From contig WAPO01000097.1 in assembly GCA_015520705.1 (NCBI GenBank), positions 1-44,355 on the forward strand: DNA of 44,355 nucleotides, given 5' to 3'. Source of the DNA: Thermococcus sp. (GTDB lineage: Archaea > Methanobacteriota_B > Thermococci > Thermococcales > Thermococcaceae). The translations under genes were made by a program, and so were the position numbers. The number at the start of each line of letters is the position of its first letter. Position 1 is the stretch's first letter. Under the pieces are notes generated by a model. It was not told the origin of the DNA, did no database searches, and was given only the letters and a program-made list of their open reading frames with translations. Of the stretch, positions 1-44,355 are shown one piece after another.

Positions 1-1
1 C

Positions 2-1171
2 TTCATTAGAGAGAGTGTTTCAGACTTGTTCCAACAAACACCTTATGAAATTGGGCTATACTATAAGTACAAGAAAGCAGGTGTCCTGCCAAAGCCTAAC
101 ATCACCATTACCCTTCCATATGCCTTGCTTCTCTTTGAGTATGCTCAAAGGAAAAAAGCAAAAGTTATCAACACTGATGCCTCTTTCAACGAGGCTGTGT
201 GGGAAATGTTAAAAGAGAGGAGTAAGACAGACCCGGTGTTCTCCTTGGATCTCCCAAACCCAAAGATTATAGAGATTCCTATCCAGAAAAAGAGTGATAG
301 TATGGTTGTAAGAGTTGTTCCAAAAACAGTACCTTATGCCAAATACACCAGACAGACACTGAGAAATGAGCATTTTCCTACACTCCAAGTCATTGCATGG
401 AAAATTGCCAAGATTGTGGAGAAGTACTATCCTCAGTTTGTGATAGATAACCGAAGAATTGTGCCGATAATCACCTACAAACAGTTTGAAGACTCCCTCA
501 GATACTTTGTGCAGAAAGAACTGAGCAAACTCAAAATCTATGACCTTACAGTTAGAACAATGCACTTTGGCTCTAGTTTGAGGAGTAGCAGGGACTTTGA
601 AGGTCTGAAGTTTCTCTTCATTGTCGGCACATTCACTGTTGGGCCTGACGCTTTCCAAGAAATCCTCCTCTCATACTTCTTGATTGACCCGGATGATATT
701 GGTCTGAAGAGCTATCAGGACAAAAACACACGGTGGAGGTATGAGAGCAGTGTTTATCCCCAGATTGATGAAATCAGAAAGTACTGGGAAGAAGAAACAC
801 AACTTCAAGCAATTTTCAGAATTCGCCCGCTTAATGAAGAGACAGTAACCTTCCTTTTTGGTCTTCTCCCAGAGAGACTTGAATCGACAATTACAGTTAT
901 TCAGTTGGATGATGTAAAAAAGGTTAAGTGGTATCCTAAGACACCTGCAACACTTCAGTTAGCAGTTAAGAAAGCTAAGGAATTCATCCAGAACTATGGA
1001 GATGACTTTGTACCTTTCTCTGAGGTCATGAGTTATCTGAAATCTCTTGGATTTGCTCATATGGTTGCACATAGAGCAGTACAAGAACTGACTCACCAAT
1101 TCACTGTTTACACCAAGAAAGAAGGCAAACGAGGAAGACCAAAGAAGTATTTCCTCTATGTTCATAGCTAA
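2..1171 (+). CDS. Mobile-element protein, 5'-truncated by the window edge, with a C-terminal winged-helix-like region and GRPKK (AT-hook-like) tail
   Basis: The ORF track starts at TTG 26, but the frame stays open to the left edge (..FIRESVSDLFQQTPYEIG). The C-terminus FVPFSEVMSYLKSLGFAHMVAHRAVQEL..KKEGKRGRPKKYFLY looks like a DNA-binding domain. Confidence 0.6.
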   Translation, partial: FIRESVSDLFQQTPYEIGLYYKYKKAGVLPKPNITITLPYALLLFEYAQRKKAKVINTDASFNEAVWEMLKERSKTDPVFSLDLPNPKIIEIPIQKKSDSMVVRVVPKTVPYAKYTRQTLRNEHFPTLQVIAWKIAKIVEKYYPQFVIDNRRIVPIITYKQFEDSLRYFVQKELSKLKIYDLTVRTMHFGSSLRSSRDFEGLKFLFIVGTFTVGPDAFQEILLSYFLIDPDDIGLKSYQDKNTRWRYESSVYPQIDEIRKYWEEETQLQAIFRIRPLNEETVTFLFGLLPERLESTITVIQLDDVKKVKWYPKTPATLQLAVKKAKEFIQNYGDDFVPFSEVMSYLKSLGFAHMVAHRAVQELTHQFTVYTKKEGKRGRPKKYFLYVHS

Positions 1172-1522
1172 CCAGCTATAAAAAATTCTTATTCCTGTCT
1201 CCTTAATGTTTTCTAGATTTACTCTCCTTATAACCAAACTCAAAATCACAGCGTAAAATACTGATTCACATACATATTTAATATTATACGCTCCAAAATC
1301 AAACTCCTTACAGAATCCTAATTTTCCAAATCAACCGCTTCACAAGTTTGTAAGAATTTTTTATAACTGGTGCACACTGAATTTTTGCTTATCTCTCACC
1401 TCTTCTAACTGCTTCAGAATTTTACAGAAAGGTAATGTGAAAAAGGTGTTGGAAGTCTGGGAGAGGAGTTACTGCGAAACCTGTATTAGGGTGAAAGTTG
1501 TAGTATGCTCATGGCGAGTTGA

Positions 1523-2362
1523 ATGTATAGGAAGTCGGTTTATCAGGATTTGGAGAAGTTTAGAGAAAAGGTGTGGGAGAGGACAAAGAAACTCGAGACA
1601 CTACTGGAACAAGATACTGAGCAACTTCGAAAGGAAATAAATTCAACTCTTGGTTATGGTCCCGACCTATACTTCTACCAGAAAACTGTTTCCCAGACTA
1701 AACATGCCTCATCTAGAAGAATCAGAGATCTACTGCTTGATGAGGAGTTTGTTGAATTACTGTATGCAACTCTTGTGTCATGGGGAATGCATTCAAGAAG
1801 AGCCAGAATGAAGCCATTTGAGGAGTTCTCCCAGAGCATACAGGATAATGTTGATTTGTTTGCTAAGTTAGCAGACTATCATCTAAGGAAGAGGTCTAGT
1901 GACGAGAATGGTTTGGATGAAGGTGTGAAAGACATTTTGGACTTATTTATTGCCTTAGACATTATGAAACCCATGAAGAAAGAGATGAAGGAGGTCAAAT
2001 CCAAGAAAGTGGCTTCTAAACTTGTGGCAAACTCCAAGTTGATGCATTTTATCCTTCCTCACTTGGTCATGCCGATTGATAGAAAGCATATCGTCTCCTT
2101 TTTCACGGGATGCAGAAGAGTTCCACTCCTAGAGCCAGAGAAACTGGATAGATGGAGCGAACTTGACAGCGACACTAAGAGCGAAGTAAGGACGTTCTTC
2201 AAGATTCACAAGGCTGTGTCAGATTGGCTGAAAGACAAGAAGATTTCAAATAAGTTGAGTGAGTTGCTCGACGACAAGTGGAACCAAACAATTCCCAAAG
2301 TCATTGACAACCTGATAATCTACTGTAAGACGCATCCTGAGAAGTGCAACCGCAAGAGGTGA
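1523..2362 (+). CDS. Hypothetical protein of the integrated element (279 aa)
   Basis: Long ORF starting at ATG 1523, with an in-frame TGA directly upstream. Contains NSKLMHFILPHLVMPIDRKHIVSFF. No confident family. Confidence 0.65.
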   Translation: MYRKSVYQDLEKFREKVWERTKKLETLLEQDTEQLRKEINSTLGYGPDLYFYQKTVSQTKHASSRRIRDLLLDEEFVELLYATLVSWGMHSRRARMKPFEEFSQSIQDNVDLFAKLADYHLRKRSSDENGLDEGVKDILDLFIALDIMKPMKKEMKEVKSKKVASKLVANSKLMHFILPHLVMPIDRKHIVSFFTGCRRVPLLEPEKLDRWSELDSDTKSEVRTFFKIHKAVSDWLKDKKISNKLSELLDDKWNQTIPKVIDNLIIYCKTHPEKCNRKR

Positions 2363-2535
2363 GCTATATTCCTATGTTCCTATATCTCCTTATGGCTTGT
2401 TCTAGTTGATGCTTTCTTTTCCCAGTTTTCCCACATCTTCTCCTATTTTCGCTCTACCGGTTGTTCCCATACTCTCCCCGTCCAAAAAGTAGTTGTAGAA
2501 GTTCCAATTAACAATTACACAGGGAGGGAGGTGAT

Positions 2536-3456
2536 ATGAAGGTGAAGAAGATTGGTCTTTCTTTACATTCCGGAAAACAAATACTAGCGATGAATGGTGC
2601 AGAACTTCTTGAAAAATTCCTCAGCAGAAATCCAGGATACGGTGGGAGAGTGGGAATGATTACAGGAGAACAGGGAAGTGGGAAGACGTCACTGATGCTG
2701 CACTTTGCCAGAAAGCTCGCTGGCAAAGAGTATGTGATTTGGCGTGGGAGATTTCTAGTACAGTGGCATAAACTCCCAGACTGGGAGAAGAAAGTCAGGA
2801 TTCTGACTTACAAAGACGACAACATAGAATTCCTTAAACTTCCCTATGGCGGGGGAGGAGCGGAAGTACTAGACATTCCGGTTGTTAGGTACAGGGATGC
2901 GAAGGATGTACTGAACAAATTGGACAAAAACTACATTAATGTGATTTACGAACCACCTGGCTACAGGATTTCTGAAGAACTGGTGGAAGGTGTGAAGGAG
3001 AGAACAGGATATACCATTTCACCTGAGAAGCTAGAGGAGGAGAAACCTCACTTTTTCTGGTTTGAACTCCTCTATCGCCTCCTCACTAGGGAGGATAGGG
3101 ACTGGTATTCTGTCTTCATAGATGAGGTTGATGACATCTTTCCGGAAACTCCTACAGGTGCCCAATTCGCTCTCCAAGCATGGGTGAAAGACATCCTGAA
3201 GGACCTGAGGAAAGCACTAGTGTCCCTCATTGCTTCTACACATACAATCCGTAATGTTGATTGGAGAATAAGGACAAAGATTCCTACATATATCTACCTT
3301 AGGGGAGCAGAGCCAAGACCTGGCAGTAAGATAAAGTCCCAGTACCTTCTCCTCATGGACCCTGGGTATGCATACATTGAGTGGGGCCGGTATGGGGTGT
3401 TCAAGTTCGAGTATCTTCCACAGCCAAACTACGATGTACTAGTCAGGAGGCTGTAG
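2536..3456 (+). CDS. P-loop ATPase of the integrated element (HerA/packaging/Zot-like class)
   Basis: Walker A GEQGSGKTS, Walker B-like SVFIDEVDDIF, sensor-like SLIASTHTIRNVDWRIR. RBS ggaggtgat upstream of ATG 2536. Confidence 0.75.
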   Translation: MKVKKIGLSLHSGKQILAMNGAELLEKFLSRNPGYGGRVGMITGEQGSGKTSLMLHFARKLAGKEYVIWRGRFLVQWHKLPDWEKKVRILTYKDDNIEFLKLPYGGGGAEVLDIPVVRYRDAKDVLNKLDKNYINVIYEPPGYRISEELVEGVKERTGYTISPEKLEEEKPHFFWFELLYRLLTREDRDWYSVFIDEVDDIFPETPTGAQFALQAWVKDILKDLRKALVSLIASTHTIRNVDWRIRTKIPTYIYLRGAEPRPGSKIKSQYLLLMDPGYAYIEWGRYGVFKFEYLPQPNYDVLVRRL

Positions 3457-3648
3457 GTACCCCAGAGAGGGTAGTTTAATAATTACTATGCCCTACGTTG
3501 TTTCCTGCCTCTCCTCTCTTTCTTGTGTGTGGTCGCCCAGTATCCTGGATGTTTATCAAGTTTTTCAGAATAGAAAGAACTTTAAGAACCAAAAGCGAAA
3601 ATAATACTGACAAGTTGTTCTGTAGAGTAGTTGAGGGAGGATATAGAA

Positions 3649-3774
3649 GTGGGCAAGAAATTATGGTTTGGAATCGGGTTTGGTATGGGATTTGGGTCTT
3701 TTGTCGTAATAGACCCAGAAACAACACTAGTTAATGCACTTTGGACAATTGTTGAGAGTGTACGTACAAACTAG
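3649..3774 (+). CDS. Tiny putative membrane protein (41 aa)
   Basis: Hand-translated GTG ORF after a gggagg RBS: MGKKLWFGIGFGMGFGSFVVIDPETTLVNALWTIVESVRTN. Not in the ORF track because it is under 60 aa. Confidence 0.45.
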   Translation: MGKKLWFGIGFGMGFGSFVVIDPETTLVNALWTIVESVRTN

Positions 3775-3777
3775 CCA

Positions 3778-4011
3778 TTGGCTGTAGTAGTGTTATCTAT
3801 CCTTTTAGTTGAGTATGAACTCCTAAAAAAATCGGAATCTGTTACTCCCTGGATTGAAGCAGCCCAGGAAGGAGGTAGTGAGTTCATAGCACTACTTCTA
3901 GGATTCTTTGCTGGAGCCTGTCTCCTAATACAACCAGTTATTACACTACTTATTCTTGTTCTTGCCCAACTATTCCTCAAGTTACTGGAAAACCTTAGCA
4001 GTCCTTGGTGA
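3778..4011 (+). CDS. Small membrane protein (77 aa)
   Basis: Two hydrophobic segments (AVVVLSILLV; FIALLLGFFAGACLLIQPVITLLILVLAQLFL). Starts 3 nt after the stop of the preceding mini-ORF. Confidence 0.5.
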   Translation: MAVVVLSILLVEYELLKKSESVTPWIEAAQEGGSEFIALLLGFFAGACLLIQPVITLLILVLAQLFLKLLENLSSPW

Positions 4012-4099
4012 TTTGGCAGTTACTTCGCTCTGTCTTTTCTTGTAGTTTGGCAAAAGTGTTTTATATCTAGATTTATACCTTACTATTACTAATGGTATT

Positions 4100-4113
4100 G
4101 AGTCTATAGACTC
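4100..4113. promoter_or_regulatory. Perfect 14-bp palindrome GAGTCTATAGACTC upstream of the RHH/int(N) ORF; candidate operator
   Basis: The sequence equals its own reverse complement. It lies between AT-rich promoter-like sequence (tttatatctagatttatac) and the GTG/ATG start at 4128/4131. The motif CTATAG is repeated at 4104 and 4113. Confidence 0.5.
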
Positions 4114-4127
4114 TATAGGAGGAATGG

Positions 4128-4409
4128 GTGATGGTTGGGTCGGAATCTGGAAGAAAAACGACAATCTGGGTGAGTGTAGAGTTGAAGGAGGAGCTTAGAA
4201 AGATTGGTCGGATGGGCGACACGTATGAGGATGTAATTTGGCGGTTGCTGGAGAATGTGGTGCGGTGGCCGGGATTTGAACCCGGGCTTGCGGCGTGGCA
4301 GGCCGCAGTCCTAGACCAGACTAGACTACCACCGCACAGACCGCCGTTAGTTATTGAGCTGGGGGTGATTTATAAGCTTTTCGCCCTGTTTCCAAGGATA
4401 GATTTATAA
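4128..4409 (+). pseudogene. N-terminal fragment (int(N)) of a putative SSV-type split integrase with an RHH-like N-terminus; runs through tRNA-Gly
   Basis: SGRKTTIWVSVELKEELRKIGRMGDTYEDVIWRLLENVV is RHH-like. It is followed by RWPGFEPGLAAWQAAVLDQTRLPPHR, the antisense translation of tRNA-Gly. It reads outward from the element into the tRNA 3' end. Confidence 0.65.
4261..4335 (-). tRNA. tRNA-Gly(GCC)
   Basis: Acceptor GCGGTGG/CCACCGC, anticodon stem GCGGC-CTGCCAC-GCCGC, T-loop GGTTCAAATCC. Confidence 0.95.
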
Positions 4410-4437
4410 ATGCACGCCGGAAAAAATTAACTGGCCT

Positions 4438-4515
4438 GCCCCGGTGGCCTAGTCTGGATAGGGCGCAAGGCTGCGGACCTTGAGATCCGGGGTTCAAATC
4501 CCCGCCGGGGCGCCA
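4438..4515 (+). tRNA. tRNA-Arg(GCG), CCA encoded
   Basis: GCCCCGG/CCGGGGC acceptor, CAAGG-CTGCGGA-CCTTG anticodon arm, GGTTCAAATCC T-loop, GCCA end. TATA-like tttataaat at about 4403. Confidence 0.95.
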
Positions 4516-4557
4516 TATCAGCTTTTTCTGCCAGTCTATAGCAATAATATAGAACGC

Positions 4558-5361
4558 TCACTCCCCTGTTGCACCTTTCAGGGCATCCTTACAGCCGCAG
4601 CGCCTCTCCTGCGGAATGTGCTCAACCGCTTTCATCAGCAGATACTTTATCTCCTCGCTCTTCTTCGCCATCAGCTCAACAACTTCGCTGTGGGTTAGCT
4701 TCGTCTGGCTGATTCCTGCGGCAAAGTTCGTGACTATGGCAACACTGGCATAGCACATCTCAAGCTCCCTCGCGAGGACTGCCTCCGGGCACTGCGTCAT
4801 TCCAACGACGTCAGCGCCGAGTATCCTGAGAGCCCTGATTTCAGCCCGGGTCTCAAAGCGGGGCCCTTCCATGCATGCATACGTCCCGACAGGATGGTAG
4901 CTGAAGCCCAGCTCTCTGGCGGCGGTTATCAACGCCTTCCTCAGCTCAGGACAGTAGGGGTCTGTAAAATCTACATGGGCCACGAACTTCCTCTCATGAG
5001 GCGAATCCTCGCCGTCGTAGAACGTGTAGTGCCTGCTCTTGCTGAAGTCAAGGAGCTGGTCAAGAACCACGAAGTCTCCGGGCTTCATCTCCTCGTTGAG
5101 CGATCCAACGGCCGATGTGGCCAGAATTCTCTCAACTCCAAGCTCATGGAGCGCCCATATGTTTGCATGGTAATTTATCTTATGGGGCGGGACGCTGTGC
5201 TTCTCGCCGTGTCTTGGCAGAAAAGCTATCTCCTCGCCTTTATATGTTCCAATTTTGACCGCAACATCCCCATAGGGGGTTTTTACCTTCTCTTTCCTGA
5301 TGTTCTCCAGCAGCTTTGGATCATAAACCCCAGAGCCTCCAATAATAGCTATTCTCGGCAT
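4558..5361 (-). CDS. mtnP: S-methyl-5'-thioadenosine phosphorylase
   Basis: MPRIAIIGGSGVYDP.. FLPRHGEKHSVPPHKINYHANIWAL, ATSAVGSLNEEMKPGD, TYACMEGPRFETRAEIR, VGMTQCPEAVLARE are diagnostic MTAP motifs. Confidence 0.95.
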   Translation of the reverse strand: MPRIAIIGGSGVYDPKLLENIRKEKVKTPYGDVAVKIGTYKGEEIAFLPRHGEKHSVPPHKINYHANIWALHELGVERILATSAVGSLNEEMKPGDFVVLDQLLDFSKSRHYTFYDGEDSPHERKFVAHVDFTDPYCPELRKALITAARELGFSYHPVGTYACMEGPRFETRAEIRALRILGADVVGMTQCPEAVLARELEMCYASVAIVTNFAAGISQTKLTHSEVVELMAKKSEEIKYLLMKAVEHIPQERRCGCKDALKGATGE

Positions 5362-5400
5362 GTCATCACCCGAAAAAGGTATAACGGGATGCTTAAAATA

Positions 5401-6705
5401 TTATCCTTTCTCCCAGATTTTCTTCTGTTTATGTGATTTGTCCTCAAGATCATCCCTGACGATCTCGCCTGCCTGAAGCTCGAGTATCTTAGTCAGAATT
5501 TCGCTCAGCAGCCATGAGCCCCATTTCGGGTCTTTAACCTCAAGTGCAGCGTCTATGGCCCTGTCTATGTCTCCTTCCCTCAGCATGCTGACCGCTATAC
5601 TGCCAAATGCAAGGGAGCGCACATGGAGGTCTTTGATCTCACCGGCAAGCCTCATGGCACTCCTGTATTCCCCAATTTTTGCGAGATATGTAACGGCTTT
5701 TGCCCTGATGGAATCATCTCCTGCTCCAAATCCCACGTGTTCAACAAGCTGCTTGTACTTCGGGCTGGCCGCTCTCGACAAAAGCTCATCAAGAATTATC
5801 CTCGCCACAGAATCAAAGTCGCTTTCATCTAGACTCTTCACAAGGCTATCCAGAAGTTCTTCTTGGTCAATGATATTCGAAATCAGTCCTGTTAGAACTT
5901 TTATTCTCTCCTCCTCAGGGAGGCCGCGTATAATCCTGACCACGAAGGAGGTTTCCCCGTAGCTTCCCAGTCCAACCAGCAGAGATCTCAGAACTTCTGG
6001 ACTGACCGATTTAGGCATGCTGAGGGCTATGTCAACAAACTTCTCATACGTCTCCTTTGGGACATCCGCATTCTTCAAATGTGCAGCAACCTCTCGCATT
6101 GCCTCTGACAGCCAGTATTCACCCTTCAGGCTGCGCAGTATTTTTATTGCACTCCCAAATTCTTCCCTCTCCAGATGGACTTTGAGGGTTTCAATAGCAC
6201 CTATTGAATGCCATGGCTCTCCCTGGATATATTTGAGCGTGATATAAGCTCTCTTCATGTTCTGCTCCTTCAGATATTCCTTGAGGATTTTGAGGAGCAC
6301 ATCGTTTCTTTTTACGTCTCCTCTGATGTTCCTCCCGTAGAAAAGAGCATCATTTAGCAGACCAAGCTCTATAAGCCGATTAACGAGGATTTCTATCATT
6401 TCATCATGGAGGGGCTGGGGGAAGCTCCCTGCTATCTCATATGCCTGATAGAAAACTCTTGTGGAAGCCTTTACAAGCCCCGCTTTGTGGAGATATCCGC
6501 CAATTTCAATTAGAGCTCTCACAACGCTGATAGGGCTCTCTATCCTACTAACGGCATCAAGGGAGTTCTTAAAGGCATCCCTGTAGGTTTCATCGCCAAG
6601 TTTATGCAGGTAGTAGCCTATCCGGGCATATGTTACCGCCCTTAGGTATCTGTCACTTATTTGAGAAGCTAACTCAAGGACTTCTTGATAAATGGCATGA
6701 TCCAT
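5401..6705 (-). CDS. Helical-repeat (TPR/HEAT-like) protein of unknown function
   Basis: Repeated helix-pair pattern. Likely start MDHAIYQEV at 6705 with a ggtgg RBS; the longer ORF starts at 6753. Confidence 0.7.
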   Translation of the reverse strand: MDHAIYQEVLELASQISDRYLRAVTYARIGYYLHKLGDETYRDAFKNSLDAVSRIESPISVVRALIEIGGYLHKAGLVKASTRVFYQAYEIAGSFPQPLHDEMIEILVNRLIELGLLNDALFYGRNIRGDVKRNDVLLKILKEYLKEQNMKRAYITLKYIQGEPWHSIGAIETLKVHLEREEFGSAIKILRSLKGEYWLSEAMREVAAHLKNADVPKETYEKFVDIALSMPKSVSPEVLRSLLVGLGSYGETSFVVRIIRGLPEEERIKVLTGLISNIIDQEELLDSLVKSLDESDFDSVARIILDELLSRAASPKYKQLVEHVGFGAGDDSIRAKAVTYLAKIGEYRSAMRLAGEIKDLHVRSLAFGSIAVSMLREGDIDRAIDAALEVKDPKWGSWLLSEILTKILELQAGEIVRDDLEDKSHKQKKIWEKG

Positions 6706-6806
6706 ATTTCCACCGTTACTTTTTGAAACTTTAAGGTATTTAATAATTTTCAAAGATTCCTGTAAATTAGAAATGTGTTGAGAGGAAGTTAGACAAAAAA
6801 CGAAAA

Positions 6807-7028
6807 TCAGCTCAGGTCATCATAGACAACGCTGATGATTTCCCCGTCGTCGAGGGAAACATAGCTCACCTTTATCTTCTTGCCGGATTTTGGGTCAACA
6901 ACAACGAAATCAGGCTTTTTCAGATATTCGCTCCTGGGCATCTTCCAAACATCACTGTAATGCATCTTCAGCTCTTTAACAAATTTGTTAATATCCTTCT
7001 TAACAACAGCTGTCATAGGTATCACCAT
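6807..7028 (-). CDS. Small conserved hypothetical protein
   Basis: MTAVVKKDINKFVKELKMHYSDVWKMPRSEYLKKPDFVVVDPKSGKKIKVSYVSLDDGEII. Compact ORF with an RBS. Confidence 0.65.
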   Translation of the reverse strand: MVIPMTAVVKKDINKFVKELKMHYSDVWKMPRSEYLKKPDFVVVDPKSGKKIKVSYVSLDDGEIISVVYDDLS

Positions 7029-7102
7029 GTATACCTACTCATAGGAATATAAAAAGCTTTCTAATCGTCTTTCGTTAAAAATAATATCGTTGATTGTCGA
7101 AG

Positions 7103-7975
7103 TTAAGGCTTCACACAGAGCATTGCTCCCCTCGGCACTCCCAGCTCTCTGGCTATTGGGGGACACTTTGCTTTCAGCAGATAGAACACTCTCCCATCTT
7201 TAAACTCGCTGAGTGTTTCAAAATTCCCCTGACCTTTCGCTATTATTATATCCGCCTTTCTGAAAACTTCAAGGAACTCACTGCTGAGCCCGCTGGGAGG
7301 AACTCCAACGATTCTGCTTCCTGTGGAGATTACAGTGCCGATCTCCTGAAATCCAGCCTTTAGCAGGTCTTCCACAGTAGCATCATTGATTATTGGACCT
7401 TCCTTAGCTGCAATATAGATTTCCAGCTCAGGAAATTCTGTCTTTATTTTCTCAAGAAAAAGCCTGTCAAAGTATATCTCCCCGCAGTTGTCCGTGAGAT
7501 AGAGGAGCACCTTTGAATTTCCAAGTCTTTCAAAAAGTGCCTCGCTCTCATCAATATGGAGTTTCTCATCGAGCATTCTGATTATATCCTCCTCAATCTT
7601 TTCGGGGTTGTAGCCAACAGCAAAATCTATGACATTCCCGGCGATTGAGAGCTTCAGGGCAGATTTTAAGTCGAGATCAAGCCTATTCCTGAGGTCTTCG
7701 GCGAGCGCCTTTGCCAGAAGATTGGATTTTACCTTGTATTCCCTGAAGGGGTCGTTATTTCCCAGATGTTCATACAGAGTTAAAAAGACCTCGCTTCCGA
7801 CAACTGCGGGGATGGCATTATGGTTGAAGTGCTTCCCCATAAATCTTGCCGCTTTTATCATGGCCCTCTTCCGCTCCTCTACGTCCGATGTGCTCAGCTC
7901 AGCAACCTTCTGCGACTGGGAAACAATACATGACAGGCATTCATAGTGAACCTTCACACAGACCACCAGAAGCAC
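7103..7975 (-). CDS. DUF89/ARMT1-like damage-control phosphatase family protein
   Basis: VHYECLSCIVSQ N-terminus; LYLTDNCGEIYFDRLFLEKI; IIAKGQGNFETLSE motifs typical of DUF89. Confidence 0.85.
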   Translation of the reverse strand: MLLVVCVKVHYECLSCIVSQSQKVAELSTSDVEERKRAMIKAARFMGKHFNHNAIPAVVGSEVFLTLYEHLGNNDPFREYKVKSNLLAKALAEDLRNRLDLDLKSALKLSIAGNVIDFAVGYNPEKIEEDIIRMLDEKLHIDESEALFERLGNSKVLLYLTDNCGEIYFDRLFLEKIKTEFPELEIYIAAKEGPIINDATVEDLLKAGFQEIGTVISTGSRIVGVPPSGLSSEFLEVFRKADIIIAKGQGNFETLSEFKDGRVFYLLKAKCPPIARELGVPRGAMLCVKP

Positions 7976-8107
7976 CTAAGCACACATCTGTTTTTAAGTT
8001 CTCTGCAGGAGTAGGCAGCGGAAATGGAGGTGGAAAAAGCACAGCATTGGAGCATCAAATCCTAAGGATTATAAACTCCTGAACGTTCCTTTTTATGGTG
8101 AGAGAAG

Positions 8108-9448
8108 ATGGCTTTAGAAAACCTTGGCAAAGCACTGAACAATGCACTGAGAAAGCTGGCCCGTTCAAATACCGTTGATGAGGCCCTTATCAGGGAAGTT
8201 GTGAGAGACATCCAGAGGGCGCTGATACAGTCCGATGTTAATGTCCGTCTCGTTCTTCAGCTGACGAAGAAGATTGAAAAGCGAGCCCTTGAGGAAAAAC
8301 CTCCTGCAGGTGTTTCGAGAAAGGAGCACATAATAAAAATCGTCTATGAGGAGCTCACAAACTTCCTTGGAAGGGAAGCCAAGCCCATTGAGATACGGGA
8401 AAAGCCGACGGTTCTGCTGGCGGTTGGAATTCAGGGTTCTGGCAAGACAACGAGCATAGCAAAACTGGCGAGGTATTTTCAGAAAAAAGGGTATAAAGTG
8501 GGGCTCGTATGTTCAGATACATGGCGTCCCGGTGCCTATCAGCAGCTGAAGCAGCTTGTGGAGCCCTTTGGAATAGAGGTCTTTGGAGACCCGGAGGAGA
8601 AGGATGCGGTGAAGCTTGCGAGGGAGGGCGTTGAGCACTTCAGGAAGAAGGGCGTGGATATCATTATCGTCGATTCAGCTGGAAGGCACAAAGAGGAGAA
8701 AAGCCTGCTTGAGGAGATGAGGCAGATAAGCAGCTCGATAAGGCCCCATGAGGTTATCCTCGTCGTGGATGGAACCATCGGCCAGCAGGCATACAATCAG
8801 GCTCTCGCCTTTAAGGAGGCAACGCCTCTGGGTTCAATAATTGTCACAAAGCTTGATGGCTCGGCCAAAGGTGGGGGTGCGCTTTCAGCCGTTGCCGCTA
8901 CAGGAGCGCCCATAAAGTTCATCGGAACCGGCGAAAAAATTGATGACCTTGAGCCCTTTGATCCGAAGAGATTTGTCTCAAGACTGCTTGGAATGGGAGA
9001 CATTGAGGGGCTGCTTGAGAAATTCGAAGAGCTAAGCAAAGAGCGGGAAATCAGAGAGGAGGATGTTGAGAAGTTCCTCAGAGGGAAGTTCAACCTCAAG
9101 GACATGTATGCACAGCTTGAGGCAATGAGCAAAATGGGCCCGCTGAAGCAAATACTCCAGATGATTCCGGGCCTCGGCTATTCGCTGCCAGATGACGCTG
9201 TGAGGGTTAGCGAGGAGAGGCTGAAGAAGTTCAGAATAATAATGGACTCCATGACTGAGGAGGAGCTTGAGCACCCGGATATCATAAACTACTCCCGCAT
9301 CAAGAGGATTGCAAGGGGCTCGGGAACGAGCACAAGAGATGTAAAGGAACTCCTGAACCAGTACAACCAGATGAAAAAATTCTTCAAGAGCATGGACAAG
9401 AGAAAACTTTCTAAACTCGCAAGGGGATTTAATTTAGGAGGTATATGA
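8108..9448 (+). CDS. srp54: Signal recognition particle GTPase SRP54
   Basis: [56 protein letters not shown]; Met-rich M domain. Confidence 0.97.
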
Positions 9449-9690
9449 ACATGATGGAGGTATTTATCCTCATTGTTGTAAAGCCCGGGAATGAGGAGAA
9501 GGTCTTCAACAAACTAAAGGACAACCCTCGGGTGAGGGAAATCTACAGGCTCTACGGGGAGTACGACATCGTGGTTAGAATAGAGGTTGGGAACATCAGG
9601 GAGCTTGATGAGTTTCATGACAACGTCCTGAGAAAGATCAAGGAGATAGAAATGACCGAGACCCTCATAGCAAGCTCATACGGGAGCTAG
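9445..9690 (+). CDS. Stand-alone Lrp/AsnC effector-binding (RAM) domain protein
   Basis: [43 protein letters not shown]. No HTH. Overlaps the srp54 stop. Confidence 0.85.
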
Positions 9691-9701
9691 GGGGTAGATA
9701 G

Positions 9702-10199
9702 TTGAAAAAATCGCTTGTTGCGGTTGTAAATCTCAACACGCTTGAGGTCAAAATTATCTCTTCTTTTAAATTTAAATGCATTGAGAACTGCGGAAGGTGC
9801 TGCAGGGAGCTTGACATTCCCCTTAGGGATGAGGATATAACCCGTATCGAGGATCTGGGCTACAATGCCTGGGAATTCGTGGACTATGAAAAGATGTTCT
9901 ACAGGGGGGATAAATTCCTCGGTTATGCTCTGAAGAAGAGACCCTTTGATGATGCCTGCGTATTTCTGGATGAAAACGAGAAATGCAAGATATACCCCCA
10001 CAGGCCGAGGGCATGCAGACTCTATCCTTTCGTTCTCATCAAGCATGGCAATACTCTGGAGGTGTACATAAAGGAAGATGAATTCTGTCCTGGGATAAAT
10101 CATCCGGACGGCGATGAGATAGACGCTACATTCATCAGGGAGTATTTCAGGGAGATACTCCAGGAATACAGACGGTCTGTCAGGGACATTTACCTCTGA
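9702..10199 (+). CDS. YkgJ-family cysteine-cluster protein
   Basis: CIENCGRCCREL ... CKIYPHRPRACRLYPF. TTG start. Confidence 0.85.
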   Translation: MKKSLVAVVNLNTLEVKIISSFKFKCIENCGRCCRELDIPLRDEDITRIEDLGYNAWEFVDYEKMFYRGDKFLGYALKKRPFDDACVFLDENEKCKIYPHRPRACRLYPFVLIKHGNTLEVYIKEDEFCPGINHPDGDEIDATFIREYFREILQEYRRSVRDIYL

Positions 10200-10269
10200 A
10201 GAACAGCATGAAACCGAAACCTATTTATACATTTTCTTGTTAATTTGGGTTACTTGGAGGTGAGAGGGC

Positions 10270-10989
10270 ATGAGTCAAATAAAGGCTGTGCAGGAAAAGT
10301 TGAGGCTCGTCAGGGTGCTGAAAATCCTGAAAAAGTCATACACATATGAAGAGCTTTCGAAAATGACGGGTCTTCCTATAACCGTGCTGAACAGATATGT
10401 CAGGGGGAAGGTTCTCCCGAGCACTGAAAGGACAAAGGAGCTCTTGGGAATGCTTTCTCCGTATGTGAACCTGGAAGAGGAGGTTAAAAGACGGATAAAA
10501 TTTGATGAGAGAGGATTCTTTGACAACATGATGGTTCTTAGTGATACTCCTCTGATGAGTCTGATCGCCGAGGAGGTTGCCTCAAGATACATGGAGAAAA
10601 ATGTCACCAAGATTCTCACAGCGGCAACCGACGGCATTCCCCTCGGAGTCCATATAGCGAAGGAGCTGAATGTCGACGTTGTTTATGCCAAGAAGAAAAA
10701 GGAGGTCGGCGTTGAGAAGTTCTACGAAGTGAGCTATGTTCCGAGCGCTTCGGGGAGCGTAACCACGTTATACCTGCCCCACTGGGCGCTCAAGAAAGGG
10801 GAGAGGGTTCTCATCGTCGACGATGTCATAAGGAGCGGGGAGACCCAGAAAGCCCTTGTGGAGATGTGTCATCAGGCAGGAGCCATCCCTGTAGGGATGT
10901 TCTTCCTCATAAGCGTCGGGAACGTTCTCGAACATCTGAAGGAAGAGTATGACATCCCTGTTGAGGCTCTCGTAAAGATAGGGAAGTGA
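10270..10989 (+). CDS. gfcR: HTH-phosphoribosyltransferase fusion regulator (GfcR/PyrE-like)
   Basis: N-terminal HTH SYTYEELSKMTGLPITVLNRYVRGKVLPS; PRPP motif RVLIVDDVIRSGETQKAL. Confidence 0.8.
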   Translation: MSQIKAVQEKLRLVRVLKILKKSYTYEELSKMTGLPITVLNRYVRGKVLPSTERTKELLGMLSPYVNLEEEVKRRIKFDERGFFDNMMVLSDTPLMSLIAEEVASRYMEKNVTKILTAATDGIPLGVHIAKELNVDVVYAKKKKEVGVEKFYEVSYVPSASGSVTTLYLPHWALKKGERVLIVDDVIRSGETQKALVEMCHQAGAIPVGMFFLISVGNVLEHLKEEYDIPVEALVKIGK

Positions 10990-11324
10990 TCCAAATCCCC
11001 AGCTTTGTCATATACAATGTCCTCGGGATGAGCATCCCTGTGGATGCTGAGGAGGGCGTTTCCTTTGATTTTTACTGTTCTGAGGAGGAGTGCGGAAGGG
11101 AGATTTTCCTTCACGGTGTCATAAGGGCTGCAGATGTGGAAGAATTCCGCAGGGTTCTGGAGGCTGTTATAAGGGAGAACAGCGCATTTTCCAAGCTTGA
11201 AGAAATACGGGGTTCTTTCATTTTCGAAGGGAGTGTAAATGGAAAGAACGTGAAACTACCGGCTGAATCCCTGGAGGAGCTAACAAAGAGATTCATGAAG
11301 GAGCTCTTTATTCTGACCGGCTAA
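10986..11324 (+). CDS. Conserved hypothetical protein translationally coupled to the GfcR-like gene
   Basis: GTG start overlaps the upstream TGA (GTGA). 112 aa. Confidence 0.7.
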   Translation: MIQIPSFVIYNVLGMSIPVDAEEGVSFDFYCSEEECGREIFLHGVIRAADVEEFRRVLEAVIRENSAFSKLEEIRGSFIFEGSVNGKNVKLPAESLEELTKRFMKELFILTG

Positions 11325-11770
11325 ACAGGGAGCTCCAGATCCTCTTTGACTATGTCCATGGCAACGTGGGTGTTGGTTTTTTCCACGCCGTCAATCGATA
11401 GCAGCCATTTAACAAACCTGTTCATATCCTCCCTTCCTCTGAACTTGGCCACTGCAATAATGTCATACTCCCCTGTAACGTCATAAACGCAGAGCACATG
11501 GTCGTTTTCCGCTATTTCTCTCTCAATCTGTATTATTTTCTTCCCCTGTGCCTTTATTCCGATTATAGCTGTCAGTTCATACCCCAGTTTTTCATAGTTG
11601 AGTTTTGGCGTAAAGCCGAGAAGAATGCCCTTTTCTTCCATTCGTTTGAGCCGATTATAAACCGTTCCGACGGCGACCTTAAGCTCCTTTGCGATCTCTC
11701 TGTAGGAAAGCCGGGCATCTCTCTGCAGGATGGATAATATTTTTCGGTCAAGGTCATCCACCAAAATCAT
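11321..11770 (-). CDS. Lrp/AsnC family transcriptional regulator
   Basis: MILVDDLDRKILSILQRDARLSYREIAKELKVAVGTVYNRLKRMEEKG plus RAM domain. The true start is at 11770; the track's upstream extension translates antisense tRNA. Confidence 0.92.
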   Translation of the reverse strand: MILVDDLDRKILSILQRDARLSYREIAKELKVAVGTVYNRLKRMEEKGILLGFTPKLNYEKLGYELTAIIGIKAQGKKIIQIEREIAENDHVLCVYDVTGEYDIIAVAKFRGREDMNRFVKWLLSIDGVEKTNTHVAMDIVKEDLELPV

Positions 11771-11795
11771 CACCAATCCAATCTCCACCGCAAAG

Positions 11796-11804
11796 TTTAA
11801 ATAT
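11796..11804. promoter_or_regulatory. TATA-like TTTAAATAT between divergent lrp and tRNA-Arg(CCT)
   Basis: About 30 bp from the tRNA 5' end (11833) and about 27 bp from the lrp ATG (11770). Confidence 0.5.
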
Positions 11805-11832
11805 CCTTCTCTTTGAGGAAATAGCGGGCAGT

Positions 11833-11910
11833 GGACCGGTAGCCTAGCTAGGACAGGGCGGCGGCCTCCTAAGCCGCAGGTCCGGGGTTCAAATCCCCGC
11901 CGGTCCGCCA
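11833..11910 (+). tRNA. tRNA-Arg(CCT), CCA encoded
   Basis: GGACCGG/CCGGTCC acceptor, GCGGC-CTCCTAA-GCCGC anticodon arm. Confidence 0.95.
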
Positions 11911-12043
11911 TCAGGCATTAAGACGTTTCTTCTCATCCTCCATAATTGTTAGGGGATTCTCTGCGAAAAGCTTATAAAATTACAAAACGTTACTAAAAAT
12001 GAGGAGACTTCTCTCCATCCCAGAACGTGAAGGGGGTGGTAGG

Positions 12044-12799
12044 GTGGCATATGTAGCCGCTCTGGCCAACATAAACGGGAATTTTCCGGCATTAATCAAG
12101 GCTCTGGAGAGAATAGAAGAGCTTAGGGAAGAGGGGTATGATGTGGAAAAATACTATATTCTGGGTAATATCATCGGAATATTCCCATATCCGAAGGAGG
12201 TTGTCGGAAGCCTTAGAAGCCTTATGAGGAACAACAGTGTAAAGATCATCCGTGGTGAATATGACCAGATTATTGCCATGAGCGACCCTCATGCTGAGGG
12301 CTCAGACTACATTGACAGGTTGAGTATTCCTGAATATGTTAAGAAGACGCTGAAATACACATGGGATAAGCTCGGTCATGAGGGGAGGGAATTCATCAGA
12401 GACCTTCCGATATATCTGGTTGATAAACTCGGGAAAAATGGTATATTTGGGGTTTATGGGAGCCCTCTGAATCCCTTTGAGGGGAAAATACTGCCGGAAC
12501 AGCCAACTCCCTATTATGAGGCGCTGATGCGGCCAGTGAAGGAGTATGAGATTCTTCTGGTTTCATCCCCGAAGTACCCGGTAAATGCCATGACGAGGTA
12601 CGGACGGGTCATCTGCCCGGGCAGCGTTGGATTTCCTCCTGGGAGAGAGCACAAAGCGACGTTTGCGCTCATAGACACGGGCACCCTTCATGCGAAGTTC
12701 ATAGAGGTCGACTACGACAAGAGACTCATTGAGGAAAGGATAAAGAAGGAAAATCTCCCGGCCGAACTGATCAAGGTTCTCTACCACGGAAGAGTCTGA
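12044..12799 (+). CDS. Metallophosphoesterase (YfcE/MJ0936-like)
   Basis: VAYVAALANINGNFPALIKALERI, YILGNIIGIFPYP, GEYDQ, CPGSVGFPPG. GTG 12044 preceded by a ggggtgg RBS; the longer ORF starts at 11999. Confidence 0.8.
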   Translation: MAYVAALANINGNFPALIKALERIEELREEGYDVEKYYILGNIIGIFPYPKEVVGSLRSLMRNNSVKIIRGEYDQIIAMSDPHAEGSDYIDRLSIPEYVKKTLKYTWDKLGHEGREFIRDLPIYLVDKLGKNGIFGVYGSPLNPFEGKILPEQPTPYYEALMRPVKEYEILLVSSPKYPVNAMTRYGRVICPGSVGFPPGREHKATFALIDTGTLHAKFIEVDYDKRLIEERIKKENLPAELIKVLYHGRV

Positions 12800-14093
12800 G
12801 GATGTTCAGCATCTCTTTTATTTCCCTCTTTGCCGATGCCAGAAAGAGCAGCATCCCAATAATAAGGGTCACTTTTGAGACAAAAACAAGCATCTGGAAG
12901 ACAACCGCCATGAGGAGAGATCTATACACCAAAGGAGACACACCGAGGTCTTTCATTGAAAAATAGGCAGTCCCTATAAGAATTGCTGCATACCCTGCGA
13001 GAAGCCCTGCCATTGTTCCATATTCCCCAAAGGTGGGTATCAGAGGAATCCAGAGGATAAAGGAAACCACTGCCCCCAGCAGTGCAATCAGGCTTCCTTT
13101 CCTGACGTATTTTGTGGAGTTCAGGGCTACTATACTGGGATTGTAGGCGATATAGACCTCAACGGCGATAACTGCAGCATAGAACTCATTCCCCAGGGAA
13201 AATCCGAAGAAGAGGGAAAGCAGTTCTCTCCCGAAAAGCAGGAGGAGAAACACTATGATAGCCGTGGTCAGTATGAGAACTCTCGTGAGCCTCTCCGAGA
13301 GGTTCTTAACATATCCCATCTCATTCCTTCCGTATTTATAGGAGTAAAGGGGCATTATGGCTGACTGGAGAACCTGCGGGAGGTATGTGAGCAGAAAAGC
13401 CGCCGAAAGAGAAGCGGAGACCTTGCCTGCTATCTCGGCGCTTCCAAGCTTTTCGCTCAGAAAATAGGGGCCCTGAATAAGGAAAACTCCTGATAGTGTT
13501 CCGAGAAAAGCAAAAGAGGAGTAGGACATCAGAATTCTAATATCCTCTATCCCCGGACTTTTGAAAAGACGGTTTTTTAACAGGTATGCAAAGGAGACCG
13601 CTGAGATGACCCCCAGGAATAGAATGTAGGGAGAAAAGATGTTGGGAACTGCAAATCCTGCTAAAAAAGCTGCAAATCCGCCTATGACTACATAGGCATA
13701 TACCTCCCCCCTGTGTATTCCGTAGAAGAAATTTCTAACTGTAAGCTGAAGGGCTCTGAAAACCGATATCAGGCCTATGTATGCGTTGAAGGGCACAATG
13801 ACCAAACCAAGGAGAGGGAAGAGAAATGAGACTGAGGCTATTGACCCTATTCTCTCCACATTGCCCTTTCCCAGAAATTCCGAAGAGTACTTCGCCAGGG
13901 CGACTGCAAAAAAGCTGAGGGGGATGGCAAGGAGAAAAGCCTGAGAGATAAGGGAGTTGGCAAAACCGAGAACCTCAACCCCATACTTCCGCGAGATCAC
14001 GATGCTGTATATAAAGCGGCTGCTCCCAAATATAGCTAGAGCAATTATGGAAGCCAGGGAATGCCTGATCATCAGGTTCCTTTCATAGCTCAT
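12771..14093 (-). CDS. Polysaccharide biosynthesis/flippase-like membrane protein
   Basis: About 12 hydrophobic segments. MIRHSLASIIALAIFGSSRFIYSIVISRKYGVEVLGFANSLIS is a typical MOP flippase N-terminus. Confidence 0.8.
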   Translation of the reverse strand: MSYERNLMIRHSLASIIALAIFGSSRFIYSIVISRKYGVEVLGFANSLISQAFLLAIPLSFFAVALAKYSSEFLGKGNVERIGSIASVSFLFPLLGLVIVPFNAYIGLISVFRALQLTVRNFFYGIHRGEVYAYVVIGGFAAFLAGFAVPNIFSPYILFLGVISAVSFAYLLKNRLFKSPGIEDIRILMSYSSFAFLGTLSGVFLIQGPYFLSEKLGSAEIAGKVSASLSAAFLLTYLPQVLQSAIMPLYSYKYGRNEMGYVKNLSERLTRVLILTTAIIVFLLLLFGRELLSLFFGFSLGNEFYAAVIAVEVYIAYNPSIVALNSTKYVRKGSLIALLGAVVSFILWIPLIPTFGEYGTMAGLLAGYAAILIGTAYFSMKDLGVSPLVYRSLLMAVVFQMLVFVSKVTLIIGMLLFLASAKREIKEMLNILRLFRGREP

Positions 14094-14117
14094 AAAACTT
14101 GTAAAGAGGGAGGGGAT

Positions 14118-14420
14118 TTAACCTTTGTGGAATCCCAGGTAGAAGCCAGCTACAAAAGCGCCTGTTCCTGGTAAAAGCCCAATAACCTTCTCTCCAAGGG
14201 TCGTTATCTGGCTCGTTACACTACCGGCAAGGTTGAACAGCTTATCCGTGTTGATTGTTATGACACCCTTCTGCTGGAGCCAGAAGAGGCTCAGGATGTA
14301 GGCTCCAATTAGGGCCATTGCCAGTTTCACTAATTTTTTCAGTGCAAACCCTGTTATAAAGCCCACTACACCACCGACTCCCACATCACCAAGCATGCCG
14401 TTCATGTCCAGCGCTGTCAT
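14118..14420 (-). CDS. FUN14-domain-like small membrane protein
   Basis: GDVGVGGVVGFITGFALKKLVKLAMALIGAYILSLFWLQQKGVITINTDKL..FVAGFYLGFHKG matches the FUN14 pattern. Confidence 0.75.
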   Translation of the reverse strand: MTALDMNGMLGDVGVGGVVGFITGFALKKLVKLAMALIGAYILSLFWLQQKGVITINTDKLFNLAGSVTSQITTLGEKVIGLLPGTGAFVAGFYLGFHKG

Positions 14421-14479
14421 CTTTCACCACCACAGGAATTTGGATTAGGAGAATAAATAGTTTGCCCCAAAATGTTTAA

Positions 14480-14496
14480 ATTTCACACGGTGAAAT
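14480..14496. promoter_or_regulatory. Inverted repeat ATTTCAC-ACG-GTGAAAT in the FUN14/PadR divergent promoter; candidate PadR operator
   Basis: 7-bp perfect arms with a 3-nt spacer, overlapping/just downstream of TATA-like gtttaaat. Confidence 0.55.
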
Positions 14497-14529
14497 ATTT
14501 ACAGCACATAAATGCCATTGGTGATATTT

Positions 14530-14856
14530 ATGACAAGCCCCATGGAGCGACTGAAGGACAAGCTAACCAAGGAGGTATTGTGGATATACATACTGGACCT
14601 CCTGAAGGAAAGACCCATGTATGCATACGAGCTCAAGGAGAGGATAAAAGACAGATTCGGATTTGAACCTGCCACCGTGAGCTCCTATGTTGTTCTGTAC
14701 AAGCTTGAAAAAGAAGGATATGTGACAGCGGAATGGCAGGAGAGTGAAACAGGGAAACCATCAAGGAAATACTACAAGCTTACTGAAAAGGGCAGAAAAC
14801 TCTTCGAAGAAGGTCTTGAGTTCCTCAGGAATACTATAGAGAAATTGGAAGGATGA
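14530..14856 (+). CDS. PadR family transcriptional regulator
   Basis: ILDLLKERPMYAYELKERIKDRFGFEPATVSSYVVLYKLEKEGYVTAEWQESETGKPSRKYYKLTEKGRKLF. Confidence 0.9.
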   Translation: MTSPMERLKDKLTKEVLWIYILDLLKERPMYAYELKERIKDRFGFEPATVSSYVVLYKLEKEGYVTAEWQESETGKPSRKYYKLTEKGRKLFEEGLEFLRNTIEKLEG

Positions 14857-14860
14857 GCCG

Positions 14861-15043
<183 letters not shown>

Positions 15044-15074
15044 TCACATCTCAACCTGTCTTTTAAACCTTTGG

Positions 15075-15159
15075 TGCGGGGGACGGGATTCGAACCCGCG
15101 CAGCCCTGCGGCAGCGGATCTTAAGTCCGCCCCCTTTGGCCAGGCTCGGGCACCCCCGC
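15075..15159 (-). tRNA. tRNA-Leu(TAA)
   Basis: GCGGGGG/CCCCCGC acceptor, GCGGA-CTTAAGA-TCCGC, long variable arm. Confidence 0.95.
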
Positions 15160-15203
15160 TCATGAATAAGCCCACTGGGGAAAATTAAAAAGGTTTCGGT
15201 GGC

Positions 15204-15809
15204 TCAGGTTCTTATAATTCTCATTTCAAAGTCTTCAACAGGGATTTTGAAGTCCGCTCTGCTCTCGATTTCCTTTCTGTTGAAGAGCACTTCCCTTGCG
15301 AGTATCCAGTATATAAGTGCAAGGGCCTTTCTGCCTTTGTTGTTCGTTGGAATTGCCAGGTCAACGTAGCTGAGGAAGTTTTCCGTATCAACAAGGGCCA
15401 CTATGGGTATGCCTATCTCAACGGCCTCCTTAAGCGCTTGGTGATCAGCCCTCGGGTCGGTTACTATGAGAACATCCGGCTCCATAAAGTTCTTGACGGC
15501 AGGGTTCGTCATGGTTCCCGGAAGGAATCTCCCGGGGATGGCCTTTGCACCCGTAACCTCGCCGAACTTCTTGACAGGCTTCTGTCCGTAGAGCCTGACG
15601 CTCACCGCGAGGATGCTCTGCGGGTCGAACTTGGCCAGAAACTTTCCTGCAGTGCGAAGCCTCTCATCGGTCTTCCTGACATCAAGGACATAGAGTCCGT
15701 CCTGCCTCACCCTGTATATGAACTTTTTCATGTCCTTTGTTTTCTGCTGGGTTCCTATGTGTATTCCGGCAGCCAGATACTGGTCAAGCGGAACTAAATA
15801 TTCCTCCAT
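15204..15809 (-). CDS. rps2: 30S ribosomal protein uS2
   Basis: [54 protein letters not shown]. Confidence 0.96.
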
Positions 15810-15814
15810 TTCTT

Positions 15815-16846
15815 TCACCCCTCAAAGGTTATTATCCTTCCTCTTTCACCTAAATCCTCAGCGATTCTAATCAGCTCATTTATCTTGGCAAGTGAATCCC
15901 TGTGGAGCATCAGAGCGGGGCAGGTGAGCCCCACAGCCAGATGTGGCAGAGCCCCGTCTCCAGATTCAAACTTTGCTTCAGCCAAAATCGGAGTTATCCT
16001 CTCCGACTTGGCATCGTTCACCAGATTGTATAAGTCGGTGAGCGTGCCCAGATTTATCGGCTTTATGGAAAGCGCATTGTAGTAGCGCCTGTCCAGTATG
16101 TCCATCTCCTTGAACAGATACTCACCGTCTATAAAAACCCCGTGGGTTCCTGCAATCAGCTCAAGGAACAGCTCTTCATCCCCCATCGGTTTTATATACG
16201 CAATGTTGTTGTCCTCGACCAGATTGAGGACATCCTCCGTTTCAAGGGGCTTCTTCTGGATCACCCCTATGGCAATTTCAAGGCCGAGCTCGTCGCTTGC
16301 CTTTTCAGATGCCCTTGAGAGCCCCTCAAGTGAAGCCTTTTCTGCATGCTCCTCAACTTTCACGAGAGCATCTATTATGTCCGTGATCTCCATGAGATCC
16401 CTGACCATGAGGTAGTAGTCAAACATTTCATCGCTGGCAATGCTCATTATTGGAACCGGGAGCTCGGTTGTAAATGTGCCGCCAATGTAGCTGTAGAGGG
16501 GCAGTTTTTTGACGCTCGCAGCGGCCTTTGCCACGGCAACCGAGACTGCCAGGGCAGTGTTTGCACCTATGTGGCTCAGATCTTCGGTTCCATCAATCTC
16601 CCACAGGTAGCTGTCTATTATTTCCTGCTCCTGTGCGTCGAAGCCTATCAGCTCGGGCCCGATAATCTCATCAACCTCGCTAACAGCTCTGTGTGCTTCC
16701 GCAATGTAAAGTGAAGGGTTTTCATCCACTGGTGCGGCAAACCTTCCAAAGCCTGAGCTTGTTATCACGTCTACCTCAATGGAGTATCTGCCGCCCTTGA
16801 GGACAGCAACCCTTCCAATCACATTCTCTATTATTGTCATGGTCAT
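15815..16846 (-). CDS. Enolase-like protein (probable non-catalytic paralogue)
   Basis: Enolase fold similarity: [60 protein letters not shown].. and [17 protein letters not shown]. Canonical catalytic motifs are missing. Confidence 0.85.
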
Positions 16847-17019
16847 CAACTCGGCCTTATCACCGTAATCGGGACGACACCCTTCTCGAACTCAAGCATG
16901 GCGGCGTCCAGAGGCGTTATGCCCTCCGGAACGTCTATGAGCACCGGCGCTCCCATGGCTATCTGCAGAGCCCTTGCCCCTATAATCCTCGCCTTTTCAA
17001 ACCGCGTATATCTGAACAT
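16846..17019 (-). CDS. rpoK: RNA polymerase subunit K (Rpo6)
   Basis: [57 protein letters not shown]. Confidence 0.96.
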
Positions 17020-17057
17020 ACTTATCACCCGTTCCAGTCCAACCCATCCCATTATGG

Positions 17058-17132
17058 TGGGGCCGCCGGGATTTGAACCCGGGTCTCCGGCACCCCAAGC
17101 CGGGAGGATGGGCCAAGCTACCCCACGGCCCC
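17058..17132 (-). tRNA. tRNA-Pro(GGG)
   Basis: GGGGCCG/CGGCCCC acceptor, CCGGC-TTGGGGT-GCCGG. Confidence 0.95.
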
Positions 17133-17148
17133 CCAGAAATGTGGTTTT

Positions 17149-17346
17149 TCAATATACCCTGTATTTCATTATGTCATCGATCAGCTCGACATGGCTGAGG
17201 AGCGTTCTCCTGCAGCAGTATCTCTCAATCCCGAGGTCATCAAGCACCTTCTCGGGGTCTTCCCCCTGCTCAACCCTCTCCTTAAAGATGTAGTATTTAT
17301 CACCGATCACTTTTCCGCATGTGAAGCATCTTACGGGCACTATCAC
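17149..17346 (-). CDS. rpoN: RNA polymerase subunit N (Rpo10)
   Basis: [55 protein letters not shown]. Confidence 0.96.
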
Positions 17347-17391
17347 CCAGATCACCTTCTCAAACTTTCAAAGGAAATTAAACGAAAGCAG

Positions 17392-17799
17392 TCAGCGGTA
17401 GGATTTCTGCCTCTTGGCCCTCGGGCCCTTTGTTGATCTGTTCGGCTTGTGGGGTTCTGTTCTCCTTGAATCCCCAACGAGCATTGTTCTGTCATACTTC
17501 ACGAACTTGTCCTTCAGGTTCATGTCGTTTGTCCACTCAATGAGAGCCCTTGCTATGGCAACCCTCGCTGCTTCGGCCTGTCCCATGATTCCTCCGCCTT
17601 CCACCTTGACATCTATATCGACCTTGCCCACTATCTCCTCACCGGCAAGGATGAGCGGCTCCATGATGGTGAATCTTATCATCTCTGGCTCAATGATCTC
17701 AACGGGCTTGTGGTTGACCCTGACTCTTCCTTTTCCCTCTCTTATGGTGGCTCTCGCAACAGCTGTTTTTCTCTTTCCGGATGTCTGGATAACCTTCAT
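17392..17799 (-). CDS. rps9: 30S ribosomal protein uS9
   Basis: [29 protein letters not shown]...[23 protein letters not shown]. Confidence 0.97.
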
Positions 17800-17809
17800 T
17801 TCTATCACC

Positions 17810-18238
17810 TCAGAACTTTCCACCGAGGAATCTGGCAACCTCTTCAATAGTAACGTATTTCGGCGTTGCCAGCCTTGACATGTGGGCTTCCATTATCGTC
17901 TCGAACTCCTTTCCTTCAAACTCCCTTGGAACTCCTGCATATACTCTAAGCTTTTTAAAAGCTCTCCTTCCCCTGTTGGTTTTCCACGGGAGCATTCCCC
18001 TTATTGCCCTTCTGACTATCTCGTCGCTTCTCTTTGGGTAGAACGGACCTCTTCTCGGGTTTGTCCTGGTTCTCAGCTCGGTTCTCTGCTTGAACTTTGC
18101 AAAGATGTCCTCCCTGTTCCCCGTAATGATGGCCTTCTCGGCGTTGACTATGACGACCTCCTCGCCCTCAAGGAGCATCCTGGCAACCTTTGAAGCAAGC
18201 CTTCCAAGGATCAAACCTTCAGCGTTAATTATCCTCAT
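17810..18238 (-). CDS. rpl13: 50S ribosomal protein uL13
   Basis: [40 protein letters not shown]. Confidence 0.97.
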
Positions 18239-18243
18239 AGCCA

Positions 18244-18606
18244 TCACTCCATTATAATTACTCCACTACCCTTGGGGTTTCTCTCAATGAGCTCCTCAAT
18301 CGTTATTGCCTCGCCACCAGCTTCTACTATCTTCTCTCTGGCCTTTTCACTGAACTTCCATGCCGCAACTGTAACCCTGTGCTCAAGCTTTCCTGCACCA
18401 AGGACGCTTCCCGGGACGATGACTGTGTCGCCCTCCTTTGTGTGCCTGTTTATCCTGCTGATGTTTACCTCGGCTCTCCGTCTCCTTGGCCTCTCAAGAC
18501 GCCAGGCGATGTCCTTCCATATCTTTACTCCTTCCTCATTTGATTTTTTCCTGAGATAGCGAATGAGCCTTCTCAGATTAATATCAGTCGGACCTGTCCT
18601 CTTCAT
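18244..18606 (-). CDS. rpl18e: 50S ribosomal protein eL18
   Basis: [48 protein letters not shown].. Confidence 0.97.
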
Positions 18607-18656
18607 GAGCATTCCTCCTAAATTTCTCGCACCGAGGGACGGGGTGATCATTATGG

Positions 18657-18741
18657 TGCGGGGGCGGGGATTTGAACCCCGGAACCCCTACGGGACGGGA
18701 CCCTGAATCCCGCGCCTTTGACCAGGCTCGGCAACCCCCGC
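18657..18741 (-). tRNA. tRNA-Leu(CAG)
   Basis: GCGGGGG/CCCCCGC acceptor, CGGGA-TTCAGGG-TCCCG, long variable arm. Confidence 0.95.
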
Positions 18742-19518
18742 TCAGACGGCTAATTTATGAAGCTCGTTTATAAACCTATCGCTCTTCCTCATCAGGATTT
18801 TGAGAGCTATGGACACCATTTCCTCAACAGGGAGTTCTCCATTGCTTTCTACCGTGAACACAAATGTATCCGGCACAACCTCTTCTTTTATCAGAGTTCC
18901 TCTGTAGGTATCAAATTCCCTCGGGAAATAAAAGCTCTTGTAGGTCGTTATTACAAGCTCTTCATCTGTCTCCTCAACAGGCAGTTTTCTCCTTTCTGCA
19001 AGTTTTTTGAGCTTCTTCCATTCGGGAATTTCCTTGCTGACGTGTATCCGGGTTAGATATTTGTAGTATGCATATCCCGGTTGCCATTTAGCGTGATCCT
19101 TGCCCCTGCCGAGCTTTGCATAGGCGTTGAGCGTAACCTTCTGACCTTCAGCCAGCTTGACTATGGGAATGTTGGGATTAGCTGGCGTTATATCAGGATC
19201 GTCGCTCTTCAAGTCCCCTGAATAGACCATTCCCGGCCCTTCAGATTCAAGGCTCAGGGTTACGGTATATTCATCAAGCTCAAGGGCATCAAGCTCAAAC
19301 CTATCAACGGGAGTTTTCAAGGGGATCATGGCCAGTCTGTGGGCGATAATCTCATCGAAGAGTGCGGAGTCATTTTCAAAGAATTCAACTTCATCCACGG
19401 CAAATGTGGGGACATCCCCGATTATGGCCCTTCTCAGGGCGTTTGCGAATGTATGACTTACCCCCTTAAGGACAAAACGAATTGAATCCTCCCTTTTTTC
19501 GAGAATTTCAACTTCCAT
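18742..19518 (-). CDS. rpoD: RNA polymerase subunit D (Rpo3)
   Basis: [67 protein letters not shown]. Confidence 0.97.
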
Positions 19519-19550
19519 TTTTCTCACCAAAAAAGAAGTTTTGGAAGGGA

Positions 19551-19973
19551 TCAGACTCTCCTGCCCCTTCTGCCGCCCTTGGGTCTTGTTCCGTCGTGCG
19601 GAATCGGTGTAACGTCCTCCACACGGCCTATCCTGAGACCAGCTCTGGCCAAAGCCCTGATGGCCGCCTGAGCACCCGGTCCTGGGGACTTGCTCTTGCT
19701 CCCTCCAGGGGCTCTAACTTTGATGTGCACCCCTGTGAATCCCTTCTCCATGGCCTCTTCAGCAGCCCTCTTTGCGGCTATCATGGCGGCATAGGGGGAC
19801 GGCTCATCCCTGTCGGCCTTGACCACCATACCACCGCTCCATCTGGAAACTGTTTCGGCCCCTGTAAGGTCTGTGATGTGTATTATTGTATTGTTGTAGC
19901 TGGAGTATATGTGCGCAACTCCCCACTTCTCTCTCTTCCTGAGGTTAATCTTGGTCTGAGTGTCTTCGCTCAT
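19551..19973 (-). CDS. rps11: 30S ribosomal protein uS11
   Basis: [44 protein letters not shown]. Confidence 0.97.
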
Positions 19974-20509
19974 TGCGCCTCACCTCTAGCCTGTTCAATA
20001 ACCATTCTCTCCGGGTGGCTCTCCCTTGTGAATGGAGAGTTCTTTGAGTAGGTTATGCCGCTTTCCTCCTCCTTAAGGACAAGATAGCTCGGTGATCTTA
20101 CGACCTGACCTGCGACTTCTATGTGTCCGTGGACAATGAGCTGTCTTGCCTGCTTGATTGTTCTTGCAAGCCCCTTCTTGAAGACCATGGTCTGAAGTCT
20201 CCTCTCAAGGATGTCCTCAAGGGTAAGCGAGAGGACATCATCAAGGGCTGCACCCTGTGGAAGGAGACCGAGCCTCACAAGTCTCTGGAGGAGCTGTCCT
20301 CTCTCCACTTCAGCCTGTTTTCCTCTTGCCGCGAGAAGCCTTCTGGCTCTTCTTCTGAACTCCTTGAGCTGGGTTTCGTGCTTCCAGAGCTCTTTCTTGT
20401 TCTTAAGGGCATACTTCCTCATCAGAACCCTTTCGCTGTCAAGCCTCTCCTTAATCCATGGATGAGAGGGAGTCTCATACCTCTTTCTCTGCCTCTTGGG
20501 GTCTCCCAT
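19970..20509 (-). CDS. rps4: 30S ribosomal protein uS4
   Basis: [42 protein letters not shown]. Confidence 0.97.
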
Positions 20510-20519
20510 TTACATCACC

Positions 20520-20969
20520 TCACTTCTTTCTTCTGCTAACACCCAGCGTGGCTCCGTGCCTGAAGTTTGACCTTGTTCTCTGTCCCCTCATGGGAAGACC
20601 GAGCTCGTGTCTGATTCCTCTGTAGGCTCTTATGCGCCTGAGCCTGTTGACATCCTCACGCCATGCCATGACGAGCTTGGCCGTGATGAGGTGCTTGTCA
20701 AGGCCTGTCTCGTAGTCCTTCGGTCTATTGACTGCCCAAGCTGGAATTCCATGCTTGACTGGATTGGAAAGTATCTCCTCTATTTTCTTGACCTGATCCT
20801 CGGTTAGATAACCTGCTTTCATATAGGGGTCAATTCCTGCAACCCTGAGCACCATTGTTGCAAAGTTTATTCCTATTCCCCGTATTCCTGTGAGCGCCCA
20901 TCTGAGCTGTTTATTTCCGTTTAAATCAACACCTGCTACACGCACTATGTGCCTGAAATTGTCCGTCAT
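20520..20969 (-). CDS. rps13: 30S ribosomal protein uS13
   Basis: [62 protein letters not shown]. Confidence 0.97.
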
Positions 20970-21009
20970 TACGAATACACCTCCAAAGACTCAATCCTCT
21001 GCAGGATTT

Positions 21010-21097
21010 TGGCGCCGGGACGGGGATTTGAACCCCGGTGGGCAGGACGCCCACGGGCTCTCAAGGCCCGCGCCATCCCAGGCTAGGCGATCCCGGC
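21010..21097 (-). tRNA. tRNA-Ser(TGA), CCA encoded
   Basis: GCCGGGA/TCCCGGC acceptor, CGGGC-CTTGAGA-GCCCG, long variable arm, GCCA end. Confidence 0.95.
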
Positions 21098-21670
21098 ATA
21101 CACTCTGTAACCAGAGCCTTTCGCCAGCTCTCTCACTTCGGCGAAGTTCTCCTCCATTAAGCCCTTAATATATTTTGCGCCCTGCTTCGTTTTAATCACG
21201 AGCTGAAGCAGGCCTTCATCGTGAAGATGCCTGGGAGCATTTATAACTATTTCCCTCAGGATTTCCTTGCCAGCATGCACTGGGGGATTTGTTATTATGC
21301 TGTGGAACTTCTCGCCTCTCACAGGCTCGTAGAGGCTCCCCCATCTCACCTCTGCGTTCTTAACGCCGTTGATTTTTAAATTTTTCTTTGCAATCTGGAT
21401 GGCCCTTCTGTTCACGTCAGTCATAATGACATATCTCACAAAACGGGAAGCAGTAATGCCCACCGCCCCGTAGCCGCAGCCGAGGTCGAGGATTTTCCAG
21501 CGTTCATCAAGTATCATGCTCTCTATTAGCAGCTCTGTTCCGCGGTCGAGCTTTCCGAAGGAGAAGACTCCGCTGGCGGTTATAAACCTAAAGCGCTCTC
21601 CCCTGATCATGACCTCAATGGTCTTCGTTCTCAGCGGAACGTCCGGCTCTTCTGAGTAGTAGTGGTCCAT
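21083..21670 (-). CDS. Class I SAM-dependent methyltransferase (RsmC/YbiN-like)
   Basis: KILDLGCGYGAVGITASRFVRYVIMTDVNRRAIQIAKKNLKINGVKNAEVRWGSLYEPV..IITNPPVHAGK. Confidence 0.9.
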   Translation of the reverse strand: MDHYYSEEPDVPLRTKTIEVMIRGERFRFITASGVFSFGKLDRGTELLIESMILDERWKILDLGCGYGAVGITASRFVRYVIMTDVNRRAIQIAKKNLKINGVKNAEVRWGSLYEPVRGEKFHSIITNPPVHAGKEILREIVINAPRHLHDEGLLQLVIKTKQGAKYIKGLMEENFAEVRELAKGSGYRVYAGIA

Positions 21671-22686
21671 CATTCCCTCTCCTTCCATAGTTTGGGGTAC
21701 CACTCTCTCGGCATGAAGACCTTATCAACGTCAACGGCTATGCCCTTGTTCTTCGTCAGCATCTCTTGGGTATTCATCTTGGCCTTTCCGAGGGCAACTA
21801 ACTCATCCTTAAGGGTCATCACCGCGACGAGGTCACCCCTCTTGATGCCCTTATTGAGCTTGACTATGCCCGGAACGGCCAGGTCGGCGCCGTGGGTAAC
21901 AGCGGCAACAGCTGAATCCCTAATCCAAACTTTAGGAAGGTGCTCTACCGCCTTCTCCATTGGCTGAATTGCTTTACGGAAGTAGTCCTCTATTCCGTCC
22001 TCCTTCCAGAAGTGGTAGTAGTCGAGGAGGTCGTGGAGCGTTACCAGTGTTTCATCCTCCTTGAAGGGACCGCTTCTGGTTCTTCTTAACTCGGCCATAT
22101 GAGCCCCGACTCCGAGGGCCAGACCCAGGTGGTGGATGAGCGAACGGATGTAGGTTCCTGCCTCAACCCCAACGCGGAAGAGCACGTCCTTGCCATCGAT
22201 TTCCAGAATTTCAATGTAGTAAACCTTCCTCGTCCTCAGCCTTCTCTTGACCGCGCTCCTCAGCGGCGGCCTCTGGATTATCTCGCCCTCGAACTCCTTC
22301 ATAACGGCCCTTATCCTCTGCTCAGGAACCTCGCCGTGGAGGTGCATTAAAGCGACGTATTCCTTTCCCGCTGGCAAAAGCGCCTGAACTACCCTCGCTG
22401 CTCTCTCCAGTGCAACCGGAAGGACACCGCTGACCTTGGGGTCGAGCGTCCCGCCGTGGCCGGCCTTACTGAGGTTGAAGAGCCGTTTAATCCACGCGAC
22501 CACCTCGTGGCTTGTCGGTCCAGGTGGCTTGTCGAGGTTGATTATCCCAAACTGCATGTGCATCTCCATGGACCTCCTCTCAGGCGGGAAGCCCCACTTC
22601 GGGTTGGTCTCAGCCTTATCGTCCCTGATCAGGATCTCTCGCTTTATGTCCGCCGGAAGAATTCTTCTAACTTCGTCCCTCACCAT
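21670..22686 (-). CDS. truB: tRNA/rRNA pseudouridine synthase Cbf5/TruB
   Basis: GIINLDKPPGPTSHEVVAWIKRLFNLSKAGHGGTLDPKVSGVLPVALERAARV plus C-terminal PUA. Confidence 0.96.
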   Translation of the reverse strand: MVRDEVRRILPADIKREILIRDDKAETNPKWGFPPERRSMEMHMQFGIINLDKPPGPTSHEVVAWIKRLFNLSKAGHGGTLDPKVSGVLPVALERAARVVQALLPAGKEYVALMHLHGEVPEQRIRAVMKEFEGEIIQRPPLRSAVKRRLRTRKVYYIEILEIDGKDVLFRVGVEAGTYIRSLIHHLGLALGVGAHMAELRRTRSGPFKEDETLVTLHDLLDYYHFWKEDGIEDYFRKAIQPMEKAVEHLPKVWIRDSAVAAVTHGADLAVPGIVKLNKGIKRGDLVAVMTLKDELVALGKAKMNTQEMLTKNKGIAVDVDKVFMPREWYPKLWKERE

Positions 22687-22735
22687 GAGCATCACCCAAT
22701 GATTGTTATGAGTATGTAAGAATCTCCAAACTTCG

Positions 22736-22745
22736 CTTTATAAAG
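22736..22745 (-). promoter_or_regulatory. TATA-like promoter of the cbf5-S13-...-L40e operon
   Basis: Minus-strand ctttataaag about 50 bp upstream of the cbf5 start. Confidence 0.5.
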
Positions 22746-22844
22746 TTGCTCTCAAAATTTAAGCTTGTGATCAGTGATTAAGGTTATCAAAGGATGTTAA
22801 ACATAAAAAATTGTAACAGTGCGTTAAAACATGACTAAAGATAC

Positions 22845-22860
22845 AGGGGCAGAAGCCCCT
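22845..22860 (-). terminator. Perfect 6-bp hairpin AGGGGC-TTCT-GCCCCT immediately after the eL14 stop
   Basis: Inverted repeat starting 1 nt after the TGA, followed on the minus strand by gtatctttag..ttttaac. Terminator role is inferred. Confidence 0.4.
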
Positions 22861-23112
22861 TCAGGCTAAGCTGATTCCAGCCTGCTCAAGAGCGGCTTTG
22901 ACGGCATCGTCGTCAGCACCGCGTTCGATCTTGACCTTCTCCGGAAGGGGCTCAAGGTGCTTTATGTTCATCCTTCTCCTCTTCACCTTGTTCAGGCCAG
23001 CGCCTGTGACGAGGACGAAGTTCCTGTCTATGAGGTCAACGACGACAACCTTCTCTCCGGCCCTCCTTCCGGCTATAACGACTGCAAGCCTTCCAACTTC
23101 AATTGCAGGCAT
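22861..23112 (-). CDS. rpl14e: 50S ribosomal protein eL14
   Basis: [55 protein letters not shown]. Confidence 0.95.
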
Positions 23113-23113
23113 T

Positions 23114-23692
23114 TCATTCCACCTCCTTATCTTTTTCAGACCCCGTGTCGCCATCGGGGTAAAGGTGGTCGATGGCGGCCTTCACTATGCTAAAGACCCC
23201 ATCGGGACCCCATTTCGAAGTATCAATTACTAAATCATAAATCGACATGTCGTCTATGTCAATGCCGTAGAGGTTTAAATACCTTTTTCTGTTCTGCTTT
23301 TCCCTCTCGGCAATCCCCATGAAGGCTTCCTCTACGGTTATGCCCTCCCTGCGGGCAACCCTTCTGGCTCTCTCCCTTATGGGCGCATCGAGCCAGATTT
23401 TCAGATCAGCCTTCTCAACCATCCATCCTGCGAGGCGGCCCTCGATGACAACGTTGCATTCTTTAGCAGCTTCAATCTGCCGCCTGTCGACTTCCCTGTC
23501 GACTTCAGGATGGAGCTCAGCATACTTCTGAAACTCCTCAAGGCTCATGCCCATCTCCTTGGCCATCTGCCTGAAGATCAGACCGGCGTATATATGCTTA
23601 AAGCCGTAGTGTCTTGCGAGATTCCTGCAGAGTGTTGTCGTCCCTGAACCTGCTAGGCCGCTGACTGTTATCACGAGGCATTCCTTTGGCAT
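23114..23692 (-). CDS. cmk: Cytidylate kinase
   Basis: [59 protein letters not shown]. Confidence 0.95.
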
Positions 23693-23702
23693 GGAAATCC
23701 CT

Positions 23703-23975
23703 TCAAAGAGCGGCCCTTACCTGGGCCTTTATGACCTTCCTCATGCAGCTCGGACAGAGGTTTGGATACGGCCTCTCCGGCCTCTTCTGGGTCTTTGAGA
23801 GCCTCCTAATTTCGCTCGGTCTGCCCCTTGGATAACCATTGAGAGGTTTGCCGCACATTGCGCAGTGGGCAACCTTTGGCTTCTTTCTTTCGAAGTGTAT
23901 GACCGTCTTTCCTCCTGGGGTTCTAACGTATTTCTTCTTCCATGATCTTGACCTGTACATTGGTCTCATTTTCAT
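23703..23975 (-). CDS. rpl34e: 50S ribosomal protein eL34
   Basis: [57 protein letters not shown]. Confidence 0.96.
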
Positions 23976-24014
23976 CACCTGCTTTAGCTTTTTGCAATTC
24001 ATTTTTAAATTTAA

Positions 24015-24542
24015 CTAAGCCATGTCGAGAACTTTTCTCAGGATGTATCCTACAGCCATTGAAGTGAGTATGTACCATCCTATGTAGCCGAGCTCGCTTG
24101 CTGGAAGCCCTGAGTGATACATTTTGTGGAACCAGTCAAAGAGGAAAAAGTTGAAGGGGGCTTTAACGACTCCAACCTCGACATACCATCTCCTCAGCCA
24201 GCCGAAGAATATCCAAAATATGGGAAGTGTGAATATCATCGGTTTGAGCATCGAATCCTTCATGACCTCGTTCTGCAGTTTTAAGAGCTCCATCTGTTTT
24301 TGCTGGAGCTTTCTAATCTTTTTCTCATCTTTTGCAGCCTGGGCTGCCTTATACTCCTTCTGGAACTCTTTGCTCATCTTCTGGAGCTTCTTCATCTTTT
24401 CCTGGTCAACGAGGACGTAGTTTAGGAGTGTGAAGAATGCACCGAGTATCACCCCAGATACTGTGACCACCCAGAGGGGATGGTAGTTGAGTATCATCGG
24501 TCCAAATATCTTATCCAGAAATTCATATATTCCCTCAAGCAT
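24015..24542 (-). CDS. DUF106/EMC3-TMCO1-like membrane protein (Oxa1 superfamily)
   Basis: TM segment, charged coiled-coil [44 protein letters not shown], then [19 protein letters not shown]. Sits between secY/adk and eL34. Confidence 0.85.
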
Positions 24543-25125
24543 ATTCACCCACCGCCAAGTTCAGTATTTCCACCAGCTCATTCACAGCTTCTTCAAGACC
24601 TTTATCCTCATGATTCTCAATTATCTTTATAAGTGCATTGGAATGCATGGCATAACTTATTGCAGCAGCCCTGTTTAAATCCTGGTGCCTCTCAATCTGC
24701 TCCTCGGTCTCAACGTCTCTGTCCCTCTTGAGGTCTCTCAGGCGCCTGCCGAGTATTTCGCTCGGTGTGGCTTCGATGATGACGATGAAGTTGGGATTTA
24801 TGGTTTCTATAACCTCCCGAGGGAATCCAAGGAGATAGCCCGCGGGTGTTCGAATGGTTGCATGGGTATCGAGGAGGACAGGTTCCTTCTTTGCAATATC
24901 ACCTATCCTCTTTGCAACCTTCATCTGAAGGGTCTTCTGAACTGTGAAGCTCAGCTTCCTCATCTCATCCCTGTGCTTTACAAGACCCAGTCGGATGGCC
25001 TCGTTGAACATCAGATCCCCAAAATTAACTAACCTGAATCTGACCCTGCTTTTTCTGAGGGCTAGCCTTGTTATCGTGCTTTTCCCGACTCCGGGAATTC
25101 CAGTTATGATGACTACAAATGGCAT
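24535..25125 (-). CDS. adkA: Archaeal adenylate kinase
   Basis: [59 protein letters not shown]. Confidence 0.95.
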
Positions 25126-25202
25126 TGAGATCACCTAAAATGAGAGTCCCGCAATAATAAAAGAGACTTGGTTTAAAAGGTTTAAGGTAAAAGAAAAAAG
25201 CT

Positions 25203-26597
25203 TCAAGTGCTGAAGAATCTTCTCAATGCCGGGAACATCTCTGTTGCCTGTTCCCTCGCTATCTCCTCGTAGAATCTGTACAGTATACCGACTGTCAGCA
25301 GTATGCCCGTTCCTGTGCCGAGAGCTCCGAGAAAGTCGGCCAGCACTGCAACTATTGCCAGCGTGAATGATCCCCAGAACGTGACGTATGGGATGTATCT
25401 GTTGAGAACCCTCTCAAGAATTCTTGGATCTCTTCTGAAGCCCGGTATCTGAAGACCTGCACGCTGTAACTGCCTCGCTATGCTCTTTGCATCGAGTCCT
25501 GTCAGCTCAACCCAAAGGAAGCCGAAGATCAGCGCCCAGAATATTGTCATCAGAGCAAACACCAGTGCCCTTAGGGGATCGGCCATAACGTGGTAGATAT
25601 CTCTCGGCGGGATGACGTAGGTGACAAAACCGCTCAGAGCGGCACCTGTCTGGGGGTCAAATGTGCCGAGCCATGGGTGGCCGATTCTTTCGAGCAGTCT
25701 TGCCCAGAGCTGAACGTTTGCATAGAGAGCAAAGGTGAGTATGATTGGAATGTTGCTCACATACATGAACCTGATGGGATATCTTCCTCTTACTGTGACC
25801 CTTCCATAGCTGAGCGGAATCTCGACGCGCATGCTCTCAAGATAGACAACTATAAGGAAAACGACGATTGTCGCCAGCAAATCCATCATGTCGGGCATGC
25901 TTCCCCTGTAGAGGGCTCCTGTGATGTCGCCGTGGAGCAGGTGCTGTATGAAAGCTGGAACCGCACCGATTATGGCGGGGCCTCCTGTAACAGGGTCAAT
26001 ATAGCTCTGTGTTGTTAATGGATTCAGAGATTTTACAATGACCTGCTGGGAAACACCTGCGGCAATGAAAAGGCTGATACCACTACCTATTCCCCACTTG
26101 CTGACGAGTTCGTCCATTATCATCAGAACAACTCCGCCGAGGGCGAGCTGAATCACTAGGAGTATCTTAATGTTCATTGCAGGATTTCCGAATGCGCCTG
26201 CAAAGACGTATATCGCCGCCTCAAAGAAGCACATGAATATTGAGAATAGCTTCTGTGCCGCCTGATAAAACTTCCTGTCATCGGGATTTGACATATCAAG
26301 CCTGACTATCTCAGAACCAACGAGGAGCTGCATGATAATACCCGCGGTGACGAGCGGACCTATCCCAAGGGTTAGAACCGTTCCGCTTCTACCTGCAAGG
26401 ACAAATCTCAGGGTGGCAAAATAATCCTGGACGTTGGGTGGAACGCCGTAAAGGGGGATTTCAGCAAGTATGAAATACAGCAGAAGGACAATCCCTGTCC
26501 ATATGAACTTTTCCTTGAGAGCTACATGTTTTTTGGGTCTCTCAATCTCTGGAAACCATCTCTCAATAGCGAAAGTTAAATCCCTCAGTTTTCCCAT
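25203..26597 (-). CDS. secY: Preprotein translocase SecY
   Basis: Multi-[81 protein letters not shown]. Confidence 0.97.
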
Positions 26598-26637
26598 GAG
26601 CAACACCTTTGCGGATTTTATAAATTAAAGGGGGGAA

Positions 26638-27084
26638 TCAGGCAAATAAAACTTCTCCCCCGGCTTCGGCAATCTTCTCCTGAGCCTTGGGAGAGACATA
26701 GCGGGCTTTGATTACCAGAGGTCTTGTGAGCTTCCCTGCACCGAGAACCTTATCAATGCCGAGCTGTGTTGTGTCGAGGATTATCTTTCCCTCTTCCTCG
26801 TATGCAATTCCCATGGCCATGAAGTCATCGAGGTTCTCCTCAATGTCCCTGAGGTTTATGACCGCTGGAATCCACTGAACTGCTTTAGGTCTGTGGAAGC
26901 CGCGCTTGCCGAGGTGATCAGGCGCATACTTGATTACCCATGTCCACTTTGTGTTCTTCCTCTTTCCTGTTCCTGCCATTCCCCTTCCACCTTTGTGGCC
27001 GCCGCCACGGTGCTTTTTCTTGCAGCCCCATCCGTGAGTGTGACTTCCGCGGAGCTTTCTCACCTTTTTCTTTCTCCTAATCAT
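26638..27084 (-). CDS. rpl15: 50S ribosomal protein uL15
   Basis: [49 protein letters not shown]. Confidence 0.97.
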
Positions 27085-27094
27085 CTCTCCCACC

Positions 27095-27562
27095 TCAGAG
27101 CATCTTCTCAATAAGTTCGTTTATTGCCTCTCCTCTGTAGCCCAGAACACCGCCTTCCTTGAATGTCCTCTTTCTGCTGCCCTTGAAGCCTCCTTTCGGG
27201 GGGTGGAGCCTGAAGACAGGTTTGAGGTCAGGTAAATCGCTGAGCTTCATTTCTCCCTTAACAACCTTTTCGGCAAATTCCTCAATGCTCATGCCGAGCT
27301 TCTCCTGGACGTATTCATCAGTGACCTTCCTGTTGCCCTTCAGCATTCCCCTCTTCCTTATAAGTTTGGCCAGTGTTTCAGCGCTGAGCTCTCCCCAGGT
27401 TATATAGTCCTTAACCTTGTGAATCATGCCGCTGTATGTGGGGTTTTCGTCGACTATAACGAGGTGGTTGGCTTTGTGAAGGCGGAGCATTGAGAGGGTA
27501 TCCCTGACAGGCTTCTTCACGCCAACCCTTCCCCTAATTCTAATAACCGCGAGTTTTGCCAT
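27095..27562 (-). CDS. rpl30: 50S ribosomal protein uL30
   Basis: [55 protein letters not shown]. Confidence 0.97.
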
Positions 27563-27573
27563 TCCTGCTCACC

Positions 27574-28281
27574 TCACTCCAGCTCAAAGTTGGCTGACAT
27601 CTCTCTTCCAACGATGATGCCATATTTCTCGACCATATCTGGCTGCACGGCAACTCTGTTCGTATTGTAAAGCGCCTCGAAGACGGCCTTTGCGAAGTTG
27701 ACTGTGGTTCTTGTTTCACCGAGTGTCTGAGACCACACGTCTTTAACGCCTGCCAGTGCCAGTATCTTCTTGCCGACGTCACCTATGACCAGTCCAAGGC
27801 CTCTCGGCCCCGGCATGAGTCTGACTTTAACGCTTCCCTCTTTTCCTTCAACGGCAAACGGAATTGAGTGCGGTCTTCTGCAGCGGCACTCCCAGCTTCC
27901 ACAGCCGCGCTTGATTTCGATGATGTTCATCTTGGCGTAGTTTATGGCTTTTCTGATTGCTATTCCCACTTCTCTCCCATGTCCGATTCCCAGTCCAACG
28001 TATCCATCCCTGTTGCCAACTGCCGCCAAAACACGGAAGCGTATGCGCCTGCCGCTGTCAGTCATCCTGACGGTTAAGGCTATGTCGAGTATCTCTTGGT
28101 TCTCTCTCATATTGACCTCCGGAAGGAGGACGTCGACGATCTCGGGCTCCTTAATCTGATAGCCCTTCCTGAATATCTCATGAATGTCGGTTATCTGACC
28201 CTCTTTGACGAGCATGCCGAGCTTTGTCCTCGGCTGCCACTCTTCCAAAACCCTCTGAGCCATTTCCCTTGGATCGCTCAT
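27574..28281 (-). CDS. rps5: 30S ribosomal protein uS5
   Basis: [54 protein letters not shown]. Confidence 0.97.
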
Positions 28282-28883
28282 TCTCTCGCCCCCTCAAATT
28301 TTTCCACTATTCTCGCTTTGACCTCCTCAAAGTGCTCGGGGAGTTTCTCTGGTTCAAGCCCTTTAACCAGGTAGCCGCTGAACTGCTTTCTGTATTTCTC
28401 TTCGTCCTCCTCCTTAAGAGCCTTGGCATAGTTTGCCACATGCTCGCCGGTGATCCTGTAGTCCTCGGGGTAAATCTCCTCGCTGTGCGGGACGTTTAAA
28501 CCAGCGTCAACTGCACCCTTAAGGACGGCGAATATGCTTGAGCCCTTTGTCGGTGGGTGCAAACCAATGTCGAGGATTGCTTCTTCAATGCCTGCCTTTT
28601 TGGCTTTGTAGCCTATGAGCAGACCGAGAAGGTATGCACTCGGGGTGTTGCCTCCGTGACCCTTCCAGCCGAAGTCCCTCATGAGCTCCTTTGTATGGGC
28701 TGAGACAACTGTTTTATCGCCATTTGGATCGTACAGCACGATCTGAGCTACATGATGATTGAGGCTCTTTCTCACAACAAGTCTGGGCTTGCCGGATTTG
28801 AGCAGCGCTAAGCGCTTGTGATAGTTAGTCTTACCCTCCCTTCTTCTTCTGAACGGAACCCTATATCTCGGTCCATGTGCCAT
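28278..28883 (-). CDS. rpl18: 50S ribosomal protein uL18
   Basis: [49 protein letters not shown]. Confidence 0.97.
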
Positions 28884-28893
28884 CTTTCTCACC

Positions 28894-29340
28894 TCACTTC
28901 TTTAATATTCCTCTCTCCTCCATGAAGAGGTAGAGCTGTCTCTTGTTCTTGAACTGGCCACCTTTGGCCCTTATGTAAAGCATCCTGTAGGTGTGCTCAT
29001 CTATCTTTTTCTCGGCCTTGAGCTTCCTGAGTTCCTTTCTCAATGCTCTGATCGTCATCATCCATTTCTCTTTCCTACCCATTCTTGCTGTTTTCTTGCC
29101 TTTTCTGCTTCCCTGACCTCTGTGACGTCCTTTCTTTCTTGCCTCTTTCCTGAGTTTGGCTCTGTATGAGCTCTGTCCCTTAATCGGCTTCTTCTTTATA
29201 ACGCCGTCGTTGATGAGTCTCCTTATGTCCTCCCTCGTGATGGCCGAAGTAACATCTTCAATTCTCTCAGGATCGATCCAGACCCTGTTCTCCCCGCATT
29301 TTAAAAGCTCAGCAGCTACCCTTCTTTGCATCCGGAGCAT
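28894..29340 (-). CDS. rpl19e: 50S ribosomal protein eL19
   Basis: [43 protein letters not shown]. Confidence 0.97.
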
Positions 29341-29345
29341 AATCT

Positions 29346-29729
29346 TCACCTCGCGTTAAGGACTTTAATTCCAAGCTCCTTTGCTCTCTCAACTATAAGT
29401 TCTCTCTTTCTTGAGCCGACTGTGCCCGCTATCCTCGCTGCCTGCCTTGTGGGGTCGATCGCTTCAAGTTCCCTGATGTTGTGGACGAGAACTTCCTCGT
29501 AGCCGCTCGGGTGGAGTCCCCTGACAGCTTTAGGTGAGCTCCAGCCTATACTCGGTGATCTGGCTTTGCCTTTCCTCTTAAGCCTGAGCTTGCTGTCAAT
29601 TCCCTTTGGCCTGCGCCACTTCGGGTTGTTCTTGAACTTTGGATAGCGCCACCATTCCTGCCTTAAAAATCTAGGCTTCTTCCTCTTGAGATTTGCCCTT
29701 ATTCTCAGGAGTCTCGCTTTCTCATTCAT
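29346..29729 (-). CDS. rpl32e: 50S ribosomal protein eL32
   Basis: [68 protein letters not shown]. Confidence 0.97.
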
Positions 29730-29739
29730 TTCTCACACC

Positions 29740-30294
29740 TCAGAACTTTATCGGCTTACCAGCTTTTTCAACTATGTAAATTCCGTCCTGGAAGACTCTC
29801 CTATCCCATTTGTTTATCTTTGTGGCCTGCTCTATGTTTGCCGCAGTCTGGCCTGCTTTTTCCTTATCAATGCTCTCGACGACTATCTCCTGTCCCATGA
29901 CCTTTACAGTAACTCCTGGAAGGATTTTTGCCTTTCTCGGGTTCTTCTCACCGAGGAAGTTCTCTATGATGACCTCATCCCCCTGAACCTTAACGGTCAT
30001 GGGAAAGTGGCTGTAGAGAACTTTAAGCCTGTATGTGAAGCCCTCGGTGACGCCCCTTATCATGTTGGCTATGTGGGCTTTGAATGTCCTCGCTATCGCT
30101 ATGTCCCTTCTCCTCGGGAACTCCTTGAAGACGATAATCTTCCCGTCTTCGGTGAAGATACGAACGCCAGGATACCTGAGCTCCCTCTCAAGCTCTCCTT
30201 TTGGACCTCTGACCTTAATGAGATTTCCTTCAATCGTAACCTCAACCCCTTCTGGAATTTCAACCTCTTCCCTTACCCACGCGTCGATTGGCAT
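29740..30294 (-). CDS. rpl6: 50S ribosomal protein uL6
   Basis: [34 protein letters not shown]..; [24 protein letters not shown]. Confidence 0.97.
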
Positions 30295-30307
30295 CTCTCT
30301 CCCTCCG

Positions 30308-30700
30308 TTAGTAGACGTATGCTATAAGCCTTCCACCAATCCCCTTCTCTCTGGCCTCTTTGTGCGTCATGACACCCTGTGATGTTGAAACGATGAGGAT
30401 ACCGAACTCAAAGGCGGGTAAGAATCTCTTTTCCCATGCCTCATATTCTCTGGCTTTTACCGGGAATCTCGGCTTTATTGCTCCTGCTTTATTGACTTTA
30501 CCCACCAGCTGAACCCTGTAAATCCCTGCCCTTCCGTCGTCTATGAATTCAAACTCACCTATATACCCGTTCTCCTGCATAACCCTGAGAACCTCACCTA
30601 TAAGCTTTGAGGCGGGTTTCAGGTAAACCTCTTTCTTTCCAACTTTCTCGCTGTTTGAGATATGTGATAAGGCATTTGCCAATGGATCAAGTAAAGTCAT
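30308..30700 (-). CDS. rps8: 30S ribosomal protein uS8
   Basis: [73 protein letters not shown]-like ending. Confidence 0.97.
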
Positions 30701-30711
30701 CTTTCCTCACC

Positions 30712-30882
30712 TCACTCGTACTTCTTAAAGCCCAGCTTGGGGGCTATCTCTCTAAAGCAGTGTCTGCACAGCATCAATCCATGGATTCTAATGACCGGAC
30801 CGTACTGGCCGCAGCGCATGCATCTCCTCGCACCCTTACCAAACTTTCTTGGCTTTCTTTTGTTATAATCAGCCTTCGCCAT
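30712..30882 (-). CDS. rps14: 30S ribosomal protein uS14
   Basis: Hand translation [56 protein letters not shown] (56 aa; below the ORF-track cutoff). Confidence 0.96.
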
Positions 30883-31427
30883 CATAATCCCTCCACGACG
30901 GCGTTAAACTCTTCCTGAACGAAAACTATTCCCTCATCCTTTGTTAACTTGTGTCTGTTCGGTATCTTCTTCCTGTGTCTCTTTCTCCTGGCTACCCTGA
31001 AGCCCGGTCTCTCAAGGGTCACGCAAACATCCATACCAAAGATTCCTATCTCGGGGTCGTATTCAACGCCTGGGATGTTTATGTGCTCCTGAATTCCAAA
31101 GCAGAAGTTGCCGTGCTCGTCGAAGTTTCCGGCTTTGAGTTTGTTATCCACAGCGGCCAGAAGCCTTTTGAGCATTTCTTCAGCCTTTTTTCCCCTGAGG
31201 GTTACCTTAACCGCTATGGGTTCCCCTCTCCTGATTCCAAAGTCTTTATTTGTCTGCTTTGCCCGTCTCCTTATGGGTTTCTGACCAACAAGACCCTCAA
31301 GCATCTTCTCAGCCTTAGTCAAGCGCTCTCCACTCTCACCAACACCAATGTTGATTGTAACTTTGGCTATCCTTGGTTTCCTCATCGGATGAGCTTCCCA
31401 ATCTGCTAAGATTGCCTCTCTATTCAT
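30882..31427 (-). CDS. rpl5: 50S ribosomal protein uL5
   Basis: [64 protein letters not shown]. Confidence 0.97.
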
Positions 31428-31438
31428 CTCTTCTCACC

Positions 31439-32185
31439 TCATGGAAGTGAAATCTCTGGCTTTTCCTTTCCAACAACAAAGGCGTATTCCTTAAGCGTAT
31501 CAAAGAGTTCTCCTTCGCTGTCTTCAATTGTAACCACATCTGGCCAGCCGCCTGGGAACTGCCTGACCTCAACGATTTTGCCTGTCCTTGCAACGTTCTT
31601 ACCCTGAACAACAAACACCTGTGCTCCAATTTCAAATGGAATGATCTCTATAATCTCCTTCTCCGGAACCTTCATGAGAACTGTGTAAGCTGTTTTGAAC
31701 CTGTCTTTAGTCTCATCCGCAAGCGAGCTGAGTTTAACAAGATAGTTTGTCCCGTCGTGGAAGTTAAGTTGCAGATTCCCGCCCTTGACCATCCTCTTGT
31801 TGCTTATTCTGAGCGGCTTGATATTTGCCTCTTTGTCGGTTATCGGGTGGAGTATGAGCTTTCCAATCCTGTTTGGAAGAACCCTGTAGTGTTCTCCGGT
31901 CTCGGGGATCGAGATAACATCCATAATCCCAACAGGGAATTTGTAGTCCTTCCTTGGAACGCCATCCACCAGAACTTTGCCCTCGTTGAGTATCTTTCTG
32001 GCCTCTCTTGCCGTTTTGGCATAGCCGAGATAGTCCCTGACTATGTAGAGCAGCGGGATTGAAGTTCTCATGCTGTGCGGTCCGGGTCTGGGCCTGACGG
32101 CCCATTTATACCTCTTGCGCTCGATATACCACTGAGTTGGAGCACTCAACCTCTTCAAGTGCCTCTTAGCACCTTTCCTCGCCAT
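31439..32185 (-). CDS. rps4e: 30S ribosomal protein eS4
   Basis: [54 protein letters not shown]. Confidence 0.97.
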
Positions 32186-32187
32186 GT

Positions 32188-32550
32188 TTATGCCCTCCTA
32201 TTAATTATCTTCTCCCTTCTCTCATCCTCAAGGTTCAGCTCAACAATAACAACGTTTGACGGGTGGAGCGGATAGAAGACCTCTGTACCATCTACCTTCT
32301 TCTGGGTAACTCCCTCAACGTGTATCCTGTATTTCTTGAGGTCCACTTCAGTGACCTTTCCTTCTGTCCCCTTGAAATCCCCTCTAACGACCTTAACCTT
32401 GTCCCCTTTTCTGATTGGCAGGTTTCTGATGCCGTACTTCTGCCTTAGTTCAGTTGAAAGGGGAGCGCTCATTATCTTCTGCCTGAGGTGAAGGGGAGCA
32501 TTATACAAAAACTTCCTCTGCTTTCCGGGCTTTCTCGTTTTCAGTTCCAT
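32188..32550 (-). CDS. rpl24: 50S ribosomal protein uL24
   Basis: [26 protein letters not shown]..; [30 protein letters not shown]. Confidence 0.97.
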
Positions 32551-32560
32551 TTTTCTCACC

Positions 32561-32986
32561 TCACAATACTATGCTCGCTATGCTGCCAAGCCTAACCCAC
32601 TTTTCAGCAGCTTCTCTCGCTATGGCACCTCTGATTTCAGTTCCCCTCGGAACACCTTCGGGAGTGACTATTGCAGCAGCATTGTCCTCAAACTTAACGC
32701 GCATGCCGTCGAGTCTTCTGTATTCCTTTCTCTGCCTGACTATCACTGCCCTGACAACCTGATGCCTTATGTCAGGCCTTCCCTTCTTGACCGTGGCAAT
32801 AACCATGTCTCCGACGCCGGCCGAAGCGAGCCTTCTCCTCGTCCCTTTGTAGCCAACAACGCCTATTATCTGGATGACCTTGGCACCGCTGTTGTCGGCG
32901 ACTTTGAGGTAAGCTCCTATCGGCAGGGCTCTCGTCGGCCTTACTGGACTTACACCCCTCGTTGCACCAGCACCCTTCTTCGCCAT
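32561..32986 (-). CDS. rpl14: 50S ribosomal protein uL14
   Basis: [65 protein letters not shown]. Confidence 0.97.
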
Positions 32987-32991
32987 CTGAA

Positions 32992-33327
32992 TCACCTCTC
33001 CCCAGCTTTCTGTGTTATGGCAACAACAACAAAGCTCTTTGTCTTGCTGAGCGGCCTTGTCTCGGCGACAATGACCCTATCACCGGGCTTTGCGGCAATG
33101 CATGGGGGGTTGTGTGCATGCACTGTGCTTCTCCTGAGTTCATACCTCTCATATTTTTTGAGATAGTGGTAGTGTTGCCTCGCAACTGTTACGGTTCTCC
33201 TCGGCTTATCGCTGACAACGACTCCCTCGAACACCCTGCCATGAATCTTAACGTGCCCATGCCACGGGCAGTAGGGGTCATCACACTTCTCAGCAGGAGG
33301 CTGAATCTTCAATCCGATGTCTCTCAT
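32992..33327 (-). CDS. rps17: 30S ribosomal protein uS17
   Basis: [63 protein letters not shown]. Confidence 0.97.
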
Positions 33328-33707
33328 CTTCTCCACCTCTTTTTCAATCTCATCTCGGGTCTTCCAATCAAATCCTTTCCATGGATTCGTATTCTTTTAT
33401 CGCCAGCTTCAACCTCAATTTCAACAACGCTCTTGGGAATTATCCAGACCCTTTCTCCCACCATCGTGAGGGTGTTTTTCGTCTCATCGATGATGTGGCC
33501 TTCGATGCCAACCAGCTCTGGATGAGATGCCCTTATAATCTTTGCTTTCAGGCCTATTAGTTCGTGCCAGACGATGCTCTTCTCCGTTACTCTTACTCGA
33601 TTTCTATTAAGTCCTCTGAAAATCCAAGGCTTGCCAGCAAGTGCTTGACCTTTTCTCTGTGATCTCCCTGCAGTTCTATTCTTCCTTTTTTTACCGTTCC
33701 GCCGCAT
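33324..33707 (-). CDS. rnp1: RNase P protein component 1 (Rpp29/Pop4)
   Basis: [82 protein letters not shown]. Confidence 0.93.
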
Positions 33708-33892
33708 GCCAGTTTCGCCTTCAGCTTTTTTGCAATGCCTTCAAGGTCAAATTCCTTCTCGTCTATCCCTTCAATTATTGTCTTGAGCTTTCCATAACGG
33801 GCCTTTTCAATATAGACCCTAATCCTCTGCTGCTCTTTCAGCACCTCTTTAAAGAGCATCTCATCCAGCGGGTTCACAATCCTCGGCACCAA
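33593..33892 (-). CDS. Translation initiation factor aIF1 (SUI1)
   Basis: [80 protein letters not shown]. Confidence 0.95.
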
Positions 33893-33895
33893 ACA

Positions 33896-34096
33896 TCACC
33901 TTTTCTCCCTAAGCTTCTCCTTCTTTATGGTTATAAGGCGCGCGATGTCGCGCCTTAAATCGCGGATGACCATGGGGTTCTCAAGGGAAGTCCCCATGGT
34001 GAGCATGCCCCTCTCCTTGGCAAGTTCGAGGCGGAGTTCCCTGATCTTCTCCTCGATTTCTTCCAGGCTCATCTCTCTAATCTCACTGGGCTTCAT
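33896..34096 (-). CDS. rpl29: 50S ribosomal protein uL29
   Basis: [61 protein letters not shown]. Confidence 0.97.
33934..33957. repeat. Perfect 9-bp inverted repeat TAAGGCGCG-N6-CGCGCCTTA inside rpl29
   Basis: Direct inspection of both arms. Confidence 0.85.
33969..34000. repeat. Perfect 9-bp inverted repeat ACCATGGGG-N14-CCCCATGGT inside rpl29
   Basis: Direct inspection of both arms. 11 nt from the preceding inverted repeat. Confidence 0.85.
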
Positions 34097-34725
34097 TGTG
34101 TGCTCACCTCGGCAACCTCTTCTTCAACCGGCTTCTCAACAACCTCAATCTCGTCAGGAAGTTTGGCCTCCGGGGGCATTATTGATACTTTCACGCCTAT
34201 AACACCAAGCTTGAGCAGCGCCTGAGCATAGCCCTTGCTGACGAGGGTCTCAGCCGGGTTCCCGACTTTTGCAAGATAACCCTGATAGAAGCGCACGCTC
34301 TTGGCTCTTTCGCCGGTGAGCTTTCCGCTCAGCCGAATCTCAACGCCCCTTGCCCCGTTCCTCATTATAGCCCTTATAGCTGCATAGGCGGCGCGCCTGA
34401 AGTGGACGCCCCTCTCCAGCGCCTGGGCGAGTCTTACTGCCTGAACCTTGGCATTGAGGTAGGGGTTTTTAATTTCCTCAACTTCAATCTGGGGGTTCTC
34501 AAGGCTGAACTGCCTCTCAAGGGTTCTTGTGAGCTCTCTGATTCTTCTGCCTCCTCTGCCGATTACATAGCCCGGATTTGCGGCGAATATGACAACCTTC
34601 GTGCCTAGAGGAGTCTTCTTTATGTCGAGACCTCCGTAGCCGGCCCTTCTGAGTTCTTTTTCAAGGAACTCATCGATGAGCATTTCCTTGACGGATTCTT
34701 TAATGAAATATCTCTCAATAGCCAT
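34093..34725 (-). CDS. rps3: 30S ribosomal protein uS3
   Basis: [63 protein letters not shown]. Confidence 0.97.
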
Positions 34726-34729
34726 GGGT

Positions 34730-35194
34730 TCACCTCCTTACCTCTTCAACCACTATCTCTATGTGGGTCGTTTGCTGGTTGAACGGTGTCGCTCTCCCAA
34801 AGGCCTTGGGTATGTATCCCCTGAGAACAGGGCCTTTCTGAGCTGCTGCATGTATGATGCGGAGCCTGTCGGGATCAAGACCCTTCTGCTCGGCGTTGTT
34901 CTTGGCGTTGAGGAGCACCTTCTTAACCGCTTTTGCCACCTTGACCGGGTAGCGACCGGGACCGAAGCCCCTGCCCGGCTTGTGCCCCTGACTGTCGTTA
35001 AAGCGCCTGAGGGGAACCGGTCTCTTGAGGGCTATGACGTCATCGAGGTATTTGAGGGCATCGTTGAGCATCATTCCCTTGAGTTCCCTGCAGAGTTCAA
35101 CTGAGAACTTCGGTGAAATTCTCAGATCCCTCCCGCTTGCTCTCGCCATCTTCTCTGGATCATAATTTTGGAAAGAGTAGGAAAACTTGGCCAT
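34730..35194 (-). CDS. rpl22: 50S ribosomal protein uL22
   Basis: [75 protein letters not shown]. Confidence 0.97.
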
Positions 35195-35204
35195 TCACAC
35201 CACC

Positions 35205-35606
35205 TCACTTGATTGCAACGAACATTGATGACCTTGTGGCACCAACACCCGGTGAGCCATGCTGGACAATCTTCCTCGTGAGTGCAAACTCTCCAAGATA
35301 GTGGCCTATCATCTCGGGCTTTATCTCAAGCGCAACGAACTCCTTACCGTTGTGGACATGGATTGTCATCCCGACCATTTCAGGGAGAATTACCATGTCC
35401 CTGCTGTGCGTCCTTATGGGCTTCTTGTACTTGCCCCTCTTGGCAAGCCTTATCTTTCTGAGGAGCTTCTTCTGCTCCGGGCTGAGACCTCTCTTAAGTG
35501 AGCGCCTCTGCCTGCTCGGAAGGAGCTTTGCAAAGTCCTCAAGTGACATGTTCAAGAGCTCATCGAGCGTGTAGCCCCTATACTTAAACTCCCTTCTTCT
35601 CGCCAT
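35205..35606 (-). CDS. rps19: 30S ribosomal protein uS19
   Basis: [73 protein letters not shown]. Confidence 0.97.
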
Positions 35607-35611
35607 CTTCA

Positions 35612-36328
35612 TCACTTCCTCCTGCCAGTTCTTCTCGCCGCTATGTGGCCGACCTTCTGACCTGGGGCGGCTCTCCTTGAAACCGTGCTCGGTCTGCCTA
35701 TGTGGTGCTCCTTACCACCATGCGGATGGTTGACAGCGTTCATCTTGACACCCCTCGGCTTCGGCCAGAATCTGTTTCTGGCCTTGGCGATGTAGTATGC
35801 CTTTCCTGCCTTGACGATGGGCTTCTCAAGCCTGCCGCCGCCCGCTACAACTCCTATCGTTGCCCTGCACATCGGGTTGAACTGCTTGAGCTCGCCGCTC
35901 GGGAGCTGAACTATGACCTTATCCTTCTCCCTGCTGACGACGAGGGCGTATGCACCTCCAGCCCTCACGAACTTTCCGCCATCTCCCGGAGCCGCTTCGA
36001 TGTCATAGACATATGAACCCTCCGGAATCATTGCCAGCGGAAGGGTGTTGCCGATCTTTATCGGGGCGTTCGGGCCTATGGCTATCTCTTCGCCGACAAG
36101 TATGCCTTCTGGAGCTATTATAAGCTTCTCAAAGCCCTCGAATTTGACCCTTGCGACAGGTGCTGTCCTCCCGGGGTCATGGAGTATCTCCACAACCCTT
36201 CCGACAATGGTCTTCTCCTTCGTCATGTTCAGGGGCACGTATTTGACCCTTCCCCTGTATCTGTGAGATGGAACCCTAAATGTGGTTGTCCCCTTTCCTC
36301 TCCTCTGTTGAATCAAACTCTTACCCAT
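35612..36328 (-). CDS. rpl2: 50S ribosomal protein uL2
   Basis: [26 protein letters not shown]..; [47 protein letters not shown]. Confidence 0.97.
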
Positions 36329-36339
36329 TCTCACTCACC

Positions 36340-36600
36340 TCAGAACAATCCTATCCTTGCGGCAATTTCACTTGCGTTGTATTCGGGAGCGAGCTTAACA
36401 TAGGCCTTCTTCTCTCCCCTCATAGTGACTACCACGTTGACCTTTGCAACCTTAACGCTGTATATCTCCTCAACGGCCCTCTTTATGTCGCTTTTTGTGG
36501 CCCTTCTGTCAACTATGAATGTGAGCTTGTTCTCGGTCTCAATGAGCGAAACTGCCTTTTCCGTTACCACCGGCCTGACAATAACCCTGTACGGATCCAT
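36340..36600 (-). CDS. rpl23: 50S ribosomal protein uL23
   Basis: [54 protein letters not shown]. Confidence 0.97.
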
Positions 36601-36605
36601 CTTCC

Positions 36606-37373
36606 TCACCCGTAAATCTCCCTAAGTTTTTCAACAGCGCTCTTTGTCCAGATTGTCAATCTGCCCGGGTGCGTTCCAGGAGCGAGGAGCTCAACTCCAA
36701 GGTTGTCAACTGTAACCACATCAACGCCCGGGTGGTTTCTCGCACCCTGTATGATTCCTTCGTTCTTTGCAACCACGATGAGCGGCCCCTTTGCCTTCTT
36801 GTATTTCCTTCCCCTCATCTTTCCTTTTCCTGCCCTTATTTTGGTGTTCCTCTTGGCCCTCTCTATGTCGTCCCATATGCCGAGCTTCTTGAATATCTCC
36901 CTTGTCTGGGCTGTTTTGAATACCTTCTCAAGCTCGTCATCAACCACGAGTGGAACCTGAAGGACGTTGTCTATCGCATGCCCCCTTGCCTTAACGAGGT
37001 CGTAGTTTGCCGTTGCTGCTATTGCACTCATGAGGGCAAGCCTCTTCTCCTTCTTGTTTATGCCCTCCCAGACAATCTTCTCGACCTTGGGCGGGTGGGT
37101 TCTTCTTCCACCGACGGCGAAGGGGACGAATGCGGCAAACCTCGGTGAGGTCTTTATCCTTTCAACCCTTGCCATTCCGTGGCCCTTTCCTATGTTCTCC
37201 GTGACCCTTCTCTTTCCAGCGAGCGGATCCCTGCCCTGCGGCTGTATCCTGTGCGTCCATGAAGCGATGACAGCCCTTCTGATAAGGTCGGGCCTGAAAG
37301 GAGTGCTGAAGACCCTGGGGAGCTCTATCTCCTCAACGGGCTCGCCTTCGAGATTGAAAACCTTAACCTTCAT
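36606..37373 (-). CDS. rpl4: 50S ribosomal protein uL4
   Basis: [70 protein letters not shown]. Confidence 0.97.
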
Positions 37374-37383
37374 CTATCTCACC

Positions 37384-38427
37384 TCACTGCTTTGACTCCC
37401 TACTAATGTACGTGATCTGAACCTTTTCGACAGGTGGCCTCTTTGCTGGCGGCCTTATAGCGGGCCTGACCCTGATTATCCTCTTTATTGCTCCCGGAAC
37501 GGTTCCCTGAATGAGGAGGAAATCGCTCCTGATGATTCCGTAGTGCGGGAAGCCGCCCTTCGGGGTAATCTCCACCTCATGCTTCTCGTCGAGCTTGAGT
37601 CTGCCGTTCTCACCTATCGCTATGAGCCTCTTGTTGAACTCTGTCCTGTGATGGAAGCCCATCTGACCGGCCAGCGGAACCGTCCACATGACCCTGGTCG
37701 GGTGCCAGGGACCGAGGTTACCGATGTGTCTGGCCTTCCCTGCGCGCTGGGCCTTGTGGAACTGTATCTTGACGCCCCATCTCTTGACCGGGCCCTGGGT
37801 TCCCTTGCCCTTGGTGACCGCTATGACGTCGAGAAGCTCCCCTTCCTTGAGAACCTCGCTTGCGCGGAGCTCCTTGCCGATCTTCTCCTTCAGGTATGCA
37901 AATTTTTCTTCAACGCCGTTTCCACCGAGGGCATACTCCATGACTTCGGGCTTCTTCTTGAGCTTTATGAGCCTCGGCTGGGTGTGAACCAGAGCCCTGA
38001 CCTCAACGATTTCGCCGTTTTTAACCATGTCCTCAAGCTGGCCGAGCTTCTCCTTGAAGGTCTCCTCGTTGTAGTTCTTCGGGAGAGTTTTTATTCTCCT
38101 CTTCAGGTCTTCGCTGAGGTTCGGTGCCCACACCTCTGTGGCTGTCTCAAGTCCGAGGTAGCCCTGCCTGTAGGCCCTGATACCGTAGACAAAGAGTGGC
38201 GGAACCTCAATCACTGTAACGGGCATGAATATTTCCTTGCCCTTGGTGAGGCCCGGTCTGTCGTCAATCATCAGTATGTGGGTCATTCCTGCCTTGTATC
38301 CAGCAAAGCCTAAGAGCCTGACTTCACTGTCCTGCGGCCACTTCTTGATCCTCGGGACTACGCTTTTAGCCCTCTTTCTCGGGGAATACGCCAGTGAACC
38401 TCTTCTTGGTCTGTGTATTTTTCCCAT
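37384..38427 (-). CDS. rpl3: 50S ribosomal protein uL3
   Basis: [31 protein letters not shown]..; [37 protein letters not shown]. Confidence 0.97.
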
Positions 38428-38428
38428 T

Positions 38429-39205
38429 TCAATCCCTCCTTATGAAATTAAACACCGCCAGAGTGGCCAAGACGGCCTCCTCCGTCCTTACAGTTTTCGT
38501 CTTCTGATTTGGAAGTGTGTTGAGGATTAAATCAAAGGGATAATCCTCATGATAGTCTCTCAGGGTCTCCATCACGCCTCTCCTTGGAGACCCGAACACG
38601 AAACCTACATTCCCCTCAAGTCCGGGGAGATTCACATACCTGACATCCTCACCCCTGCGTGAGGTGGCAATCGCCAAATCCAGCCCTGCCTTTTTAAGTG
38701 TTTTTGCCAGTGTCTTCCTCGTCAGGTGAACCCTGTATCCCCAGTATTCATCGGGCTTATCCTGAACCACTCTGAGGGGATTCAGCGACACTATTCTGAA
38801 TGTGCCACGCCCTTCAATCTCACCCTCGACCATCGCGACCTCATCGAGGCCTATATCTGCATAGTACCTCCTGCCCTTCCTGAAGGCAAAGCCCTCCCTG
38901 AGCTCCCCAACCCTCGGCTTGGACTTCAGCTTGTGGTGGGGCGTCCTCAGAGGGGGTATAACTCCCACGTGCCTCAGCTCAGGCATCAGGGGAAAAAGCC
39001 TCTTGCGGAGATACTGAGGGGTTTCTGCATATTCAAGGATTGTTTTGATGAACCTGCCATCTTTACCGCCGGCCCTGTAAATCCAGATGTGCTCGACGCC
39101 GAAGATTGCACATGCCCTTGCTATCTGTCCGACCTTGTAAGTCCGGATTTTAGGGTCATCGGTTTCTTCGAGGAGCGAATCCGGAATGAAGATGTGCCAT
39201 GCCAT
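38429..39205 (-). CDS. SPOUT-class putative RNA methyltransferase (DUF171/MTH1-like)
   Basis: [44 protein letters not shown]..; [60 protein letters not shown]. Confidence 0.9.
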
Positions 39206-39252
39206 TTTGGGTCATCCTTCCGCCTAAAGCTGAGTGGGAGTTAAAGAAGACT

Positions 39253-39262
39253 ATTTAAAAGG
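39253..39262 (-). promoter_or_regulatory. TATA-like promoter of the SPOUT-L3-L4-... superoperon
   Basis: Minus-strand cttttaaata about 50 bp upstream of the start at 39205. Confidence 0.45.
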
Positions 39263-39462
39263 CTTTCGAACCCTGCAACCCTTTTTTGAGTTGGGAAGCA
39301 TGAAACTTTTTTGCAATCAGCCCTTTGCCTCGAAAAGCACTGGCAGAAAGATTGGCGTGCAATGTAATAAGGGTCTCCACTTAAATCTGCTCCAGAACAG
39401 ACTTAACTCCTTTTACGAGCCTTTCGAAAAGGGAAAATAACGAAAATTCTGCCATTCGATTT

Positions 39463-40131
39463 TCAGAGCTTAATCGGCGCCCCAAAGGCCCTATCGCCTG
39501 CATCTCCAAGACCCGGCAGTATGTAGCCGTGGTCGTTAAGCTCCCTGTCTATCGCAGCAACGAACATCTCGACCTCAGGATGCCTCTCCTTTATCCTGCC
39601 TATCCCCTCTGGAGCCGCTAAAACGCCGACTATCACGTAGCGCTTGGCCTTTCCATACTTCCCCACTTCATCGAGGACTTTGATAAGCGTTGAGCCTGTC
39701 GCTATCATGGGATCGGCTATAATAACCGTATCTTCGGGCTTTATCTGGGGCACCTTGACGTATTTCATCTCTATCTCGAACTTCGGGGCCTTTCCGCGCG
39801 ATGCCGAGACTATGCCGACGCGTGCATGATCAAGAACCTTTATGAGCCCTTCCATGAGCGGAATTGCGGCACGGAGAACGGTTATTATAACGACGTTGCG
39901 TCTGTCCTTTACAATGATTCCCTCGGTTTCTTCGAGTGGAGTCCTGATGGGAACCCTCTCTACATCCATTGTTTTGGTTATCTCGTATGCCATATACCTC
40001 CCGAGTTTGACGAGGCCCTTTCTGAATGCAATGGGCCCTGTTTTTTCATTGCGGAGCTCTGTCAGAATCTCCATGATGAAAGGGCTGTCCTCGAATGAAT
40101 AGACACCTTCCCAGCGTTTGTCCCTCTTCAT
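39463..40131 (-). CDS. upp: Uracil phosphoribosyltransferase
   Basis: [34 protein letters not shown] loop; [32 protein letters not shown]-terminus. Confidence 0.95.
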
Positions 40132-40201
40132 GCTCTCACCAGCAGAGGATTAGGGGAGGGGTTTATTAGCCTTCCGGCTGTCTATTCTGAGCATTGATGC
40201 A

Positions 40202-41665
40202 TCATGTTTTTGCCTTTTCCCCGATTATGCGCCTCATCCAGCTCCCCCTCATGAACCACGCCAGTGCCACCACCGCCGCGATGAAGTTGCTCATGCCCAT
40301 ACCGAAGAAGACTCCCTTGCTCGTGTATCCGAACAGCTCTGCCAGAGGTATTCTGACAGCAAACTCATGCCCGAGGATGGAAGATGCGGAGACTAGTGCA
40401 GGGATGTAGCCGAACGCATAGCTGAGAGGTATCCTGAGCCCCCAGAGGCGGAGTATTCCAAGGAGCATGCTTTTCTTTGTGTGCCCGGCCGAGCTGAAGG
40501 TTCTGTTCACGACTATGAATATGCCGTTAAAGAAGGGAACCGAAATAAGGAAGTATTTCAGAACGACATCGCTCTCCCTGATTACGGCGGGGTCGTTGAG
40601 GAACACCCTGAATATTGGCACGCGGAGTATTCCGATTATGAGGATGGCAAAGCTCGCTATGGCAAAGTTGACGATCATTGTTCTCTCCGCTATCGTTTTT
40701 GCTCTCTCGTAGTTCTCAGCCCCCACATTTTGGGCTATCATCGTCCCCATTGCCATGCTTATGCCCCTTGAGATGCTCGTCAGGAAGTTCACGAGGCGGG
40801 TTGTTATCACATAGGCGGCGTAGGTGACATCGCCGAAGCCGAAGATTATCCTCGTGAGGATGACGAATCCGAAGCTGTTGGCTGACTGGCCTATGCTCGA
40901 TGGAAGCCCCACTCTGAAAATCTTCTTGTAGAACTCCAAATCCGGTTTAAGGTTCTCGAGACTCAGGCTTAGCCCAACTCTATTTGAGAACAGCAGGTAA
41001 AGGCCTATCAAGGCTCCCACAGAATTTGCAAAGACCGTCGCGAGCGCCGCCCCGGCAACACCAAGCTTTGGAAATCCAATCCAGCCGAAGATAAGCAGGG
41101 GGTCGAGCACTATGTTTATTGCCACCGTGAGGAGGGTTATCTTTACAGGCGTTTTTGTGTCCCCTGCCGCCCTCATCAGAGCAGAGAATGCCATGAACGT
41201 AAAGGAGAAGGGGATTCCGAGGAAGATTATCGTCGCGTATGTTAGCGAGTATGGATAGACGTTCTCGCTCACCTTCATGAAATGGAGTGCATAAGGCAGA
41301 AGGAGCACACCAATTACAGCTGTTGCTGTTGCGAAAAACAGCATTAGGGAGTAGAGTGCGCCGGCCGAGCGGTTTGCTTTTTCATACTCCTCGGCACCGA
41401 TATACTGCCCCACGAAGGCGAAGCCTGCAGTTGTGAAGCCCATGCCGAGAGCCATGAGAGTTCCTATTATCGGCCATGTTGTTCCGGGGGCGGATAAAGC
41501 TTCCCTGCCGAGCTTGCCGAGCCAGAATGTGTCCGTGATGTTGTAGACAACCTGCACTAGGTTGTTGATTATGAGGGGGCCCGCTAAAACGAGGAGCGTC
41601 TTCTCAATCGGGCCTGTGAGTATCTCCCTGCGCATTCTCTGGATTTTATTGTTGTTCATGGGCAT
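40202..41665 (-). CDS. MATE family efflux transporter
   Basis: 12-TM; LAGPLIINNLVQVVYNITDTFWLGKLGREALSAPGTTWPIIG; ALMRAAGDTKTPVKI; GLPSSIGQSANSFGFVIL. Confidence 0.92.
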   Translation of the reverse strand: MPMNNNKIQRMRREILTGPIEKTLLVLAGPLIINNLVQVVYNITDTFWLGKLGREALSAPGTTWPIIGTLMALGMGFTTAGFAFVGQYIGAEEYEKANRSAGALYSLMLFFATATAVIGVLLLPYALHFMKVSENVYPYSLTYATIIFLGIPFSFTFMAFSALMRAAGDTKTPVKITLLTVAINIVLDPLLIFGWIGFPKLGVAGAALATVFANSVGALIGLYLLFSNRVGLSLSLENLKPDLEFYKKIFRVGLPSSIGQSANSFGFVILTRIIFGFGDVTYAAYVITTRLVNFLTSISRGISMAMGTMIAQNVGAENYERAKTIAERTMIVNFAIASFAILIIGILRVPIFRVFLNDPAVIRESDVVLKYFLISVPFFNGIFIVVNRTFSSAGHTKKSMLLGILRLWGLRIPLSYAFGYIPALVSASSILGHEFAVRIPLAELFGYTSKGVFFGMGMSNFIAAVVALAWFMRGSWMRRIIGEKAKT

Positions 41666-41725
41666 CGCTAAAACGCCTATCGAAACGGAACTATAAAAGC
41701 TTTAGGATGGATAAATGAGCCACGC

Positions 41726-41935
41726 CTAAACCCCGAACAGCAGTTCTGGTATGTCCTTAACCCTCTCATCTGTGTAGTTTATGAAGGCCTTGAGGAGGCG
41801 ATAGATCTCGAAGAGCCTTTCCTCTTTCCCATCCCTCGGTTTTTCTCCTCTATCAGTGCGGGAGAAGGCATCCACAACGTCAAAGCGCTCCGCGAGGCGG
41901 AAAGGGAGCGGACGAACATTGCCCGCATCACCTTA
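41726..41935 (-). pseudogene. Degraded gene fragment, possibly the C-terminal part of a class I methyltransferase-like protein
   Basis: Start-less open segment GDAGNVRPLPFRLAERFDVVDAFSRTDRGEKPRDGKEERLFEIYRLLKAFINYTDERVKDIPELLFGV*, in-frame TAA just upstream. GDA..LPF..FDVV.AF..EIYRLLK resembles MTase motifs. Confidence 0.45.
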
Positions 41936-41996
41936 CCCTTTTGCAGTCATAGATTGCTTCAGTTACTTGTGACACATACTCTCTACTACAAAGCCT

Positions 41997-43532
41997 CTAT
42001 GTCATAATTGTGGCGATTACAATCATGGAAAGGATGTTCGAAGGATCTTGGGGATTTTTTAGTATTTCATCTAGTATAGCAATGACATGTTCTAAAGTCT
42101 TCTTTTTGATTTTTTCAGACTCCTTAACGTCTTTGAGCTTAGATAGGAGCTCTTTTTTGCAGATTTCGGTGTTTTTGAGGAACTCATCGTGATCTCCATT
42201 GCTTAGAGGATAAAGTAACCTATCTCCGATATATCTCAATACATTATGTATATCAGGTCTTCCGTCTATTCTAACCTTTTTGTGGAGCATGTTTGAGATC
42301 TCGAAATGAACGCTCCTACAAAGATCTATGAGTGTCTTTTTACCAGAGACATATTCTGAAATTTCGAGAAGCAAGTGGACTTTATTGTGAATGTGAAGGT
42401 TCATCTGTTCCATTTGATTTCCAAGCACCATGTTGTAGTATTCTTTTAGAAGAGTAACATTCTTATTAAACGCCTCATAGTCATGCTCTAATATCGACAG
42501 CATGCTAATGTACAGGTAATAAAGCATATTATCTAGGGGGGTTACATAAATACCCTTGGAAGCAACATACTTGCCAAAATATTGTTCAGCTACACTATAA
42601 TTCCCAGTGAGCATTGAAATTACACCCAAAGTAAGGTTTGAGACTAGTGGTCTATGCTTCCATCCATTTTTCTCTAATATCTCCAGAGCCATTTTTAGTG
42701 CTGTAATTGACTCGTCCAATAGCCCCTTTTTCATATAAATCAGAGACTTTGTGTAGAGCACATATGAAAATTCAACCTCTTCAAGTTGACTATCACCTTT
42801 AAAAAGCATCTCGGCCTTTTCTAAGAATCTCCAAGCTTTATCAGAGTCTGACTCCACCCTAAGTAAGTAATAAGAATATGTTCTGTAAAATCGCATACCT
42901 AAATATCCCCTGTATTTCTGTGCTAATTTTTTGCCAACTCTTATGAGTTCATCGTTATTCATTTTGATTTGAGCGTCTGCTAATGTCTCTATGTATTTTG
43001 ATATCGCTCTGAGTTTTTCTTTCTCGTTATTCAATCCAGAGCATACACTAATGGCTTCTTTGCAGAGGACAACGGCATCTGTGAATAGGCCCAAACTGAC
43101 CAATCTAGTTGCCAGAACCCCTAAGTACAACGCTTTTTGTGGAGTGTTTTCTAATCCATAGATAAGTTTTCCTAGGGAAAATGCCCATTTCTTGGCTTTT
43201 TCCGGATCAACCGCCGACAAATATGCTAGTTTTGCAAATCCTGCAAAAATATTGTCGGGATCTAACTCCAGACACAATTCTACCAACTCCAAATACTCTC
43301 TGGAGAGTATGCCAATTTGTGTGGGTTCTTCAGCTATTAAGTTAAATAAAAAAAGAGAGACCTCATCTGCAATTTTCTTTTTTGTAATATTATTTTCGTT
43401 TTTTGTCACTCTCAAAACATTTTCTAACTCTCTCACACTTTCCAGTATTGCCTGTTTGGAGTTAGACTTTAACAGAGATTCAACTCTGGACAGGTAATTC
43501 CCTATATTCTTGGCCATTCCCACTTTACACAC
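41997..43532 (-). CDS. TPR-repeat protein of unknown function (511 aa)
   Basis: Repeated 34-aa-like helix pairs (e.g. YVLYTKSLIYMKKGLLDESITALKMALEILEKNGW; LGVISMLTGNYSVAEQYFGKYV). Likely start MAKNIGNYLS near 43517. Confidence 0.75.
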   Translation of the reverse strand: MCKVGMAKNIGNYLSRVESLLKSNSKQAILESVRELENVLRVTKNENNITKKKIADEVSLFLFNLIAEEPTQIGILSREYLELVELCLELDPDNIFAGFAKLAYLSAVDPEKAKKWAFSLGKLIYGLENTPQKALYLGVLATRLVSLGLFTDAVVLCKEAISVCSGLNNEKEKLRAISKYIETLADAQIKMNNDELIRVGKKLAQKYRGYLGMRFYRTYSYYLLRVESDSDKAWRFLEKAEMLFKGDSQLEEVEFSYVLYTKSLIYMKKGLLDESITALKMALEILEKNGWKHRPLVSNLTLGVISMLTGNYSVAEQYFGKYVASKGIYVTPLDNMLYYLYISMLSILEHDYEAFNKNVTLLKEYYNMVLGNQMEQMNLHIHNKVHLLLEISEYVSGKKTLIDLCRSVHFEISNMLHKKVRIDGRPDIHNVLRYIGDRLLYPLSNGDHDEFLKNTEICKKELLSKLKDVKESEKIKKKTLEHVIAILDEILKNPQDPSNILSMIVIATIMT

Positions 43533-44244
43533 CCCAGCGCAGTCTCTTTGAGATTAAGATCATTGAAATGCTACAGTAAATCAAAATGCCTATGAGGTAA
43601 ATCGAATAGCCAGAACCATTCAGAAGTGCATTCCTTAAGATTTCTGCCGTGTATGTAGTCGGCACCAATAAGGCTATCTTCTGGAGAATAGGGGGCAGTT
43701 TAGTTAGGGGATAGTACACTGGAGGTAGCAGGATTAGCGCAGTTGAAAGTATCATTGTTATGGCATCAACGTGCACTAAGTTTTTTATGTATAATGAAAC
43801 AGAGAACGCTATTAAACTGAATTGTATCCAAGTCAATAATATTAGGAATATGATCAGACCTAAGGAGGAGGGAGTTAGTGATAACTTATAAAACATCAAT
43901 GCTACAAATATAAACGTTGCTGGGAGAGCACCAATCAATCTTGAGAGTGACAAGCCGAGCATATACTCCAAGGAGGTAACCGGGGAGGCTATAAAGATAT
44001 CTTGGAAGCCAATGAGTTTTAATATAACAACTAAGCGTGAAACACTGAGACTGGCATGAACGGTAGTAGCCACAGTAGCGCCAATAAGCCCATACAACAG
44101 GGCCCTTTCACCACCCAAAAAGTATAGGATTAATATAATTCCCATGGGCGTCAGTAGTTGGGCAAATATCCATAGTGGAGAACGAAATAATGAAGTTAAA
44201 TTCAAATATGCAATCGAGATTATTGCCTTAAGTCCATTTCCCAT
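43525..44244 (-). CDS. ABC-2 type transporter permease
   Basis: Six-TM layout; LFRSPLWIFAQLLTPMGIILILYFLGGERALLYGLIGA; LPPVYYPLTKLPPILQKIALLVPTTYTAEILRNALL. Confidence 0.85.
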   Translation of the reverse strand: MGNGLKAIISIAYLNLTSLFRSPLWIFAQLLTPMGIILILYFLGGERALLYGLIGATVATTVHASLSVSRLVVILKLIGFQDIFIASPVTSLEYMLGLSLSRLIGALPATFIFVALMFYKLSLTPSSLGLIIFLILLTWIQFSLIAFSVSLYIKNLVHVDAITMILSTALILLPPVYYPLTKLPPILQKIALLVPTTYTAEILRNALLNGSGYSIYLIGILIYCSISMILISKRLRWGV

Positions 44245-44355
44245 AGTTTTCCCCTCCCACGTCAATCCTGTTCCTAAGTACAAAGTAGTCCTCCAAATCC
44301 GTTGGTGATACTGATATGCTGATTTCGGGACTTTTTGAACTGATATCCTTAATTA
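44228..44355 (-). CDS. ABC transporter ATP-binding protein, C-terminal end only (runs off window)
   Basis: Minus frame ..ISSKSPEISISVSPTDLEDYFVLRNRIDVGGENYGKWT* overlaps the permease start. Position and C-terminal style fit an ABC ATPase; no Walker motifs are visible. Confidence 0.5.
   Translation of the reverse strand, partial: IKDISSKSPEISISVSPTDLEDYFVLRNRIDVGGENYGKWT

Follow-up and report, generated by a model that had tools for sequence, protein, structure and literature searches.

In Thermococcales, pT26-2, pTN3 and TPV1 carry SSV-type (type I, "suicidal") integrases in which attP lies inside the integrase gene, the att site corresponds to the 3' half of a tRNA gene, the gene is split on integration and the catalytic core belongs to PF16795. 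The SSV1 and pSSVi integrases follow the same split-gene strategy with an R..KXXR..Y tetrad, which is the SSV1 type (PMC8371274), and the N-domain of SSV1 is PF07935. A reviewed model proposes that int(N) and int(C) halves are exchanged via homologous recombination (PMC8371274). The pTN2-like plasmids and PAV1, which share a conserved wHTH regulator (PAV1 ORF153) in all their members, have no annotated integrase in the database records consulted, and Southern blots detected no integrated copies of five pTN2-like plasmids (PMC3543421). The locus described here has an ORF with a putative ribbon-helix-helix (RHH) domain at a tRNA-Gly gene, supported by the comparisons below as int(N) of an SSV-type integrase, and an ATPase in common with the pTN2-like plasmids and PAV1.

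The integration junction

The window analysed here is the entire contig C97 (44,355 bp), one of 209 contigs in a Thermococcus sp. assembly; its features are listed in Table 1. A 93-aa ORF of the ORF listing (4128–4409, plus strand) runs into the tRNA-Gly(GCC) gene from its CCA 3' end and stays open up to 4409, which confirms the first-pass annotation of an int(N)-like ORF entering an intact tRNA-Gly. That the frame stays open through the whole tRNA into the flank, as that annotation had also noted, is correct but uninformative: antisense frames over tRNAs in the window are open through the 3' half in 14 of 21 cases and through the whole tRNA in 10 of 21, about a coin toss, and we dropped this property as evidence. 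The candidate starts are GTG at 4128 and ATG at 4131.

Table 1 Features at the element end of the window (coordinates are those of the window)
Feature	Position	Strand	Basis
~606-aa protein, truncated at the contig start to its C-terminal 389 aa	2..1171	+	69% identity to residues 217–606 of the G059 606-aa protein
279-aa protein	1523..2362	+	31% identity over 273 aa to a G059 292-aa protein in the same position
P-loop ATPase, 306 aa	2536..3456	+	sequence comparison
Small hydrophobic ORFs of 47 and 77 aa, in the same frame with a TAG between them	3631..4011	+	ORF listing
Candidate RHH operator or arm-type site, 9-bp phased repeat GTATTG-agt-CTATAG-act-CTATAG	4095..4118	+	lies ahead of the int(N) start
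Likely int(N) ribosome-binding site, GGAGG	4118..4122	+	sequence
int(N) of a split SSV-type integrase, encoding a putative RHH N-terminal domain	4128..4257	+	85% identity to JdFR-02 and 76% to G059 (RHH part), third-position bias, AF2 model and Foldseek
attR (att core), running antisense over the 3' half of tRNA-Gly as far as the anticodon loop	4258..4303	+	length inferred from repeats
Intact tRNA-Gly(GCC), presumably rebuilt by integration	4258..4335	-	ARAGORN; identical to the C85 copy
Chance read-through into the tRNA 5' half and host flank, outside the integrase	4304..4409	+	tails differ between relatives; 139 bp common with C85

Genes of the element were found in only two other places, the complete chromosome G059 and Thermococcus sp. 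JdFR-02, which is assigned to a different genus within the family; an apparent further element, in G094, was dropped when it proved to be the JdFR-02 assembly (100% over 4515 bp). Gene order is conserved. The homologous RHH ORF enters tRNA-Val(TAC) in G059 and tRNA-Tyr(GTA) in JdFR-02, and both relatives are complete, at 8.2–8.5 kb: G059 has int(N), a 51-nt repeat of the tRNA-Val 3' half and int(C), with a repeat spacing of 8190 bp, and JdFR-02 has a 51-nt repeat of the tRNA-Tyr 3' half spaced 8532 bp apart on one contig. At the far end of both elements, the tRNA 3'-half copy is joined, in the same frame, to an integrase core of PF16795 type (9.6e-44 for G059 int(C)) that carries R (GIR), KXXR (KYAR) and Y (HYINLF). 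These relatives show the half that is missing from the window, and with the empty site described below they bear out the earlier reading of an SSV-type int(N) at an element boundary. The element was also correctly predicted to extend to the left, since the contig stops inside it, within the gene of the ~606-aa protein.

The att core, which would code for the integrase linker VRWPGFEPGLAAWQ, was delimited from the 51-nt repeats of G059 and JdFR-02 and the 44- and 51-nt repeats of the G030b and G033 elements, both in tRNA-Gly(GCC). Past att the ORF tails differ among relatives and host DNA reaches at least 4396; the last third of the ORF, from about residue 60 onward, is host flank read by chance. 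The linker frames are DSNPG and DLNRG in G059 and JdFR-02, unlike GFEPG in the window, which is due to one extra base, G4257. GFEPG is also the frame used in tRNA-Gly(GCC) by the RHH integrase G030b, and given this precedent the window frame can be real; it is also possible that G4257 is a post-integration frameshift. The integrases surveyed below do not all read the tRNA 3' half in one frame: GFEPG and DLNPG occur, and GIRTRD in pT26-2.

Contig C85 of the same assembly joins udp to a complete tRNA-Gly with 61 bp of its 5' flank, and is identical to the window over 139 bp, diverging exactly at 4258. The same udp, tRNA-Gly, tRNA-Arg, MTAP order occurs in G051. An att copy, with repeats of 42–55 nt, would stop near the anticodon and could not span 139 bp. 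We therefore read C85 as the empty site; the assembly bin would hold both occupied and empty sites, a circumstantial sign of integration or excision activity.

The int(C) of this copy and the second tRNA-Gly 3' half were not found in the assembly and would lie beyond the contig; nor did the assembly yield the left half of the element, with the remainder of the ~606-aa protein. The assembly has two more SSV-type int(C) fragments (C87, 3270–4061; C112, 291–1337), on the pT26-2 side of the core tree, the latter starting in a tRNA-like 3' half. We rejected both as this element's int(C), as they group with pT26-2 and G030a.

Gene content of the element

The P-loop ATPase is common to pP12-1, pTN2, pIRI48 and PAV1 (52% identity to p12-10p of pP12-1, 40–41% to pTN2 and pIRI48, 39% to PAV1 ORF375), with closer homologs in JdFR-02 (83%) and G059 (70%), and matches phrog_22963 at 1.2e-92. 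The protein had been called packaging-like; the ATPase stands, with packaging as a putative role. Unlike the records of the pTN2-like plasmids and PAV1, the element has an integrase. The ~606-aa protein is possibly a replication protein, judged from its position and from a GSGKT loop in the N-terminus of the G059 protein. As for the SF1 helicase of the pTN2-like family, the G059 606-aa protein has no UvrD match and the JdFR-02 618-aa protein matches UvrD at E 0.068, below the cut-off.

The 279-aa protein has no counterpart among the ORFs of the JdFR-02 element and no match in a defence-family search, and its single-sequence fold (pLDDT 39) was too poor for use. Family searches with the 47- and 77-aa ORFs gave no match; the pair is perhaps one membrane protein, broken by the TAG. 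Small proteins of the JdFR-02 element (L077, 5565–5801 and 9639–9839) have weak matches to LSM-type (Sm/Hfq-like) domains, and an "RNA chaperone Hfq" is annotated in pP12-1 and pIRI48 (L053, 1721–2257).

The N-terminal domain

The pre-tRNA residues of the ORF (KTTIWVSVELKEELRKIGRMGDTYEDVIWRLLEN) have an RHH pattern. Pfam matches of the window domain are weak (DUF7557, E 0.054; VAPB_antitox, E 0.096), and the G059 domain matches DUF7557 at E 0.0043. An AlphaFold model (mean pLDDT 78.6) has an extended N-terminal segment followed by two helices, and in a Foldseek search with the model several top matches were RHH domains of VapB, ParD and NikR, each individually weak. The strand of an RHH domain forms only in a dimer. 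The putative assignment to the RHH family draws on weak profile scores, a 43-residue model and the pattern. The three elements sit in different tRNA genes and have conserved RHH codons, whose differences fall mainly at third positions (11/16, 15/23 and 14/25). We infer that the domain, in the mobile form at least, is translated and under selection.

The first-pass annotation had held that an RHH-like domain at the N-terminus of a tyrosine recombinase would be notable. We scanned 20 integrase-core loci in Thermococcus genomes, up to 40 kb each, for the att repeat, and 15 had a tRNA-type repeat of 42–55 nt, giving 17 att-delimited integrases with G059 and JdFR-02. Their N-domains were RHH-like in 12, beta-rich with a shared pattern in four and unclassed in one, G011, G007b, G030b and G012a being called RHH by pattern alone. 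CcdA, an RHH family, was matched by pT26-2, G059b, G007a, G009, G030a, G027 and G031 (E 5e-5 to 0.18), above the cut-off only for G031 (24.1 bits). An RHH-like N-terminus, present in 12 of 17 surveyed integrases, in pT26-2 and, in truncated form, in TPV1, is thus a common trait of Thermococcales suicidal integrases rather than a peculiarity of the element described here. The terms RHH and ribbon-helix-helix are absent from the main text of the 2021 review (PMC8371274) and the pT26-2 family paper.

TPV1 has the same RHH frame with a stop in front of it: the integrase frame runs upstream of the annotated start into the RHH strand (L065, 870–905), and a TGA lies directly before the strand where its relative G059b has CGA. 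In G029 the repeat is inside the RHH instead of a tRNA-type repeat; there (G029:C1, ~78–118 kb; L130, L131) the integrase apparently still has its RHH attached, and 53 nt of the RHH coding region are repeated 27 kb away.

Phased repeats before the RHH start

Ahead of int(N), an exact CTATAG pair (4104–4118) is part of a longer phased repeat, and phased repeats stand at the same place in G059, with three perfect copies, and in JdFR-02. We searched the 170 bp preceding the RHH strand for three copies with a period of 9–11 and scored them against a background of 2850 windows from the same elements. The repeats reached p <= 0.0007 in G059 (CTATAG), pT26-2 and G007a (GTGGGCC), and G030a, G027 and G029 (GTGGCCAC), and p was 0.046 for the window and 0.10 for JdFR-02. 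No phased repeats were found before the RHH of G031, G011 and G007b, and none before five controls without a recognised RHH (p 0.11–0.78). Combined over eight classes, p was ~2e-7 with the favourable member of each class and 2e-5 with the worst member (controls, 0.49), values that are support and not proof because the repeats were spotted by eye before testing. Most such genes appear to have phased repeats of 9–10 bp, here CTATAG, ahead of the RHH start, which looks new.

Histories of N-domain and core

In the core tree, JdFR-02 and G059 nest with four integrases that have a beta-type N-domain (support 100/98 and 97/95), a clade that we take to be pTN3-like. A single clade of all RHH integrases was rejected (AU p 3e-10), as was joining JdFR-02 and G059 to the pT26-2 core group (AU p 0.0024), both values being somewhat optimistic because the groups were named after the first tree was seen. 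That the cores of these relatives lie in a clade whose other members have a beta-rich N-domain looks new. The simplest reading of the sequences is a replacement of the N-domain, probably by exchange at att; because att lies between the two domains, recombination there would be a likely route.

The pT26-2 integrase likewise has an RHH-like N-terminus, but the RHH here is DUF7557/VapB-like and not CcdA-like, the repeat motif is CTATAG and not GTGGGCC, and the relatives' core falls outside the pT26-2 group. An RHH also stands in place of the SSV1 N-domain. Lambda-type integrases have an arm-binding N-domain of a different fold; the likeness would lie in the putative arm binding here, the N-domain perhaps contacting repeats outside the att core.

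Discussion

Positions 1–4257 of the window are, very probably, the right-hand half of a small element in tRNA-Gly(GCC) whose integrase gene was split by integration. The gene would have contained attP, a tRNA 3'-half copy separating the RHH N-domain from the tyrosine-recombinase core. On recombining with the chromosomal tRNA it would have been split in two and tRNA-Gly rebuilt; int(N) would remain next to the restored tRNA, and int(C) would now be at the other end of the element, outside the contig. We envisage that the RHH dimerises, helps Int to assemble on DNA and binds the CTATAG repeats ahead of its own gene; Int, bound as RHH-held dimers or tetramers, would recombine attP with the tRNA and so split its own gene. 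The att segment, which is also the domain boundary, could let elements exchange N-domains.

An RHH ORF that is a stand-alone regulator or VapB-like antitoxin, ending beside the tRNA by chance, is favoured by the commonness of open antisense tRNA frames and by a chromosomal 47-aa RHH of G027 that is 51% identical to that of the window and matches DUF7557 at 5.9e-11. It is strongly disfavoured, with hardly any probability left to it: the same RHH adjoins a different tRNA 3' end in G059 than in JdFR-02, its in-frame continuation recurs at the other end of those elements fused to the PF16795 core, and no toxin gene follows the ORF. We also consider it improbable that the element is the decayed remnant of an old insertion. 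The absence of the left end and int(C) from the assembly and the in-frame TAG between the 47- and 77-aa ORFs would fit decay, but all larger genes are open and conserved, and the site is polymorphic in the population, which suggests recent or ongoing movement.

A rival that we hold somewhat doubtful yet take seriously concerns the function of the domain within a split integrase, and has the RHH serve only protein–protein assembly, with the CTATAG repeats belonging to some unrelated regulator as its operator. DNA binding is characteristic of the RHH class. Phased repeats, moreover, precede several RHH integrase subtypes with different motifs and were not found before the five controls, which speaks against a role in assembly only. 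In its favour, the N-terminal end of SSV2 Int controls multimerisation, and complete suicidal integrases integrate and excise alone in experiments (PMC8371274).

On the preferred reading of an RHH that also binds DNA, int(N) may still be made and hold down its own promoter, since the start, the ribosome-binding site and the repeats are retained. An extension of this, which we regard as unlikely, is that integration acts as a switch: the freed RHH would repress its own promoter on the repeats, stop antisense transcription into the tRNA and block the integrase of an incoming relative, and att recombination would shuffle N-domains together with their operators between element families.

These observations bear on what lets self-splitting integrases survive and on how they change in target and regulation. 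The conflicting histories of N-domain and core in one lineage are as predicted by the exchange model (PMC8371274), and N-domains of the RHH type are accompanied by a candidate DNA site. The half that remains at the tRNA, putatively DNA-binding, also points to a function for a gene remnant that would commonly be dismissed as a pseudogene.
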